Shown: positions 1 through 64,000 of the stretch, one piece after another
Layout: each line of letters begins with the position of its first letter
How positions within the stretch are numbered: position 1 is the stretch's first letter
From: Thermoanaerobacterium sp. RBIITD
GTDB lineage: Bacteria; Bacillota; Thermoanaerobacteria; Thermoanaerobacterales; Thermoanaerobacteraceae
Direction of reading: 5' to 3'
Assembly (NCBI RefSeq): GCF_900205865.1
Contig: NZ_LT906662.1
Location: 620,001-684,000 of the forward strand
Length of the DNA: 64,000 bases
Position numbers and translations under genes: made by a program
Notes under the pieces: generated by a model
The model's database searches: none
Told to the model about the DNA's origin: nothing
Seen by the model: only the letters and a program-made list of their open reading frames with translations

Positions 1-864
1 AAACTTTTTGCCTTTTTCTATACTCCAGTTGGCTACATGATCGGAATTTAAATCAGTGCCATGGTATCTCCAATGAGGAATTGAAACAATTAAAAGACCA
101 TCATTATTTAACAGTTTTAAAGCATCTTTCACAAATTTCTCCGGTGCTTCCACGTGCTCCAAAGTCTCAAGACTCACAATACAATCAAATTTATATCCTT
201 TATCTCTCAAGCCCTCAAAAGAAGATTTTACATAGCTTACATTTTTCCTTTCAATATTTATTAGATTCGCCAGGGTTACCGCTTCATTGTCAATATCTGC
301 CCCAATAACTTGAGAATTGGGTAGCCCTCCTAAAATAATAGAACCATATCCGCATCCACATCCACAATCTAATATCTTGTATTTTTTGTTATAATTTCCT
401 TTCTCAAAGTCCTCTATTATTTGTCTTATATGAGTATAGTTACAAATAAATTTTATTGTATTCATATAATCATTAAGTCCTACTATTGGTCTTCTTTGTG
501 GATTAATATTGGCCCTTAATACATCTACCTTACTCAATAAGTCGGTAAAAAAAATATCATTAGGTTGACGTATAGACTTCTTACTACTTATAATATTTAC
601 TGCTTCTAAATATACTTTATTTAGCGTATTGTTATCTATAGAAATAAGCATTGAGGGTATCTCTATTTCATCATAATCATTCAATGTATTGAGAAATATA
701 GGTACTAATTTATTACTTTTTTCGCTAAATAATAATAAATCAAAGAACATCTGGTTATTCAGTATATGAACATTTACAGAAAAAAGCTCCCAATCGATAT
801 TCGGTATTGTGTCGTACAGCTGATATTTATCAAAATTGTTTGACAACTTAAATTTCAAATTCAA
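1..864 (-). CDS. Class I SAM-dependent methyltransferase (3' end cut by window edge)
   Basis: The minus strand is open for 288 codons from a TTG at 864 to the window edge, so the C-terminus is missing. A GAGGTG ribosome site lies 6 nt before the TTG. The first ~165 residues match nothing I recognise. They are followed by a SAM-binding Rossmann core: motif I reads ILDCGCGCGYGSII, then an acidic GADIDNEA strand end, then VSLETLEHVEAPEKF and LLIVSIPHW, typical of Methyltransf_11/23 enzymes. The substrate cannot be read from the sequence. It lies directly downstream of a CgeB-like glycosyltransferase in a stretch next to flagellin, so modification of flagellin glycans is a reasonable inference only. 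Confidence 0.8.
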   Translation of the reverse strand, partial: MNLKFKLSNNFDKYQLYDTIPNIDWELFSVNVHILNNQMFFDLLLFSEKSNKLVPIFLNTLNDYDEIEIPSMLISIDNNTLNKVYLEAVNIISSKKSIRQPNDIFFTDLLSKVDVLRANINPQRRPIVGLNDYMNTIKFICNYTHIRQIIEDFEKGNYNKKYKILDCGCGCGYGSIILGGLPNSQVIGADIDNEAVTLANLINIERKNVSYVKSSFEGLRDKGYKFDCIVSLETLEHVEAPEKFVKDALKLLNNDGLLIVSIPHWRYHGTDLNSDHVANWSIEKGKKF

Positions 865-887
865 TATTTTCACCTCATCAATTAATG

Positions 888-1859
888 TTATTTGCTTATT
901 ATCTCAAGTATTTTACTTAATCTATTTGTAAATAAATGTTCTTTTATTGTTCTTTGATATGCATTTTCAGCAATTTTATTACGTTCCTCATCATGTCCTA
1001 GATAATAATCTATTTTATCAATTAAATCTTTAATATCATCATATACCACTATCTCTTCGCCAATTTTATAAAATCTATCTAAATCTTCTCTATAATCGGT
1101 TATCTGAAATCCACCTGCTGCTGATATATCAAAGGTCCTGTTATTAGGAGAGACAGCTTTTATGTTTTGCCTATTTAAACCTAATGTTTTATCATCAAAA
1201 CTTCTATGAATATTCAAATTAATTTTTGCATTTGAATAATATTTTGCTGCTTCTTCATCAGTAATGACATGTGAAAAAACTTTATCTTTTATATAATCAA
1301 AGCATCTTAATTTTTCCCACCATTGACCAATAATCTTTATATTATAATTGCATTTTTTTAAATAATCATATATATTATCAATTACATCCAATCTATTTTT
1401 AAATGCTGATCCTATTATACAAATATCAGAACTATATCTATTATCGATAACCTTTTTAAAAGCATTATCGTTACTTCCAAGTGGAAGATAAAATGCATTT
1501 TGCGTGTGCCTTTTATATATATCTATAACATAATTTTCTGTATTAAAGATATAATCATAATTTAAAGCATATTTTAAACTACTGTCAATTTCATAAGGAT
1601 CATCTACCAACCATACTCCTGTTTTATAACCTAATTTTCTAATTTCAATAACTTTATTTACATCCAAATTTAAACCATGTAGTGTAAATATAAAATCTGG
1701 ATTAAATTGTTCTAATGTCTCATAAAATAGATTATTCTTTATTTCTCTTACTTCAATAGAAATAATTTGTTGACCTAACTTTAAAAAACCATTTATTATA
1801 CCATAATCTAAATTATTATGAGGCCATGGAAATCCTGAACTAATATATAATATCTTCAT
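888..1859 (-). CDS. CgeB-like glycosyltransferase
   Basis: This 323-residue protein begins MKILYISSGFPWPHNN, a GT-B fold N-terminal strand-loop. It contains a DDPYEID stretch at about residues 87-93. Its C-terminal half has the CgeB-type signature (YYSNAKINLNIHR, then NNRTFDISAAGGFQ and an acidic DYREDLD), the nucleotide-sugar-binding half of CgeB/DUF3880 and GT4-like proteins. In that family this part forms the acceptor/donor cleft of spore-coat or flagellar glycosylation enzymes. The gene sits between an unknown 126-residue protein (14 nt gap) and a methyltransferase (23 nt gap), so they are probably co-transcribed. Flagellin as acceptor is inferred from position. Confidence 0.72.
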   Translation of the reverse strand: MKILYISSGFPWPHNNLDYGIINGFLKLGQQIISIEVREIKNNLFYETLEQFNPDFIFTLHGLNLDVNKVIEIRKLGYKTGVWLVDDPYEIDSSLKYALNYDYIFNTENYVIDIYKRHTQNAFYLPLGSNDNAFKKVIDNRYSSDICIIGSAFKNRLDVIDNIYDYLKKCNYNIKIIGQWWEKLRCFDYIKDKVFSHVITDEEAAKYYSNAKINLNIHRSFDDKTLGLNRQNIKAVSPNNRTFDISAAGGFQITDYREDLDRFYKIGEEIVVYDDIKDLIDKIDYYLGHDEERNKIAENAYQRTIKEHLFTNRLSKILEIISK

Positions 1860-1873
1860 CTAATCACCCGGTC

Positions 1874-2254
1874 TTATATTATTTTATCATTGCACAAATC
1901 GCTGGCACTTTCACCAAGAATAAGTCTAACTATATTGTTATAACCTATATCATTATTTCTTACTAACTCTTGGAACTCCAAAAACTCGGAGTAATATTTT
2001 CTCTTTAGATCTCTAACATCTCTTTGCATTTCATTATAAAGTTCTTTGTATCGAATTCCTAAATGAACTCTTTCAAGAATGATTCTAAATAAATCTCTGT
2101 ATATTAAAGAAAATTTTGTGTAAATAAAATAATTATCTTTATACTTTTGAATAATTTCAATTAATTCATTCATAAAGTTCTTATGTCTTAATTTGAAATT
2201 TAATATAGACATATTAGCTACTAAAACTTGGCTAAAGCTTGATACTGCACCCAT
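1874..2254 (-). CDS. Hypothetical protein of the flagellin-modification cluster
   Basis: A 126-residue protein that I do not recognise. A strong GGGAGG ribosome site precedes the ATG by 7 nt. It looks largely helical and charged, with repeated aromatic/basic heptad-like spacing in the middle (YKDNYFIYTKFSLIYRD, then MQRDVRDLKRKYYSEFLEF), and has no signal peptide or clear membrane segment. It is followed at 14 nt by the CgeB-like glycosyltransferase, so it is likely the first gene of a three-gene transcript. A small helper or chaperone-like role in flagellin modification is possible but is guesswork from position. Confidence 0.6.
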   Translation of the reverse strand: MGAVSSFSQVLVANMSILNFKLRHKNFMNELIEIIQKYKDNYFIYTKFSLIYRDLFRIILERVHLGIRYKELYNEMQRDVRDLKRKYYSEFLEFQELVRNNDIGYNNIVRLILGESASDLCNDKII

Positions 2255-2281
2255 AACATTTACCTCCCCATAAAGTAAATC

Positions 2282-2470
2282 TTATATGTAATCTAAACAC
2301 TCTTTTAATACATCTTCCCAATGTTGCATTTTATAATTAAACCTTTGTCTCAACATATAATTATCAAGAACAGAATTTTTTAACCCTTTTGCTGGTGCAT
2401 TATAATCTGTCAAATTTATGTCATCAACATGGTACAACTTGAGCCATTTCCTCCTGCCATATAATTCCTT
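2282..2470 (-). pseudogene. C-terminal remnant of an RmlD-like sugar-nucleotide reductase
   Basis: One minus-strand frame stays open for 62 codons and ends at TAA 2282-2284, but has no start and is closed by a TGA just upstream (2471-2473). Its end reads KGLKNSVLDNYMLR, then MQHWEDVLKECLDYI. This strongly resembles the tail of dTDP-4-dehydrorhamnose reductase/NAD-sugar epimerase proteins (SVLDN...L...HWEdaLkeyL). It appears to be the 3' remnant of a larger sugar-nucleotide gene lost by deletion. It supports a past glycosylation island next to flagellin. Confidence 0.5.
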
Positions 2471-2652
2471 TCATATAATCACCACTCATATAGTTTATCC
2501 GTTTATATGTATCGGCAAATTTTTCGCAAAATTAAGTAGAAAAATAAAAATTACGCGTTTATATTCGGATGCGGCATATTAGGTAATCTATTTAATCAGG
2601 CACCACCTTTCTAAATTAGTATAGTATCAAATTTAAATTTTTTAACAAAAAT
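2471..2652. other. Intergenic stretch, no gene seen
   Basis: About 180 bases between the RmlD remnant and the promoter of the endonuclease gene. I see no open frame with a ribosome site and no hairpin terminator. It is AT-rich and may be the scar where the rest of the reductase gene was lost. Confidence 0.4.
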
Positions 2653-2682
2653 TTGACTTTTATTTTTTAAATATATTATAAT
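2653..2682 (+). promoter_or_regulatory. Sigma-A-type promoter of the endonuclease gene
   Basis: TTGACT (2653-2658) and TATAAT (2677-2682) are separated by 18 nt, close to consensus. The first ATG of the downstream frame is 34 nt past the -10 box. Confidence 0.6.
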
Positions 2683-2715
2683 AGAAAAAACGTATGTTCG
2701 AAAGTTGGTGCTATT

Positions 2716-3729
2716 ATGGATAAAATGGAATATCTACAAAAATATTATCCTAATACAGATAATAAAATTTTAGCAAATTATCTCGGTATATCTGAGCAAT
2801 CTGTCAGAAGATTGGCATCAAAAAATAATATATAGAAAAGTACAGAATACATAAAAAAGCAGCATGAATTACTTTTAAAAGTGAAAGAAGCAAAATACCT
2901 TTCACTTATTCCGAATATACGACCAACTAATTATCAATTAAATATAATTGTCGGTAGTATTTTGGGTGATGGAAATTTATCATACGCGCCGAGAAGTAGG
3001 AATGCTTATTATAGAGAGCATTTTTGCCAACAGCAATATGAATATAGACTGTGGAAATGTACACAGTTAAAAGATTTAGGCTTTAAGATAAATAAAAATA
3101 ATACTCTGCAATCAATATCTCATCCAATATTCTCAAATTTATATGAAAAATTTTATATTGATAATCGAAAAACCATTACTTATAATAATATTAAATTTCT
3201 TAATGATGCAGTAGGTCTTGCATGTTTTTATATGGATGATTGTAGCCTAGTAATTTCAAAAAATAAAAAGCCTAATATAACTGTTAATCCTATTATAACA
3301 TTATATACCTTAAACTTCTATGAAAAAGAAAATATTATTTTACAAGAACATATTTATAAAACTTTTAATGTTAAATTCAATTTAAAAGAGCATCCAGATG
3401 GTAAAAAATATATTTTAACAATTGGAAAAAGAGAAGAGGTCTTTAATTTTACAGATATTGTAAAACCATATGCTTGTCAAATATCCTGTATGGATTATAA
3501 ATGGAATATTGATAAAAGAATTATTGAAGAATGTAAAAAGGATAATAGAATAAATTTAAGTAATTTTTACAATAGAAAATTCTTATCATATACAAATGAT
3601 GATATAAGTAAAATTATTGATTTGAAAAATAATGGTTACTCCGATAGAGAAATTGCTAATAAGTTAAATAGATCATATTGGGGTATCGTATGGAAAATAA
3701 GAGATCTAAAAAAGAAAGATAAGATTTAA
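2716..3729 (+). pseudogene. LAGLIDADG homing endonuclease with an in-frame TAG
   Basis: One frame runs from ATG 2716 to TAA 3727-3729, interrupted by a TAG at codon 40 (2833-2835). The N-terminal piece (residues 1-39) is a helix-turn-helix (ILANYLGISEQSVRRL) and the homology continues straight past the TAG. The body carries two LAGLIDADG-type motifs: IIVGSILGDGNLS about 60 residues after the TAG, and LACFYMDDCSLV about 120 residues further. Both keep the acidic catalytic position, although the second has DC where DG is usual. A second helix-turn-helix ends the protein (DREIANKLNRSYWGIVW). The intact part could also start at GTG 2881 and give 282 residues. It points towards the flagellin gene but lies outside the group I intron there. 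Whether active enzyme is made (restart at 2881, or readthrough) is unknown. Confidence 0.8.
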
Positions 3730-3748
3730 GGGAGGCAAAGCCTCCCTT
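3728..3748. terminator. Bidirectional hairpin between endonuclease gene and hag
   Basis: AAGGGAGGC, a 3-nt loop and GCCTCCCTT form a perfect 9-bp stem. It overlaps the endonuclease stop codon and lies just after the flagellin stop (3753) on the other strand. The T tracts are weak on both sides. Confidence 0.6.
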
Positions 3749-3752
3749 ATTG

Positions 3753-4977
3753 TTATCTGAGTAATTGTAAAACTGTCTGTGGTTGTTGATTTGCCTGAGC
3801 TCTTCCAGGCCGGTCCCTTTCGGATACCGAATAGATCATATCTTCATCCTATCTATCGTTTGATAGGAGCCGGGCACTTCGGGTTAATCCCTACGGACTT
3901 CATCACCAAGGGCTTTATGCCTTTAGGTGGTATGTCCTGATCGTTGAACCTTCTCCAACCTTTCAGTACAGGAGCTTGGCTGCTGATTGCCCATATCCTT
4001 ACACTTTTCAACCTATCACGCTTATCCTTTCGGATTACGTTGTAGGGTGCGAGGCTCTAAGGGTTTCCCAGCAATTCACCCGGTAGTAATCCTGAAAATT
4101 ACTCTTCAGGACGCCTGTGCGAAACGGCTTATGCAGCCATTTCCTCAAGCATTGCTGTCGCTGCCTGATTCAGTATGTTGTCTTTTGTGAATTCCATCAT
4201 CTCTTTAGCCATATCAACATCTCTTATACGTGACTCTGCAGCTGTTAAGTTTTCTGATGCTGTGCCAAGGTTGTTTATAGTGTGTTCAAGTCTGTTTTGA
4301 AGTGCACCAAGACTACCTCTTTGTGCTGATACTGCATTTATCGCATTATCAATAGCACTTAAATCACTTGCTATTGAAGCTGTGTCATAGCAAGATGAAA
4401 CCGCTAATAATGTTCCACTTATAGCGCCAGTATTGTCAACACTAACTGATAATGCACCTACTGTTAAAATAGAAGCAGATGACATATTGCTAATTGATAA
4501 CTGAACTGTTTGATTTCCATTTGCACCAATTTGGAATGTTAAAGCCGAAGTTCCACTAATTGTTCCATCTAATAAATTCTTAGTATTAAATTGAGTTTGG
4601 CCTGATATTCTATTAATTTCTGCCGCTAACTGTCCTAATTCAGATTGAATATTTTTTAAATCATCTGGAGTATTAGTACTATTTCCAGCTTGTACAACAA
4701 GTTCTCTCATTCTTTGTAGTATTGATGAAGTCTCATTTAATGCACCTTCTGCTGTCTGAATTAGTGATATACCGTCTTGTGCATTTCTTTGTGCCATGTT
4801 AAGACCGTTGATCTGGCCTCTCATTTTCTCTGATATAGCAAGACCTGCTGCATCGTCACCAGCTCTATTGATTCTGTAGCCTGATGAAAGTTTCTCTAAA
4901 GATTTCTGTGTGTTTGTGTTATTAATGGAAAGTGCTCTCCATGCATTTAAAGCACTTATGTTGTGGTTTATTATCAT
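3753..4977 (-). CDS. hag: Flagellin, split by a group I intron (exons 4977-4148 and 3801-3753)
   Basis: Major filament protein, exported by the flagellar type III system. Exon 1 starts MIINHNISALNAWRAL, has the D0/D1 helices (SSGYRINRAGDDAAGLAISE) and a short central domain, then the C-terminal ESRIRDVDMAKEM helix. Read through, the frame runs into an intron and stops as MLEEMAA at 4129. Joining position 4148 to 3801 instead gives the canonical flagellin ending MLAQANQQPQTVLQLLR with a stop at 3753-3755, 292 residues in total. This is the usual length for flagellins lacking D2/D3. An AGGAGGAAGGA ribosome site precedes the ATG. It is the last gene of the flg-fliW-csrA-hag block and has its own sigma-D-like promoter and a CsrA-type leader. 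Confidence 0.92.
3802..4147 (-). ncRNA. Group I self-splicing intron in hag (346 nt)
   Basis: All four conserved core elements of group I introns are present in order on the minus strand. P is GAATTGCTGGGAAAC (4077-4063), Q is AATCAGCAGCC (3988-3978), R is GTTCAACGATCAG (3949-3937) and S is AAGATATGATCT (3844-3833). The predicted 5' splice site follows a U (exon ...AUGCU). The internal guide AGGCGU (4116-4111) pairs with AUGCUU and gives the expected U-G wobble at the splice site. The intron ends in G (3802), as required. It carries no internal open reading frame. A LAGLIDADG gene lies just beyond the 3' exon on the opposite strand. Splicing restores the flagellin frame exactly. Confidence 0.93.
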
Positions 4978-4980
4978 TTT

Positions 4981-5016
4981 TCCTTCCTCCTTGAATTTTT
5001 ATTCGGCATCCCTGCC
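4981..5016 (-). promoter_or_regulatory. Two CsrA-type GGA sites in the hag leader
   Basis: In the mRNA sense the leader holds GGCA-GGGA-TGCC (5016-5005), a 4-bp hairpin presenting GGA in its loop. About 10 nt downstream is the Shine-Dalgarno AAGGAGGAAGGA (4992-4981). This two-site layout, with the second site covering the ribosome site, matches CsrA repression of hag in Bacillus subtilis. csrA and fliW are the genes immediately upstream. Confidence 0.6.
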
Positions 5017-5110
5017 ATTAATGATTTGATTTGGTTTTTCTCATATGATTTTATCTTTTGTTTAAGATACTCAACAGCTGGCCAACTGCTTATCATTTGT
5101 TACACTATAT

Positions 5111-5137
5111 ATATCGATATGTTTTTATATTAGTTTA
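5111..5137 (-). promoter_or_regulatory. Sigma-D (SigD/FliA)-like promoter of hag
   Basis: On the minus strand TAAA (5137-5134), a 15-nt spacer and ATCGATAT (5118-5111) fit the flagellar sigma-28 pattern TAAA-N15-GCCGATAT. The -35 element overlaps the csrA stop codon. The leader to the ATG would be roughly 125 nt. Confidence 0.6.
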
Positions 5138-5362
5138 GTCTTTTTTGATAAAATTTTCTATCTGCCTTAATGTTACTTTATTTATATTTATGGCTTTTTT
5201 GTTTTCATCCCTAACTTCTAAGAGTTCTTTTCTTACTATGGAAAGATTTTTTGGTGCAGTTATTCCTATGCTTATGTTTTCACTATCAATGCTTAATATT
5301 TTTATCTCAATGTCATCCCCTATAATCAATGATTGACCGATCTTACGAGTGAGTATGAGCAT
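5135..5362 (-). CDS. csrA: Carbon storage regulator CsrA
   Basis: A 75-residue RNA-binding dimer beginning [20 protein letters not shown], the classic CsrA beta strands, with a longer C-terminal tail than the ~61-residue proteobacterial form, as usual in Gram-positives. It represses translation by binding GGA motifs at ribosome sites, and the hag leader immediately downstream has two such sites. Its start overlaps the end of fliW by 20 nt, which implies translational coupling with its antagonist. Confidence 0.95.
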
Positions 5363-5792
5363 TTTTCAGTTCCTCCAGTATAGGATGTTTTATCATATAT
5401 CTATCATCATCAAGTACAAGCTGCACAGCTTTATTGTTTTTGGCATTTATGATTACAGGGGCTTTTAAGTTTGCTGTCATCTTTTTTATCTCTTCTGGTA
5501 TTACAACGATCACATATGTAAGGATATGATTTATGTCTTCTATTTCAAGGGATTTTATTGTACCTTCATCAAGATTTACGGCATAATCTGGTTTTATTAC
5601 CTTTGGGTCAAGTATAACAAAGGCTATATTTGCATCATCGAGGGACTGCAGCCATTTGAATGGGGTATCCTCATCGGTGCTTAACAGAATAAAGTCTTTG
5701 AATCCCTCGAAACCTGGTATTCCATCATCAAAGTGGATTATATCCTCGGAATTGTACTGGACTTGTCCAAAGTTTTTTGTGGATATTTGCAT
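5343..5792 (-). CDS. fliW: Flagellar assembly factor FliW
   Basis: A 149-residue protein matching FliW over its whole length: start [21 protein letters not shown], then [14 protein letters not shown] and the [19 protein letters not shown] segment. FliW binds CsrA and relieves hag repression, and is itself titrated by cytoplasmic flagellin, giving a partner-switch feedback loop. Its gene overlaps csrA and lies two genes upstream of hag, exactly as in Bacillus. Confidence 0.95.
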
Positions 5793-5844
5793 TTTGTTGC
5801 CTCGCTTTCTTTTATAGGATAAATTCTATGGTCACTATTTAAGA

Positions 5845-5880
5845 ATCTGAGATCCTTCGCTTTTGCTCTGAATGAAAAAG
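5845..5880. repeat. Short interspersed repeat, copy 1
   Basis: Intergenic GAGATCCTTCGC followed by TTTTGCTCTGAATGA. It closely resembles sequences at 6491, 8937 and 11008, all between genes of the flagellar block. Confidence 0.5.
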
Positions 5881-5884
5881 AGGA

Positions 5885-6442
5885 TCATATTGATCGGTTA
5901 AAGTTCTTACCGACGTAGTCTATCTTTATTGAGGGATACTGGATCATGTATATGTTGATACTACCGGGTATAGCCTTGATTTCTGGTTTATGCGGTATTG
6001 CATTTATTTCTACTCCGCCCTCAATCCAGTTTATATTCAAATATCCATCAAACCAAATTTTTGGTCTTGATTTTGGCATAAGATCTACATTGAAATTTGT
6101 ATCCTGGATTCCCGCTTCTTGTGCGAGCTCTGTAATAACATCCTGATGGTTTTCTATTGATGCCAATGCATCACCATCATCTACAATTTTGCCTATTGCC
6201 TCAAGACCGATTTCAGCACTTTTTCCTGCTTCATCGTGGTTTAAGTCGAATATGCTTTTTAAACCGGATTCATAGAAACACTGATACTGGTCAATGTGTA
6301 CTTGTGGAAGCTTATGGTCTATCTCCATTTTTGCTGGTACTTGTTTTATATCAAGGTCTGCATTTTTGTTATTTATATTAATTTCGGCAGGAGTAGTATC
6401 GATACCTATCCTGCCGTATGTTTGATGTATTGATATGTTCAT
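5885..6442 (-). CDS. DUF6470 (YviE-like) flagellar operon protein
   Basis: A soluble protein of about 185 residues. The open frame begins at 6454, but the ATGGAGGAAATC before the ATG at 6442 supplies the GGAGG ribosome site, so 6442 (MNISIHQTYGRIGID) is preferred. The N-terminal third has alternating residues in strands of the TPAEININNKNADLDI type, and the C-terminal third contains KPEIKAIPGSINIYM. This beta-rich pattern is that of DUF6470/YviE, found between flgL and fliW in Bacillus and relatives. Its function is not established. Confidence 0.78.
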   Translation of the reverse strand: MNISIHQTYGRIGIDTTPAEININNKNADLDIKQVPAKMEIDHKLPQVHIDQYQCFYESGLKSIFDLNHDEAGKSAEIGLEAIGKIVDDGDALASIENHQDVITELAQEAGIQDTNFNVDLMPKSRPKIWFDGYLNINWIEGGVEINAIPHKPEIKAIPGSINIYMIQYPSIKIDYVGKNFNRSI

Positions 6443-6490
6443 GATTTCCTCCATTATGGTTAAGGATTAACAATAGTATCCCTTTTGGGC

Positions 6491-6520
6491 CAGAGATTCA
6501 TCGCTTTCGCTCTGAATGAC
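6491..6520. repeat. Short interspersed repeat, copy 2
   Basis: Reads CAGAGATTCATCGC then TTTCGCTCTGAATGAC. This is the clearest copy of the family, lying between DUF6470 and flgL. Confidence 0.5.
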
Positions 6521-6532
6521 AATGGAAAAGCA

Positions 6533-7423
6533 CTATTTTAAGAAGTCGATAAGTGAAGGCTCAATTATTCTCGCACCTGCTGCAAGAGAAGCTCTATAGA
6601 CATTTTCGTCCATCTTTAGGTTTGTTATAACTTGAGCCATATCTGCATCTTCATTTTTTGAAAGAAGTGTTGTAAAGTTATAATTGTCGCTTTGTAGCCT
6701 ATTTTTGGTCAAATCAAGTCTATTTGATTTGGCACCTGCATCTGCTCTTATTGAAAGTACATTTTCAAGCTCTTTATCAATATCAGCAATGGTATTGCTC
6801 ACGGCTTGATGATCACCACTATTTAATGCATTTTTAAGATTATCCATCATATTTAAAAGCTGTGATGTGCCACTTGATACATCAAATACTTTATCACCAG
6901 TTACATTAATCTGCATTTTATTACCGCCTGCACCTACTTCAAATTTTATTGTTCCATTGTCTCCGCTATATGTATTTGATGTTTCATTAAATGGCTGTGT
7001 ATCTGTCTTAAATCCTGCGAATATGTATCTACCGTTGTACTGGGTATTCCCCACCTGTATCATTTGCTTTTTCAGTTGATCTATTTCTGCTGCTATATTC
7101 TGCATATCAGTTTGTGTCAATGTACCATTAGAACCTTGTACAGCAAGGTCTCTCGTTCTTTGCAATAAGTCACCTATCTGGCCAAGTGATGAATCAGTAA
7201 GATCAAGCCATGATTTTGCATCATCGACGTTTTTTGTATATGCATCATTTCTTGACATGTCTGTCCTTATCCTAAGGCTATTTGCGACAGCGACAGGGTC
7301 ATCTGATGGTTTATTAATCCTTTTTCCTGATGCCAACATGTCCTGGTCTTTTTGCATGCGTTCAAGGTTATTGTTGTAGTCGTTCATGAAGTTCATAATA
7401 AGCATGTTATTCGTTACGCGCAC
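6533..7423 (-). CDS. flgL: Flagellar hook-associated protein 3 (FlgL)
   Basis: 296 residues, the hook-filament junction protein. The N-terminus MRVTNNMLIMNFMNDYNNN and LASGKRINKPSDDPVAV is the conserved flagellin-like D0 region. The C-terminus ends in a flagellin-like helix (ENVYRASLAAGARIIEPSL). A GTG start fits the AGGTAGG site upstream. The start lies 9 nt from the flgK stop, so the two are translated from one message. Confidence 0.94.
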   Translation of the reverse strand: MRVTNNMLIMNFMNDYNNNLERMQKDQDMLASGKRINKPSDDPVAVANSLRIRTDMSRNDAYTKNVDDAKSWLDLTDSSLGQIGDLLQRTRDLAVQGSNGTLTQTDMQNIAAEIDQLKKQMIQVGNTQYNGRYIFAGFKTDTQPFNETSNTYSGDNGTIKFEVGAGGNKMQINVTGDKVFDVSSGTSQLLNMMDNLKNALNSGDHQAVSNTIADIDKELENVLSIRADAGAKSNRLDLTKNRLQSDNYNFTTLLSKNEDADMAQVITNLKMDENVYRASLAAGARIIEPSLIDFLK

Positions 7424-7432
7424 TTTTTACAC

Positions 7433-8872
7433 CTACCTTCCCACTACACCCATTCTATTTATCAATGTATCGAGAAGTTCATCCATTGTTGTAATCATTC
7501 TTGCAGATGCTGCATAGGATTTTTGGTACTTTATCATGTTTGTCATCTCTTCATCGAGGGATACTCCTGATACTGATTGTCTATTTAAATCAACCTGTTT
7601 TACCATTACATCTTGGTTTTGTTTCATCATATTCGCCTGTTGTGCATCTACGCCAAGATTTGAGATTAGTGAACGGGCAAAATCGTCAAATGATGCGCCA
7701 TTTAATCCCACAACACCTTGGTCTCTTAATGCGATAAGTTTTATTGCATTTGAGTTATCACCTGGTAATGATGCTGCATCACCCGCAGCAGCTATTTTTT
7801 GCAATCCATTATCCGCAAGTATCTCCGATGATACTTTTATATCGTGAGCATATTCTACTGATGGATTATATGATCCTGTAATATTGAAGAAATTTACTCC
7901 TGTTGTGTTATCGAGTCCATAACCTACTTTATGCGCAGCATTAAAAACTGTAGCAATATTATATGCTAACATATTCCACTGCTCTTTATAGTATGGTATC
8001 CCCTTAATTCCATTTGTTCCGTCTCCGTCACGCATATCTAAAAGCCCTTTTAATATGCCACTTGATGGATTGACATCTGTTCCTGCAAGGTCCCATTTTA
8101 CTGCGCCTTTTTCATCTACACTCATTGTGTATGCATTGTTTCCATCAACAAGTGCTTGTCCACCAATATCTATTCTGAAATTTTTATTTGAATCTTCATA
8201 TGTAGTTATATTTACAATTTTTGAAAGTTGGTCAACCAGTAAATTTCTCTGGTCTCTTAAGTCATTGGCCGTCTGTCCTGTGAGTTCAAACCTGTATATT
8301 TCATTATTAAGCTTTGATATTCTATCTGCATATGAATTGATTTCACTTACCCGACTTACAATTGTATTATTAAGTTCATTTTCTTTATCATCAAGATGTT
8401 GATAAACTGAATTAAGCGTATCTGTTAAAGCAATGCCTCTTTCCCTTACTTCTGCTCTTACAGTCAAACTCTCAGGGTTTTTACTAAGCTCCTGCAGAGA
8501 ATTAAAAAAGTCATCAAGTACGGTTCTAATACCGCTATCTGATGGTTCATTAAATATAGATTCTATTGCTGACAACGTCTCTGACTTTGTCTCCCATTCA
8601 CCGAGTGTCTTGTTTTCTCTCCTATACTGCATATCAAGGTACTGATTTCTAATCTGTCTATAACCATCGACATTGACACCATGTCCAATCGCTTTACCCC
8701 ATTGGTCATACATACCGAATGTTGAAGATGGAGCAATCGCAGACAAATCAATAACTTGTCTTGTATAACCGGGTGTATTGGCATTTGAAATATTATGTCC
8801 TGTTAGATCCAGTGCTTGCTGGCTTGCAAAAAGCCCAGTTTTTGCAATTTCTAATCCTTGAAATGTAGACAC
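7433..8872 (-). CDS. flgK: Flagellar hook-associated protein 1 (FlgK)
   Basis: 479 residues. Its N-terminus has the rod/hook signature (ALDLTGHNISNANTPGYTRQ) and its C-terminus the FlgK ending (VSLDEEMTNMIKYQKSYAAS, then the MDELLDTLINRMG helix). It forms the first junction zone between hook and filament. The GTG start has AAAGGA upstream. It is slightly shorter than the ~500-550 residues of many homologues, consistent with a reduced variable middle domain. Confidence 0.95.
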   Translation of the reverse strand: MSTFQGLEIAKTGLFASQQALDLTGHNISNANTPGYTRQVIDLSAIAPSSTFGMYDQWGKAIGHGVNVDGYRQIRNQYLDMQYRRENKTLGEWETKSETLSAIESIFNEPSDSGIRTVLDDFFNSLQELSKNPESLTVRAEVRERGIALTDTLNSVYQHLDDKENELNNTIVSRVSEINSYADRISKLNNEIYRFELTGQTANDLRDQRNLLVDQLSKIVNITTYEDSNKNFRIDIGGQALVDGNNAYTMSVDEKGAVKWDLAGTDVNPSSGILKGLLDMRDGDGTNGIKGIPYYKEQWNMLAYNIATVFNAAHKVGYGLDNTTGVNFFNITGSYNPSVEYAHDIKVSSEILADNGLQKIAAAGDAASLPGDNSNAIKLIALRDQGVVGLNGASFDDFARSLISNLGVDAQQANMMKQNQDVMVKQVDLNRQSVSGVSLDEEMTNMIKYQKSYAASARMITTMDELLDTLINRMGVVGR

Positions 8873-8936
8873 GATTTTCTCATTCCTTTCACAGCATGAA
8901 TTATGTGAATATGCTTTTATTAGGAATTCCTATAGG

Positions 8937-8970
8937 GTCTGAAAATCTTCTCTTTCGTTTAGAATGAAAG
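8937..8970. repeat. Short interspersed repeat, copy 3 (diverged)
   Basis: GAAAATCTTCTC followed by TTTCGTTTAGAATGA, a weaker match to the 6491 copy, located between flgN and flgK. Confidence 0.35.
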
Positions 8971-8998
8971 TAGAGTATGTATGTACATATTCACATTT

Positions 8999-9475
8999 TT
9001 ATGCTTTTTTATCGATTAAGCTGTTATAATGTTTAATGCCGCCTTTATCCCCGTAAATCCCATTATCCTGCTCCAAATTACTTGATATGACCCCAATGGA
9101 ATAATTAATATATTCGAGTGATTGTTGTAATAACGATTTATTAAGGCTATTTTGTTCTTGAAGTTTTTTTAAGATTTCTGATAAATTTTTACTTACATTT
9201 TTAAGATTTTCCCCTTCATCATTTGGCAATAATTTACATAATTTTGTTACAGTAATTTTTTCCCCTTCATCATACTTCTTTAATATTTCTTCTCTTTCTT
9301 CTTCGAGCTTTGCAAGTTTCATGAATATATTTCCTTCAACTTTTGTTATGTTATCAAGTTCTGCTATCTTTCCTTGAACTATAATATCCGTCTTTTTCAC
9401 TGATATTTCAAGTAAATCTTTATATAAAAGCATTTCCCCATTCAATACATCAATAAGGTCATTGATATTCTGCAT
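8999..9475 (-). CDS. flgN: FlgN-type export chaperone for FlgK/FlgL
   Basis: 158 residues, almost entirely helical and heptad-rich, starting MQNINDLIDVLNGEMLLYKDLLEIS as in FlgN/YvyG proteins. FlgN chaperones bind the C-terminal helices of FlgK and FlgL before export. Its position between flgM and flgK is the standard one in Gram-positive bacteria. Sequence conservation in this family is low, so the call leans on synteny and helical pattern. Confidence 0.85.
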   Translation of the reverse strand: MQNINDLIDVLNGEMLLYKDLLEISVKKTDIIVQGKIAELDNITKVEGNIFMKLAKLEEEREEILKKYDEGEKITVTKLCKLLPNDEGENLKNVSKNLSEILKKLQEQNSLNKSLLQQSLEYINYSIGVISSNLEQDNGIYGDKGGIKHYNSLIDKKA

Positions 9476-9489
9476 AATTCATACCATCC

Positions 9490-9774
9490 TTATATCTTTT
9501 TATCTAATATTACCCCTTTAATTATCGCTTTTGCGACATCTTCTGATTTTACATAATATGTGCCTTTATCAATCATTTCTTTTAGGTTTTGTATTTTAGT
9601 TTCCCTTGTCTTTTCATAATCTTCAAAGCTCTTTTTTATCTTCGATGCTCCATTTGATATTTCTATTTTATCGAGGCTTTCCGATTTTCTTATAGTCTGC
9701 CTCTCGTTATTAGAGTCTTTATATAATTCATAAATATTGTTAATATTATAATTATAAATTTTCAATATTCTCAC
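9490..9774 (-). CDS. flgM: Anti-sigma-D factor FlgM
   Basis: A 94-residue protein, small and polar. The C-terminal half carries the FlgM signature KIQNLKEMIDKGTYYVKSED followed by VAKAIIKG, which binds the flagellar sigma factor. The N-terminal half is low-complexity and probably disordered, as in other FlgM proteins. Export of FlgM after hook completion would release sigma-D to transcribe hag from the promoter seen at 5111-5137. Confidence 0.92.
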   Translation of the reverse strand: MRILKIYNYNINNIYELYKDSNNERQTIRKSESLDKIEISNGASKIKKSFEDYEKTRETKIQNLKEMIDKGTYYVKSEDVAKAIIKGVILDKKI

Positions 9775-9816
9775 ACCTTTCGTAAATTATATCGACTATT
9801 TATAAAATTTCTTTAA

Positions 9817-10236
9817 CTATATTCTCTTTCTATTATTTTTAATTCTATCTCTTAAATATAGCTTATCTTGATCGTCGCTGCCTTCTGTATTAATATTGTT
9901 AAATAATCCCTTCCTAAGTGTTTTTTCAATTTCTCTCGAACAGTCTTCGCAATACCTTCCAGATAATATCTGTCTCCCACATCTTTCGCATTTTAGTATA
10001 ATATTGATGTTTTGTGATCCTAATATAAGCCTTCCTTCTTTTAGAAAGTCCATTATCTTTTTTATTGTCACTTCTGTCGCACGTGATACCTCTATCATTG
10101 TTGCTGATGGATTCGCATCAATATAATCCCTAATCTTTTTGAAGTCTTCCTCATCTTTTTTATAGCATTCAGGACATATGTCTATACCATTGTATGTATA
10201 TAATTTCCCACATCTTTTACAATTTCTTAAATTCAT
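9817..10236 (-). CDS. YvyF/TIGR03826-type flagellar operon protein
   Basis: 139 residues. Two zinc-ribbon-like cysteine clusters flank a helix-turn-helix: CKRCGKLYTYNGIDICPEC near the start and CERCGRQILSGRYCEDC near residue 95, with VSRATEVTIKKIMDFLKEG between. This matches the YvyF family found between comFC and flgM in Bacillus and Clostridia. Its molecular function is not known to me. A DNA- or RNA-binding regulator role is suggested by the fold pattern. Confidence 0.85.
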   Translation of the reverse strand: MNLRNCKRCGKLYTYNGIDICPECYKKDEEDFKKIRDYIDANPSATMIEVSRATEVTIKKIMDFLKEGRLILGSQNINIILKCERCGRQILSGRYCEDCSREIEKTLRKGLFNNINTEGSDDQDKLYLRDRIKNNRKRI

Positions 10237-10245
10237 ATTTCCACC

Positions 10246-10935
10246 TCATACATTTCTTCCCGTAGCAATTGTGGCTGTATATACACATATAGCACCACTT
10301 TCAATGAGCACTTTTGCACATTCATCAAGAGTAGATCCGGTCGTTAATATGTCGTCAATAAGAAGAATTGTTTTATTTTTTACCATTTCGCTATATACAA
10401 CTTTAAAAGCTCCTTTTAAATTTTTGGCTCTTTCTTCTTTATTTAAAGCAGTCTGTGATCTAGTGTTTTTTATACGCCTAATAGGTTTTGACAATATTAT
10501 ATCAAACCTATATGATAGTTCTCTTGCGAGTAGTTCTGCCTGATTGTATCCTCTCTCGTCAAGTTTTGTTTTATGGAGTGGTACCGGTACTATGACATCA
10601 AATTTTATATCCGTATTAAGCAAATATTTATGCATGTATTTTGCAAAAAACTCAGACAACTGTCTTTCTTTGTAATACTTAAACCTTGCTATTAGTGACT
10701 TCATCATATCGTCATATTCAAATACGCTTACATTTCGTTTAAATATATGGTCATTTTCTTTGCAATCAGGACATTTCTCGCCTAATTCTATTGGCTTACC
10801 GCATACAATGCATCTATTACCAGTTATAAATGGTAATTTATTCTCGCAGTCTTCACATACACTGCCATCTTTAATTATTTTGCCGCAAAGTATGCAATTT
10901 ATCTTTGGTGGAAATAGTAAATCGAGAAATATCAT
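10246..10935 (-). CDS. comFC: ComF family phosphoribosyltransferase-like protein
   Basis: 229 residues. The N-terminal zinc-finger-like cysteines (CILCGKIIKDGSVCEDC, CIVCGKP, CPDC) are followed by a PRTase fold with the PRPP loop ILLIDDILTTGSTLDECAK. ComFC is needed for uptake or processing of transforming DNA in competent bacteria. It lies 9 nt upstream of the yvyF homologue, as in Bacillus, although comFA is absent here and recD2 sits upstream. Confidence 0.9.
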   Translation of the reverse strand: MIFLDLLFPPKINCILCGKIIKDGSVCEDCENKLPFITGNRCIVCGKPIELGEKCPDCKENDHIFKRNVSVFEYDDMMKSLIARFKYYKERQLSEFFAKYMHKYLLNTDIKFDVIVPVPLHKTKLDERGYNQAELLARELSYRFDIILSKPIRRIKNTRSQTALNKEERAKNLKGAFKVVYSEMVKNKTILLIDDILTTGSTLDECAKVLIESGAICVYTATIATGRNV

Positions 10936-11007
10936 AATGCATCCTTCCGATCTGTCTATTTAATATTTATATCGGCATATTTTTTAATATTTTAAATCAT
11001 TTATTTG

Positions 11008-11034
11008 TGATTCATCATTTCACTCTGAAGGACA
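11008..11034. repeat. Short interspersed repeat, copy 4 (diverged)
   Basis: GTGATTCATCATTTC followed by ACTCTGAAGGAC resembles the 6491 copy. It lies between recD2 and comFC. Confidence 0.35.
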
Positions 11035-11040
11035 AATATA

Positions 11041-13254
11041 TCAATTTTCCACCATAAAGCTTAATGCTTTTCTTAGTTTTGGCAAAAGACCCGAATATCT
11101 TTTTGATATTAGGTTATTATCTACCATATGTTTTAAATATTTTTCTTGTCCTACAATTACAACTAATTTTTTGGCTCTTGTTACAGCTGTATACAAAAGA
11201 TTTCTCGTCAATAGCATTGGTGGGCCAAAGCTCATAGGCATTATTACGGCAGGAAATTCGCTTCCCTGGCTTTTATGAACCGTAACACAATATGAAAGAT
11301 TTAGCTCATCTATATCAGAAAAATCGTATTTTACATATTTATCATCGTCAAAATATACGTTTAGTTCCTGTGCATCATTGTCGATAGACTCTATAACTCC
11401 CATGTCCCCATTGAAAACCCCTTCACCTTTTTCATCACCTTTTACCCATTTCATCTTGTAATTATTTTTTATTTGCATAACTCTATCGCCAACCCTAAAT
11501 ATAAAGTCTTTCATAGGTTTTTCATTTAATCCTTTTTTTGGTGGGTTAAGGCATTTTTGAAGTTCGTTATTGAGGTTTACAACGCCTATAAGCCCCTTTC
11601 TCATAGGGCTTAATACTTGTATGTCTGACATGGGATCAAAACCGTATGCATCAGGAAGTCTCCTTTTATTAAGGTCCAGAATAATTTTTAAGATATCTTC
11701 TTGGCTATTTGCATTTATAAAGAAAAAATCATTTTCTTTATCATTGAATGTAGGGTACTCTCCATTGTTTATCTTGTGGGCATTGACAACTATAAGGCTT
11801 TCTTTCCCCTGGCGAAAAATTTCCTTTAACCTTATTACTTTTACTAAACCACTGTCTATTATATCCCTCAATACATTCCCGGCACCTACTGATGGCAATT
11901 GATCAACATCTCCGACAAGTATTAGCCTCGAGCTTAAAGGAATAGCCTTTAAAAGAGCATTCATTAAGAGAATATCTATCATAGATGCTTCATCGATTAT
12001 TATTACATCTTCTGTTATTGGATCTTTGTCATCTTTGCCAAATCCTCTTCCTTCTTCATCCGAATAGGAATATTCAAGTAATCGGTGTATTGTTTTTGCT
12101 TCATAACCTGTAGCTTCACTCATTCTTTTTGCAGCTCTTCCTGTAGGAGCTGCCAAAGCTACTGATTTACCAAACTTTTTAAAAAGTTTTATGATAAAGT
12201 TTATAATTGTCGTTTTCCCTGTCCCAGGACCACCTGTTATAATAAGTATAGAATTCTTTATAGATTCTTCTACTGCGATTTTTTGATTTTCAGCTAATCT
12301 TATTCCCATCTCGTTTTCTATTTTCGATATTTCTTTTTTTATATCGATGTCGCCTGGTTTTACATCTGTCAATGTCATCTTCATTATTTTATCGGCAGTA
12401 TTTGTTTCTGCAGTATAATATGGAATGTAATAAACGCCATGTGATCCATCTTCAAATGTTTCAAACATAGCCTTTCCGTTTTGTACTAATAATACAAGGG
12501 AATCATTTACTTCATCCTCAGTTACATCGAGTAATCTTGCAGTCTCTTTTGCAAGCAAATCCATAGGTACGTATGTATGGCCATTTGCGGCGTATTGCAT
12601 CAAAACATATCTCGCACCAGAAGATATCCTATATGCTGAATGTGCATCGACACCCATACTAGATGCAATCTTGTCAGCAGTACGAAATCCGATGCCAAAT
12701 ATCTCATCAGATAGCCTATACGGATTTTGCTTTATTAGGTTTATTGAATCGTCTCCGTATTGTTTATATATCTTTATGGCATTTGTAGTAGATATGCCAT
12801 AGCCTTGCAAAAATACCATTACTTCACGAAGTCCCTTTTGCTTCTCATAGGATTCTGATATCATTTTGACTCTTTCATCGCCTATACCCGGTATTTCTGT
12901 AAGCCTTTCAGGATGTGTCTCTATTATATTAAGTGATTCAAGACCGAATTTTGTAACTATCTTTTTAGCCATAACAGGTCCTATGCCTCTTATAAGGCCT
13001 GATGAGAGAAACCTTTCCATGCCATAAAGCGTTGCGGGTGCAACCATTTCATATTTTGAAACCTTAATCTGCTCACCATAATCTGGGTGTGTTGTCCATT
13101 CGCCTTCAATTTTTAAAGTCTCACCGATACCGACATATGGCATATATCCAACTACAGTAATGGAGTCTTCTTTCGAATTTATTTCAAGTACTGCATATCC
13201 ATTTTGATCATTCTTATATATTATTTCTTCAACCGTACCTTCTATTTCAACCAT
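11041..13254 (-). CDS. recD2: RecD2 (RecD/TraA-type) ATP-dependent DNA helicase
   Basis: 737 residues. The order is an N-terminal OB-like region (VEGTVEEIIYKNDQNGYAVL), helix-hairpin-helix repeats (GIGPVMAKKI, EIPGIGDERVKMI, FGIGFRTADKI), then the SF1B helicase core. Walker A reads GGPGTGKTTIINF, motif Ia APTGRAAKRMSEATG, Walker B IIDEASMID, motif III LVGDVDQLPSVG and motif VI YTAVTRAK. It is a 5'-3' helicase of the RecBC-independent RecD2 class, thought to act in repair and mismatch-related processes. Length is normal for the family. Confidence 0.95.
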   Translation of the reverse strand: MVEIEGTVEEIIYKNDQNGYAVLEINSKEDSITVVGYMPYVGIGETLKIEGEWTTHPDYGEQIKVSKYEMVAPATLYGMERFLSSGLIRGIGPVMAKKIVTKFGLESLNIIETHPERLTEIPGIGDERVKMISESYEKQKGLREVMVFLQGYGISTTNAIKIYKQYGDDSINLIKQNPYRLSDEIFGIGFRTADKIASSMGVDAHSAYRISSGARYVLMQYAANGHTYVPMDLLAKETARLLDVTEDEVNDSLVLLVQNGKAMFETFEDGSHGVYYIPYYTAETNTADKIMKMTLTDVKPGDIDIKKEISKIENEMGIRLAENQKIAVEESIKNSILIITGGPGTGKTTIINFIIKLFKKFGKSVALAAPTGRAAKRMSEATGYEAKTIHRLLEYSYSDEEGRGFGKDDKDPITEDVIIIDEASMIDILLMNALLKAIPLSSRLILVGDVDQLPSVGAGNVLRDIIDSGLVKVIRLKEIFRQGKESLIVVNAHKINNGEYPTFNDKENDFFFINANSQEDILKIILDLNKRRLPDAYGFDPMSDIQVLSPMRKGLIGVVNLNNELQKCLNPPKKGLNEKPMKDFIFRVGDRVMQIKNNYKMKWVKGDEKGEGVFNGDMGVIESIDNDAQELNVYFDDDKYVKYDFSDIDELNLSYCVTVHKSQGSEFPAVIMPMSFGPPMLLTRNLLYTAVTRAKKLVVIVGQEKYLKHMVDNNLISKRYSGLLPKLRKALSFMVEN

Positions 13255-13333
13255 GTTTATCTCCTGCTTCTCAGTTTTTCGATTTCTATCAATTAATATT
13301 GTACATTATTTTAGTCATTATTTGAAGTATAAA

Positions 13334-13912
13334 TCACATCTTTTCGATTCTAAATTTTATCTTGACTAATTCTTCGTATATAAGTGCGATATCCGCTTTT
13401 GTTGCAGGAAGATTATACATCGCCTTATCATTAATATTATTTAACGACTTTAAATTAGTAAAAAATGTTTTCATCATAGAAGCATTTCTCATATGTCTTT
13501 CTATCGATGCCTTTTTTTGTAGTATCTGTATGCTTGTATTACCAATATAAATCGTACAAAAGGCACCATTTTCGATGATTTTACTTATTTTCTCAAAATA
13601 TACATATCCATATGCCGTATCTTTCTCCACTCTAGGTATCCTTGCTTTTAATTGTATTAAAGTGAAATCCTGTGCAAGTGGAATTGGGAAGGCATTTCTT
13701 ATTCCAAGGCTTTTTGCGTACTTTTCCCTTATTGCGTTTATATCAACTGCATATTTCTTTAATGTCTTATTTAAACAGCTTTTTACCCTACATTTTATAT
13801 ATGTAGTTTTGCCATCAATATTAATTAGCTCTGTTCCATTTCCATATTCATCTAAATAAACAGGTAAAATTGCAAGATATATATCAGGTATTTCAATGCC
13901 TCTCATTTTCAT
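13334..13912 (-). CDS. Hypothetical protein, possibly ComK-like
   Basis: 192 residues and basic, with no signal peptide. It starts EIPDIYLAILPVYLDEYGNG, has an acquired-strand pattern KTTYIKCRVKSCLNK, then FPIPLAQDFTLIQLKARIP and TAYGYVYFEKISKI. The general layout (an N-terminal IAVLP-like strand, a central proline-rich loop before conserved strands) faintly recalls the ComK competence regulator family. I cannot confirm this by eye. It is divergently transcribed from the HD-GYP gene across a poly(T) tract. Treat it as unknown with a weak ComK hint. Confidence 0.55.
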   Translation of the reverse strand: MKMRGIEIPDIYLAILPVYLDEYGNGTELINIDGKTTYIKCRVKSCLNKTLKKYAVDINAIREKYAKSLGIRNAFPIPLAQDFTLIQLKARIPRVEKDTAYGYVYFEKISKIIENGAFCTIYIGNTSIQILQKKASIERHMRNASMMKTFFTNLKSLNNINDKAMYNLPATKADIALIYEELVKIKFRIEKM

Positions 13913-14012
13913 TTCTCCTTTTATACGAACATTAGTTCCTATTTATATTATAAAGGAAATTTTGTTTTAGTCAAGATCTCGGTATATTTTAAATCCTTAC
14001 AACACTTTTCTG

Positions 14013-14087
<75 letters not shown>

Positions 14088-14113
14088 AAATTTTGTAACA
14101 TATCTGCCATAAT

Positions 14114-14142
14114 TTGACTATTAACTCGATTTATGTTATATT
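14114..14142 (+). promoter_or_regulatory. Promoter of the HD-GYP/fapA-like operon
   Basis: TTGACT (14114-14119), a 17-nt spacer and TATATT (14137-14142), 35 nt before the ATG. It starts 27 bp downstream of the poly(T) tract. Confidence 0.55.
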
Positions 14143-14177
14143 AATAAAAACAGTGTCGAAAAGAGGAAAAAAGAGTT

Positions 14178-14765
14178 ATGAATCATTATACAGAAAATAA
14201 AATTATATTACATCTTTTAAATGCTTTAAAAAATTATCATATTGAAACATATCTACATAGTATCAGAGTTGCAAAATTATCCTTTAAGGTATCTAAAATT
14301 ATTCAATTAGAAAGAAGTGAACAACTTTATATTTATAAGGGTGGTTTACTGCACGATATAGGAAAGACAATGATACCAATTACTATTTTGACAAAACCAG
14401 AAAAACTTACAGATGCTGAATATGACTTAATTAAATTACATTCTGATTATGGTGCTAATATACTAAAAACTCTTCCTCCCCTTATTTATTTAGTACCTGC
14501 AGTTTTGTATCATCATGAAAGGTTAGATGGTTCAGGGTATCCATATGGTATTAAGCATATTCCTTTCAGTGCTCAAATTATTGCGGTCTGTGATTCTTTT
14601 GATGCTATGACAAATGAGAGGTCATATACTAATAAAAAGTTAAAAAACTTCTATGAAGCAATACAAGATTTAAAAAACTCCGGTAAAAAATACAATCAAA
14701 TTATAGTAACAACTCTCGAAAATATTGTTCTAAATAAAAAGAGTAACAGAATATTTATTATATAA
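14178..14765 (+). CDS. HD-GYP domain protein (putative c-di-GMP phosphodiesterase)
   Basis: 195 residues, essentially a stand-alone HD-GYP domain. It contains the metal-binding HDIGKTMIP, then HSDYGANIL, the HHERLDGSGYPYGIK signature and DSFDAMTNERSY. Such enzymes hydrolyse cyclic di-GMP, which controls motility and surface behaviour. There is no receiver or sensor domain, so input must come from expression or partners. It is followed after 24 nt by a FapA-like gene, and the pair is probably one transcript. Confidence 0.88.
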   Translation: MNHYTENKIILHLLNALKNYHIETYLHSIRVAKLSFKVSKIIQLERSEQLYIYKGGLLHDIGKTMIPITILTKPEKLTDAEYDLIKLHSDYGANILKTLPPLIYLVPAVLYHHERLDGSGYPYGIKHIPFSAQIIAVCDSFDAMTNERSYTNKKLKNFYEAIQDLKNSGKKYNQIIVTTLENIVLNKKSNRIFII

Positions 14766-14789
14766 ATTTTATTAAAACAGGTGATTTCG

Positions 14790-16679
14790 ATGATTATAAA
14801 GGCAAACAGCTTAGAAGAAGCATCTCAAATTGCTATAGATTCATTTGGATCAAAAAAAGATTTCGAAATCTATACCATTTCACCTGCTAAAAAATTATTG
14901 GGATTTATTAAACTAAAAGGTACATATAAAGTAGTTTTAAAAAAAATAATTAATGAAAAACAAAATTATATAAAAGATGGGTATATTGAAATATCTTCAG
15001 GAAAACTTACAGTTAAAAATCCTGTTAATTGCAGTAACTATGCAAAAATTATTGCCAATAACCCAAATGTCGACATTTACAAAAATAGCATAAAAATGAA
15101 TGGAATTTTTAAAGTTAAAGAAGAAGATAAAATAGAATTAATATATAATAACATACAACCTTCTGTAGAAATAGATGTAGAGTTATCAAAAGATGAATTA
15201 GAAGCAAAATTAATAATTAAAAAAAGCCCTGGTAAAACTTTTTATATAAAAGATGTTCCAAAATGTAAAGTATTAAATCTTAATATGTTTTTGGATTTTA
15301 AAGAAATACCTGTTCCAAAAATTGATTTTGACAAGTGCTATAATAAGTTGATTGAGTTAAAAATTATGCCTGATTTTATTGACAAAAAGGCTATATATAA
15401 TTTGATTAATTCTCCTTATGGTGGTACTTCTATAGTAGCCAAAGGCAAAAAACCAATTAACGGAAAAGATGCTAAAGTACAATATTACTTTAAAAACCAT
15501 CCCTACCGCAACCCAGAATTTTTAACAGAAAATGATATAAATCTATATGATCATACTATCATTCCAACCGTAGAAATTGGTGATTTACTCGCTGTAAAAA
15601 CATTGCCGCCTTTGCCTGGTATTGATGGCATTACAATAACAGGAAAAATAATCAAAGCTAAACCTGGTAGAGATATTCCTTTTACTTCTGGAAAAGGAAC
15701 TTCTTATTTAGATAATGGTACAAAAATTATAGCAGTATCCTCTGGCCGACCAATATTAAAAAATGGTGAAATATCTGTTATTCCGATATTGATTATTTCT
15801 AATAATGTAAGTACTGAAACAGGAAATATATATTTTGATGGCGATGTTATAATAAAAGGTGACGTTCTTGATAATATGAAAGTAATTTCAGAAGGAGATA
15901 TTATTATATATGGAAATGCCTTACATTGCACTATTAAGGCAAGTGGCAATATTAAAATTTTAAGCAACGCTATTAATAGTAAGATAATTGCTGGTTCAAA
16001 TATATTGATACATACCACAATATCACCGGCATTTGAATCTATTTTGAGTTATTTAGGAGAAATTATTAAAAGTCTTGGCTCTTTAAAAGATTTTAATTAT
16101 ATTAAAAAAAGAGCTTTATTTATAAAAATAATATCTGATTATAGCTCTAAAGTTTTATCAAAAATTGATGAAATTGAAAATATAATAGGTTTATTAGAAA
16201 GCGAAGAAAAAAAAGAAATATCACTGTTTGTCAAAAAAATAAAAATAACATTTTTTAGCATAAGTAATTTTGTACCTGATTCTGCACTTTTAAAACTAAA
16301 CACGCTCTACAAAGAGCTTGATAATTTTATTTTATTATTAAAAAATTCATATAGCAAATATGGTAACATAATCTTTAATTATGCTCAAAACTCCCTAATT
16401 TTATCAAATGGAAGTGTTTATGCTACCGGCAATGGTTCTTTTCAAAGCAAAATTATTGCGAAATATTCAATAATATTTCATAAGCCTTCAAGTATTGTAA
16501 GAGGAGGATTATTAATAGCCGGTAAAAAAATGAAATTGGGTATTGTAGGCTCACCTGCAGGTATTCCAACATATTGTAAAGTTATTGATAAGAACGGAAA
16601 AATTAGTACAAGTTTTTGTTATGATAATGCAACAATTAAAATCGATCATAATACAAAAGTATACAATAATCAAAAATAA
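14790..16679 (+). CDS. FapA (DUF342) family protein with Jag-N-like N-terminus
   Basis: About 629 residues. The ATG at 14790 is preferred over GTG 14781 because ACAGGTGA forms the ribosome site. The N-terminus MIIKANSLEEASQIAID with AKKLLGFIKLKGTYKV is a Jag-N-like domain. The middle is the DUF342 beta-helix region (LPPLPGIDGITITGKIIKAK, then GDVIIKGDVLDNMKVISEGD and GNIKILSNAINSKI), followed by a helical segment. FapA-like proteins are polymer-forming or membrane-associated and have been linked to flagellar placement and FtsH regulation in other bacteria. The partner HD-GYP gene suggests a link to c-di-GMP signalling, an inference. Confidence 0.85.
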   Translation: MIIKANSLEEASQIAIDSFGSKKDFEIYTISPAKKLLGFIKLKGTYKVVLKKIINEKQNYIKDGYIEISSGKLTVKNPVNCSNYAKIIANNPNVDIYKNSIKMNGIFKVKEEDKIELIYNNIQPSVEIDVELSKDELEAKLIIKKSPGKTFYIKDVPKCKVLNLNMFLDFKEIPVPKIDFDKCYNKLIELKIMPDFIDKKAIYNLINSPYGGTSIVAKGKKPINGKDAKVQYYFKNHPYRNPEFLTENDINLYDHTIIPTVEIGDLLAVKTLPPLPGIDGITITGKIIKAKPGRDIPFTSGKGTSYLDNGTKIIAVSSGRPILKNGEISVIPILIISNNVSTETGNIYFDGDVIIKGDVLDNMKVISEGDIIIYGNALHCTIKASGNIKILSNAINSKIIAGSNILIHTTISPAFESILSYLGEIIKSLGSLKDFNYIKKRALFIKIISDYSSKVLSKIDEIENIIGLLESEEKKEISLFVKKIKITFFSISNFVPDSALLKLNTLYKELDNFILLLKNSYSKYGNIIFNYAQNSLILSNGSVYATGNGSFQSKIIAKYSIIFHKPSSIVRGGLLIAGKKMKLGIVGSPAGIPTYCKVIDKNGKISTSFCYDNATIKIDHNTKVYNNQK

Positions 16680-16789
16680 AAATCTTTAGAACTATTAAAA
16701 CATAATGCTTTTATTATCATAAAAAATGTGATATAATAAAGTTAGCGAAGCGAAATTAAATGCGGTTATAAATATATAAAAAAAACCGA

Positions 16790-16814
16790 AAGCCCGGAGA
16801 TTACTTCCGGGCTT
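16790..16814 (-). terminator. metK terminator
   Basis: AAGCCCGGA (16790-16798), a 7-nt loop and TCCGGGCTT (16806-16814). On the minus strand it is followed by TTCGGTTTTTTT, a good rho-independent terminator. Confidence 0.8.
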
Positions 16815-16819
16815 AAAAT

Positions 16820-18007
16820 TTATCTATTGAAGGCAAGTTTTTTTAAGATATCTACTTTATCAGTTCTTTCCCAGGTAAGGTCGAGGTCAGTCCTTCCAAA
16901 ATGGCCATATGCGGCAACTTGTCTATATATAGGCTTTCTTAAATCAAGGTCCCTTATAATTGCAGCTGGTCTTAAATCAAATACTTTCTTTACAATATCA
17001 GATATATCTTCATCGGGAATTTTGCCTGTGCCAAATGTATCTATATTTACTTCTAGTGGTGTAGCAACACCTATAGCATATGCTAATTGTACTTCACATT
17101 TATCAGCAAGTCCCGCAGCAACTATATTTTTAGCTACATACCTTGCAGCGTATGTTGCTGATCTATCAACCTTTGTAGGGTCTTTGCCTGAAAATGCTCC
17201 ACCGCCATGTCTCGCATATCCACCATATGTGTCAACTATGATTTTCCTTCCTGTGAGTCCACTGTCACCTTGCGGACCGCCAACTACAAATCTTCCCGTC
17301 GGATTTACAAATATCTTTGTATTTTCATCTATCATCTCAGGTGAAACAACGGGTTTTATGACATATTCTTTGATATCCTTCTCTATTTTATCATGATCAA
17401 CATCTGGTGAGTGCTGTGTCGATACAACTATTGAATCGACCCTTTTGGGTACGTCATCGACATATTCTATTGTTACTTGTGTTTTTCCATCTGGCCTTAA
17501 ATATTCTAGTGTGCCATTTTTTCTTACTTCTGAAAGTTTTTTCGCAAGTTTATGTGCAAGTGAAATAGGAAGCGGCATTAACTCTGGTGTTTCATTGCAA
17601 GCATAACCGAACATCATACCTTGGTCACCTGCACCTTGTTCTTCTATGTCATCATGTGACAAGCCTTTTTTTGCTTCTAATGCTTTGTCAACGCCAAGTG
17701 CTATATCCGGTGATTGCTCATCAATGGATGTAAGTACCGAACACGTATCGGCATCAAAGCCATACTTTGCACGAGTATATCCGATATCTTCAATAACCTT
17801 TCTAACTATTTTTGGTATGTCAATATAGCATTTTGTAGTTATTTCGCCCATGACCAAAACCATTCCCGTTGTTACAGCTGTTTCACAGGCTATTCTCGCA
17901 TATGGATCATTTTGTAATATCTCGTCAACAATTGCATCTGATATCTGATCGCATATTTTATCTGGGTGCCCTTCAGTAACAGATTCTGAAGTAAAAAACT
18001 TTCTCAT
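16820..18007 (-). CDS. metK: S-adenosylmethionine synthetase
   Basis: Makes SAM from methionine and ATP. The protein begins [20 protein letters not shown], with the ATP-binding GHPDK hexapeptide region, and has the [12 protein letters not shown] signature and the [17 protein letters not shown] loop. The frame opens at 18016, but AAAGGA abuts that ATG. The ATG at 18007 has proper spacing and gives 395 residues, the usual length. It is transcribed under the SAM-I riboswitch upstream. Confidence 0.97.
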
Positions 18008-18113
18008 CTCATTCATTCCTTTCTTTTAGGGTTCAATAATACGAACACTTACATTTCTATATGGTTTTTAGGTTTTAATAATTGAAAGCCTATATTTTTA
18101 ATTAATAAGCCCA

Positions 18114-18265
18114 GAGCAAAATAAAACCTCTCCAAAAGAAGAGGTATTTTTTACCCTCATCTTTCAGAAGAAAACTTCTGCGAGAATTAGCACCTTGTCA
18201 TTTGACAGGTTGCCGGGCTTCACAGGGCTCTTCCCTCCACCTCTCTTGATAAGAGTTCTTCGCTA
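18114..18265 (-). promoter_or_regulatory. SAM-I (S-box) riboswitch controlling metK
   Basis: The minus strand shows the S-box core in order: CTTATCAAGAGAGGTGGAGG, GCCCTGTGAAGCCCGGCAACC is reached next (split here as GCCCTGTGAAG and CCCGGCAACC), then AAGGTGCTAATTC and GAAAGATGAG. It is followed by an ACCTCT/AGAGGT hairpin and a TTTTATTTT tail (about 18152-18114), the expression-platform terminator. It should switch metK off when SAM is plentiful. Confidence 0.95.
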
Positions 18266-18433
18266 TTTAACTTTAAATATAATAACATAGTATACAAAAG
18301 AAGTCAAATATATAATCAATACATATCATATGTGAATGGTTGATATTAATTCAAATTAGTAAATTGATGATATTCAATATCAAGCCGGTTAAAAATCAAT
18401 ATTCACACATTTGATACATTAAATATCCTAATT
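18266..18433. other. Intergenic region between metK riboswitch and rnfB
   Basis: Contains a nested dyad: TGTGAAT (18331) pairs with ATTCACA (18401) and TTGATATT (18340) with AATATCAA (18376). There is no T tract, so it is not a clear terminator. It could be an operator or a processing site. Confidence 0.35.
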
Positions 18434-19276
18434 TTATACTGCATTAAGTTTGTCTAATACTAAGCTTGCCTTAAATGGATATATCGCATCAACAGGACAT
18501 TTTTCTACACAGGCCATACATGATATACATTTGTTATAATCGATCTTTGCAAGATTATTTGTAACATGTATAGCATCTGATTCACATGCTCTCTCACAGG
18601 CTTTGCATCCTATACATCCAACAGAACATACTGGTCTTACATCTTTTCCTTTGTCTGTGTTTGAACATATTACCCTTGCCTCGCTATCTGCATCTACAAG
18701 TTCGATGATATTTTTAGGGCATACGTCTACACAAATGCCGCAAGCTGTACATTTATCTTCATAGACAACAGCAACACCATCTTTGCTTACATGTATGGCA
18801 TCAAAAGGGCATGATTTCTCGCAGGTTCCAAGTCCAAGGCAGCCGTACCGGCATCCTTTTGCACCCTCCTGGTACAGTACCGCAGAACGGCAATCATCTA
18901 TACCAAAGTATCTATATTTTTCAACTGCATTATTTCTTGTGCCATTGCACTTTACAAAGGCAATAAGTCTTTTTTCATCTATGTCTGCAGCAATACCAAG
19001 AATCGCACTTACTTTCTCGGCAACAGGTGCACCACCGACTTTACACCCATTTGCAGGTGCATTGCCAGATGTTACTGCATGTGCAAATCCATCACAACCT
19101 GGAAATCCACATGCACCGCAGTTTGCACCTGGAAGAACATTCCTCACTTCTACTTCTTTCGGATCGACTTTTACTTCAAACTTCTTTGATGCATATGCAA
19201 GTACTAGCCCAAAAATTAGTCCCATTCCTCCAAGGCTAACAAATGGTAAAAGCAAATATGGTAATATTCCGCTCAC
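18434..19276 (-). CDS. rnfB: Rnf complex subunit B (electron-transfer ferredoxin subunit)
   Basis: 280 residues, the last gene of the rnf operon. An N-terminal membrane helix (LLLPFVSLGGMGLIFGLVLAY) is followed by the NCGACGFPGCDGFA four-Fe/four-S motif, then three or more ferredoxin-type CxxCxxCxxxC clusters (CTACGICVDVCPKN, CIGCKACERACES, CISCMACVEKCPV). RnfB is the likely entry point for electrons from reduced ferredoxin. Confidence 0.96.
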   Translation of the reverse strand: MSGILPYLLLPFVSLGGMGLIFGLVLAYASKKFEVKVDPKEVEVRNVLPGANCGACGFPGCDGFAHAVTSGNAPANGCKVGGAPVAEKVSAILGIAADIDEKRLIAFVKCNGTRNNAVEKYRYFGIDDCRSAVLYQEGAKGCRYGCLGLGTCEKSCPFDAIHVSKDGVAVVYEDKCTACGICVDVCPKNIIELVDADSEARVICSNTDKGKDVRPVCSVGCIGCKACERACESDAIHVTNNLAKIDYNKCISCMACVEKCPVDAIYPFKASLVLDKLNAV

Positions 19277-19288
19277 ATCCTACACCCC

Positions 19289-19867
19289 CTATATTAATCC
19301 TTGGAAGCCGAGAAAAGCGATTGATAAAAGTCCTGCACCAATAAGTGCAATAGGAAACCCATCTAATACCTTTGATATCGGAGCAAGCTCAAGCCTTTCT
19401 CTTATTCCAGCATATAAAACAATTGCAAGTGTAAATCCGACGGCAGAGCCAAATCCATTTACAACCGTTTCAATGAAGTTATAGTTCGACTGAACATTTA
19501 ATAATGCAACACCAAGTACCGCACAGTTTGTCGTTATAAGTGGTAAATATATGCCTAGTGCCTGATATAGTGCAGGGCTGGATTTTTTTATAACCATCTC
19601 AACAAATTGTACAAGTGCCGCTATAACTAATATAAACGCTATCGTTTCAAGATATGATAAACCTAGTGGAACAAGTATCAAATAATAAACAAGATACGCA
19701 ATAGCAGAAGCTATAGTCATAACAAATGTAACAGCTATCCCCATTCCAAGCGCAGTTTCAACTTTTTTGGAGACGCCAAGAAATGGGCATTCGCCAAGGA
19801 ACCTTACAAGTACAAAGTTATTCACGAGTATTGAACTAATCAGAATAAGTATAAGCTTTGTCAGCAT
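19289..19867 (-). CDS. rnfA: Rnf complex subunit A (membrane)
   Basis: 192 residues with about six membrane helices, starting [20 protein letters not shown] and including [13 protein letters not shown] and [18 protein letters not shown], the conserved cysteine-bearing half-helix regions. It shares its fold with RnfE in inverted topology and helps carry electrons across the membrane. GGAGGTG precedes the ATG. The start overlaps the rnfE stop by 32 nt. Confidence 0.96.
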
Positions 19868-20495
19868 GTGCTACACCTCCAGCTAAGGCCTTCTCTTTTC
19901 TCTTTTCTTGAATACTTTCCATCAGCCTGAAAAATCCAAGTAGAAGACCAAGTGTAATAAACGCACCTGGTGGCATTATAAATATTAATGCCGGTTGGAA
20001 ATGCGGTCCAAATAATGATACCCCAAGTATAGAACCATTTCCAATTATTTCTCTTATTGAACCCAATATAAATAAGGCTAATGTAAAACCTAATCCCATT
20101 CCAAGGCCGTCTGCAGCAGCATGGGCTATCGTATTTTTATATGCAAAGGCTTCAGCTCTTGCCATAATAATACAGTTGACAACTATAAGTGGAATGTATA
20201 TGCCAAGCGCCTTATCAAGGGCCGGTGAAAACGCCTTTATAAGCATGCCAACTATTGTTGTAAATGTAGCAATAACAACGATAAAAATAGGGATTCTAAT
20301 TTTATCAGGTGTAACTTTTCTCAAAGAAGATATCAATATATTTGAAAAGAAAAGCACAAATGTCGCTGCTATACCCATCGTTATGCCGTTAATAGCAGCC
20401 GTCGTAACTGCAAGTGTCGGACACATGCCGACTACCTGTACAAAAGTAGGGTTCTCTTTCCATAAACCATTTTTAAATGTATTAAATATACCCAT
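19836..20495 (-). CDS. rnfE: Rnf complex subunit E (membrane)
   Basis: About 219 residues. The frame opens at 20558, but [20 protein letters not shown] at 20495 has a GAGGTGA ribosome site and matches the family start, avoiding a long overlap with rnfG. Conserved features are [11 protein letters not shown] and [21 protein letters not shown], with six predicted membrane helices. It partners RnfA in the membrane core. Confidence 0.95.
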
Positions 20496-20505
20496 TAAAA
20501 TCACC

Positions 20506-21123
20506 TCACCTATTCGATCCTGCAATAACTTTAAATGCTTCAATAGCTGTATTAACACCCTTTGTTACAGCCTTTGATGTTATTGTAGCACCTGTTATTG
20601 CCTGTATCTGATTATCCTGACTTGGAGCTGTTTTTACGACTGTCAAATCTTTATCTGTTTTTTTATCTTTGTATTGTCTATTCCAATTTGGATCAATTGA
20701 TTTTGCTCCGAGTCCAGGTGTCTCTGACTGATTTACTATCGTTATACCTGTAATTTTCCCCTCTTTATCTATACCAATCATCTCTTCTACAGGTCCACTA
20801 AATCCTTGCGGTGCAACTTTAATAACATATCCTGAGACATTGCCGCCGGATTTTCCTTCATTTATTTCTTCTATTAACTTTGGATCTGGCGATAATTTAG
20901 GATCACCAGAAGTATCAAATTTAAAATTGTATTTACTTAAATCAATTTTCGTATATTGATCAGCTTTAAGCACTGCTTTCATTGCTTCCATATTTGTATT
21001 TTCTTTCTGCTTTGCTATAGGCTTTTCTGTTATATAGTTAAAGAATCCAAGTACTATTGCAGCAATGCCTGTAATCAATAAAAGGGTTATTCCGGTCTTC
21101 AAGATATCATTTTTATTTTCCAT
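20506..21123 (-). CDS. rnfG: Rnf complex subunit G (FMN-binding)
   Basis: 205 residues. One N-terminal membrane anchor (TLLLITGIAAIVLGFFNYI) is followed by an extracytoplasmic FMN-binding domain. The flavin-attachment motif near the C-terminus reads AITGATITSKAVT, whose threonine carries covalent FMN in the family. It follows rnfD with a 10-nt overlap of reading frames. Confidence 0.95.
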   Translation of the reverse strand: MENKNDILKTGITLLLITGIAAIVLGFFNYITEKPIAKQKENTNMEAMKAVLKADQYTKIDLSKYNFKFDTSGDPKLSPDPKLIEEINEGKSGGNVSGYVIKVAPQGFSGPVEEMIGIDKEGKITGITIVNQSETPGLGAKSIDPNWNRQYKDKKTDKDLTVVKTAPSQDNQIQAITGATITSKAVTKGVNTAIEAFKVIAGSNR

Positions 21124-22060
21124 TTGCTTTTACCTCCCCGAAAACTTTTGGTGCTGTAAATTTATCGATGAGGGGTGTTGCTATATTCATAAGGAGTATC
21201 GAATATGACACACCTTCTGGATATCCACCATATAGCCTAATAACAGATGTAAGTATGCCACAACCAATGCCAAAGATAATCTGCCCCTTAGGTGTCACCG
21301 GCGATGTCGGGTAATCTGTCGCCATGAAGAAGGCGCCAAGAATTAATCCGCCAGCCATGATATGGTACAAAGGATTACCGGTAAATACGCCATTCTTTCC
21401 GAGTACCCACGTCAATACAGCAACAGTCAATATATAGCTTAATGGTATCCTTAATGTGATGACTCTTCTGTATAGAAGATATGCTGCACCTATCAATAGG
21501 GCTAAAATAGATACTTCACCTATTGTACCGCCTTTTGCGCCAATAAACATATTCCACAGTGAAGGCAATTTCCCTGATGCTTCTATGCCTTTCATAATAG
21601 CAAGAGGTGTTGCACTTGCTACACCATCAACTGTAAAATGGCTCATAGGCACAGGCCACGATGCAAGCAAAAATGCCCTTGCAGCCAATGCAGGATTCAT
21701 AAAATTGTACCCAAGTCCGCCAAATATTTGTTTTACAATGGCAATTGCAAAAATTGATCCAATCGCTGCAATCCACCATTGTATAGTAACAGGAAGATTA
21801 AATGCCAAAAGTATTCCTGTAACAACTGCGCTAAAATCATTTATTGTTATCTCTTTATGTGTCAGCTTTTGAATTATAGCCTCTGTTGCAACTGAAAATA
21901 CAACACATGTCAGTGTTATAAATAATGCGCGTAATCCGAAAAAAATTATTCCGGCAATTAACGCAGGAATTAATGCTATGATAACATCAAGCATTATCCT
22001 TTGCACATCATCATCTGTTCTAAAATGTGGTGATGACGTGACATAAAGTTTATTTTCCAT
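21113..22060 (-). CDS. rnfD: Rnf complex subunit D (membrane, FMN-binding)
   Basis: About 315 residues. The start MENKLYVTSSPHFRTDDDVQ at 22060 is preferred because GGAGG lies 8 nt upstream. The open frame extends to 22093. Multiple membrane helices and the ASATPLAIMKG motif are visible, where the threonine of S-x-T-P binds covalent FMN. FNLPVTIQWWIAAIGS and FMATDYPTSPVTPKG are further family marks. Confidence 0.95.
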   Translation of the reverse strand: MENKLYVTSSPHFRTDDDVQRIMLDVIIALIPALIAGIIFFGLRALFITLTCVVFSVATEAIIQKLTHKEITINDFSAVVTGILLAFNLPVTIQWWIAAIGSIFAIAIVKQIFGGLGYNFMNPALAARAFLLASWPVPMSHFTVDGVASATPLAIMKGIEASGKLPSLWNMFIGAKGGTIGEVSILALLIGAAYLLYRRVITLRIPLSYILTVAVLTWVLGKNGVFTGNPLYHIMAGGLILGAFFMATDYPTSPVTPKGQIIFGIGCGILTSVIRLYGGYPEGVSYSILLMNIATPLIDKFTAPKVFGEVKANGK

Positions 22061-22199
22061 CTTTTGACCTCCAGTCGAATATAGTATTTTCATGATTATA
22101 ATAATTATCTTACAAGTATTTTACTAGTGTTTGAGATTCATTGACTCAAGAGCTTCGCCTATTATGACATATCTTACGAAAGACCTTTCCTTTTGATTT

Positions 22200-23525
22200 C
22201 TACTTTTTGCGCCTTTTTAGAATCTCGCGCTTTGCAAGTCTAATAGACTCCACAAGTGGTCTTTTTGAAGGACATACGTATGAGCAGCTTCCGCATTCTA
22301 TGCAATCAACCGCATGGTACTCCTCACATTTTTCAAAGTCATCTTTAAGTGCATATGCACTGATAAATAATGGCAATAGATTCATAGGACATGCATCAAC
22401 ACATTTTGCACACCTTATACAAGGTTTTGGATTTTTGAGTGTCAATATATCCTCAGGAAATACAAGGATACCTGATGTACCTTTGATTACTGGTACGTCA
22501 AGCGAATACTGGGCGATTCCCATCATAGGTCCACCAGATATCACTTTACCAGGATTTCCTTTAAAACCACCACAGTATTCAATAAGTTCCTTAAATGGTG
22601 TACCAATCTTTACAAGGAGATTTTTGGGATTTTCAACACCTTCACCTGTTACAGTTACGACTCTTTCAATAAGTGGTTTGCCAAGCTTTATAGCATCTGA
22701 TACAGCACAAGCTGTTCCAACATTGTCGACTATAACACCAACATCAGCCGGTAATTTTCCTGATGGTACTTCTCTTCCTGTTATCGCTTTTATTATGTGC
22801 TTTTCAGAACCTTGCGGATACTTCGTCTTTAAAACAGCGACTTCAATGCCATCATATTCTTTGCAAGCCTTATTCATCTCGTTTATGGCATCAACTTTAT
22901 TATCTTCAATTCCGATATAGCCTTTCGAAACACCTAATGCTTTCATTATTACTCTCATACCGTATACAATATCCACAGCACGTTCTAACATCAGGCGATG
23001 ATCAGCAGTTAAATACGGCTCACATTCAGCACCATTTAAGATAACTGTATCAATCTTTTTATCTGGTGGCGGATTTAACTTTACCATTGTGGGGAATGTA
23101 GCACCGCCCATACCAACTATTCCCGCTTCTCTAACAATATCACGTATTTCTTCAGGTTTTAAATTATTTACATCCTCTTTTGGCTTAACACTTTCATCAT
23201 AAATGAATTCACCATCTGATTCAATTACGATTGATTTTGTTAATTTACCTCCAGGTGATGGTCTATCTTCTATAGCAACTACCTTTCCAGACACACTAGA
23301 ATGTACTGGTGCAGACACAAAACCATTTGCTTCACCTAGCTTTTGTCCAACTTTCACATAGTCATTAATTTTTACTAATGGAGTACATGGCGCACCTATA
23401 TGCTGCTGCAAAGGTATAATAACCTTTGATTTTGGCAAATATTCTTCAATAAAATTTGAGCTTGATAATTCTTTTTTATATTTGGGATGTATACCACCAA
23501 TAAATGTATATACTCGAGCTTCCAA
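22200..23525 (-). CDS. rnfC: Rnf complex subunit C (NADH-binding)
   Basis: About 441 residues, the first gene of the rnf operon (C-D-G-E-A-B). The N-terminus has the GGIHP loop followed by the LQQHIGAPCTPLV motif. The NADH/FMN domain resembles NuoF (GIVGMGGATFPTMVKL, NGAECEPYLTADH). Two ferredoxin-type clusters end the protein (CIRCAKCVDACPMNLLP, CIECGSCSYVCPSKRPL). The start is a TTG. The second of two TTGs has GAGGTG at 6 nt and is chosen. The complex couples ferredoxin oxidation and NAD+ reduction to ion pumping. Confidence 0.95.
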   Translation of the reverse strand: MEARVYTFIGGIHPKYKKELSSSNFIEEYLPKSKVIIPLQQHIGAPCTPLVKINDYVKVGQKLGEANGFVSAPVHSSVSGKVVAIEDRPSPGGKLTKSIVIESDGEFIYDESVKPKEDVNNLKPEEIRDIVREAGIVGMGGATFPTMVKLNPPPDKKIDTVILNGAECEPYLTADHRLMLERAVDIVYGMRVIMKALGVSKGYIGIEDNKVDAINEMNKACKEYDGIEVAVLKTKYPQGSEKHIIKAITGREVPSGKLPADVGVIVDNVGTACAVSDAIKLGKPLIERVVTVTGEGVENPKNLLVKIGTPFKELIEYCGGFKGNPGKVISGGPMMGIAQYSLDVPVIKGTSGILVFPEDILTLKNPKPCIRCAKCVDACPMNLLPLFISAYALKDDFEKCEEYHAVDCIECGSCSYVCPSKRPLVESIRLAKREILKRRKK

Positions 23526-23634
23526 CAATTACACCTCTTTTTACGCAAATTAGAATCGATAATTTACCGATATTATAATATAAATTCGACATTATAGCGA
23601 AATATCCTTCATTGTTATTTAAATAACAAAAAAA

Positions 23635-23658
23635 AGTGCTTGAAAATCTTCAAGCACT
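23635..23658 (-). terminator. Terminator after rubrerythrin
   Basis: AGTGCTTGAA, a 4-nt loop and TTCAAGCACT form a perfect 10-bp stem. On the minus strand it is followed by TTTTTTTG. It separates the rubrerythrin gene from rnfC. Confidence 0.85.
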
Positions 23659-23701
23659 AATTTAGGGGTTCTTTAGTATCGGGGATTAGAATAGTATTAT
23701 T

Positions 23702-24205
23702 TTAGAATTCTATGAATCTTTCTCTTGGTACACCACAAACCGGGCATTTCTCCGGTACTGTGTCAATCGTAGTATAACCGCAAACAGGACAAATGTATAC
23801 TTTTGAAATCTTTATATCTTCACCCTTTAAAGCTGCTTCCTTTGCATCTTTGTACATTTGTGCATGTAATTTTTCTGCTTCCCATGCATGATTATAGCTC
23901 TTATTTGCGCCTTTTTCTTCCTGTAAATCTGCTACTGCTTTATATGCCGGATACATTTCTTCTACTTCAAATGTCTCACCAGCTATTGCTTTATCAAGGT
24001 TTGCTACTGTATCTCCAACTTCACCAAGCGTATTATAATGATTTGTTGCATGTACTCTTTCTGCATATGATATAGCTCTAAAAAGTTTTGCTATATTTGG
24101 TTTGCCTTCCTTCTCTGCTACATCTGCAAATATCTGATACTTCATATGTGCCTGGCTTTCACCAGCATACGCTGCACTTAGATTGGTTTTTGTCATTTCT
24201 CTCAT
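23702..24205 (-). CDS. rbr: Rubrerythrin
   Basis: 167 residues. A ferritin-like di-iron domain with ExxH-type ligands (AYAGESQAHMKYQIFAD; AISYAERVHATNHY; HAWEAEKLHAQMYKDA) is followed by a C-terminal rubredoxin-like domain (VCPVCGYTTIDTVPEKCPVC). It reduces hydrogen peroxide in anaerobes. It lies 24 nt after the peroxiredoxin gene, with AAGGAGGAG as ribosome site, forming an oxidative-stress operon. Confidence 0.95.
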   Translation of the reverse strand: MREMTKTNLSAAYAGESQAHMKYQIFADVAEKEGKPNIAKLFRAISYAERVHATNHYNTLGEVGDTVANLDKAIAGETFEVEEMYPAYKAVADLQEEKGANKSYNHAWEAEKLHAQMYKDAKEAALKGEDIKISKVYICPVCGYTTIDTVPEKCPVCGVPRERFIEF

Positions 24206-24229
24206 TTCAATTTCTCCTCCTTAAATTTT

Positions 24230-24730
24230 TTAGTCTAAAACCTTGTCCCCAGGTTTCCAACCTACAGGACAAGCATGACCTGTTTGAAGTGCATTTAGCA
24301 CTCTTAATATTTCATCGGCATTTCTACCGATTACTGGCTCATGTACAACTTCATAATCAACTACACCGTCCGGGTTGATAATAAATGCTGCTCTTAGCGC
24401 AATGCCAGCATCTTCCATTAAAATTCCGTATTGTTTTGTAACTTCCTTATTATAATCCGAAATTAAAGGGTAATCAATGCCACCAAGGCTATCGATCCAA
24501 GCTTTGTGTGAATATATACTATCTGTATTAATACCTAAGATCTCTGCATTTAACTTATCAAAATCAGCTTTTCTTTTATTAAACTCTGGTATTTCCGTTG
24601 AACATACAGATGAGAAGTCAAGTGGATAAAAGAATAGTACAACCCATTTACCTTTATAATCACTTAAGGATATCTGCCCCTTTGTGCTGTCTAATTTAAA
24701 ATCTGGAGCCTTCTTGCCTACCAATGACAT
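24230..24730 (-). CDS. 2-Cys peroxiredoxin (AhpC/TSA family)
   Basis: About 166 residues from the ATG at 24730 (MSLVGKKAPDFKLDS). The frame opens upstream at the GTG inside GAGGTG, which is the ribosome site itself. The peroxidatic cysteine lies in YPLDFSSVCSTEIPEF; the usual motif has VCPTE, so serine replaces the proline here. The resolving cysteine is in GHACPVGWKPGD. It reduces peroxides using a thiol donor and is the first gene of the pair with rubrerythrin. Confidence 0.93.
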   Translation of the reverse strand: MSLVGKKAPDFKLDSTKGQISLSDYKGKWVVLFFYPLDFSSVCSTEIPEFNKRKADFDKLNAEILGINTDSIYSHKAWIDSLGGIDYPLISDYNKEVTKQYGILMEDAGIALRAAFIINPDGVVDYEVVHEPVIGRNADEILRVLNALQTGHACPVGWKPGDKVLD

Positions 24731-24739
24731 ATGTAACAC

Positions 24740-24980
24740 CTCTTTTAATATTTTTTATTTACTCATTTAACCTAAATTTGATAATGATATGTAATTTTAA
24801 AAGGGATAAGTATCACTATTAAATACCATCTATCTATTAATAATTATTTTCCCTTTACAAGTTCTATTATACATCATATATTTTCCATGTCAATATGTTT
24901 ATTAAAATTTTTTATAATTTATTTTCGACTATATAAATACACACAGGTTTATTTAAAACAATGATCTAAATAAAAATTGC
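24740..24980. other. Upstream region of the peroxiredoxin operon
   Basis: AT-rich, about 240 nt. It holds GATAATGATA (about 24779) and TTAATAATTATTTT (about 24836), which loosely resemble Fur/PerR-type boxes, but neither is a full match. I see no gene. Confidence 0.3.
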
Positions 24981-24989
24981 AATAAAAAA

Positions 24990-25004
24990 AGACCTAAACG
25001 GTCT
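24990..25004 (-). terminator. Terminator of the tRNA cluster
   Basis: On the minus strand AGACC, a 5-nt loop and GGTCT are followed by TTTTTTATT, directly after tRNA-Tyr. Confidence 0.7.
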
Positions 25005-25014
25005 CCTTATAATA

Positions 25015-25099
25015 TGGTGGAGGGAGATGGATTCGAACCATCGAAGGCCGAGCCAACAGATTTACAGTCTGCCCCCTTTAGCCACTTGGGTATCCCTCC
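25015..25099 (-). tRNA. tRNA-Tyr (GTA)
   Basis: 85 nt including an encoded CCA. Acceptor GGAGGGA pairs with TCCCTCC, the anticodon arm contains CTGTAAA, and there is a long variable arm. It is the third of three tRNAs transcribed on the minus strand. Confidence 0.95.
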
Positions 25100-25162
25100 A
25101 TATTTTATTATTATACACCATTAAGTTATTATTCAAAAACCTAAGATTTTAAATAAAATAAA

Positions 25163-25239
25163 TGGTGGTCGCAATAGGGCTCGAACCTATGACCCCCTGC
25201 TTGTAAGGCAGGTGCTCTCCCAGCTGAGCTATACGACCA
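25163..25239 (-). tRNA. tRNA-Val (TAC)
   Basis: 77 nt including CCA. Anticodon stem CCTGC/GCAGG encloses the loop CTTACAA, and the T arm has GGTTCGAGCC. Confidence 0.95.
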
Positions 25240-25244
25240 CAATA

Positions 25245-25320
25245 TGGTCGGGGTGGAGGGACTTGAACCCCCGACCCCATGCTCCCAAAGCACGTGCGCT
25301 ACCAACTGCGCTACACCCCG
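25245..25320 (-). tRNA. tRNA-Pro (TGG)
   Basis: 76 nt including CCA. Acceptor CGGGGTG pairs with CACCCCG, and the anticodon loop TTTGGGA lies in a GTGC/GCAT-type stem. It is first in the Pro-Val-Tyr cluster. Confidence 0.95.
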
Positions 25321-25581
25321 GCGTCTTGCGACATATTTGATTATAGTAGAAAATAAGCATTTACACAACATTTATTATAGCCTTATTTCGGCGATTTAAA
25401 ACAAATATCTCCGTCTTTTTTGATATTTTTCAATAATACTCTGTTTTTTCTTTAGTATTAAGTTTTACTAGAGTGGCAATACTATATTATCATGTTTTTT
25501 TTAACATGACCGTAATATGAAAAAGATAAATTTAGGATATATATAAAAATATCATATTAAAGTATTTTAGGAGGGATATAT

Positions 25582-27951
25582 TTGAAAATTAAAATAGCAA
25601 TAAACATAGGAATAGCGTCAATATTGATGACATCATCTATATTTATGCCGAGTGTAAAGGTAAATGCTTACACGATAATAAATAAATCAGAAATTGAACA
25701 TGTTTTAAGTAAAGGTGTAACACAAAAAAATATTACATATTTTACGACAGAGGGTTTCATCAATGTAAATGTCCTCAATATTGACTTAAATGATAAAAAC
25801 ACAGCACTGTCGACAATTTTTAATCCCTCAGGTTTTAAAAACAGAATGAATGTTGAAGGTATGGCAAATGGCAATGGAGCTATAGCTGCAGTAAATGGCG
25901 ATTTTTTTGACACAAAACAAGGGTTTATACTTGGTGCTTCTGTTAAAGATGGGAAGCTAATGACAATCCCATATTATGATTCAAAATTTGCAACCTTTGC
26001 CATTGATAAAAATAATATTCCATCAATTGATTACTGGAAGAGTAAGGAACTAAATATAAAATTACCTGATGCAACAGTGATCCCCATCAGCGCTTTAAAT
26101 AATATTGGTGCTTTAAACAATAAAACTTCTTGTGCAATCTTCACAAAAGATTGGAATGCTTTCTCACCTGGTGCTAACAATGCATTCAAAGACCTAGTAG
26201 AAGTTGTCATAGGCAATGATGGCAAAGTCATGGAAGTAAGACAAGGAAAAGGATCAGTTTCAATACCTGATGGCGGTTATGTTATAGGTGCATCAGGTGA
26301 TGTAGGTAAATCATTGCTAAATCTTAAGACGGGTGATATGGTAATAAAAAATATATCTACAAACCCACCATTTGATAATTTTAAAATGGCAATAAGTGGA
26401 GGGACAATTCTTGTATCAAATGGCACAGTAGCACCTAATTTTACAGACAATGTAGACGGAAATTATGCAAGAACATCAATAGGTTATACACAGGACAAAA
26501 AACATATCATAATCGCAACAGTTGATAAGGCCAATACAAGGGGAATGACAGAAAGAGAATTGGCGGAACTTATGTTGAACCTCGGAGCATATGAAGCAAT
26601 GAACTTAGATGGCGGTAGCTCGACACAAATGGCTATAAGGGAACTTGGTGATAGCAAAGCAAGGCTTCAAAATAATGTGCAAGGCTTTGAAAGAAATGTT
26701 GCTAATGGAGTTGGTGTATTCAATACAGCAGCAAAGGGTAACCTTTATGCATTAAAGCTTGAAGCTACAAGTACAAACATATTTGTTGGTACACATAGAA
26801 CTATTAAAATAAAGGGTTATGATGATAATTTAAACCCAGTTAATGTAGATCCAAAAAGTGTATCTTTCTCAATAAATGGTATTATGGGTACATTTGATGG
26901 AAATACCTTTATGCCATTAAGTTCAGGTGATGGCGTCATAACTGCTAAAATTGGGGATGCAACGGGAACACTAAAAATAAAAGCCTTAGAGACCTTAGCT
27001 GATATTAGATTTAATCCATATTCAATTAATGCTGAAAAAGGCAGTACTACAAAAGTCGATGTTACAGGAAAAGATTTGAATGGTTATCGAGCATCTATTG
27101 AAGATAGCGATATAAAATGGACTGTGTACAATAATGTAGGTTATATCGATAAAGGCATTTTTAAAGCTTCTAATGCTGATGTTATGGGTGCAATTTCTGC
27201 AAATATTAATGGTAAAATAGGAAATCTATCCGTCAAAGTAGGTCAAGGCTCTCAATTTGATACATCAATACTGCCGAAGCCAATTGATTTTTTGTCTAAT
27301 GATAAAGGCAATAAGGATGTACCAATAAATAACACAGATAATTCATTTAAATTTATGGTTTACGGTGATACAAGTTATGATACACTTTTGAGATTGCAAA
27401 TTTCACTAAAGGCTACAGAAACAGCCAATGAGGATTATCCGCTTATAGTTTTTACCGGAAATGTCAACGACAAGGTTTTAAACTCATTAAAAATAAAGTA
27501 TATAAAAGCAGAAAGTACCTATGGTGTTTATGATTTTAAGAATTCTACTTTTATAACTTTGAATGATAACAATGGAGGTTTGCTTGCATCAGATCCGAAC
27601 CAATGGAATTGGTTTTTAAGCACTTTAAATAATGTAAAATGTGATAATCTATTTGTGATTTTACCGCGACCTATTTGGGGTGACGATGGTTTTAAAGATG
27701 TAAGAGAAGCAACATTGTTTGAAAATACTCTAAATAAATTTATGCAAAATACAGGAAAAAATGTATGGATAATATATAATAGCAAAAATTCTTTCTATAC
27801 GACATTAAATGATAATATAAGGTATATAACAACATATGGTACAAATGTAGGCGGAGGCAAAATGGATATATACAATGATGCCAGGTACATATCTATAATG
27901 GTAAATGGCAAAGATGTTTACTATCAGAATAAAAATTTATTTTCAAGATAA
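25582..27951 (+). CDS. Exported phosphodiester glycosidase (NAGPA/DUF2233) family protein
   Basis: 789 residues. A signal peptide is at the N-terminus (KIAINIGIASILMTSSIFM). The start is a TTG preceded by AGGAGGG. The NAGPA domain spans roughly residues 70-370 and shows AAVNGDFFDTKQGFILGASV, AISGGTILVSNG, RTSIGYTQDKKHI and the hallmark MNLDGGSSTQMA. Bacterial members act on cell-envelope or exopolysaccharide phosphodiesters. It is followed by Ig-like/BIG2-type repeats (SFSINGIMGTFDGN, TVYNNVGYIDKG) and a C-terminal alpha/beta region (residues ~590-789) resembling a calcineurin-like phosphoesterase remnant (FMVYGDTSYDTLLRLQ, NPNQWNWFLSTL-like). The latter assignment is tentative. Confidence 0.85.
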   Translation: MKIKIAINIGIASILMTSSIFMPSVKVNAYTIINKSEIEHVLSKGVTQKNITYFTTEGFINVNVLNIDLNDKNTALSTIFNPSGFKNRMNVEGMANGNGAIAAVNGDFFDTKQGFILGASVKDGKLMTIPYYDSKFATFAIDKNNIPSIDYWKSKELNIKLPDATVIPISALNNIGALNNKTSCAIFTKDWNAFSPGANNAFKDLVEVVIGNDGKVMEVRQGKGSVSIPDGGYVIGASGDVGKSLLNLKTGDMVIKNISTNPPFDNFKMAISGGTILVSNGTVAPNFTDNVDGNYARTSIGYTQDKKHIIIATVDKANTRGMTERELAELMLNLGAYEAMNLDGGSSTQMAIRELGDSKARLQNNVQGFERNVANGVGVFNTAAKGNLYALKLEATSTNIFVGTHRTIKIKGYDDNLNPVNVDPKSVSFSINGIMGTFDGNTFMPLSSGDGVITAKIGDATGTLKIKALETLADIRFNPYSINAEKGSTTKVDVTGKDLNGYRASIEDSDIKWTVYNNVGYIDKGIFKASNADVMGAISANINGKIGNLSVKVGQGSQFDTSILPKPIDFLSNDKGNKDVPINNTDNSFKFMVYGDTSYDTLLRLQISLKATETANEDYPLIVFTGNVNDKVLNSLKIKYIKAESTYGVYDFKNSTFITLNDNNGGLLASDPNQWNWFLSTLNNVKCDNLFVILPRPIWGDDGFKDVREATLFENTLNKFMQNTGKNVWIIYNSKNSFYTTLNDNIRYITTYGTNVGGGKMDIYNDARYISIMVNGKDVYYQNKNLFSR

Positions 27952-27987
27952 GGATTGGAAATAAAATAATTCATCTTTAAAAAACGT

Positions 27988-28012
27988 AGCGCTTCGAAAG
28001 TGAAGCGCTTTT
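27988..28012 (+). terminator. Terminator of the NAGPA-domain gene
   Basis: AGCGCTTC, a 6-nt loop and GAAGCGCT are followed by TTTTTTA. It abuts the stop codon of the convergent gene at 28013. Confidence 0.85.
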
Positions 28013-28684
28013 TTATTGGTTTTTGTTTGCCTCATCAAGGAAATACTCACTGACAATATCTTTCAAAAATTTTATCTCATCATCTGATAAATGTTCTTTT
28101 AAGATGTCCATCATCCTGTAGCCTTCTGCAGGTGTTACTCCATCCTGTGACATCTTCATTATTTCACCCAATCCAGATGGACCGAGTTTAACTAGCAGTC
28201 CTATTGCTTTTGACTTTTTCTCGAAGTCCATTTCTCTTTGAACTTTTAGTATTTTCTCTGGTGTTACAACAACTCTGTTTAAATTTACACTTTTTGTCTC
28301 GCTTTTATTTGTGCTTTCTTCATAATTCCTCTCTCTTTGTTGAATTAACTTTTGAAGCATTTCCTCTTTGAAGTCTCTGTAGTCACTTTGTTTTTTATTA
28401 TCATCTTTATTCACATCTTTTTGAATATCGTTTTTTTTGTTTTCGACTACTTTTTTATCTTTAATGTCTTGGTTTAGAGTCTCGTCGTATATACCGCTAA
28501 ATACAGTTAGTGGTAAATGATTTTGCCAACCAATTTCATTTGAATTTTGCGTATATGTAGTATTTTGTGGTTTTACTACATCATGTATTGTTTGTTGTTC
28601 TTTAACTTGGAGATTTAGCATAAATATAATACTGACAGCAGTTACTACAAGCATGATGAAATTGTATGTAATTATTTTCTTCAC
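28013..28684 (-). CDS. Membrane-anchored hypothetical protein
   Basis: About 223 residues from GTG 28684 (VKKIITYNFIMLVVTAVSII), chosen because AGGGAGTG lies just upstream. The open frame extends to 28705. One N-terminal membrane helix is followed by a long charged, probably disordered linker (KKVVENKKNDIQKDVNKDDN). A conserved-looking helical C-terminal domain contains KSKAIGLLVKLGPSGLGEIM and DDEIKFLKDIVSEYF. I do not recognise the family. Between sporulation-type genes (yyaC, gerM), a sporulation role is possible but unproven. Confidence 0.6.
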   Translation of the reverse strand: MKKIITYNFIMLVVTAVSIIFMLNLQVKEQQTIHDVVKPQNTTYTQNSNEIGWQNHLPLTVFSGIYDETLNQDIKDKKVVENKKNDIQKDVNKDDNKKQSDYRDFKEEMLQKLIQQRERNYEESTNKSETKSVNLNRVVVTPEKILKVQREMDFEKKSKAIGLLVKLGPSGLGEIMKMSQDGVTPAEGYRMMDILKEHLSDDEIKFLKDIVSEYFLDEANKNQ

Positions 28685-28758
28685 ACGATCACTCCCTTCA
28701 GACAATCTTATTATTGCTTAAGGAGTAAATTTTAATACAATATTGGGGGGCAGATTTA

Positions 28759-29283
28759 ATGGAAGAATTGAGAATTAGATATGATGACGAAAATGCAATA
28801 AACTTACTATCAACATATTTAACTGAATATTTAAGTTTTGATTCTGTATTTTTGTGCATTGGAACCGATAAGTGCATAGGTGATTCACTAGGCCCTATTG
28901 TAGGTGATATGCTATCAAAAATCGTAAGGGGAATAAATGTTTACGGCACATTAAAAAGACCCGTTCACGCAATAAATCTAAAAGAGAATGTTACATATAT
29001 AAAAAAGAAGCATCCATACAGCAATATTATTGCAGTCGATGCTTGTCTTGGTGATAAGGATAGCATAGGCAAAATCTCAGTAAAAAAATCTCCAATATAC
29101 CCGGGTAAAGGCGTCGGAAAGATGTTGCCACCTGTTGGAGACATATCTATTATAGGCATAATCGATGTATATGACATTGTCCCGGTACATAATACAAGGC
29201 TTGGTTTTGTATTTGAGATGGCTGAAATAATAGCGCTAAGCCTTCAAAGAGCATTATACCTAAAAACAATGATAAACAAATAA
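28759..29283 (+). CDS. yyaC: YyaC-type sporulation protein (putative spore protease)
   Basis: 174 residues with the hydrogenase-maturation-protease-like YyaC fold: VFLCIGTDKCIGDSLGPIVG, then VYGTLKRPVHAINL, IIAVDACLGDKDSIGKI and KGVGKMLPPVGDISIIGI. YyaC proteins are widely conserved in endospore formers. GGGGGGCAG precedes the ATG by 8 nt. Its presence supports an endospore-forming host. Confidence 0.9.
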   Translation: MEELRIRYDDENAINLLSTYLTEYLSFDSVFLCIGTDKCIGDSLGPIVGDMLSKIVRGINVYGTLKRPVHAINLKENVTYIKKKHPYSNIIAVDACLGDKDSIGKISVKKSPIYPGKGVGKMLPPVGDISIIGIIDVYDIVPVHNTRLGFVFEMAEIIALSLQRALYLKTMINK

Positions 29284-29305
29284 CTCTGGCAAAAACCAGA
29301 GTTAT
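29280..29305. terminator. Bidirectional terminator between yyaC and gerM
   Basis: ATAACTCTGG, a 6-nt loop and CCAGAGTTAT form a perfect 10-bp stem. It includes the yyaC stop and is followed by TATTTTATTT on the plus strand. Confidence 0.85.
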
Positions 29306-29309
29306 TATT

Positions 29310-30761
29310 TTATTTAAGGTGCAATGGTATTGATACTAGATTTTGTACAGATCCATCTTTTGCGCTTATTGAAAAGACCTGAAGTGTTCCATCTTGTTCA
29401 TTTGATAGTGGTTTATACTGTATATCCGCCTCAAAATCTCCCCAAGATGGTGCACCTGCACTTGCTTGGGCAGATGCTTGAGCTATAATGTTTCCCTTCT
29501 CATCAAGCAATCTTATGCTTACACTGCCCTCAAAGACCCTCGCCTTTCCTACGACTTTAATTGGACTTGATACACTATTATTCTTCATCGGTGATACAAC
29601 TATGATATTGGCATCTTGATTATTCGCAGTTGTGATGCTCTTTTTATCTGATACGATGACGGCTCTTGCATCCTTATTTTTTGTAAGAATCATTCCTAAT
29701 TCATCACCGACTTTGATATCTGAAAAGCTTATGTCTTTTTCTGAGTATTTATATCCACTTTGACTATCAAATCCAACTTTTGCCTGAAAATGTATGATAG
29801 CGTCAGGTAATATTTTTATATCAGGTCCAACTTTATTATTCATGTCTTGTGTATCCTGATACTCCCTTTCAATAGTTACTACCCTTGTATCATAGTTTAT
29901 AGCTTTTACGATTCCATAGACAAATGTTTCACCTTTTGTCGGATCTGCCTCTGGTATCTTGGTAAACTTCGCCTTAACATCACTTATAGTCCAGATATTA
30001 TTCTCCTTATCCCCATCTGGTTGAATAAGCGTTACAAGATACGATTTATTTTCATGTGTTGCATTTATCATTGCTATACCGTCTTTTCTTGTTTCAAGTG
30101 AGAAATTATCATCCTTTGAAAAACCTACTATTCCACCTTCTTGCTGCATGACCTTAATAGGATCTAATCTCCATGATTCTTTCCCTAGGTTGACATTTTC
30201 CTGTAATTTTTTAACTCTATCTTTATTTATATAAACTTCACCAGTTAAAACCATTCTCTTTAAAGGATCTAACCCGATTTTGTATCCATAAATAGAATTC
30301 ACCTTATTGCCTTCTACTAATATTTGGACACTATCAACATCCGGTAAACCTGTAAGTGTATTTACAAGTGCTGCCACCATATATTTAGCTACATTATCAT
30401 TAACATTCGCTCCAGATATATAATCCTTCGACAAATTTACATATGCCGTAGTATCCTTTAGCTGTACCGATATAAGCTTGGTACCATCCGGAATTACAGG
30501 TTTCGAGTATTGATCGGTAGGTCCCTTTATTAACTCTAATATAACTTGTTTTAATAAATCTGCATTTTTAGATACGCCTCTTGTCTCCATATTCAACCCG
30601 GATAATTTATCATTCAAAAAGTACAGTGAGACTTCTTTTGCTTCTTGTGTTGTAGCTTTTGGACTTATGGGGGCATTTTTTTCTGTTTTTGGCTTCGTAA
30701 AACATCCTGATAATGTAATTACCGCAATCAATATCACAATAAGTATCGTTTTTTTCATCAT
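29310..30761 (-). CDS. GerM-domain lipoprotein with Gmad2 domain
   Basis: 483 residues. The lipoprotein signal ends in the lipobox LSGC at about residue 20. The GerM domain (residues ~45-165) reads VSLYFLNDKLSGLNMETR, ILELIKGPTDQYSKPVIP and LVNTLTGLPDVDSVQILVEG. The C-terminus is an Ig-like Gmad2 domain (VVSPMKNNSVSSPIKVVGKA; ASAGAPSWGDFEADIQY). GerM proteins act at the membrane or cell wall in sporulation and germination. It follows a histidine kinase gene by about 125 nt, so co-regulation with the two-component system is possible. Confidence 0.85.
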   Translation of the reverse strand: MMKKTILIVILIAVITLSGCFTKPKTEKNAPISPKATTQEAKEVSLYFLNDKLSGLNMETRGVSKNADLLKQVILELIKGPTDQYSKPVIPDGTKLISVQLKDTTAYVNLSKDYISGANVNDNVAKYMVAALVNTLTGLPDVDSVQILVEGNKVNSIYGYKIGLDPLKRMVLTGEVYINKDRVKKLQENVNLGKESWRLDPIKVMQQEGGIVGFSKDDNFSLETRKDGIAMINATHENKSYLVTLIQPDGDKENNIWTISDVKAKFTKIPEADPTKGETFVYGIVKAINYDTRVVTIEREYQDTQDMNNKVGPDIKILPDAIIHFQAKVGFDSQSGYKYSEKDISFSDIKVGDELGMILTKNKDARAVIVSDKKSITTANNQDANIIVVSPMKNNSVSSPIKVVGKARVFEGSVSIRLLDEKGNIIAQASAQASAGAPSWGDFEADIQYKPLSNEQDGTLQVFSISAKDGSVQNLVSIPLHLK

Positions 30762-30887
30762 TAATTCCCCTCCTTAATTATATGATACAGCACCATTATT
30801 ACAGTTGTATTAATAAAACCTTAAAATTTCTTTAAATTTTTATTAATACCCTATTTTTTATGTACACCCGAATAAATATTATTCGGG

Positions 30888-32282
30888 CTAAATATTTTTA
30901 ACCGGAATTGTTATGTCAAATTCAGTACCTTTCCCAACTGTACTTTTTACATCTATATGACCTTTATGAAGGTCTACTATCTCTTTTACTATTGCAAGTC
31001 CAAGTCCAAATCCTCCAGTCTTTTGAGACCTTGCTGTATCACCCCTTGAAAATCTTTCAAAAACTTTTGGCAATGTTTCTTGACTGATACCAATGCCGGT
31101 ATCAGCTATTTTGATATATACATTTTTGTCGTCACAGCTTAATTTAAGCGTAACCGAACCGCCTTCAGGAGTATATTTAATACCATTTTCTACTACATTG
31201 TAAATCATCCTATAAAACCTATCTGCATCAACATCTGCAAAAATCTTTTCATCACTATCGAATACAAGAGATACCCCCTTATTTTTTGCTATAGCTTCGA
31301 GGTTTTCTATGACATTATATGCTATCTCACTAATATTTTCTGTTTTGTTTTTTATGGAATTAATTTTATCCATGCGGGCTAAAACTAAAAGTTCATTGAC
31401 AAGCCTCGTCATCCTGTCTACTTCATCATTTATATCCCTCAGAAATTCTTTGTACAAAGATATATCAATATTTTCATTTGATATAAGTGGTTCTACAAGG
31501 GCCTTTATAGCTGCTAAAGGTGTCTTTAATTCATGGGATGCATCTGACACGAATCTCTTTCTTTCATCATCTATCTTCATAAGCTTTGTTCCCATTTCAT
31601 TAAAGGACTCGGCAAGTTTGCCTATCTCATCACTTCCCTTTATATTTACTTTATAGTCAAATTTTCCTTCAGATATAACTTTCGTTGCATCTGTCAATCT
31701 TTTTAAAGGTTTTGTAATGAAATCCGCAACTATAAGGCTTAATATACTTACAATAGAACCAATTGCAGTAAATGTATATATCATTTGCATCTTTATTGTA
31801 TTTAAAAAGCCCATAACGTCGTCAATTGAAGTCGATAAAAGTATACTCCCAACAATGTCATTTTTTGCTGTGACAGGTACGGCAGCATACATAGTCCATC
31901 CAGAGCCTGAAATGTAATGAATGCTTGTTGAGCCAGAACCTTTTAATGCAGCTCTAACATCACTATAACTATTTATATCCTTTCCTTCTAATTCACCATT
32001 ACCAGCAGAGTCTACAACCACTTTACCATTTACATCCGTAAATAGAACTCTTGAGTTTATCTGCTTAGAATAATCAACAATTGTAGGTTCTATTAAATAT
32101 GAGGAAACCCCTATGAAATTTGAGACTAAATTTGCAATCATATTTGCCTGTGTTAAATTTGTAACCCTTTCATTGTTTAAATAGCTTTCATAAATATTAT
32201 TAAAAAGATAAATACCTGTTGATGCAAGTGAAACAATAAGAATAACAAAATATACGGAAAATATTTTCCACCTTAAACTCAA
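30888..32282 (-). CDS. Sensor histidine kinase
   Basis: 464 residues. Two membrane helices flank a ~140-residue extracytoplasmic sensor. A HAMP domain (LKRLTDATKVISEGKFDYKV) precedes the HisKA box with the phosphorylated histidine (FVSDASHELKTPLAAIKA) and the ATPase lobe (N box MIYNVVENGIKYTPEGG, G1 IADTGIGISQE, G2 GGFGLGLAIVKEIV). The start is a TTG with AAGGTGAT upstream. It lies 9 nt after its response regulator gene. The signal is unknown. Confidence 0.93.
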   Translation of the reverse strand: MSLRWKIFSVYFVILIVSLASTGIYLFNNIYESYLNNERVTNLTQANMIANLVSNFIGVSSYLIEPTIVDYSKQINSRVLFTDVNGKVVVDSAGNGELEGKDINSYSDVRAALKGSGSTSIHYISGSGWTMYAAVPVTAKNDIVGSILLSTSIDDVMGFLNTIKMQMIYTFTAIGSIVSILSLIVADFITKPLKRLTDATKVISEGKFDYKVNIKGSDEIGKLAESFNEMGTKLMKIDDERKRFVSDASHELKTPLAAIKALVEPLISNENIDISLYKEFLRDINDEVDRMTRLVNELLVLARMDKINSIKNKTENISEIAYNVIENLEAIAKNKGVSLVFDSDEKIFADVDADRFYRMIYNVVENGIKYTPEGGSVTLKLSCDDKNVYIKIADTGIGISQETLPKVFERFSRGDTARSQKTGGFGLGLAIVKEIVDLHKGHIDVKSTVGKGTEFDITIPVKNI

Positions 32283-32291
32283 TATATCACC

Positions 32292-32969
32292 TTATTTCAT
32301 GTAGTAGCCAGAACCCCACTTTGTAAAAATGTGCTTAGGATTCGCTGGATCATCCTCTATCTTCTCTCTGAGTTTCCTTATGTGAACATTAACCGTATTG
32401 GTATCACCGTAGAAATCGAATCCCCATATTAAATCCATGAGTTTGTCTTTAGAGTACAATTTACCAGGATTTGATGCAAGCAATGCTAATAGATCAAATT
32501 CCTTGTTTGTAAGCTCTACTTCTTTGCCATTTTTATATACAAGTCTATCAGGAATATTTATGGTAAGGTCGCCAAGCCTTATTTCATCTTGCTTTTTTAT
32601 GAAAGGTGATGATGTTCTTCTAAATAACGCCCTTATCCTTGCAATAAGTTCCCTCGTATTGAAAGGCTTTGCAAGATAATCGTCTGCCCCCATCTCGATG
32701 CCAACAATTTTATCAACATCCTCGCCTTTTGCAGTCAGCATTATTATAGGTATATTTGAGAATGTCCTAACCTCCCTACATACTGTAAGCCCATCCATTT
32801 TTGGAAGCATGAGATCAAGTATAACGAGATCGAAATTACCACTTCTAATTTTTTTCAGGCCTTCTTCTCCATCATATGCAAAATCTACGGAGTATCCTTC
32901 CTGTATAAGCGATAGCTTCAACCCTTTTACAAGCATTTCTTCATCATCAACAATCAATATATTCTCCAC
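32292..32969 (-). CDS. OmpR/PhoB-family response regulator
   Basis: 225 residues. The receiver domain has an acidic pocket (IVDDEEM), a phosphorylation site in LVILDLMLPKMDGL and the conserved MLTAKGEDVDK and YLAKPFNTRELIAR. The winged-helix output domain ends with VNVHIRKLREKIEDDP and KWGSGYYMK. It is first in the pair with the kinase at 30888. Confidence 0.94.
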   Translation of the reverse strand: MENILIVDDEEMLVKGLKLSLIQEGYSVDFAYDGEEGLKKIRSGNFDLVILDLMLPKMDGLTVCREVRTFSNIPIIMLTAKGEDVDKIVGIEMGADDYLAKPFNTRELIARIRALFRRTSSPFIKKQDEIRLGDLTINIPDRLVYKNGKEVELTNKEFDLLALLASNPGKLYSKDKLMDLIWGFDFYGDTNTVNVHIRKLREKIEDDPANPKHIFTKWGSGYYMK

Positions 32970-33085
32970 TTTAAATACCTCCTCAGTTTAGTATATCATA
33001 TTTTATGCATTCTTGTATATATATTTGACAACGTTATAAATTGATTTTATGCCAAAAAAGTCTTACAATTATATGGGGTGAAATT

Positions 33086-34228
33086 ATGAGAAGATTGATT
33101 ATAAATGGAAAACTTTTATTAAATAATTCAGTTGTAAATAATAAGAATATACTTATAGAAGATGGTAAAATTGCAGCAATCGGAAATGAATTTAACGCTC
33201 ACGATATAATTGATGCAAATGGAAACTATGTTTCACCAGGATTTATTGATATTCATATACATGGTTCAGCAGGCTATGATACGATGGATGGTAATTTTGA
33301 ATCCTTAAACGCCATATCAAAAACAATAGCAAAACACGGCACGACTTCATACTTACCAACTACAATGACGGAAGATATTACGAAGATTAAAAAGGCTATC
33401 AAAAATGTATATCATAATAAAAGCAATGTTGAAGGTGCCGAGATAATAGGACTTCATATGGAAGGTCCCTTCATAAATCCACATCAAAAGGGTGCACAAG
33501 ATGAAAAATACATCTTGAAGCCTACAATTGATAATTTTCTTAATTTGTGTGGAGATTTTGTAGATATAGTAAAGCTTGTAACAATAGCACCAGAGATGGA
33601 TGGTGCACTTGACCTCATAAGTTATCTAAAAGATAAAGGTATTGTTGCCTCCGCCGGGCATACAGATTCTACCTACGATGAAGTTGTTGCTGGTGTTAAA
33701 GCAGGTATCACACATGCTACACATGTATTTAATGCGATGAAAGGATTTCATCACAGGGAAGTCGGAACACTTGGTGCTGTATTCGACCTTGACATAAGTG
33801 CAGAGGTAATTGCAGATGGAATACATTCGGTTTTCCCTGCCATAAGAACCCTTATAAAACAAAAGGGCATAGATAATATAAACCTTGTAACAGATGCTAT
33901 GATGGCTGCAAGCCTTTCTGATGGTAAATATGAGCTCGGCGGCCAAGATGTATATGTCAAAGATGGCGCTGCTAGGCTTAAAAATGGTGTGCTTGCTGGC
34001 AGTACACTTACGCTTGATAGAGCAGTAAAGAATATTGTTGATAATACCGATCTATCCTTGTATGATGCTGTCATTCTTGCTTCATTCAATAGTGCAAAAG
34101 TCATCGGTATTCAAGATAGAAAAGGTCTCCTTAAGGAAGGCTACGATGCAGATATAATAATCTTTGACGAAAATATAGATATTAAAAAGACAATAGTCGG
34201 TGGTAAAACAGTATACGAAAAAAAATAG
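33086..34228 (+). CDS. nagA: N-acetylglucosamine-6-phosphate deacetylase
   Basis: About 380 residues from the ATG at 33086, which has GGGGTGAAATT upstream. The open frame extends back to 33041. Metal and active-site marks are SPGFIDIHIHGSAGYDT, IGLHMEGPFINPHQKGAQ, ASAGHTDSTYDE, THATHVFNAMKGFHHRE and LVTDAMMAASL. It converts GlcNAc-6-P to glucosamine-6-P and acetate in amino-sugar and cell-wall recycling. It is convergent with a LacI-family gene. Confidence 0.95.
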   Translation: MRRLIINGKLLLNNSVVNNKNILIEDGKIAAIGNEFNAHDIIDANGNYVSPGFIDIHIHGSAGYDTMDGNFESLNAISKTIAKHGTTSYLPTTMTEDITKIKKAIKNVYHNKSNVEGAEIIGLHMEGPFINPHQKGAQDEKYILKPTIDNFLNLCGDFVDIVKLVTIAPEMDGALDLISYLKDKGIVASAGHTDSTYDEVVAGVKAGITHATHVFNAMKGFHHREVGTLGAVFDLDISAEVIADGIHSVFPAIRTLIKQKGIDNINLVTDAMMAASLSDGKYELGGQDVYVKDGAARLKNGVLAGSTLTLDRAVKNIVDNTDLSLYDAVILASFNSAKVIGIQDRKGLLKEGYDADIIIFDENIDIKKTIVGGKTVYEKK

Positions 34229-34244
34229 CCTGCCGGCTATTTTT
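34221..34244. terminator. Bidirectional terminator between nagA and the LacI-family gene
   Basis: AAAAATAGCC, loop TGCC, and GGCTATTTTT followed by CTTCTT. It is symmetric and so serves both convergent genes. Confidence 0.8.
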
Positions 34245-35247
34245 CTTCTTCCCCATACCCTGTTGATTCTCTTACAATAAGTTGGTGTGAGAGTATCACA
34301 TGCATCTCATCAATTGGTTCCTTGGCAAGTAGCTTTGTCATGAGTCTCATGCTTACTGCACCTATATCATACGCAGGTCTTTGAATCGTTGTTATTGTCG
34401 GTCTAAACATGTATGAGAGATACGTATTGTCAAAACCAACAACATGTATATCGTCAGGCACATTAAATCCTGAGTCAAATATCGCATTTATCGCAGCGGC
34501 AGCCATCTCATCGGATGCAGCAAAAACAGCGTCAACGTTATTTTCTAATAGCTTCAGCATCGCTAAGTATGCCTGCCTTGCTTTGAAACTTCCTTCAACT
34601 ACTAGTGATGGTTTAAACCTAATTTTGCTATCGGCAAGTGCCTCTTTATATCCCTCTATTCTTTGAGCGCCACCGATGGGATCATCAGATGGTCCTGAAA
34701 TCATTCCTATCTTCTTGCGTCCTAATGATATCAAATATTTAACAGCATCATATGAGGCTTTTTTGTTATCGATATTTACATTAGGAAATTCTAATTTTTC
34801 GTCTTCAGTACCAGCTAATACTATTGGTATACCTACATCATGAAGCTGTTCTTTTACGGATTCCCTTATAATATCTCCCATATATATAATTCCATCAACC
34901 TGCTTTTCTCTCAATATCTCAATATAATTCATTTCCTTTTCTTCTTTTTGATCTGTATTGCAAAGGAATATATTGTATGAGTACATGCTGGCAATATCCT
35001 CTATTCCCCTTACAACTTCCGGATAAAATGGGCTTGATATATCCGGTATTACAAGCCCTATCGTATGAGTCTTTTGAATTTTTAAGCTTCTTGCAAGGGC
35101 ATTTGGTTTATAGCCTGTCTTTTTTATGGCATCCAACACCCTTTGTTTCGTTTCATCTGTAACTACGGCGCTATTATTTAAAACCCTTGATACTGTAGCA
35201 ATAGAAACCTTCGCTTCTCTTGCGACATCTTTTATTGTAGAATTCAT
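34237..35247 (-). CDS. LacI-family regulator, CcpA-like
   Basis: 336 residues. The N-terminal LacI helix-turn-helix and hinge read STIKDVAREAKVSIATVSRV and YKPNALARSLKIQ. The periplasmic-binding-like effector domain has VIPDISSPFYPEVVRGIEDI, KQVDGIIYMGD and HVVGFDNTYLSYMFRP. Length and several segments (GIEDIASMYSYNIFL, QVDGIIYM, YDIGAVSMRLLTK-like) closely parallel CcpA, the catabolite control protein working with HPr-Ser-P. A sugar-specific paralogue cannot be excluded. Confidence 0.85.
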   Translation of the reverse strand: MNSTIKDVAREAKVSIATVSRVLNNSAVVTDETKQRVLDAIKKTGYKPNALARSLKIQKTHTIGLVIPDISSPFYPEVVRGIEDIASMYSYNIFLCNTDQKEEKEMNYIEILREKQVDGIIYMGDIIRESVKEQLHDVGIPIVLAGTEDEKLEFPNVNIDNKKASYDAVKYLISLGRKKIGMISGPSDDPIGGAQRIEGYKEALADSKIRFKPSLVVEGSFKARQAYLAMLKLLENNVDAVFAASDEMAAAAINAIFDSGFNVPDDIHVVGFDNTYLSYMFRPTITTIQRPAYDIGAVSMRLMTKLLAKEPIDEMHVILSHQLIVRESTGYGEEEK

Positions 35248-35361
35248 TATTAATCACTCCTAAGTTATCGTTTTCGCCTTATGGATATTTTACTTTTTTA
35301 ATGTAAATTTGTCAATAGGTTTCCGCAAAAATTTACATTGTTTTTCATTAATCAACAAAAA

Positions 35362-35401
35362 AAGAATGATGAAATGATTATTCATCGTTCTCATCATTCT
35401 T
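35362..35401 (-). terminator. Terminator of the small membrane protein gene
   Basis: AAGAATGATGA and TCATCATTCTT form an 11-bp stem with an 18-nt loop. On the minus strand it is followed by TTTTTTG. It overlaps the end of the small coding region. Confidence 0.6.
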
Positions 35402-35506
35402 GTTTGAGTCCTTTAAAACTAAAATCGGTATAAAGGATATAGCCATATATATCACACCTATTACAATTAGCATAAGTACACTAAGCTTTATTAGCAATTG
35501 TTCCAT
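35378..35506 (-). CDS. Small (42-residue) single-pass membrane protein
   Basis: A short frame with a strong GGGGGTGA ribosome site 7 nt before its ATG. It begins MEQLLIKLSVLMLIVIGVIY, has one hydrophobic helix of about 25 residues (roughly 5-31) and ends in a charged tail KDSNKNDENDE. A terminator-like hairpin follows. It lies alone between the LacI-family regulator and a HAD phosphatase. I do not recognise a family. Confidence 0.6.
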   Translation of the reverse strand: MEQLLIKLSVLMLIVIGVIYMAISFIPILVLKDSNKNDENDE

Positions 35507-35578
35507 AAAATCACCCCCGGCATTTCGCCTACGGAATACCTAATACATTATATGCCATATGGTGATTTTATGTTATTA

Positions 35579-36400
35579 TTATACAGCCATAATTTGTCTT
35601 CTCTTGAATATCTTATTTATCGCAAATGCTATACCATCATCATTATTTGACTTTGTAACGAAATCTGCTTTTATTTTTACAAGCTCTGGTGCATTTTCCA
35701 TTGCAATACCAAATCCCGCATATTCTATCATTGACAAGTCATTTAGATTGTCACCAATAGCAGCAACAAGCTCCCGTTTTATATCATACATATTAGCAAG
35801 TGTTTTTAATGCATTACCTTTACTTACACCCTTCGCATTTATTTCTAAATGCCCACCGCCAGATGTTGATACTGATACTTTTTTACACAACTCATCATAA
35901 ACGTCTGGTTCTATGGGTGCGGGGTTTTTAATATCTCCTATAGCATAAATTTTTGCAGTACCCTTGCCAGTTTTTTTGATGTATTCAGCAAGATCACCAA
36001 CTGCATCTACTGTAACCTTATTAAAGGAAAGGTACCAGTTAACTCTATCATTAATCTCCTCTACGACTAATTTATCATCTATATAGAGATTCACATGATA
36101 GCCATTTTCTTTTAATATCTTTATGGCATATAAAGCGTCATCTGGCTGTATAGGGTTATAAAAATATACTTTTTTTGTGTATACATCCTTTATTAAGGCA
36201 CCATTGAAACATATGACAGGCGCATTCACCTTAAGCTCCATTGCGTATGGTAATATTGATGAAAACATCCTACCCGTGGCAATTGTGTAAATAATACCCC
36301 TTGCCCTTAATTCATTTATAGCGTTAATATTTGCTTCAGATATTTTATTGTTTTTGTCTAAAAGGCTCCCATCAGCATCCGTTACGAATAATTTACACAT
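35579..36400 (-). CDS. Cof-type HAD hydrolase
   Basis: About 273 residues from the ATG at 36400 (MCKLFVTDADGSLLDKNNKI). A TTG at 36409 is too close to the GGGG ribosome site. HAD motif I is FVTDADGSLL (with DADG where many have DLDG), motif II IATGRMFSS, and motifs III/IV GNALKTLANMY and VAAIGDNLNDLSMIEYAGFG. The Cof/IIB cap domain lies between. It is a sugar-phosphate or flavin-phosphate phosphatase of unknown substrate. Confidence 0.9.
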   Translation of the reverse strand: MCKLFVTDADGSLLDKNNKISEANINAINELRARGIIYTIATGRMFSSILPYAMELKVNAPVICFNGALIKDVYTKKVYFYNPIQPDDALYAIKILKENGYHVNLYIDDKLVVEEINDRVNWYLSFNKVTVDAVGDLAEYIKKTGKGTAKIYAIGDIKNPAPIEPDVYDELCKKVSVSTSGGGHLEINAKGVSKGNALKTLANMYDIKRELVAAIGDNLNDLSMIEYAGFGIAMENAPELVKIKADFVTKSNNDDGIAFAINKIFKRRQIMAV

Positions 36401-36602
36401 ATATTTCAACCCCTATGTTTTATTTTCTATACTATATTATAACAGTTTGTAAATTTACATACTATATCATAATTGACTATAAAACGTTAACACTGAAAAT
36501 TTTACATTTTAATTTGAATATTTAACAATGTATATCTTATGTATATTTTAAAATTATAGTCCCAAAATATATTTATGACATATTAAAAGAAAGGATGTAA
36601 TT

Positions 36603-37277
36603 ATGCTTATAATTTTTTTTCGTACATTAATCCTTTATTTTATGGTTGTAGTTGTTATGCGCATAATGGGAAAACAGCAGATTGGACAGCTGCAACCATA
36701 TGAATTAGTCGTAGCTATAATGATCGCAGACTTGGTGGCTGTCCCAATGCAGAATAAGGGGATACCTCTTTTGACGGGTATCATACCGATTTTAACTTTG
36801 CTTATATCACAGCTTTTTTTATCATATATATCGATGAAAAGTCTACATGGTCGTGCAATGATTTGCGGAAAACCTACAGTTTTAATAGATAAAGGCAAAA
36901 TATTGACATCGCAACTACAAAAAGAGAGATATAATATTAACGACCTTTTAGAGGAACTACGCGTTATGGGTTATCCGAATATAGCTGATGTAGAATATGC
37001 TATTTTGGAAACCAATGGATGTCTCAGCGTAATACCAAAAGTTGATAGAAGGCCCGTAACACCAAATGATTTGAACTTGACTCCACAATATGAAGGACTT
37101 CCATTACCTATAATAATAGACGGCAAAATTATAAATAAAAATATGGATGAAGCAAATATTGATATGAAATGGCTTAATGATCAATTAAAAATGTGGAATG
37201 TTAATAATATTAATAATGTAATACTCGCTTCAATAGATCCTAATAAAGTTTTAACGGTATACAAGAAGGAGGGATAA
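36603..37277 (+). CDS. YetF/DUF421 family membrane protein
   Basis: 224 residues. Three N-terminal membrane helices (ILYFMVVVVMRIMGKQQIG; ELVVAIMIADLVAVPMQ; TGIIPILTLLISQLFLSYI) are followed by a cytoplasmic domain with GKPTVLIDKGKILTSQLQKE and DVEYAILETNGCLSVIPK. This is the YetF pattern seen in Bacillus YetF/YrbG, which have been tied to spore-related and envelope functions. It is followed after 3 nt by its usual small partner (DUF4363). Confidence 0.9.
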   Translation: MLIIFFRTLILYFMVVVVMRIMGKQQIGQLQPYELVVAIMIADLVAVPMQNKGIPLLTGIIPILTLLISQLFLSYISMKSLHGRAMICGKPTVLIDKGKILTSQLQKERYNINDLLEELRVMGYPNIADVEYAILETNGCLSVIPKVDRRPVTPNDLNLTPQYEGLPLPIIIDGKIINKNMDEANIDMKWLNDQLKMWNVNNINNVILASIDPNKVLTVYKKEG

Positions 37278-37280
37278 CTG

Positions 37281-37664
37281 TTGAAATACGTGATTCCTTT
37301 AATTGTAATAATTGTCGTATTTATTGTTTTGATAGATATATCATCATATAAATATCTCGACACGACATCCAAAAATATAGATCAAAAATTGACATATATT
37401 GAAAAAGATATATCTAATAATAATTGGAATAGTGCTAAAAAGCATATAAATGATTTAGAAAAAATCTGGCATGAAACAAATAGCAAATGGGCAATTTTAA
37501 TCGAACATAGGGAAATTGATGATATAGACATGAGCTTATCAAAACTTAAAAGCTTCATCGACACAAAGAATAAAGACCTTAGTCTGGCAGAATTGCAAAC
37601 TTTAAAAGAATTGTACAGTCATATACCGTCAAACGAAAAACTCAATTTTGAAAACATACTATAA
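37281..37664 (+). CDS. DUF4363 family protein
   Basis: 127 residues. The TTG start has GGAGGGATAAC upstream. One N-terminal membrane helix (VIPLIVIIVVFIVLIDISS) precedes a helical outside domain (YIEKDISNNNWNSAKKHIND, LEKIWHETNSKWAILIEHRE) matching DUF4363, regularly paired with DUF421 membrane proteins in endospore formers. Function is unknown. The two are very likely co-translated. Confidence 0.85.
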   Translation: MKYVIPLIVIIVVFIVLIDISSYKYLDTTSKNIDQKLTYIEKDISNNNWNSAKKHINDLEKIWHETNSKWAILIEHREIDDIDMSLSKLKSFIDTKNKDLSLAELQTLKELYSHIPSNEKLNFENIL

Positions 37665-37690
37665 AAACCCGGTTTCCCGGGTCTTTATAG
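37659..37690. terminator. Bidirectional terminator
   Basis: ACCCGG, loop TTTC and CCGGGT are extended by CTATAAAA/TTTATAG. It lies between the convergent DUF4363 gene and the exported-protein gene at 37700. Confidence 0.75.
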
Positions 37691-37699
37691 CATACACAA

Positions 37700-38869
37700 T
37701 TAATTTTGTGCTGGAACTGTCAATTCTTTGGCGTTTTTAGCATCGTCAGGCAACACCACATTGACATTTTCATTAACATTTGAGTAAACCATAGAGCCGC
37801 TTACCATTTCCCATTTTAACGGCATCTCGACTCCTCCAACCTTCGCTCCTTTCTTATAAGTGATTTTTAAAATCATATCAAGCTGATTCACCTGATTTGT
37901 ATTTGCGTCTATATAATAGACACATTTTCCATACACTCCATCAACTAAATCGCTGTAGGTCATACCATTTAAGATATTTCCAAACCCAAGAGCTTTTATC
38001 AAATCATCGACTTTTGACATATCTGTAATTTTAGTGTATGCATATACTACATTTACTGTTTTGCCGTTTAAATAGCTTGTTCCTGCATACCTATAAAGTA
38101 CGTCTTTGCTGAAGAGATTATTTTGTTGCTGCAATTTCTCCAAGTTCGTGATGTTAGACATGCCGGGAACTGTTATATAACTCCACTGACCATCCGGTGA
38201 TTTTACATAAACCTTGTCGCCCATCATGTACTCTTCTACGTTCATCGAACCTGCATTTGGAATAGTCATGCCTATTACTTCATGGATCCCCTGATCTAAA
38301 TTGAAATCAGCGTATACCTGCGCAGAAACTGTGTCAAATGGCGATGCCACACCATTGTTAAAGCCAACAGCAATTTTCATATTCCCAGTTAAACTGCCGC
38401 TTTTAACTGTAGTATTCTTACTGCCATCTATCATATCTTTGACTTTGCTGTAACTGTCGAATATCTTTGACAATATCTGCTGCCCTTCATCCACCGTAAC
38501 CTTCCTATTCAGCAGAACATCTTGAGGAATCAAACCTTCTTCTAAGGCATAGACGTATTCAGACCCTTCTACCTGATGTGCGTCGATCATAGACAGCCCA
38601 TAAAATCTGCTTAATATCGTCGCTATCTGTTCATACGTAATAGGTTCTGAAAGCATCAAATTTCCTTTTCCGTCACCTTCTAATATACGGTTGTCAACAA
38701 CGTATTGTGAAAGATCTTTTCCACCTAAATTGATACCGGCTCCTTTTATTAAATCATTTATAAATTCTTGTCTTGTCATGTAGTTGGAACCGGGCTGCGC
38801 TGCCAAGCCTATTACAGGAATAGCAGCAATCATCATCGTTACAAGAAAGATTGATATGAACTTTTTCAA
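37700..38869 (-). CDS. Exported protein with an S-layer-homology-like N-terminus
   Basis: About 389 residues from a TTG at 38869 (KKFISIFLVTMMIAAIPVIGL, signal peptide); AAGGAGGGG precedes it. The open frame runs to 38905 without a ribosome site. Residues ~30-150 resemble degenerate SLH repeats (NYMTRQEFINDLIKGAGINL; EPITYEQIATILSRFYGL; RKVTVDEGQQILSKIF). The remainder is a beta-rich domain resembling DUF6612/LppX-type lipid-binding folds (GKTVNVVYAYTKITDMSKVD; YYIDANTNQVNQLDMILK). It is probably attached to the envelope. The precise function is unknown. Confidence 0.65.
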   Translation of the reverse strand: MKKFISIFLVTMMIAAIPVIGLAAQPGSNYMTRQEFINDLIKGAGINLGGKDLSQYVVDNRILEGDGKGNLMLSEPITYEQIATILSRFYGLSMIDAHQVEGSEYVYALEEGLIPQDVLLNRKVTVDEGQQILSKIFDSYSKVKDMIDGSKNTTVKSGSLTGNMKIAVGFNNGVASPFDTVSAQVYADFNLDQGIHEVIGMTIPNAGSMNVEEYMMGDKVYVKSPDGQWSYITVPGMSNITNLEKLQQQNNLFSKDVLYRYAGTSYLNGKTVNVVYAYTKITDMSKVDDLIKALGFGNILNGMTYSDLVDGVYGKCVYYIDANTNQVNQLDMILKITYKKGAKVGGVEMPLKWEMVSGSMVYSNVNENVNVVLPDDAKNAKELTVPAQN

Positions 38870-38983
38870 TAGGACCCCTCCTTGACTATGCTTGTTAATT
38901 TTCAATCAACTATATTTTACCACTTTAGCATAATTTAATCAACAAAAATTTTCAAAATATTTAAATCAAGAAAATTAAGCACA

Positions 38984-39562
38984 TTATATATTTCCCTTTA
39001 AGCCTATCTCATCTGCCACATCTCTCATGCCTATAATAGTTTCTTCGATTACCTTATCTAAATCCATACCCAATAACTCTGCACCTTCTGCTATAACGTC
39101 TCTATTTACTCCTGCTGCAAAACTTTTCTGCTTCCATTTTTTCTTTACAGATTTTACTTCCAAATCAAGTATGCTTTTGCTGGGGCGCATAAGCGCTGTC
39201 GCAGTAATGAGTCCAGTCAATTCATCAATTGTGTACAAAACCTTTTCCATTTTATGTACTGGCTCTACGTCTGTACAGATCTTCCAACCATGGCTTTCTA
39301 TTGCATGAATATAATCATCAGGCCATCCATGTCTTTCTAAAATTTCCCTTACTTTTTTGCAGTGCTCATTTGGATACATCTCATAATCTAGATCGTGAAG
39401 AAGCCCTATGATGCCCCATTTTTCCTTGTCTTCACCAAATAGCTCAGCAAAATGCCTCATAACTGCTTCAACAGCCAATGCATGGTTTATCAGGCTTTCG
39501 CTTTTATTGTACTCCTTTAATAAAGCATATGCTTCATCCCTATTTATTAAAGCATTCTCCAT
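38984..39562 (-). CDS. HDIG-type HD-domain hydrolase
   Basis: 192 residues. An HD phosphohydrolase core is visible: LINHALAVEAVMRHFAELFG, IGLLHDLDYEMYPNEHCKKV, IHAIESHGWKI and VLYTIDELTGLITATALMRP. Family members of this size are annotated as HDIG-domain or TIGR00277-type proteins with unknown nucleotide substrates. It is monocistronic, with GAAAGAGGG upstream of the start. Confidence 0.85.
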   Translation of the reverse strand: MENALINRDEAYALLKEYNKSESLINHALAVEAVMRHFAELFGEDKEKWGIIGLLHDLDYEMYPNEHCKKVREILERHGWPDDYIHAIESHGWKICTDVEPVHKMEKVLYTIDELTGLITATALMRPSKSILDLEVKSVKKKWKQKSFAAGVNRDVIAEGAELLGMDLDKVIEETIIGMRDVADEIGLKGNI

Positions 39563-39702
39563 AATGCAATACCCTCTTTCGTATAATATTATTTTTAAAT
39601 AGAATTATACCATATTGTAGCATATTATCAAAATTATATGAATCTATTATGTTCTTTCTCAAATTACGACATTAGCTGAAATTTATATTTATAAAAAACA
39701 TA

Positions 39703-39753
39703 TTGACAAATTAATCTACACGCTGTAGAATGAAATTAAACTACATCGTGTAG
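39703..39753 (+). promoter_or_regulatory. Promoter with double BlaI/MecI-type operator
   Basis: TTGACA (39703-39708) and TAGAAT (39726-39731) with 17-nt spacing. Two palindromes CTACA-NNN-TGTAG lie at 39716-39728 (over the -10) and 39741-39753, centred 25 bp apart. They match the TACA...TGTA half-sites of BlaI/CopY-type repressors and imply autoregulation of the downstream repressor gene. Confidence 0.8.
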
Positions 39754-39777
39754 ATTCGAAAGGAGTATCTTGAGACG

Positions 39778-40137
39778 ATGCAAAGAATGTCAGATTCTGA
39801 AAAAAAGATAATGGAGTATATTTGGGCTGCCGGGCATCCTGTAACAACTTCTGAAATAATTAAAAATCTGCCTGAGGCAGCGGAATGGAAACAGAACACA
39901 GTGATTACTTTTTTAACTCGCTTAATTAGAAAAAAAATTCTTAAGGCAACCAGAATAGGCAAGGCTAACCAGTATGAGCCTTGCATTACTGAACAGGAAT
40001 ACCGTAATTTTGAAATAAAGCAATTTATAAAAGATGTCCATAAAGGTTCTGTATTAGGATTCATATCTTCATTATGTGATAATGGCGATATAACATTGGA
40101 AGACATTGAAAGCCTAATGAAACGTTTTAAAAAGTAG
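39778..40137 (+). CDS. BlaI/MecI/CopY-family transcriptional repressor
   Basis: 119 residues. A winged helix typical of Penicillinase_R: MSDSEKKIMEYIWAAGHPVT, then WKQNTVITFLTRLIRKKILK and a short dimerisation tail. A protease cleavage site near the middle of such proteins is used for induction. It is followed by the M56 peptidase gene with a 9-nt gap and preceded by its probable operators. No beta-lactamase gene is in this window. Confidence 0.92.
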   Translation: MQRMSDSEKKIMEYIWAAGHPVTTSEIIKNLPEAAEWKQNTVITFLTRLIRKKILKATRIGKANQYEPCITEQEYRNFEIKQFIKDVHKGSVLGFISSLCDNGDITLEDIESLMKRFKK

Positions 40138-40146
40138 GTGTTACTT

Positions 40147-41253
40147 ATGATTAAAATAATCTATAATCAACTGCTTATAATGTCAGTTGTGGCTGGAGGA
40201 TTATATTTGATTTTAAAATTTATAAGTCTATTTACTTTTAAATATCTTACTTCAGCCTGGCATTATTACAGTTACATATTTATGTACATGTTTTTCCTAA
40301 TACCATATCACAGGTTGGTATCATGGCTTAATTTGAGCTTTGCACAATACTTATCTTGGTTTATAAATCCTACTGTCAATAGTATCGCTACATCAAGACA
40401 TGAAATACACGCATTATCGCTTTACCTTGATTATATCCCATATATATTGATGGCAGGAACAATGGTAGCGACAATTATAACTATTGTTCAGAATTATAGC
40501 CAATACAAACATATTTCAAGCATGTGCCGTTTGACCAATGATACTAAGACTTTAAATGTACTTTCAAAATGTAAGCAAGAAATGTTAATAACAAAAGACA
40601 TAAAAATATACATCTCTTCCTGCATGACTACACCCTTTCTGTATGGCATTTTTCAGCCTCGCATCGTTTTGCCTGACATTGAATTTACCAAAGAAGAATT
40701 GAAACATATTTATCTTCATGAACTTACCCACTGGAAGCGCCATGATCCATGTCTAAAGATTTTATTTTTACTCATTAATTTACTCCATTGGTTTAACCCT
40801 TTGGCATATATTGCAAGGCATGACATTGAAAATCATTGTGAACTCTCATGTGACGAAAGTGTTGTAAAATCAATGGACAGCTATGAAAGGAGGCGATATT
40901 GTGAGTTAATACTAAATGTGCTCTGGAATGTGGCAAATCAAAATGTCAAGCTGTTTTCCGCATTCAGTGATAAGCAGAAACAGCTGGAAAGGAGGTTAAA
41001 TAAGATTTTGGGCGAACAAAACTCACCTTACAAGCAAAAGAAAAGATGGGTAGCCATATCTGCAATCTTAATAACATTGCTAATAGCAATAATTGGCACA
41101 GGTATGGCATATGCCACAGATGAAGTCATTTCTGTGGCAGGAGAAACATCAATCTCTGTACCCAGTGGTGGAGTGGAAGTAACACCTCAATCTCACACTG
41201 ACATGCCTTTTCTTATAGAAGGAGAAACATCAATTTCTGCCCCATCACAATAA
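40147..41253 (+). CDS. BlaR1/MecR1-like M56 membrane metallopeptidase
   Basis: About 368 residues from the ATG at 40147 (AGGTG ribosome site; the frame opens at 40138). Several membrane helices and the M56 zinc site LHELTHWKRHDPCLK are visible, followed by NHCELSCDESVVKSM, another family motif. Unlike full BlaR1 (~585-600 residues) the extracellular penicillin-binding sensor is absent. After the last helix (ISAILITLLIAIIGTGMAYA) there is only a ~50-residue tail with two near-identical GETSIS(V/A)PS pieces. So what it senses is unclear. Confidence 0.88.
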   Translation: MIKIIYNQLLIMSVVAGGLYLILKFISLFTFKYLTSAWHYYSYIFMYMFFLIPYHRLVSWLNLSFAQYLSWFINPTVNSIATSRHEIHALSLYLDYIPYILMAGTMVATIITIVQNYSQYKHISSMCRLTNDTKTLNVLSKCKQEMLITKDIKIYISSCMTTPFLYGIFQPRIVLPDIEFTKEELKHIYLHELTHWKRHDPCLKILFLLINLLHWFNPLAYIARHDIENHCELSCDESVVKSMDSYERRRYCELILNVLWNVANQNVKLFSAFSDKQKQLERRLNKILGEQNSPYKQKKRWVAISAILITLLIAIIGTGMAYATDEVISVAGETSISVPSGGVEVTPQSHTDMPFLIEGETSISAPSQ

Positions 41254-41273
41254 ACAAATAATTTTCTTCATAT

Positions 41274-41303
41274 TAAGATGTGGGAACTTTCTTCCACATC
41301 TTA
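41274..41303 (+). terminator. Terminator after the BlaR1-like gene
   Basis: TAAGATGTGG and CCACATCTTA with a 10-nt loop, followed by TTTTAAA. Confidence 0.75.
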
Positions 41304-41350
41304 TTTTAAAAAATTGTTATATTTAAATAGAAACGAGGATGATAAATTTG

Positions 41351-42349
41351 ATGAAAAAAAGATTAACAGTTCTATTTTTTATCGTAATTATTATTTTATC
41401 TGGTTGTAGCAGTTTCAATAAAAATATTAATAGAATTCATAAATGGGATAATTCAAAATATAAAAATTTTCCTAGTAGCATAGGAATAAATGTTTATAAT
41501 GAAAATAGTTTTAATACAGGTATAAAAAACGATCCTAATAGCTACAAAGCAAATCACACATTATATATTTCTGATTTAACCAAGCCAATTACCGTTATGT
41601 TTAACAATAATGGAAAAGACAGAAAGTTTATAATGAATGTCTATTATGATTATGAACAAATAAAATTTAAAATAAATTCAAATGGAAAATTTGACCAAAA
41701 ATATATTTTTAATTTAGATGATGGCTATGAAATTGAACTGCCATTATATCTTCCTCAAAATTTGACTAAGTCTGGATCTCACAAATTGCTTATAACTTTT
41801 TGTATTGCCCCGGATTTACACTCATCTGACTTAAATCAAACCATAGACTGGTATGGAAGTGCAACAATTCAAGATATTATTTTTAGTTCGGAAAATATTA
41901 ATTTTGACAACACAAAAGAATTCGAAGTACCAAAAAATCTTATTAAATCCAGTTATAATTATACGTTAAACCAAGACTATGATTATAGCATACTTAAAAC
42001 GAAAATCTTGCCTAATCCTCCAGTTGTTTTCACAGTAAAACCAAATCAAAAGTTTAAATTAATCTATAACGTCTCTTCCCCTCCTGCGAAGGAAAACAGT
42101 CAAGTTTTATTATTGACAACCATTGGATACAAGCAAGCCTTAATAAATAATAAACCTTATTTATTACTGGAACTTCCAAAAGGCAGTACAGGAATAGGGA
42201 AAATGGAATTGACTGCTCCCGATAAACCAGGATTGTATGAGATTATTAGCTATAGCGTATGTAGTCCTTTCAATAAATTTGACGGAAAAAACCTTTTATC
42301 TTTCAACATAGAAGCAAGTCAAAGATTTACTTTAAGAGTTAAAGAATGA
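41351..42349 (+). CDS. Hypothetical lipoprotein
   Basis: About 332 residues from the ATG at 41351 (MKKRLTVLFFIVIIILSGCS); the lipobox LSGC is at about residue 18. The rest is beta-strand-rich and contains a possible immunoglobulin-like repeat structure (DLTKPITVMFNNNGKDRKFI; GYEIELPLYLPQNLTKSGSH; GIGKMELTAPDKPGLYEIIS). I do not recognise a family. It follows the BlaI/BlaR1 pair after a terminator, so it is not clearly in that operon. Outer-surface location is inferred from the lipobox. Confidence 0.65.
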   Translation: MKKRLTVLFFIVIIILSGCSSFNKNINRIHKWDNSKYKNFPSSIGINVYNENSFNTGIKNDPNSYKANHTLYISDLTKPITVMFNNNGKDRKFIMNVYYDYEQIKFKINSNGKFDQKYIFNLDDGYEIELPLYLPQNLTKSGSHKLLITFCIAPDLHSSDLNQTIDWYGSATIQDIIFSSENINFDNTKEFEVPKNLIKSSYNYTLNQDYDYSILKTKILPNPPVVFTVKPNQKFKLIYNVSSPPAKENSQVLLLTTIGYKQALINNKPYLLLELPKGSTGIGKMELTAPDKPGLYEIISYSVCSPFNKFDGKNLLSFNIEASQRFTLRVKE

Positions 42350-42374
42350 AACTAACAATTATCAGCATGGCTTC

Positions 42375-42806
42375 TCATACGCCTATGTACCTGCTTATTA
42401 TATCCACATATTTGCTAAAATCCTCTATTGCCATCTTGACACTGTTGTACACAATTTTATCATCAATTTTTTCATACTGGTGTACTAGTCTATTTCTTAA
42501 ACCAGAAGCTGGAGCAATCTTAACTGCAAAATCTACATCCAGAACTCCAGCTTCACTCAAATCAATAAATGAATTGAAATAATCCGAAGCAGGCGGTCTT
42601 TTTAAATACGCAAGAATCATATTATTTATATCTAAAGCTAAATCTACTATTAATTGCAATAACCTTTCAATAGCATATTTCAGTTTAATGTCATGCACAT
42701 ATTCCTCGTATGTACACGAAGACAACTGCTTTAACTCATTTATATGTTCTAACATTCTAACTAATTTTTCTTGTATCACTTGAAATGTATCACCCATTTT
42801 ATTCAC
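42375..42806 (-). CDS. hepT: HepT-like ribonuclease toxin (DUF86)
   Basis: 143 residues, a helical HEPN domain. The RNase signature R-x4-6-H-x-Y is visible as LRNRLVHQYEKID near residue 105. Its start overlaps the mntA-like gene by 8 nt. In characterised HepT/MntA pairs MntA AMPylates the tyrosine of the RxxxxHxY motif of HepT and neutralises it. Named from this signature and pairing. Confidence 0.85.
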   Translation of the reverse strand: MNKMGDTFQVIQEKLVRMLEHINELKQLSSCTYEEYVHDIKLKYAIERLLQLIVDLALDINNMILAYLKRPPASDYFNSFIDLSEAGVLDVDFAVKIAPASGLRNRLVHQYEKIDDKIVYNSVKMAIEDFSKYVDIISRYIGV

Positions 42807-43227
42807 CCCTCAACAATTTATCTATTTCTTTTCTCAGATACTGTCTCCTTTGCTCTCTTAAAAACTGAGTATCGGCATACCTGAAAGATGCATAACACTT
42901 AAATTCCACAAAATTCTCTGATGAGCCGTAAAGAGGCTTCCCATATTTTGCAATCTGATACAAAAGCAATGGATCAGCCTTTTTAATATTGACAAGATCC
43001 ACTTTTTCGGTTCTAAAATATAAAGATAAATTTAAAAGCAATTTCATCTCTTCATCGTATGATAATACCTCATAGCTTTCAAAGGCCAGATCTATATCGC
43101 TGTTTTCATGATTTAAGCCTTTTGCATAGGAGCCAAACAAAATTAAAAGCTTTAAATTGAATTTTTTTGCTATTGCCTCAATCTCATCATTATTGTCAAA
43201 AAGTAATTTCTCATCTATTTCGCTCAA
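42799..43227 (-). CDS. mntA: MntA-like nucleotidyltransferase antitoxin
   Basis: 142 residues. The minimal nucleotidyltransferase motif LLILFGSYAKGLNHENSDIDLAF (GSYA-x-G...SDID) is intact. A third acidic residue lies in the KVDLVNIKK strand. The start is TTG with a GGGAAG ribosome site. It is immediately upstream of hepT with overlapping frames, the standard order for MntA-HepT (type VII-like) toxin-antitoxin operons. Confidence 0.85.
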   Translation of the reverse strand: MSEIDEKLLFDNNDEIEAIAKKFNLKLLILFGSYAKGLNHENSDIDLAFESYEVLSYDEEMKLLLNLSLYFRTEKVDLVNIKKADPLLLYQIAKYGKPLYGSSENFVEFKCYASFRYADTQFLREQRRQYLRKEIDKLLRGE

Positions 43228-43284
43228 ATTAACACTTCCCTAAACATAGTATTATTTCAAAATTCTTAATTTTCATATCTATTT

Positions 43285-43602
43285 TTACAACCTAATTTTA
43301 TCATTTTCCTTGTGTGTAATCAATAAATTTGTTGTCATTATTAGTTGAAATTTTATCATGCAAGTCTTAAGACAAACAAATTTTCTTGACTTTATATGTT
43401 GCCATTCCCCTTCCATATATCCACTTGACGTAAATACAAATCCCTCCTCATCTTCTGATATAACCTTTCCCTCGATTGAACGGGGCCTATCCGTAGCATA
43501 AAGCCTGAAAAACCCACTGTACATTTGCACGTCATGTGCTATCCCAATAAAATCCTTCTCTCCGGAAAATTTAAAAATATACACAGCTCGTTGATATATC
43601 AT
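43285..43602 (-). CDS. Hypothetical protein
   Basis: 105 residues, unrecognised. Aromatic- and charge-rich N-terminal part (YQRAVYIFKFSGEKDFIGI; MYSGFFRLYATDRPR), then EDEEGFVFTSSGYMEGEW, and a less structured tail. There is no clear ribosome site, and it is not evidently in an operon with mntA, 57 nt away. It could be a fragment of a larger gene. Confidence 0.4.
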   Translation of the reverse strand: MIYQRAVYIFKFSGEKDFIGIAHDVQMYSGFFRLYATDRPRSIEGKVISEDEEGFVFTSSGYMEGEWQHIKSRKFVCLKTCMIKFQLIMTTNLLITHKENDKIRL

Positions 43603-43678
43603 ATAATTGTTCCAACCTTTACAATATTTTATCTTTTTTATAACTTTAATATAAAATATACAATTTGTATAATTAAAA

Positions 43679-43771
43679 ATTTATATTCCACATAGATCGG
43701 AAACAACGGTAATAGATGAACTTGTTGACGTTGAGATAATGATATTTATATCCCACATAGTTCAGTGCAAC
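43679..43771 (-). CRISPR. Two-repeat remnant of a second CRISPR type
   Basis: Two similar units, ATTTATATTCCACATAG... (43679-43704) and ATTTATATCCCACATAG... (43744-43771), are separated by a 39-nt unique piece. Read on the minus strand the intact unit runs GTTGCACTGAACTATGTG then GGATATAAAT. The second has diverged (GTTTCCGATC in place of GTTGCACTGAAC). Size and spacing fit a CRISPR repeat-spacer-repeat of a type distinct from the large array. Confidence 0.5.
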
Positions 43772-44247
43772 CTTTTTATTTAATATCGAGTACTTGCTAT
43801 CATAATACTTTATACTTGTTTATGTTATGCTAAAAGTGGTTCTTCCGTAAATTTGGTGAAAAGCAATTAACATTAATAAAGATTATTTATACTTACAAAA
43901 AATGAAATATTATGTATTATTATGACTGACTTAAGATTAATTTATTTCTTAAAAATTAAATGAAATCTATCAGATATTTGGATAGTTTCAGGCAGAATTT
44001 CAATCATTGCTATTGATGTCAAAAGTCTGTCCCGAATTTAAATCAATTAATTATACCCAATATTCCCCTTAATGCTGTTGCAGCAATGTCTCAATATGGA
44101 TAATCTTAGAAAAAACATGTCTTATGCAATCATGAAGTCCTTTAATCTGCCAAGTGAAAAAGTCTGCAGATATTTACTTAAAAATCTACCTGGAAAATGC
44201 TTTAAATGATCTTACAACCCTCAATAAAAATCTATTGGCATTTTTTC
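43772..44247. other. Intergenic region with possible decayed gene
   Basis: No full gene seen. A plus-strand frame near 44097-44205 stays open for ~40 codons (MDNLRKNMSYAIMKSF...) without a start signal and may be the remnant of a lost gene. I could not assign it. Confidence 0.35.
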
Positions 44248-45813
44248 TCATATCTCAGTCATCTTTCTAATATTGTTTTTAATGTCGACTACATCATCTT
44301 CATCAGCAAGCAAAACAATATAATCTCCAGATAGGATCTTTGTATTTCCTTTAGGAATAATTTCTATTCCTCCTCTTTTTATACCCACTACAAGGCAGTT
44401 ATACGGCCATTCTATATCTTTTAACTTTTTCCCATCTATAAAAGAACCAACGGCAACAGGTATCTCAAACAAGATTTTGTTAGCATCATTATAATTATCT
44501 ATATTTGCTTTTTTAATATTTTTTATTATCCTATTAAGCAGTGATTCATAGATAGGCATGTTTTTTAATAATCCTGATACAATGTATGATGTTATTGATA
44601 CAGTACTTAGTGCAAGCAAATGGCTAAATGAGCCCGTCATTTCAGTAACTAAAAGACTACCTGTAATAGGAGCTCTAACAACGGCAGCAAAATATCCCGC
44701 CATAGCCAAAACAATAAAGTCTTTTAAATATAATTGATCGATATTAAAAATGTTTATTGTTATTATTCCATACACATTGCCTATTAAAGCGCCAATCGCA
44801 AGAAGAGGCATGAATATGCCGCCTGGCACTCCTGATCCATAGCTTACCATCGTGAATAAAAATTTTGCCAAAAGCATTACCAAGACAAATTTCAAGCCCA
44901 AATTTGCATTGCTAATCTTATTTACAAGGCTTTCACCACCACCAAGTGCTGCCGGTATGAATAATCCTATAACAACTGATAAAACTAGCGGAATAATAAG
45001 CTTCAATTGTGGTATTTTTACATATCTATTGTAGATATCCTGTGACTCTAAAAGCGCTTTATTAAATAAAATGCCACCAAGCCCAATTATCACTCCCAGC
45101 ACCATAAGGTATGCATAATGAGAAAACGGAACTATAGGCAAATTGGTAATGCCAAATACTGTTTTAAGTCCGAGAAAAGTGTCAGTGATGTACGTCGCAG
45201 TAAGTGACGCCACCATTGACGATACGAGAACAAGCGGAGAGAAATTTTTGTGAAGTTCCTCAAGTGAAAATATTACACCTGCTAATGGTGCATTAAATGC
45301 TGCTGCTAATCCAGCGCCAGCACCACATGTAATAAGATACTTTTCCTCAAAACGAAGCCTTTTAAATGACCTGCTGACACCTTGTCCTATAGAAGCGCCA
45401 AGTTGGACACAAGGACCTTCACGTCCTAATGATAATCCAGCACTTATCATCAATATTGTACCTATAAACTTAAGTATTAATATTCTCAACCAGTTTAATT
45501 TAAAATAACCTATGATTGTTCCTTCCACTTGTGGTATACCGCTGCCGCTTATCATAGGTTCTAACTTCAGCAGATAATTTACAAATAGACCTAATGCGAT
45601 TAAAAATACAAGCCATATAGGTATCAAGTAAATCCTGTTATCTAAAAATTTGTATAAAATTAATATGAATGTACCAGCCTTTTCTAATATAAATCTAAAA
45701 AGAGATACAATAAGTCCTGTGAATATACCTACAACAATTCCTTCTACTACTAATCTCTCTTTGAAGTTTTCTCTATTTTTAAATATTTCGTATATATGAC
45801 TATTTCCGTTCAT
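44248..45813 (-). CDS. ClC-family chloride channel/antiporter with RCK_C domain
   Basis: About 521 residues from the ATG at 45813, which has GGGAGG upstream (the frame opens at 45828). Selectivity-filter motifs of the ClC family are present: GSGIPQVEG, GREGPCVQLGASIG, and later GSGVPGGIFMPLLAIGA. A glutamate equivalent to the gating Glu is in GREGP. A C-terminal RCK_C (TrkA_C) domain is present (EIPVAVGSFIDGKKLKDIEWP; GNTKILSGDYIVLLADEDD). RCK_C domains bind nucleotides and, in several firmicutes, c-di-AMP. The gene is divergent from a BusR-like regulator that has the same domain. Confidence 0.92.
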   Translation of the reverse strand: MNGNSHIYEIFKNRENFKERLVVEGIVVGIFTGLIVSLFRFILEKAGTFILILYKFLDNRIYLIPIWLVFLIALGLFVNYLLKLEPMISGSGIPQVEGTIIGYFKLNWLRILILKFIGTILMISAGLSLGREGPCVQLGASIGQGVSRSFKRLRFEEKYLITCGAGAGLAAAFNAPLAGVIFSLEELHKNFSPLVLVSSMVASLTATYITDTFLGLKTVFGITNLPIVPFSHYAYLMVLGVIIGLGGILFNKALLESQDIYNRYVKIPQLKLIIPLVLSVVIGLFIPAALGGGESLVNKISNANLGLKFVLVMLLAKFLFTMVSYGSGVPGGIFMPLLAIGALIGNVYGIITINIFNIDQLYLKDFIVLAMAGYFAAVVRAPITGSLLVTEMTGSFSHLLALSTVSITSYIVSGLLKNMPIYESLLNRIIKNIKKANIDNYNDANKILFEIPVAVGSFIDGKKLKDIEWPYNCLVVGIKRGGIEIIPKGNTKILSGDYIVLLADEDDVVDIKNNIRKMTEI

Positions 45814-46009
45814 ATGACTACCTCCCATGGTTTCATAAAAAATTATACATCAAATACATTCATAAGTTAAGTATGGAATATCGAGTCAGTTCTATTGTTT
45901 TATTCGTCGTTTATCTAAAATTAGGACGCTAGAGCCATTACAATGCTTCATTGACTAAACATGCATTATAATATATAATTTAATCAAATTTTAAACAGGA
46001 GGCTTTATT
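45814..46009. promoter_or_regulatory. Divergent intergenic region clcA-type / busR-type
   Basis: About 196 nt between two divergent starts, so it holds both promoters. I could not identify a clear operator by eye. Confidence 0.4.
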
Positions 46010-46630
46010 ATGGCAACAATTGAAAAGCCAAAATATCGTCAGATATCACTTGATATTGCAAGAAAAATAATAAATGGCGATATAAAAGAAGGCGAGAAGC
46101 TTTATGGCAGGTCTGAACTTGCTGCACTATACAATGTATCGCCTGAGACGATAAGAAGAGCTATTACAGTATTGAAGGATATGGGTGTTGTTTCAGTATT
46201 GCATGGGAGTGGAATAATCATAAAATCAAGAGATTTGGCTTATAAATATGTAGATAGGTTCAACGAAACCGAATCATTAGAACAGCTTCAAAAAAAGCTT
46301 GAAAAGCTAATAAAGATTAAGAAGAGATTAGATGACGATTTGTCATCTATAATTGATAGAATAATAGATTATACAGTGAGTCTTAAAAACATAAATCCAT
46401 TCAATCCTTTTGAAATTGAAATAAAAAGCAACACAAAGGCTATAGGAAAAACATTGTCAGAGCTTAACTTCTGGCAAAATACTGGCGGCACAATAATAGG
46501 TATACGAAGAGGTGATAAGATCATATTATCACCTGGGCCATATGCCGAGATAAAGTTCGGCGACATACTCGTAATCGTAGGCGATGGAGATGTTCCAATG
46601 AAGACTAAACATTTTTTGTACAATGATTAG
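46010..46630 (+). CDS. BusR-like repressor (GntR HTH + RCK_C)
   Basis: 206 residues. A GntR-type winged helix (RQISLDIARKIINGDIKEGE; LAALYNVSPETIRRAITVLK) is followed by a coiled coil (about residues 80-125) and an RCK_C domain (GKTLSELNFWQNTGGTIIGI, AEIKFGDILVIVGDGD). This is the BusR layout: a tetrameric repressor that senses cyclic di-AMP and represses the busA glycine-betaine transporter. CAGGAGG precedes the ATG. The adjacent transporter here is only a fragment, and an RCK-ClC gene is divergent. Confidence 0.85.
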   Translation: MATIEKPKYRQISLDIARKIINGDIKEGEKLYGRSELAALYNVSPETIRRAITVLKDMGVVSVLHGSGIIIKSRDLAYKYVDRFNETESLEQLQKKLEKLIKIKKRLDDDLSSIIDRIIDYTVSLKNINPFNPFEIEIKSNTKAIGKTLSELNFWQNTGGTIIGIRRGDKIILSPGPYAEIKFGDILVIVGDGDVPMKTKHFLYND

Positions 46631-47414
46631 TCTTCTTTTTATTTATATGATTAACATGCTTGCAACATTAATTGAAAAAAATACTGATTTAAAAGTAGTA
46701 AGAAAATTAAACCTCGGCGGTACTGACATAGCTTTTAATGCATTAAAATCTGGCGGTATTGACATGTACGTAGAGTATACGGGTACAGGACTTGTTAACA
46801 TTTTAAAGAAGCCGTCACAAAACAACGCAGATACAGTATACAATGAAATAAAGAAAGACTTTAATGATAAATACAATCTAGACTGGCTAGAACCAATAGG
46901 TTTCAACAACACATACACACTTGCGGTATCACCTTCTGTAGAAGAAAAATACCACCCTAAGTCTATCACAGATCTTACAAAAATCTCAGATAACTTAGTA
47001 TTGGGAAGCACAATGGAATTTACAGAAAGACCTGACGGATATCCGGGATTGCAGAAAGCTTACAATATCAATTTTAAATCTGTAAAAAGCATGGATTCAG
47101 GTTTAAGATACCCCGCTATACAAAAGGGAGATGTCGATGTAATTGACGCTTTTTCAATAGATGGGATGCTTGAAGCCTTTACTTTAATAGTTCTTAAAGA
47201 TGACAAGAACTTCTTCCCACCATACTATGCTGCACCGCTCGTAAGAAATGATACACTAAAAAAACATCCAGGATTGGAAAGCGTATTAAATAAGCTTGCT
47301 GGGCAGATAGATGATGAAACAATGAGAAAATTAAACTACAAAGTTGACAAACTAGGTGAAGATCCAAAAACAGTAGCTGATAATTTCCTAAAATCAAAAG
47401 GTCTAATCAAATAA
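46623..47414 (+). pseudogene. Truncated glycine-betaine-type substrate-binding protein (OpuAC)
   Basis: The binding-protein fold begins abruptly inside the domain (MLATLIEKNTDLKVVRKLNL, about 46652 on), followed by GGIDMYVEYTGTGLVNILKK, YTLAVSPSVEEKYHPKSIT and IQKGDVDVIDAFSID. The C-terminus is complete (FLKSKGLIK). The signal or permease part and the ATPase gene are missing. The open frame to 46623 only overlaps the end of busR by accident. Since BusR normally regulates a busAA-busAB operon, this looks like the 3' end of the target operon left after an internal deletion. Confidence 0.75.
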
Positions 47415-47425
47415 CAATAAACAAC

Positions 47426-47464
47426 GGACGGTCATAATTTTCAAAAGGACCGCCCCTATTTTTT
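47426..47464 (+). terminator. Terminator after the truncated binding protein
   Basis: CGGTC and GACCG (with outer GG/CC) form a hairpin with a long loop, followed by CCCCTATTTTTTT. Confidence 0.6.
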
Positions 47465-47699
47465 TAAAAAAGTAAATAGATAGAAGTTCAACATATTATA
47501 TTGCGTATTATACTTTTATTGAATCATCAAATAACTTTTCAAATTCCTTTTGTATATCAAGTAAATTTTGCGTGCCTCTAGCTGGATCCCCATAAACGGC
47601 CTAGATAACCTCCTTTGTCAAGACAGATTTTTATCGGCTTTTAGGAAAACTACCTCCTTCCTAAATTATAATATATTGGTAATTAAATATTGAATCTTT

Positions 47700-48364
47700 A
47701 ATTTGCTTTTTCCAGAGTATTTCTACCATATGCGCACTCATTTTGCTTTTTTTTGAGCCTGAAGTACTAGTATCTCTTTATCATTATTCGTAATGCTCAT
47801 TCAGCAGCTTCTAATACGAATGGTAACTCTATTTGTATACACTTGTAGTTAACCTTAATTCCTTCCCATCTTAGCTGGGTCTGGGCTGTAATACGCTTAT
47901 AACCATATAAAAGTACATTGTGTGTAGATCTCATCAATTCGGCCCTTTATTACTATGTCTTCTTCGGATTGCGTTAATAGTTTGTAGTAAATACTTGTAC
48001 AGATTAAGGTTTAATAAATTTACCTGTTCAGCAATTGAAATCTTTTTATTGTCTGGTTTCAGTAAAGCAATCGCTCCTCACGCATGAGAAATGATTCCAG
48101 ATTTTTTTTGAGCTACTCCAATTTTGTTGTTATTCGTCTTATTTCTTTCATCCTCTTTCCTTCTGTTGAACTTTTCTCTTTTTTTAATTTATTGTCATTT
48201 CTCTCGAATAATCGAGGGAGATTTTTTAAGGCTATTCTTTACCATTTACTTAAAAGAGATGGATTAACCTCATTTCTGATGCGATTTGAGATAAGGTCTT
48301 TTTCTTCTTTCAAAAATTCCAGTAAAACTTTGGATTTAAACTCTGGTGAATATACCTTTTTCAT
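47700..48364 (-). mobile_element. Decayed IS3-family transposase remnant
   Basis: On the minus strand a 41-codon OrfA-like start (MKKVYSPEFKSKVLLEFLKE, stop at 48239) resembles IS3 OrfA but is truncated. Further downstream, in several frames, pieces such as KISIAEQVNLLNLNLYKYL and IDEIYTQCTF resemble OrfB of IS3-family elements (RIDEIYTECPF). Multiple stops break it. No intact inverted repeats seen. It lies next to the leader-distal end of the CRISPR array. Confidence 0.65.
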
Positions 48365-48462
48365 ATTTTTATTTTATCATATTTCTTAAAATCGATGATT
48401 TTTTATCTTAATTTATGGATTCATTAAAAAGATTTATTATCACTTGATTTATATGATAAAGC
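48365..48462. other. Flank of the CRISPR array (leader-distal side)
   Basis: About 100 nt of AT-rich DNA between the IS3 remnant and the first repeat. It shows no leader-like features and no cas gene, consistent with the array being transcribed from the other side. Confidence 0.4.
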
Positions 48463-51400
48463 ATTTCAATTCCACTATGGTTCGATTTAAATAAAGCCCT
48501 TTTCAGGTACATTTATGATGTCTTTAACGTTTCAATTCCACTATGGTTCGATTTAAATCCCCAATCGTCCATTCCTGCTGCAGCTGCTTTAAAGCCTTTC
48601 AATTCCACTATGGTTCGATTTAAATAGATTACTGATATTGTACCGCCTAATGGCATGATAGACTTTCAATTCCACTATGGTTCGATTTAAATGTAACCAT
48701 TTTAAAAATCTAAAAAGGCTAAATCCAGCTTTCAATTCCACTATGGTTCGATTTAAATGGTATTCGAGGTTTAGACACAGGAAAGGATTTCTATCTTTCA
48801 ATTCCACTATGGTTCGATTTAAATCAAAACAACGTATGGGACCGACAGGAACAATTCAGCGTTTCAATTCCACTATGGTTCGATTTAAATGAAAAACAAG
48901 CGAATGCAGAAGGCGACGAATTCTACGTTTCAATTCCACTATGGTTCGATTTAAATTCATTGCCGTTTTTTGTGTAGTTTGTCTTTTTGGCCAGTTTCAA
49001 TTCCACTATGGTTCGATTTAAATTATACCGTTGATGGAAACATAATAAATTTTAGAAAGTTTCAATTCCACTATGGTTCGATTTAAATTAATTTACTTAT
49101 AAATGTTGTAAATGGTATTATTTCGTTTCAATTCCACTATGGTTCGATTTAAATGAAATTAAAATGAATATAGCATATAAGCCTATAATTGTTTCAATTC
49201 CACTATGGTTCGATTTAAATTGCTTGATGAACCTGTAGACATGAACAATCATGCTAGTTTCAATTCCACTATGGTTCGATTTAAATACGGGCTCTTTTTT
49301 TATGTGTGTTACAAGGCAGGTGGTTTCAATTCCACTATGGTTCGATTTAAATAAGAGAGAAAAAAAGGCTGAAAAAGAAAAAAAAAGAGTTTCAATTCCA
49401 CTATGGTTCGATTTAAATTAGCATAATATTCCCCATAAATAGTTTGTCTTGATAAGTTTCAATTCCACTATGGTTCGATTTAAATTCCCCAAGATTCAGC
49501 ACGATTAACATAATTTCGAAAGTTTCAATTCCACTATGGTTCGATTTAAATTTGCCACAAGGTGTCAAATTGCAAACAATTCAAAAGGTTTCAATTCCAC
49601 TATGGTTCGATTTAAATGTTCCAGGAAGTCAACAGCAGTGTTCAGTCATATTTGTTTCAATTCCACTATGGTTCGATTTAAATTCGTCAGGAAATGAATA
49701 TTAGCTGTGATGAGCATATGAGTTTCAATTCCACTATGGTTCGATTTAAATAATAGTCTATATCATTTATTGGTTAAGAATTTTGGTGTTTCAATTCCAC
49801 TATGGTTCGATTTAAATTTGATTCGTGAATATAACTGCTCTGGCTGATAAAGCGTTTCAATTCCACTATGGTTCGATTTAAATGCGTCACCGCCTACATT
49901 TGTTGTCGCCATTTCAAAGTTTCAATTCCACTATGGTTCGATTTAAATGATTAATACACAGCTTAATAATTCAGTTGATGACAGGTTTCAATTCCACTAT
50001 GGTTCGATTTAAATTTTCCGAAAAAGCCGGGGATTGTCTGGGTGAAAAAGTTTCAATTCCACTATGGTTCGATTTAAATCGGAATAGACCGCACCAGGCT
50101 TGCACGAATAGAACTGTTTCAATTCCACTATGGTTCGATTTAAATTTGTATGTTATTGCCTGCTGCTGGTCGTTCCATAGCCGTTTCAATTCCACTATGG
50201 TTCTATTTAAATCCCTTTTTACCTCCTGCCTTCTAACCTTACAGCCAAGTTTCAATTCCACTATGGTTCGATTTAAATATATTTTATGTTCATCTTAAAA
50301 CCTCCTAAAAAATAGTTTCAATTCCACTATGGTTCGATTTAAATCTTCAGGCATAGCCGATATGCCTAATAAAAATAAGGGTTTCAATTCCACTATGGTT
50401 CGATTTAAATTTACTTTTTGCATATAAATACCAAATATATTTCCACGTTTCAATTCCACTATGGTTCGATTTAAATTTTAAATTCCTTTCGTTAAAGATT
50501 CCGTTCCGTTCTCACTGGTTTCAATTCCACTATGGTTCGATTTAAATGTAATGTTGGCTTATGCAATTACCGTCCATAAGTCACGTTTCAATTCCACTAT
50601 GGTTCGATTTAAATCACAATGATAAAAGGTGGATATTGAACTAGCAAGAAAGTTTCAATTCCACTATGGTTCGATTTAAATCATATAACCCTATAATAGC
50701 TACAATAATTATTAATATGTTTCAATTCCACTATGGTTCGATTTAAATTATAAAGAAATGAGTAGCCTCAGACATAATGACAAGGTTTCAATTCCACTAT
50801 GGTTCGATTTAAATTTATTGGATTATCGAATGGTATAATTGAAATAAATACAGTTTCAATTCCACTATGGTTCGATTTAAATATTACAACAACCTAATAG
50901 CAATAGTATTTTTTCAAAGTTTCAATTCCACTATGGTTCGATTTAAATAAAAACTTAATGTTGTGTTTTCATTGAATGATAATTTGTTTCAATTCCACTA
51001 TGGTTCGATTTAAATTGCAAATGTCACTGGAATATTAGATCTTACGACAACGTTTCAATTCCACTATGGTTCGATTTAAATACAAGTACAGACAGAAACA
51101 TCAAGAATATCTACTTTGTTTCAATTCCACTATGGTTCGATTTAAATGCCAGCCAATGACAATCTGTACAGGGTAAGAAAGTCTGTTTCAATTCCACTAT
51201 GGTTCGATTTAAATAAAGGCTAATGAGCAGCATGAACAAATACGAGAAAAGTTTCAATTCCACTATGGTTCGATTTAAATTCAAAACAAGGCAAAGAAGG
51301 ATTATGTGCTTGACACGGTTTCAATTCCACTATGGTTCGATTTAAATTTGGGCTGGCAGCCAGTGTTGACATTGACGGAATCAGTTTCAATTCCACTATG

Positions 51401-51612
51401 GTTCGATTTAAATTGTACTGCCAATGCAAGTGCGATTACAAGGTCATCAGTTTCAATTCCACTATGGTTCGATTTAAATTCTACAGCAGAGTTAGGTCAA
51501 GCCCTTGAACGTACTGGTTTCAATTCCACTATGGTTCGATTTAAATTTATATGTTGTAGTATGTATCCAAGGGGCTAGATACGTTTCAATTCCACTATGG
51601 TTCGATTTAAAT

Positions 51613-51980
51613 GCGCCAGCCGTTCCGCGAGTTCGTCGCCGATATCATGTTTCAATTCCACTATGGTTCGATTTAAATTTGCGGACGTATTTCGTGTTCT
51701 TTTCTCTGCAGTGCGTTTCAATTCCACTATGGTTCGATTTAAATGCTTAAAGGGATCATTGACAGAGAAGGTGATGCACAGTTTCAATTCCACTATGGTT
51801 CGATTTAAATCATCAGAACTAACCGCTAGTGAAGCTCAAAAATTTATGTTTCAATTCCACTATGGTTCGATTTAAATAAGAATATATATTTAACAAAGAA
51901 TATGAAACTGAGCAGTTTCAATTCCACTATGGTTCGATTTAAATTGTAGCGGTAAAGTCCATCACGTTTACGTAAAGTTC
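51613..51980. repeat. Spacer block A, copy 1 (6 spacers)
   Basis: Six consecutive spacers, starting GCGCCAGCCGTTCC and ending at TGTAGCGGTAAAG..., reappear in the same order at 53541-53908. Both copies are 368 bp. Confidence 0.9.
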
Positions 51981-52181
51981 GTTTCAATTCCACTATGGTT
52001 CGATTTAAATCAGAAAAAATAAAACAAGCAGAACAATTAAATAACGAGTTTCAATTCCACTATGGTTCGATTTAAATATTCACCATCAATCAATGCCAAT
52101 ATTGAATCCTCTGCGTTTCAATTCCACTATGGTTCGATTTAAATTAATTGTTATAAACCGTGTACTGATAGCACTCTTTGT
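51945..52181. repeat. Spacer block B, copy 1 (4 spacers)
   Basis: Four spacers beginning TGTAGCGGTAAAG and ending TAATTGTTATAAACC... recur at 52478-52714. Block B overlaps block A by one spacer, so the shared spacer occurs three times. Confidence 0.9.
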
Positions 52182-52477
52182 GTTTCAATTCCACTATGGT
52201 TCGATTTAAATAATATTCAAAAAGGTCACTGGAATTGATATATAACTAGTTTCAATTCCACTATGGTTCGATTTAAATGGGGACCATATTCTACTAAAGA
52301 AGTTAATGAATTTTGTTTCAATTCCACTATGGTTCGATTTAAATCTAAACTTGCAAAATGAATATCACCACCCGGAATCGGGTTTCAATTCCACTATGGT
52401 TCGATTTAAATTTTCATTTTTTTAGTCTTGATTGCACCGCATAAAAAGTTTCAATTCCACTATGGTTCGATTTAAAT

Positions 52478-52714
52478 TGTAGCGGTAAAGTCCATCACGT
52501 TTACGTAAAGTTCGTTTCAATTCCACTATGGTTCGATTTAAATCAGAAAAAATAAAACAAGCAGAACAATTAAATAACGAGTTTCAATTCCACTATGGTT
52601 CGATTTAAATATTCACCATCAATCAATGCCAATATTGAATCCTCTGCGTTTCAATTCCACTATGGTTCGATTTAAATTAATTGTTATAAACCGTGTACTG
52701 ATAGCACTCTTTGT
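52478..52714. repeat. Spacer block B, copy 2
   Basis: 237 bp identical in order and content to 51945-52181, as judged by eye. Confidence 0.9.
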
Positions 52715-53209
52715 GTTTCAATTCCACTATGGTTCGATTTAAATGCTATAGCTTTGTTTACCGGCCTGTAACTTATAAAGGTTTCAATTCCACTATGGTT
52801 CGATTTAAATTGGACTTGAAAAGCTGCTTATGACTGCTCCTGTTGAGTTTCAATTCCACTATGGTTCGATTTAAATCTATAGACTTTAATCAATTAGTAT
52901 TAAATAAATTAGGTTTCAATTCCACTATGGTTCGATTTAAATGCTGTTTTATAAGCCAGTCTGTCCATCTGTCTAATAAGTTTCAATTCCACTATGGTTC
53001 GATTTAAATCTGATGGCAAGCCTTATAACGCACTTGTTATGTGCCCGTTTCAATTCCACTATGGTTCGATTTAAATTGATGGGCAGTAAACTTGAAGCTG
53101 CAATGAACATTGAGTTTCAATTCCACTATGGTTCGATTTAAATTCAATATTCAGAATTAGGATTTCCTGTCATATGTGGGTTTCAATTCCACTATGGTTC
53201 GATTTAAAT

Positions 53210-53311
53210 AAAGAACCATATTCATGCTTTTTCAACACTTTGTACGTTTCAATTCCACTATGGTTCGATTTAAATATAACCGTCTGTCAGGACTATACAT
53301 ACGTTTGGTCT
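53210..53311. repeat. Spacer block C, copy 1 (2 spacers)
   Basis: Spacers AAAGAACCATATTC... and ATAACCGTCTGTC... recur at 53939-54040. Confidence 0.9.
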
Positions 53312-53540
53312 GTTTCAATTCCACTATGGTTCGATTTAAATTATTTTTGTATTTGTTGCTATTGGTTCAACAAAATGGTTTCAATTCCACTATGGTTCGA
53401 TTTAAATAAAATTGCTGATAATGAGTTGACAACTCCTAACACAGTTTCAATTCCACTATGGTTCGATTTAAATACATTGACAGAAACAGACTGGATAGCT
53501 GAGATACTTAGTTTCAATTCCACTATGGTTCGATTTAAAT

Positions 53541-53908
53541 GCGCCAGCCGTTCCGCGAGTTCGTCGCCGATATCATGTTTCAATTCCACTATGGTTCGAT
53601 TTAAATTTGCGGACGTATTTCGTGTTCTTTTCTCTGCAGTGCGTTTCAATTCCACTATGGTTCGATTTAAATGCTTAAAGGGATCATTGACAGAGAAGGT
53701 GATGCACAGTTTCAATTCCACTATGGTTCGATTTAAATCATCAGAACTAACCGCTAGTGAAGCTCAAAAATTTATGTTTCAATTCCACTATGGTTCGATT
53801 TAAATAAGAATATATATTTAACAAAGAATATGAAACTGAGCAGTTTCAATTCCACTATGGTTCGATTTAAATTGTAGCGGTAAAGTCCATCACGTTTACG
53901 TAAAGTTC
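53541..53908. repeat. Spacer block A, copy 2
   Basis: Second copy of the six-spacer block at 51613, followed directly by the second copy of block C. Confidence 0.9.
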
Positions 53909-53938
53909 GTTTCAATTCCACTATGGTTCGATTTAAAT

Positions 53939-54040
53939 AAAGAACCATATTCATGCTTTTTCAACACTTTGTACGTTTCAATTCCACTATGGTTCGATTT
54001 AAATATAACCGTCTGTCAGGACTATACATACGTTTGGTCT
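53939..54040. repeat. Spacer block C, copy 2
   Basis: Second copy of the two-spacer block at 53210. Confidence 0.9.
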
Positions 54041-57000
54041 GTTTCAATTCCACTATGGTTCGATTTAAATTTCGTCTTTAGTTAAATGTTTTTTAATAAG
54101 ACTTAAGTTTCAATTCCACTATGGTTCGATTTAAATCCTTACCTTGCAATACTAACTCTCTGAATCGTTTTGTGTTTCAATTCCACTATGGTTCGATTTA
54201 AATAAACGAGGATTATGTATTTGATAGAACATAAAGGGAGGTTTCAATTCCACTATGGTTCGATTTAAATTTCATTTGCGTCCACATTTGTTGCTGCAAG
54301 TTCCAAGTTTCAATTCCACTATGGTTCGATTTAAATTTACAAAAAGCCTTTTTTATTTTCTAAAAAATTTTAAGTTTCAATTCCACTATGGTTCGATTTA
54401 AATGTTTCAAAAAGGTGAATTTGTGAAATACATTATGGCGTTTCAATTCCACTATGGTTCGATTTAAATCCATAAACAAGGAGTGATAATAGTATGCCTA
54501 AGCCAAAGTTTCAATTCCACTATGGTTCGATTTAAATTTACTACGGGAACCACAAGATAAGCAGCGGCCTGACGTTTCAATTCCACTATGGTTCGATTTA
54601 AATATCTACATCAATTACATTATTATTTCCTTCAGTATCGTTTCAATTCCACTATGGTTCGATTTAAATATGTATTTGTATCAATATTGTTTGGCAGTCC
54701 AATTAGTTTCAATTCCACTATGGTTCGATTTAAATTTGTAAGGTTGTATTAGAAACTTTTAGTCTACCTATAGTTTCAATTCCACTATGGTTCGATTTAA
54801 ATAGTCCGAAGAAGATGCTTATGCAATCCTTGTGAGAGAGTTTCAATTCCACTATGGTTCGATTTAAATGAAAAATATGAGTTATCACATGCTTTTGATC
54901 CACCTGTTTCAATTCCACTATGGTTCGATTTAAATCATAAAACCTATAAAAACAAAAGAAGAACTAAAAAATGTTTCAATTCCACTATGGTTCGATTTAA
55001 ATCCGATAAAAGCCAACTTTACATCCTTTTATTGCTAAAGTTTCAATTCCACTATGGTTCGATTTAAATTTGAATGTCAAGGAAAATTAATAAAAAAATA
55101 AACAGGGTTTCAATTCCACTATGGTTCGATTTAAATCATGCAATTTACTTTACTGCCTCAAAACACATACTTGGTTTCAATTCCACTATGGTTCGATTTA
55201 AATGGGAATGATACAAAAACTCCATTTTTGCCTTGTATCGTTTCAATTCCACTATGGTTCGATTTAAATTTACAGTACGTTGTTCCATGAGATGGTGCAT
55301 TCAACGTTTCAATTCCACTATGGTTCGATTTAAATACGACTACGAACATCCTAATCAGTCCGTATTATACGTTTCAATTCCACTATGGTTCGATTTAAAT
55401 ACTCCCGTCATCTTCTTTAATGTAGAAAAGACCTGTGTTTCAATTCCACTATGGTTCGATTTAAATCGATCAACACTGGCTAGGAAGATTATTCTTGTAC
55501 AAGTTTCAATTCCACTATGGTTCGATTTAAATGAAGAATCTCTTTTATAGTCAACTTACTTTCATAACGTTTCAATTCCACTATGGTTCGATTTAAATAT
55601 TTGTGGTGATGATAAAGATACATACTTTTTTTGTGTTTCAATTCCACTATGGTTCGATTTAAATATTTTGCTAACGTAATAAATAAAATTACTTAAAATT
55701 GTTTCAATTCCACTATGGTTCGATTTAAATCGACCCCGCAGAAGGTTTAAAACACTTTGCAAACACGTTTCAATTCCACTATGGTTCGATTTAAATTGCG
55801 AGAGCTGCAAGGAGCAGTTCGGAGAGTACGACGTTTCAATTCCACTATGGTTCGATTTAAATGTTCCTCAAGATAAATCCAATATAATCCATACATTAGT
55901 TTCAATTCCACTATGGTTCGATTTAAATCAACTGCGGTAATGGGGTTAATACATCAAGTACAAAAGTTTCAATTCCACTATGGTTCGATTTAAATTAACA
56001 GGGCAAGGTTTTTAGCAGGTGAAATTCCTGCGTTTCAATTCCACTATGGTTCGATTTAAATTTAACATCAATTCAATCACCTCCTTATTATTATTTTGTT
56101 TCAATTCCACTATGGTTCGATTTAAATTTGTACAACATTAGAGGAATTAAAAAGAGAATATAAGTTTCAATTCCACTATGGTTCGATTTAAATTGTAGAG
56201 CCTGGTAAATACATATTCCCTTGAACTTCGTTTCAATTCCACTATGGTTCGATTTAAATATCACAGAATTTGTCAAAGCTTGTTGTTAATGTTTTGTTTC
56301 AATTCCACTATGGTTCGATTTAAATCCTTCTTTGTCCTCCATTTCATTGTCTATGAGTTTTGTTTCAATTCCACTATGGTTCGATTTAAATCCAAACTTA
56401 TAGCATTGAAGTTACGAGTAGTCAAAAGTTTCAATTCCACTATGGTTCGATTTAAATTAAGCCTAAAAAGAATGACAATATACGAATTAGGAAGTTTCAA
56501 TTCCACTATGGTTCGATTTAAATCTGATCCTCGGGTGCTAACTCTCTCGATATGTCATCGTTTCAATTCCACTATGGTTCGATTTAAATACTGATGCTGT
56601 GTCCCTGACGATGTTCGAAAATACACGTTTCAATTCCACTATGGTTCGATTTAAATTATTAAAGCGGAACCCGATTGCCACTTCAGGGGGGTGTTTCAAT
56701 TCCACTATGGTTCGATTTAAATAAAGACAGTACAATCAACGCAACCTGTTCAAACTCATGTTTCAATTCCACTATGGTTCGATTTAAATTGAAGCTGATA
56801 ACAACGATCTTATTAAAATTATTCGTTTCAATTCCACTATGGTTCGATTTAAATTTGATAGGTATTCAAAAGCCTTATCATCGTTCCATTCGTTTCAATT
56901 CCACTATGGTTCGATTTAAATTAATATAAATAAAAATAATAATAACAGGAAGGAAGTGTTTCAATTCCACTATGGTTCGATTTAAATCGACAGAACATTA

Positions 57001-58215
57001 TCTGCGCACGCAATTTTACATCAAGTTTCAATTCCACTATGGTTCGATTTAAATTATCTCTACAATTTTTGTATATATCATTGTATAAATTGTTTCAATT
57101 CCACTATGGTTCGATTTAAATTTTGTATTTTTTAAGTTCTGCAATATAGTCTGAAATAGTTTCAATTCCACTATGGTTCGATTTAAATGGTCATTTGGAA
57201 TAATACGACAGCGTATGAAAGAAAAGTTTCAATTCCACTATGGTTCGATTTAAATACATTAGAAGGAGAACATATAGCGAGGGTAGGCGATGTTTCAATT
57301 CCACTATGGTTCGATTTAAATCCACTCATACCTATTTCACTAAAGGGAATTTCAGTAGTTTCAATTCCACTATGGTTCGATTTAAATGAGACTTCGACGG
57401 GTATATTTCTGTAAGTTTGTCCAGTTTCAATTCCACTATGGTTCGATTTAAATAAGGAGGAGCAACAATGATAATAGCAAATATGACAGTTTCAATTCCA
57501 CTATGGTTCGATTTAAATCAACTCGTTCAAAACTGTTTTTTTATCTTCGGATATGTTTCAATTCCACTATGGTTCGATTTAAATTATGTCTTATACGTTT
57601 GCCAAACAAATCAAAACCTGGTTTCAATTCCACTATGGTTCGATTTAAATGGATGTTTATCGGGCTGTTAAGTCTTTGTATATGCCGTTTCAATTCCACT
57701 ATGGTTCGATTTAAATTAACAATCGTATTATTATTAAATGTACTGAAAGATGGTTTCAATTCCACTATGGTTCGATTTAAATTTGTGTAGATTATACCTT
57801 AATCGTATTCGATGATATGTTTCAATTCCACTATGGTTCGATTTAAATTAGCACATCAGCAACGGGTGTAACAATCAGCATAAAGTTTCAATTCCACTAT
57901 GGTTCGATTTAAATTTCAAGCAGGAATCTGCTTTGGACTTAATTATATATGTTTCAATTCCACTATGGTTCGATTTAAATTATTTGTTTGATTACTTAAA
58001 GAAACACATTAAAGATGTTTCAATTCCACTATGGTTCGATTTAAATTGTTGTATTTATAAATAATCAACAAATTCAATTAGAGTTTCAATTCCACTATGG
58101 TTCGATTTAAATCATGCCCACATATACTACATTTTTGCGACGTAAATTTGTTTCAATTCCACTATGGTTCGATTTAAATTTTTACAAAAAAAATTATAAG
58201 GAGGAATTTATTTAA

Positions 58216-59013
58216 GTTTCAATTCCACTATGGTTCGATTTAAATTTTGTATTATGTCGTCGGGAGAAATGTTCCCGACAAGTTTCAATTCCACTATGGT
58301 TCGATTTAAATAGAAGAATACACGAGAGTGTATTAGCAGTATTTAAAAGTTTCAATTCCACTATGGTTCGATTTAAATGATGTTCCTATGTTTGGCATAA
58401 TTAAATAAGGACAACGTTTCAATTCCACTATGGTTCGATTTAAATGACCATACCGACGGCGGGGGTGCTGTCGGCGAGTGAGTTTCAATTCCACTATGGT
58501 TCGATTTAAATTTTGTATTATGTCGTCGGGAGAAATGTTCCCGACAAGTTTCAATTCCACTATGGTTCGATTTAAATAGAAGAATACACGAGAGTGTATT
58601 AGCAGTATTTAAAAGTTTCAATTCCACTATGGTTCGATTTAAATGATGTTCCTATGTTTGGCATAATTAAATAAGGACAACGTTTCAATTCCACTATGGT
58701 TCGATTTAAATGACCATACCGACGGCGGGGGTGCTGTCGGCGAGTGAGTTTCAATTCCACTATGGTTCGATTTAAATTTTGTATTATGTCGTCGGGAGAA
58801 ATGTTCCCGACAAGTTTCAATTCCACTATGGTTCGATTTAAATAGAAGAATACACGAGAGTGTATTAGCAGTATTTAAAAGTTTCAATTCCACTATGGTT
58901 CGATTTAAATGATGTTCCTATGTTTGGCATAATTAAATAAGGACAACGTTTCAATTCCACTATGGTTCGATTTAAATGACCATACCGACGGCGGGGGTGC
59001 TGTCGGCGAGTGA
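58216..59013. repeat. Spacer block D, three tandem copies of a 4-spacer unit
   Basis: A 266-bp unit of four repeats and four spacers (starting TTTGTATTATGTCG, AGAAGAATACACG, GATGTTCCTATG, GACCATACCGACGG) occurs three times in tandem, at 58216, 58482 and 58748. The last spacer also occurs alone at 60436-60471. Confidence 0.92.
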
Positions 59014-62000
59014 GTTTCAATTCCACTATGGTTCGATTTAAATTACTGCACGCAGAGCATAGGACTTGTGGAGTATCCTAGTTTCAATTCCACTATGGTT
59101 CGATTTAAATACAAGAGGATATTTGGCGATTCCTGTTAAGGCAAATGTTTCAATTCCACTATGGTTCGATTTAAATTGCATTGACTGTACTACCATTCTC
59201 ATCTGCAATAGCGTTTCAATTCCACTATGGTTCGATTTAAATGAAGGTTATTTTGCACGTCGGCATAAATCATGGTCAAGTTTCAATTCCACTATGGTTC
59301 GATTTAAATTAATTCATGTTCGGTTAATTTTCTATCTATATCAAAGTTTCAATTCCACTATGGTTCGATTTAAATGGAAGTGTGTTAATTGAATATTTTA
59401 AAAAAAGAAAAGTTTCAATTCCACTATGGTTCGATTTAAATTATAGTGCTCAAGTAATTGCCACTAAAAATGATTCTGTTTCAATTCCACTATGGTTCGA
59501 TTTAAATAGGCTATCGCTATTGTAGAAGTCAAAGAGGCATCTAGTTTCAATTCCACTATGGTTCGATTTAAATTTTGATACGAGATAATATAGATATTAA
59601 TGATATTTAGTTTCAATTCCACTATGGTTCGATTTAAATGCGAGATATAAGAAAGAATCCTCTCTCCTGACAAAGGTTTCAATTCCACTATGGTTCGATT
59701 TAAATGAATGTGGCAATTATACAAAAAGCTGCCCAAGACACAGTTTCAATTCCACTATGGTTCGATTTAAATCCTGTCAAAGCCAATTTTCTCTAGCGTG
59801 CCTGCCATGTTTCAATTCCACTATGGTTCGATTTAAATTGCTGATTCTAAAATACACATAATAGCTACAATGAGGTTTCAATTCCACTATGGTTCGATTT
59901 AAATAAGGCGTGGATAAGGCACATAGAATTGCAGTACTGGAGTTTCAATTCCACTATGGTTCGATTTAAATAATTATATCTTTTGCACTTAGAAGAGCTC
60001 AGAGATAGTTTCAATTCCACTATGGTTCGATTTAAATTATTTTATTTATCCATTCTGTTATTCTGTCAATAATGTTTCAATTCCACTATGGTTCGATTTA
60101 AATTATCCCAAAAGAATTTGAAATCAACCCTAACACAAAGTTTCAATTCCACTATGGTTCGATTTAAATTTGCTATATCATTTCCAAAAAGCAGAACTGC
60201 AAGTGAGTTTCAATTCCACTATGGTTCGATTTAAATGTGTTCTACTAATTGTATTGTAAATTCTGCTTGTGCGTTTCAATTCCACTATGGTTCGATTTAA
60301 ATCATTCAAAATAGTTAAAGTTACACGAGTAACACTAGCGTTTCAATTCCACTATGGTTCGATTTAAATAATAGTAGAAGTACTACCAGTAGAATAATTA
60401 AGTAAGTTTCAATTCCACTATGGTTCGATTTAAATGACCATACCGACGGCGGGGGTGCTGTCGGCGAGTGAGTTTCAATTCCACTATGGTTCGATTTAAA
60501 TTTTAGATATAATGAAGGTTGTATTAAATGAAGATGCGTTTCAATTCCACTATGGTTCGATTTAAATGGTACGACCATATAAACACAGTAAAAACAGTTA
60601 TGGGTTTCAATTCCACTATGGTTCGATTTAAATTATCTCATTGCCATTCTTATCATGCTTTCCTGTCCAGGTTTCAATTCCACTATGGTTCGATTTAAAT
60701 TCCTTTCTGTTATTATTATTTCGGCTTACCATCATCGTTTCAATTCCACTATGGTTCGATTTAAATTGATATTTCATATAACAGTATGAATATTTATATT
60801 CATGTTTCAATTCCACTATGGTTCGATTTAAATTCTCATTGCCAAAACTATTCAATTTAGCAGTACAATGTTTCAATTCCACTATGGTTCGATTTAAATG
60901 AGTTTTACGTAAAGCAATATCAAAGGTTGAAGGGAGTTTCAATTCCACTATGGTTCGATTTAAATATTATCCCGTCTACTGCAAGATTAAGTCCTAATAC
61001 TGTTTCAATTCCACTATGGTTCGATTTAAATGAATTTTTCTTTGCATCATCTAGTCCTTTATTAAACGTTTCAATTCCACTATGGTTCGATTTAAATCAG
61101 ACCAATAGTGGCGGGTGCAGATGCACTTATAGAGTTTCAATTCCACTATGGTTCGATTTAAATCCAGATGTATTTTATATAGCCTTTTGATACTTTCGTG
61201 TTTCAATTCCACTATGGTTCGATTTAAATTGGTATCTTCGTGATAGGGGTGCTGTTACTCTTACAGGTTTCAATTCCACTATGGTTCGATTTAAATTTCT
61301 GCTGACGAATAAAACATTTCTATGAGTTCGTCGTTTCAATTCCACTATGGTTCGATTTAAATCAAGCACAGTGCAAACAAATGTAAGCTTGTATACATGT
61401 TTCAATTCCACTATGGTTCGATTTAAATCTTGACCTGCTTATTAAGTGCAAGGCACAAAAGCTGGTTTCAATTCCACTATGGTTCGATTTAAATCCTTGC
61501 GATAATCTACTGTGTTATTGCCTCCATTTGCGTTTCAATTCCACTATGGTTCGATTTAAATGCACTTTCATGTTATACTTTTCTGCGATTTCTTCTAGTT
61601 TCAATTCCACTATGGTTCGATTTAAATTAAAGATATGCGACGCTGCATATAAGGATAAGACTCGTTTCAATTCCACTATGGTTCGATTTAAATTCGATAA
61701 CATGCCTTTACGCTTTATAACTACCTTATGTTTCAATTCCACTATGGTTCGATTTAAATTGCAAATATTGACCGCTTAATAGTCGGACAAAAGGCGTTTC
61801 AATTCCACTATGGTTCGATTTAAATTTTGTTATTGTAATGCCCGACAAGATTAAATCCTGCGTTTCAATTCCACTATGGTTCGATTTAAATCCGGTCATG
61901 TGAGCCCGTTCCGAGGTTTTCGAAGCTGTTTCAATTCCACTATGGTTCGATTTAAATGCTATCTTCGTTATTATTTATACCCTTAGTAACAGAGTTTCAA

Positions 62001-64000
62001 TTCCACTATGGTTCGATTTAAATATAAAACTTAACAATGCAAAAGCAGCTCTTGCTAATAGTTTCAATTCCACTATGGTTCGATTTAAATTATTTCTTGT
62101 ATTTTCTCTTTGTTTTTCTCATAAGCGTTTCAATTCCACTATGGTTCGATTTAAATTAGGAGCGACAGCGGGTGCAGCGGTGATACCTGTCATGTTTCAA
62201 TTCCACTATGGTTCGATTTAAATTGTGCTTTGAGATCTGCCTCAAGTTCTTTCATTGGCGTTTCAATTCCACTATGGTTCGATTTAAATCATGAAATATT
62301 GGATCTGCTAAAAGAATATAAAGCAGTTTCAATTCCACTATGGTTCGATTTAAATTTTCTTTGTTTGTTGCTATCTTAATTCCCTTCAGTTGTTTCAATT
62401 CCACTATGGTTCGATTTAAATTGACTTTGATAAAAAGGTTACGTCAATAGTAATTGAGTTTCAATTCCACTATGGTTCGATTTAAATTGCCTCTCTGTGC
62501 GTTGTCGAATTGAACCAAGCGTAGTTTCAATTCCACTATGGTTCGATTTAAATAGTAAGCACTTGTTTTACGACATCTAAAACAGGTGAGTTTCAATTCC
62601 ACTATGGTTCGATTTAAATGAAATATTGTTGTAAAACATACTTCTTCTCACTGCCGTTTCAATTCCACTATGGTTCGATTTAAATTACAAAGTTTGGGTT
62701 TTTTTCAATAAATTCTGCAATGTTTCAATTCCACTATGGTTCGATTTAAATGGAAATAGTGACAGGATATCATGTACAGGTTGATATTGTTTCAATTCCA
62801 CTATGGTTCGATTTAAATTATTGCTAATGAACTTATTAATGTGTTAGCTGAAAAGTTTCAATTCCACTATGGTTCGATTTAAATTTTATTCCACCCTCCT
62901 TCCAGTCAAATTACTTTCAGTTTCAATTCCACTATGGTTCGATTTAAATTCTATCTTCAAAAGAACACGTGTAAGCTTTTAAAAAAGTTTCAATTCCACT
63001 ATGGTTCGATTTAAATCAATCCTGAATTGTTCTATGGTAAATTCATAGAATTGTTTCAATTCCACTATGGTTCGATTTAAATTTGCAAACAAAAACAAGT
63101 GTAGAGGAGGTAAAATAATAGTTTCAATTCCACTATGGTTCGATTTAAATAGAAGAAAATAAAGAAGATGCTTCTAATGTTTTCTCGTTTCAATTCCACT
63201 ATGGTTCGATTTAAATCCAAGACCCGGATTAGCCTTTTGCCACATCCTCCAATGTTTCAATTCCACTATGGTTCGATTTAAATATATTATGGTAAAAAAG
63301 AAAAGGGGAAGAAATATTGGTTTCAATTCCACTATGGTTCGATTTAAATGGTATATGTCATCTAATTCTTCCATTTTTGCACCACGTTTCAATTCCACTA
63401 TGGTTCGATTTAAATTCTTGAGCTTCCGATAAAGACTCTTTTAAAAATCCTCGTTTCAATTCCACTATGGTTCGATTTAAATTGCCTGCTGTGAGAAATT
63501 CCAATAGTAGTAGCTAGGCGTTTCAATTCCACTATGGTTCGATTTAAATTGAGTTTGACAACAAAAATTTCACATATTTAGCAATGTTTCAATTCCACTA
63601 TGGTTCGATTTAAATCTGATATAGCACAGGATACACTAGAAACTGAGACAGGTTTCAATTCCACTATGGTTCGATTTAAATGAAAGAAGAAAATCTAATC
63701 AAATTCATTAGACAGCTGTTTCAATTCCACTATGGTTCGATTTAAATTCATGGTAATATTCATCATATTGCCATAATACAGGTGTTTCAATTCCACTATG
63801 GTTCGATTTAAATGATTCCCTGAAGCTAATTCTCCAGGTGTTGTTACAAGTTTCAATTCCACTATGGTTCGATTTAAATTTAATAGTAATTCTAACAACT
63901 CCATCAATTAGTAGTTGTTTCAATTCCACTATGGTTCGATTTAAATTTTGTTGATGCCTGCGGTGTCGTTGTATTTTGAGCGTTTCAATTCCACTATGGT

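Follow-up and report, generated by a model that had tools for sequence, protein, structure and literature searches.

Collaborative homing, in which an ORF-less group I intron and a separate, nearby endonuclease gene spread together, has been reported in T3/T7-like phages and for the cyanophage psbA gene (PMC3984707, PMC10448857). Group I introns are also known from the flagellin genes of Geobacillus stearothermophilus and thermophilic Bacillus (Hayakawa and Ishizuka, 2009, 2012, as relayed in PMC3984707). No partner endonuclease is described for these flagellin introns in the literature searched, in which the two original studies are represented by the account in PMC3984707. For collaborative homing on a bacterial chromosome, our search of the open-access literature returned the phage cases only.

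Here we describe a flagellin (hag) locus that resembles the phage systems in combining an ORF-less group I intron with an endonuclease gene close by, and that, unlike the introns of Geobacillus and Bacillus as described in that literature, has a candidate partner enzyme. It differs from the phage cases in being chromosomal, in residing in a flagellin gene, in employing LAGLIDADG enzymes and in occupying two insertion sites that go with different enzyme families. The enzyme genes lie downstream of the host gene, either convergent with it (site B) or on the same strand (site A). In the phages the enzyme targets the intron insertion site, as the hag enzymes may do.

Results

A LAGLIDADG gene converges on an intron-containing hag gene

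The window, the whole 64,000-nucleotide stretch of Thermoanaerobacterium sp. RBIITD DNA that was analyzed, is part of a complete 3.4 Mb genome (G000), the rpoB of which is sister to those of the remaining genomes of its genus. As the original prediction held, a LAGLIDADG endonuclease gene (HEG-B) lies outside the hag intron, on the opposite strand and convergent with hag, and the 346-nt intron itself contains no ORF (Table 1). HEG-B and the hag stop codon are 23 bp apart, and the HEG-B stop codon abuts the terminator hairpin common to both genes.

Table 1. Features of the hag and HEG-B locus, with coordinates as positions in the window
Feature	Coordinates	Strand	Basis
Promoter-like TTGACT - 18 bp - TATAAT of HEG-B	2653..2682	+	Read from sequence; layout also in G002
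LexA/SOS-like box AAACGTATGTTC, 1 mismatch to GAACNNNNGTTC	2688..2699	+	Sequence
LAGLIDADG endonuclease gene HEG-B, interrupted	2716..3729	+	Pfam LAGLIDADG_2, 81 bits
Premature TAG, codon 40	2833..2835	+	Sequence; present in genome assembly too
First LAGLIDADG motif (VGSILGDGN), conserved	2950..2976	+	Alignments
Second LAGLIDADG motif (VGLACFYMDDC)	3211..3243	+	Alignments
C-terminal helix-turn-helix-like region	3592..3675	+	HTH_38, 19 bits, below Pfam cut-off
Terminator hairpin common to hag and HEG-B	3730..3746	.	Read from sequence; kept after hag in relatives
hag 3′ exon (AQANQQPQTVLQLLR, stop)	3753..3801	-	
hag intron at site B (ATGCT^AGC), group I, no ORF	3802..4147	-	RF00028, 59.3 bits
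hag 5′ exon	4148..4977	-	

The intron ends, and with them the predicted splice junctions, were placed using the sequences of 12 relatives, which lack an intron at site B and in which hag reads unbroken across the junction. Insertion falls within the codon that follows the Met of ...AMLAQANQQ, giving the boundary sequence ATGCT/TGAGG...GGAAG/AGC. A group I core structure is present, the 5′ exon ends in U and the intron ends in G; 101 pairs were predicted by RNAalifold from 13 homologues, 38 of them with compensatory changes. When the intron stretch was searched alone, it scored 59.3 bits against the Rfam Intron_gpI cut-off of 50, but an Rfam scan of the whole window did not list it. A mosaic origin of this intron between two genera was considered and dropped, the signal being too weak to claim.

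HEG-B is a double-motif protein, and its window copy is in decay

Members of the HEG-B family carry two LAGLIDADG motifs with catalytic Asp residues in a single chain, the arrangement of double-motif monomers. The Pfam LAGLIDADG_2 match spans codons 76–240, and a helix-turn-helix-like region lies at either end of the protein, the C-terminal one being absent in several distant members. A profile of 11 family members matched I-SceI in the PDB (E ~1e-6), which likewise has two motifs per chain. I-SceI is encoded within its own intron, whereas HEG-B sits outside and has the added helix-turn-helix-like ends. The AlphaFold model (two sequences) was poor in the core, with a mean pLDDT of 50, and confident in the C-terminal helices.

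Uninterrupted full-length relatives, 76–82% identical, are present in G002, G004, G012 and G014. Pairwise dN/dS among full-length copies is 0.12–0.32, which indicates purifying selection. A phage origin of the gene was rejected: no relative was found in viral contigs, and phage matches were only ~30% identical. Separately, a distant LAGLIDADG gene (L106 of G094, 6351–7292) lies between two parts of an apparent phage capsid gene and is possibly intronic.

The window copy is open from end to end apart from the TAG at codon 40, a stop that had been noted originally and may be a sequencing error. The proposed ancestral codon, AAG (Lys), did not hold, as relatives carry Arg at this position. Both catalytic Asp residues are retained, but the final Gly of motif 2, found in 10/10 aligned relatives, is Cys in the window copy, which also differs at further positions that are invariant among relatives. 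The TAG and the Gly-to-Cys change make the enzyme probably inactive. The suggested restart at GTG 2881 is unlikely because the site lacks a ribosome-binding sequence (Shine-Dalgarno pairing of −0.8 kcal/mol versus −11.4 at 2716) and relatives have Ala there. The idea of recent decay fared better, backed by the TAG, the change that ends motif 2 and remnants of the gene in eight relatives; the window gene appears to be dead or dying, with a recent and probably complete loss of function.

HEG-B accompanies the site-B intron in relatives and across the phylum

The 3′ end of hag was compared across 20 genomes of the family. The site-B intron is accompanied by full-length HEG-B in five of them (G000, with its TAG, and G002, G004, G012 and G014) and by decayed HEG-B in G005, G007, G008, G011 and G015, with a group II-like insert between the decayed gene and hag in G015. 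Only G006 has the intron and no HEG-B trace, and an IS200-like gene lies downstream there. Among the genomes intronless at site B, G001, G009 and G016 hold an HEG-B remnant, that of G001 having the same deletion as G007, and G003, G010, G013, G017, G018 and G019 hold no trace. Any trace of HEG-B is thus found in 10/11 intron-positive and 3/9 intron-negative genomes (p = 0.012), and all five full-length copies adjoin an intron-positive hag (p = 0.03). G008 was retained but discounted, as it is a metagenome assembly whose short contig resembles the other genus in both hag and intron.

A sample of 398 genomes of the phylum was then searched twice, with the HEG-B profile and, separately, with an intron covariance model: seven had both elements, two HEG-B only, three the site-B intron only and 386 neither (p = 1e-11; the association p-values ignore relatedness and so overstate independence among related genomes). 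The association of gene and intron, on which the original prediction had staked trans homing, is therefore present both in the family and across the phylum. HEG-B together with a site-B intron also occurs in G020, G146, G242 and G312, members of four other families. The layout in G146 and G242 is window-like, with convergent HEG-B directly after hag, and in G312 the gene is 3 kb downstream. The G020 copy is frameshifted, has a substitution at one catalytic Asp and sits on a different contig, where it adjoins a gene that follows hag in G013. A third, distant type of LAGLIDADG gene lies downstream of the site-B intron in G368 and G471, again convergent.

A second enzyme family is paired with a second insertion site

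Homologous introns occupy a site 72 bp upstream in hag (site A, GTTGAT^ATGGCC, RDVD^MAKE) in G009, G110, G154, G210, G295 and G417. Four site-A carriers have a LAGLIDADG gene of a different family, HEG-A, on the hag strand 0.1–1.2 kb past hag; the copy in G110 is frameshifted. Among the 398 genomes, four had both site-A intron and HEG-A, one the intron only, none HEG-A only and 393 neither, so that full-strength HEG-A is found in exactly the four genomes named first. No crossed pair, HEG-A with site B or HEG-B with site A, was found in these 398 genomes. The introns at the two sites are ~79% identical (G009). Pairing of A with A and B with B means that the enzyme family tracks the insertion site, the best reason to suppose that each enzyme recognizes the site of its intron.

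Several other arrangements were observed. The hag gene of G009 (L089, 861–1440) has an intron at site A. Its site B is empty and has intron-type sequence; of HEG-B, only the leader and start codon remain behind the terminator. A single hag with introns at both sites is present in G500 (L204, 7455–8235), with no HEG recognized within 7 kb downstream. Related introns lie ~4 nt further downstream in L105 (G042, which has two hag genes), L182 (G417), L205 (G438) and L211 (G464). They follow a complete or near-complete flagellin C terminus, e.g., AQANSMPQGVLQLLR and a stop, with a second one after, PQANQQPQGVLQLLR and a stop; unspliced and spliced messages may therefore encode different flagellin ends.

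The pairing has exceptions

The rule that a full-length HEG occurs only with its intron held in the family and failed outside it. In one genus, G132 and G334 carry a full-length HEG-B gene 2.5 kb downstream from a hag that has no intron; in another, G469 and G470 have full-length HEG-A near flagellins without a site-A intron, in G469 at 5 kb from a site-B intron. Conversely, most of the new flagellin introns in a fresh class of 113 genomes (those of G438, G441, G464 and G500) had no recognizable HEG in the vicinity. HEG-less introns were more numerous there than in the first sample, so the intron often outlives or lacks an enzyme. In the exceptional genomes, the enzymes may be silent or the sites resistant; alternatively, the enzymes are able to spread alone. 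In G435 (L220, 5141–5850), a 57-nt piece of intron 3′ end and an HEG-A fragment lie downstream of an intronless flagellin gene and read as relics of a lost intron-enzyme pair.

HEG-B has moved between genera, and exon flanks are uniform beside the intron

Between the two genera, dS is 0.66–1.17 for HEG-B and 2.3 or saturated for rpoB; divergence this far below that of rpoB shows lateral transfer of HEG-B. Homology of the HEG locus is limited to the stretch from ~11 bp before the start codon to just after the hag terminator. The same 15 bases, AGCTCAGGCAAATCA, follow the insertion site in 11/11 intron-positive family genomes, whereas intronless genomes vary (chance 5e-4 by label shuffling). Such uniform flanks fit co-conversion of exon sequence along with the intron, although selection for P10 pairing could also produce them. 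In six genomes (G005, G006, G007, G008, G011 and G015), the intron is present with a dead or absent HEG, and an intron that outlasts its enzyme matches the homing life cycle.

LexA-like boxes precede several endonuclease genes

The leader of the window gene contains a LexA/SOS-like box (Table 1), and GAACTAATGTTT is found upstream of lexA in the same genome. Four genes, HEG-B of G146 and HEG-A of G110, G154 and G295, have an exact box ≤31 bp from their start, and boxes with one mismatch lie ≤40 bp from the start in four more leaders, the window included. Box-bearing leaders thus come from two enzyme families (window 2688–2699; L149, L179, L180 and L181). The background of exact boxes is ~1 per 80 kb across the loci retrieved, and 4/13 HEG leaders is far above chance, with a value of 2e-11 that is post hoc, the pattern having been noticed after the fact. 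The leaders of G012, G014, G469 and G470 contain no LexA box. Control of the endonuclease gene by the SOS response is plausible from these leaders; no report of a LexA-controlled homing endonuclease was found in the literature searched.

Elsewhere in the window, an exact LexA-like box, GAACATTAGTTC, lies at 13927–13938, just upstream of an apparent operon (11041–13912, − strand) of a 192 aa gene followed by a RecD2-like helicase gene. A T run of ~70 between two genes, at ~14015–14086, is either a tract that varies or an artefact of assembly.

Discussion

We consider it probable that this locus represents collaborative homing on bacterial chromosomes and that the window copy is a decaying, free-standing, double-motif HEG-B. 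Intact HEG-B would probably cleave flagellin genes that lack the intron, at ATGCT^AGC in hag, the position that the intron occupies, and donor-templated repair would then copy the intron, a short stretch of 3′ exon and the adjoining HEG gene into the recipient. The ORF-less intron and the endonuclease outside it would thereby spread jointly. Once the site is filled, the enzyme would be expected to decay and then be lost, while the intron stays. A broader proposal, of a family of flagellin trans-homing systems in which ORF-less introns at two sites each have their own LAGLIDADG enzyme and cutting is timed by LexA and the SOS response, is more tentative, and we rate its chances at somewhat less than even.

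The genomes with an enzyme and no cognate intron (G132, G334, G469 and G470) and those with an intron and no enzyme (G438, G441, G464 and G500) weigh against trans homing and keep in contention the alternative that the endonuclease gene is an independent, free-standing homing gene that spreads on its own beside flagellin genes, by intronless homing at some site close to hag, and that the intron simply exploits the same conserved and widely shared gene. Remnants beside hag genes intronless at site B (G001, G009 and G016) and the variable position of the gene, 2.5–3 kb away in G132, G334 and G312, point in the same direction. Independence would leave unexplained, however, why HEG type tracks intron position and why all five full-length HEG-B copies in the family adjoin an intron-positive hag, and we regard it as unlikely. 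Linkage to the intron could also mean that the HEG-B protein is a trans-acting maturase required for splicing. Some LAGLIDADG proteins are indeed maturases. Against this, conserved introns persist in the six family genomes in which the gene is dead or absent, and the enzyme type follows the insertion site even though the introns at the two sites are so similar; a maturase role is hardly credible.

A different question is whether the window copy still yields an active, mobile enzyme, shortened by restart at GTG 2881 or made by readthrough of the TAG. The catalytic core, codons 76–240, lies downstream of the TAG, and synonymous exceeds nonsynonymous change on the window branch (pN 0.04, pS 0.19). 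The restart codon nevertheless lacks a ribosome site and corresponds to Ala in relatives, and the last Gly of motif 2 and several otherwise invariant residues are changed, which makes an active product improbable. Collaborative homing with a decaying window copy is the reading that we prefer.

A chromosomal system of this kind would make directly testable how introns and endonucleases come together. In thermophiles that can be cultured, it has been gained, has decayed and has been lost repeatedly; there are two insertion sites and two enzymes, and relatives without the intron could serve as natural targets. The LexA-like boxes suggest that homing may be timed by DNA damage; if this is true, cutting would coincide with induced recombination repair.

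Follow-up and report, generated by a model that had tools for sequence, protein, structure and literature searches.

Group I introns of flagellin genes, a neighbouring LAGLIDADG endonuclease and an Ala-Ala tail in Thermoanaerobacterium and relatives

Introduction

Passages of PMC3984707 present group I introns as disfavoured in bacterial protein genes, because translation there is coupled to transcription. Flagellin genes of thermophilic Bacillaceae are a described place of residence (Hayakawa and Ishizuka 2009, 2012, cited through parts of PMC3984707 and PMC4853749), and these accounts tie the ribozyme activity to motility. The intron described here likewise lies in the flagellin gene of a Gram-positive, Thermoanaerobacterium sp. 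RBIITD; unlike the earlier examples, its lineage is Thermoanaerobacterales. The passages on the Bacillaceae introns mention neither an endonuclease gene outside the intron nor a tail encoded by it; at the present locus both are found. The DNA analysed, hereafter the window, comprises 64,000 nucleotides (contig NZ_LT906662.1, positions 620,001 to 684,000), and coordinates without a locus name refer to it.

How does this locus compare with other mobile systems? In the collaborative, or trans, homing of phages a free-standing endonuclease and an ORF-less group I intron share one target (PMC3984707, in part). Here, too, an ORF-less intron has a separate endonuclease gene close by. Unlike the phage systems, the present one resides in a bacterial chromosome and would involve a LAGLIDADG enzyme whose gene lies beyond the 3′ exon; moreover, it comprises two endonuclease types matched to insertion sites. 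The Geobacillus flaA2–flaG region contains the LAGLIDADG genes edn1 and edn2 (part of PMC5109656), which resemble ours in lying downstream of a flagellin. They are discussed together with a glycosylation island, and the word ‘intron’ has 0 occurrences in the text of PMC5109656.

The tail invites a third comparison, with the tmRNA (ssrA) tags, whose C-terminal XAA is recognized by ClpXP (parts of PMC12203970 and PMC8957991). According to passages of PMC12203970, the ClpXP of C. thermocellum degrades fragments with XAA ends; RsgI2-NF-FAA is not degraded, and its motif is functional in a chimera. The tails described below share the C-terminal Ala-Ala, and the YALAA found at one insertion site in the family that we call f136 equals the last five residues of ANENYALAA-type tags. 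Unlike a tag, this Ala-Ala is encoded in the intron, not added by tmRNA, and tags ending in YALAA come from other genomes. The open-access literature searched yielded no link of group I introns to degrons, ssrA or ClpXP; the passages of PMC13153191 and PMC10931766 that came up concern other matters. Flagellin group I introns are thus known, and what is new is an external, site-matched endonuclease and a conserved tail.

Results

The intron and its splice sites

The flagellin gene is on the minus strand. Exon 1 (4148–4977) extends from an ATG at 4977 to U4148, as delimited by its ORF, by the Pfam domains Flagellin_N and Flagellin_C and by intronless relatives. Exon 2 (3753–3801, minus strand) is 49 nt long and encodes AQANQQPQTVLQLLR and a stop, as judged from intronless relatives and the spliced translation. 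Between them, RF00028, covariation and nine empty sites define a group I intron of 346 nt (3802–4147, minus strand) with G3802 as its last base. This predicted intron interrupts the final, highly conserved stretch of the gene. Translation of the joined exons gives a flagellin of 292 residues with the C-terminus MLAQANQQPQTVLQLLR / ATAMLAQANQQPQTVLQLLR. If the intron is retained, the ORF encodes 282 residues and ends ATAMLEEMAA; the in-frame 5′ end of the intron (4129–4147, minus strand) supplies the end of ...LEEMAA-stop, with GCTGCATAA at 4137–4129.

Searched as a short stretch with permissive filters, the intron matches the Rfam model Intron_gpI (RF00028) at 59.3 bits (E 1.4e-14; 4133–3811, minus strand), the curated cut-off being 50 bits. 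A default fast cmscan over the whole window did not find it. In its own genome it is the sole Intron_gpI match at E ≤0.001. The folding energy of the stretch has a z of −4.95 against 100 shuffles, and single-sequence folding recovers the native core incompletely. Along the minus strand we located the internal guide CACAGGCGUCC (4109–4119), whose GGCGU pairs with the exon AUGCU to form P1; the 5′ strand of P3 running into P4 (CCGGGUGAAUUGC, 4071–4083), which covariation in related introns supports; the 5′ and 3′ strands of P7 (GGUUCAACGAUCA, 3938–3950, and GAAGAUAUGAUC, 3834–3845); and, from the Rfam alignment, the P9 hairpin (3811–3830). Among 15 related introns, 38 of the 83 predicted pairs are kept despite changes on both sides in at least one sequence. 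The core pairs, including P3–P8, are present, and the changes in P7 are compensatory: its two strands co-vary (ACUA/AGUC, AUCA/GAUC, ACCA/GGUC) in 102 of the 105 introns in which both were located. P10, by eye, is weak. In the site-A loci read, the 3′ splice site lies within a hairpin, GCCUG...CAGGC (3810–3793, minus strand), which could hide or present it.

Where exactly are the splice sites? In nine of nine intronless relatives from the window's order, ATG[C/T]T-NGCNCARGCRAAT is unbroken at the insertion point; the last two of the order's 24 genomes (G010 and G022) gave no match to the query. The same site is likewise empty in G009. These empty sites fix the junction to within a one-base ambiguity, in agreement with the U-G pair at the 5′ site, formed by U4148 and the first G of GGCGU, and with the terminal G.

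A preliminary description of this DNA had proposed a flagellin gene split by a group I intron that ends in G, with 4148 joined to 3801 and the canonical C-terminus thereby restored. At the level of sequence each of these points holds: the covariance match is joined by covariation in related introns, the boundaries coincide with the uninterrupted exon of the intronless relatives, and the restored tail is theirs. The same description had suggested a covariance-model search, with absence of a match counting as refutation; once the filters are permissive, the match lies above the cut-off. It had also paired six bases of the guide with the exon. Five of these pairs stand, GGCGU with AUGCU and its U-G wobble, whereas the sixth, U4147-A, falls inside the intron. 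We are highly confident that the intron, both predicted splice sites and the 292-residue spliced product are as described here; the intron and its junction are as good as sequence can establish.

Three insertion sites in flagellin genes

Flagellin introns occur at at least three insertion sites. Site A, that of the window, lies between ML and AQANQQ, and site C between RDVD and MAKEM; the third is site B. Of the 24 genomes in the window's order, 12 have an intron at site A and a thirteenth has a flagellin intron elsewhere. Within the genus the distribution is patchy, seven of nine genomes having the intron; since two lack it, the intron is dispensable. In f136, which we take to be Bacillaceae, judged partly by flagellin sequence, near full-length site-C introns are present in 35 of the 151 genomes sampled, as counted from the listed places. 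The supposition that such introns are a rare niche of thermophilic Bacillaceae does not hold: 13 of the order's 24 genomes carry one, and these f136 genomes carry theirs at another site. The intron counts given here rest on a search for the core motif in loci that had been fetched for resemblance to a query, and are no census; this search gave 114 distinct cores, 113 with a flagellin frame and one without.

The guide follows the site. GGCGU meets AUGCU in 20 of 20 site-A introns, giving five consecutive pairs, and GGGCGU meets AUGCCU in 21 of 45 site-B introns, where the exon–guide listing comprises the 14 commonest combinations, 38 of the 45. At site C the match is shorter, with three or four consecutive pairs in most introns. 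For class B the splice sites are tentative. In the assumed register 24 of the 45 introns form six consecutive guide pairs, and several pair poorly. In this class (L037:2621–2955 and 17488–17812, minus strand, in G042; also L045, L047, L048, L049 and L087) translation of the unspliced mRNA already runs to a full tail, ...PQGVLQLLR-stop, and this tail is encoded once more 3′ of the intron. Splicing would then choose between two functional C-termini. One f136 genome, G417, has introns at B and C within one gene.

In G009 the intron (L014:1493–1839, plus strand) is at site C and its guide differs by one base (CACAGGCGTCC vs CACAGTCGTCC). That it had hopped within its gene was considered and dropped, site C being an established site with many members; we read it as a member of the site-C lineage.

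One scan of named genomes with an endonuclease alignment gave 11 loci, in Thermoanaerobacterium saccharolyticum, Thermoanaerobacter wiegelii, Moorella mulderi, Clostridium species and MAGs. A flagellin lies within the fetched stretch in nine of the 11, the exceptions being L044 (G020) and L051. The flagellin group I intron scores above the Rfam cut-off in L043, L046, L047 and L049, and below it in L045 and L048. A phylum sample of 398 genomes held the endonuclease in nine (E ≤1e-25), site-B intron DNA or relatives of it in 16 and Rfam group I introns in 29. The genome of one further locus, L101 (G277), has five group I introns of 340 nt and equal Rfam score, perhaps an IStron-like multicopy element.

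The endonuclease gene beside the flagellin

Outside the intron, and associated with it, lies a gene on the plus strand that converges on the flagellin and ends 23 bases beyond the flagellin stop. Its LAGLIDADG_2 core (2881–3729) matches Pfam PF03161 (E 6.7e-23; 81.9 bits, cut-off 25) and is called HEase by PADLOC; profile A3, built from nine endonuclease relatives, matches I-SceI chains in the PDB (E 2.3e-9). Upstream is an N-terminal part that looks, by eye, like a helix-turn-helix (2716–2835, plus strand); in four relatives it and the core share one reading frame. From its sequence, a hairpin at 3728–3748 is the probable terminator common to both convergent genes. In the window an in-frame TAG (2833–2835) separates the N-terminal part from the core, and motif 2 is MDDC instead of the MDDG of the other five aligned sequences. 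The window's copy is therefore probably decayed, and probably dead.

Other copies are in better or worse repair. Intact genes of 336–337 aa, including the helix-turn-helix-like part, are present in G002, G004, G012 and G014, and broken ones in G008, G011 and G015. In G015, ORFs that look by eye like transposases (L041, 2250–8001) separate the intron-bearing flagellin from the endonuclease remnants. In G020 the endonuclease is on a separate contig from the flagellin, with its N-terminal part out of frame. The whole 282-residue query is covered in six of the 24 genomes of the order, 6/13 with an intron and 0/11 without; five of these six copies are directly downstream and convergent. G001, without intron, and G007, with it, have one common endonuclease deletion breakpoint, and G016, without intron, retains a rearranged remnant. 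We conclude that either of the two elements can be gained or lost without the other. That the endonuclease occurs solely beside an intron is contradicted by intact ORFs of its family near intronless flagellins (L085:3478–4437, minus strand; L086:2804–3718, plus strand).

Is the endonuclease related to the insertion site? Two LAGLIDADG_2 types, 21–34 % identical over parts, occur downstream of these flagellins. The type matches the site in 34 of the 34 loci with a detectable neighbour, all distinct at the core: the 11 C-only loci have the C type, and the 10 A, six B and seven B+C loci the A type, with no mismatch. In each locus the score of the better type is about double that of the other, or higher. 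Query proteins came from six of the 34, and 28 of 28 match without them; L010 and L052 belong to one genome (G011), and the match in L110 is weak (27 % identity). Identical core neighbourhoods were dropped from this count, as were no-hit loci with less than 1,400 nt downstream. Another 18 intron loci, each with 1,400 nt or more of sequence downstream, show no such endonuclease there, and some of these may miss farther genes, as in G312, where the endonuclease ORF is about 3 kb from the intron (L084). Within f136 alone the split is 9 vs 7 (Fisher 8.7e-5). Relatedness inflates these statistics, and much of the agreement could follow phylogeny. The C-type genes are codirectional with the flagellin in the four loci outside f136 and convergent inside it.

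The tail of the unspliced product

What does a ribosome meet on the unspliced message? The reading frame that enters the intron ends in AA-stop in 47 of 48 class C and 19 of 20 class A introns (together 66/68), and in LLR, LLK or LLQ in all 45 of class B. The two exceptions to AA-stop are YALTA (L178) and MLEVLAK (L159, whose upstream frame is no flagellin). The 68 A and C ends comprise 32 distinct 18-nt strings, and the wrong frames give AA-stop in 0 of 136 and TA in seven. Ala-Ala is in frame at sites that differ in phase by one base, and the stop that follows varies among TAA, TGA and TAG. Before Ala-Ala stands M, I, L, W or P in 20 of 20 class A introns; in class C it is L or I in 39 of 48 and charged E or K in nine. 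The preliminary description had called the 282-residue product a flagellin with a wrong tail. The end MLEEMAA is indeed what the unspliced frame encodes, but the conservation of its Ala-Ala, and the adjoining endonuclease gene, had been overlooked.

Are these Ala codons kept for their protein or for their RNA? The codon changes on the two Ala codons of class A are [0,0,4] and [1,1,4]; codon counts favour selection on the amino acids, with pairing in the P1 extension as a confounder. Folding of 44 distinct site-C segments places the first two bases of the Ala codons mostly in predicted pairs; in 34 the last codon has its free third base unpaired. Since in most site-C introns the Ala codons sit in the predicted stem of the P1 extension, RNA structure alone could keep them; the changes in the last Ala codon at site C (0,0,16), once taken as near proof of coding selection, are weakened by this folding. 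Of the 20 site-A introns, 18 leave the last Ala codon unpaired, and in 17 of these 18 that codon is GC plus a free third base.

We compared the tails with the tmRNA tags. The tag of the window's own genome is ANDNLAYAA. Of 23 further genomes, 17 yielded a tag with ARAGORN, and every one of these tags ends AA. A tail does not copy its own genome's tag: where the tag is YALAA the tail is YAEAA, and in f136, with YALAA tails, the two tags that were read finish in FALAA and LAFAA.

Group I introns outside flagellin genes, meant as a negative control, turned out partly positive. A selection of 71 further Rfam hits comprised 69 distinct introns, and an upstream frame was present in 62; HNH-like ORFs account for 11 of these frames, which leaves 51. 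Eleven of the 51 end in AA, 10 of them at one nrd site, TVAPTGK of ribonucleotide reductase-like genes, where 13 of 14 end in Ala and 10 of 14 in AA (L248, L252, L253, L258, L290–L292 and others). At a second nrd site 18 of 22 lack an Ala tail. The nrd and HNH labels are our own presumption from motifs. The tail is, on this comparison, not specific to flagellin.

Judged by eye, sigma-D-like promoter letters lie upstream of the flagellin (5000–5028, minus strand), and csrA- and fliW-like genes adjoin it (5135–5362 and 5343–5792, minus strand). A truncated flagellin might escape FliW–CsrA feedback. Elsewhere in the window the default Rfam scan gave a SAM riboswitch (18154–18255, minus strand; 88.9 bits).

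Discussion

How might the parts of this locus work together? In the pre-mRNA the guide GGCGU would pair with the exon AUGCU and guanosine would attack after U4148; exon 1 would then attack after G3802, leaving the 292-residue flagellin, as structure, covariation and empty sites suggest. Translation before splicing would stop at intron bases 17–19 and yield a flagellin that lacks its C-terminal end and finishes Met-Ala-Ala. That end may be an intron-encoded degradation signal that removes a misassembling product. The LAGLIDADG endonuclease encoded just past exon 2 would cut flagellin alleles that lack the intron, in or close to the insertion site; in the repair that follows, with the donor as template, the intron, the 3′ exon and the endonuclease's own gene would be copied together. 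By association, a partnership of endonuclease and intron is likely, and we think it probable, though well short of certain, that the intron moves in trans by means of this external enzyme.

That the unspliced tail acts as a degron is a hypothesis that we put forward tentatively, by analogy with the ssrA tags. With the same reserve it can be widened to bacterial protein-gene group I introns at large: an ssrA-like X-Ala-Ala C-degron (YALAA in f136) may clear the faulty protein, or at site B the replacement tail PQGVLQLLR may offer two functional C-termini; in either way the cost to the host would be lowered, while the external endonuclease would spread the intron, the 3′ exon and its own gene.

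Several of these steps can be read otherwise. It is highly improbable that there is no intron, that the flagellin truly ends in MLEEMAA and that 3801–3753 is a dead remnant: the unspliced frame is open and conserved, as this would require, but the group I covariance match and the covariation speak against it, and the canonical tail, that of the nine intronless relatives, is intact 3′ of the intron wherever the 3′ exon of a site-A locus was read (15 loci). A far stronger competitor concerns the tail. Ala-Ala-stop may reflect the hairpin of the P1 extension together with an early stop that shields the ribozyme core from ribosomes, the amino acids themselves being irrelevant. The mostly paired bases of the site-C Ala codons fit this, as do passages of PMC3984707 in which early in-frame stops are viewed as helping the intron to fold, and so do the 18 of 22 introns at the second nrd site that do without an Ala tail. 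Yet most site-A introns leave the last Ala codon unpaired and still have GC with a free third base there; the Ala-Ala frame survives the one-base difference in phase between sites; the stops vary; and the unrelated TVAPTGK site favours Ala-Ala as well. In our judgement the evidence for and against this RNA reading is about evenly balanced, and the degron remains the more tentative of the two.

Mobility and regulation raise alternatives of their own. The intron may be an immobile, vertically inherited passenger, and the endonuclease an unrelated mobile gene that favours the flanks of flagellins. Free-standing homing endonucleases do move alone (PMC3984707, in part), intact copies stand near the intronless flagellins of L085 and L086, and the part of PMC5109656 on Geobacillus flagellin islands has LAGLIDADG genes and mentions no intron. 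This is nevertheless unlikely in view of the full agreement between endonuclease type and insertion site, the patchy occurrence of the intron within the genus and the flagellin present in the fetched stretch in nine of the 11 named-genome loci. We regard it as slightly less doubtful, though still improbable, that the intron is a regulatory switch, for instance a thermosensor, whose splicing efficiency sets the amount of functional flagellin. Temperature-dependent splicing and motility have been described for the flagellin introns of thermophilic Bacillus (Hayakawa and Ishizuka 2012, via part of PMC4853749). The window's genus includes T. saccharolyticum NTOU1. This strain is a thermophile. Against a switch, two of the nine genomes of the genus manage without the intron. 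A switch and trans mobility with a degron are compatible.

Flagellin thus emerges as a gene family in which group I introns are common, recur at several sites and are patchy among relatives. Intron-bearing flagellins would receive wrong C-termini on annotation, and their introns offer a testable mechanism of spreading in trans. If the Ala-Ala tails are degrons, they would constitute an intron-encoded protein quality control, of which the open-access literature searched gave no report, and would explain how such introns are tolerated while splicing is slow or fails.
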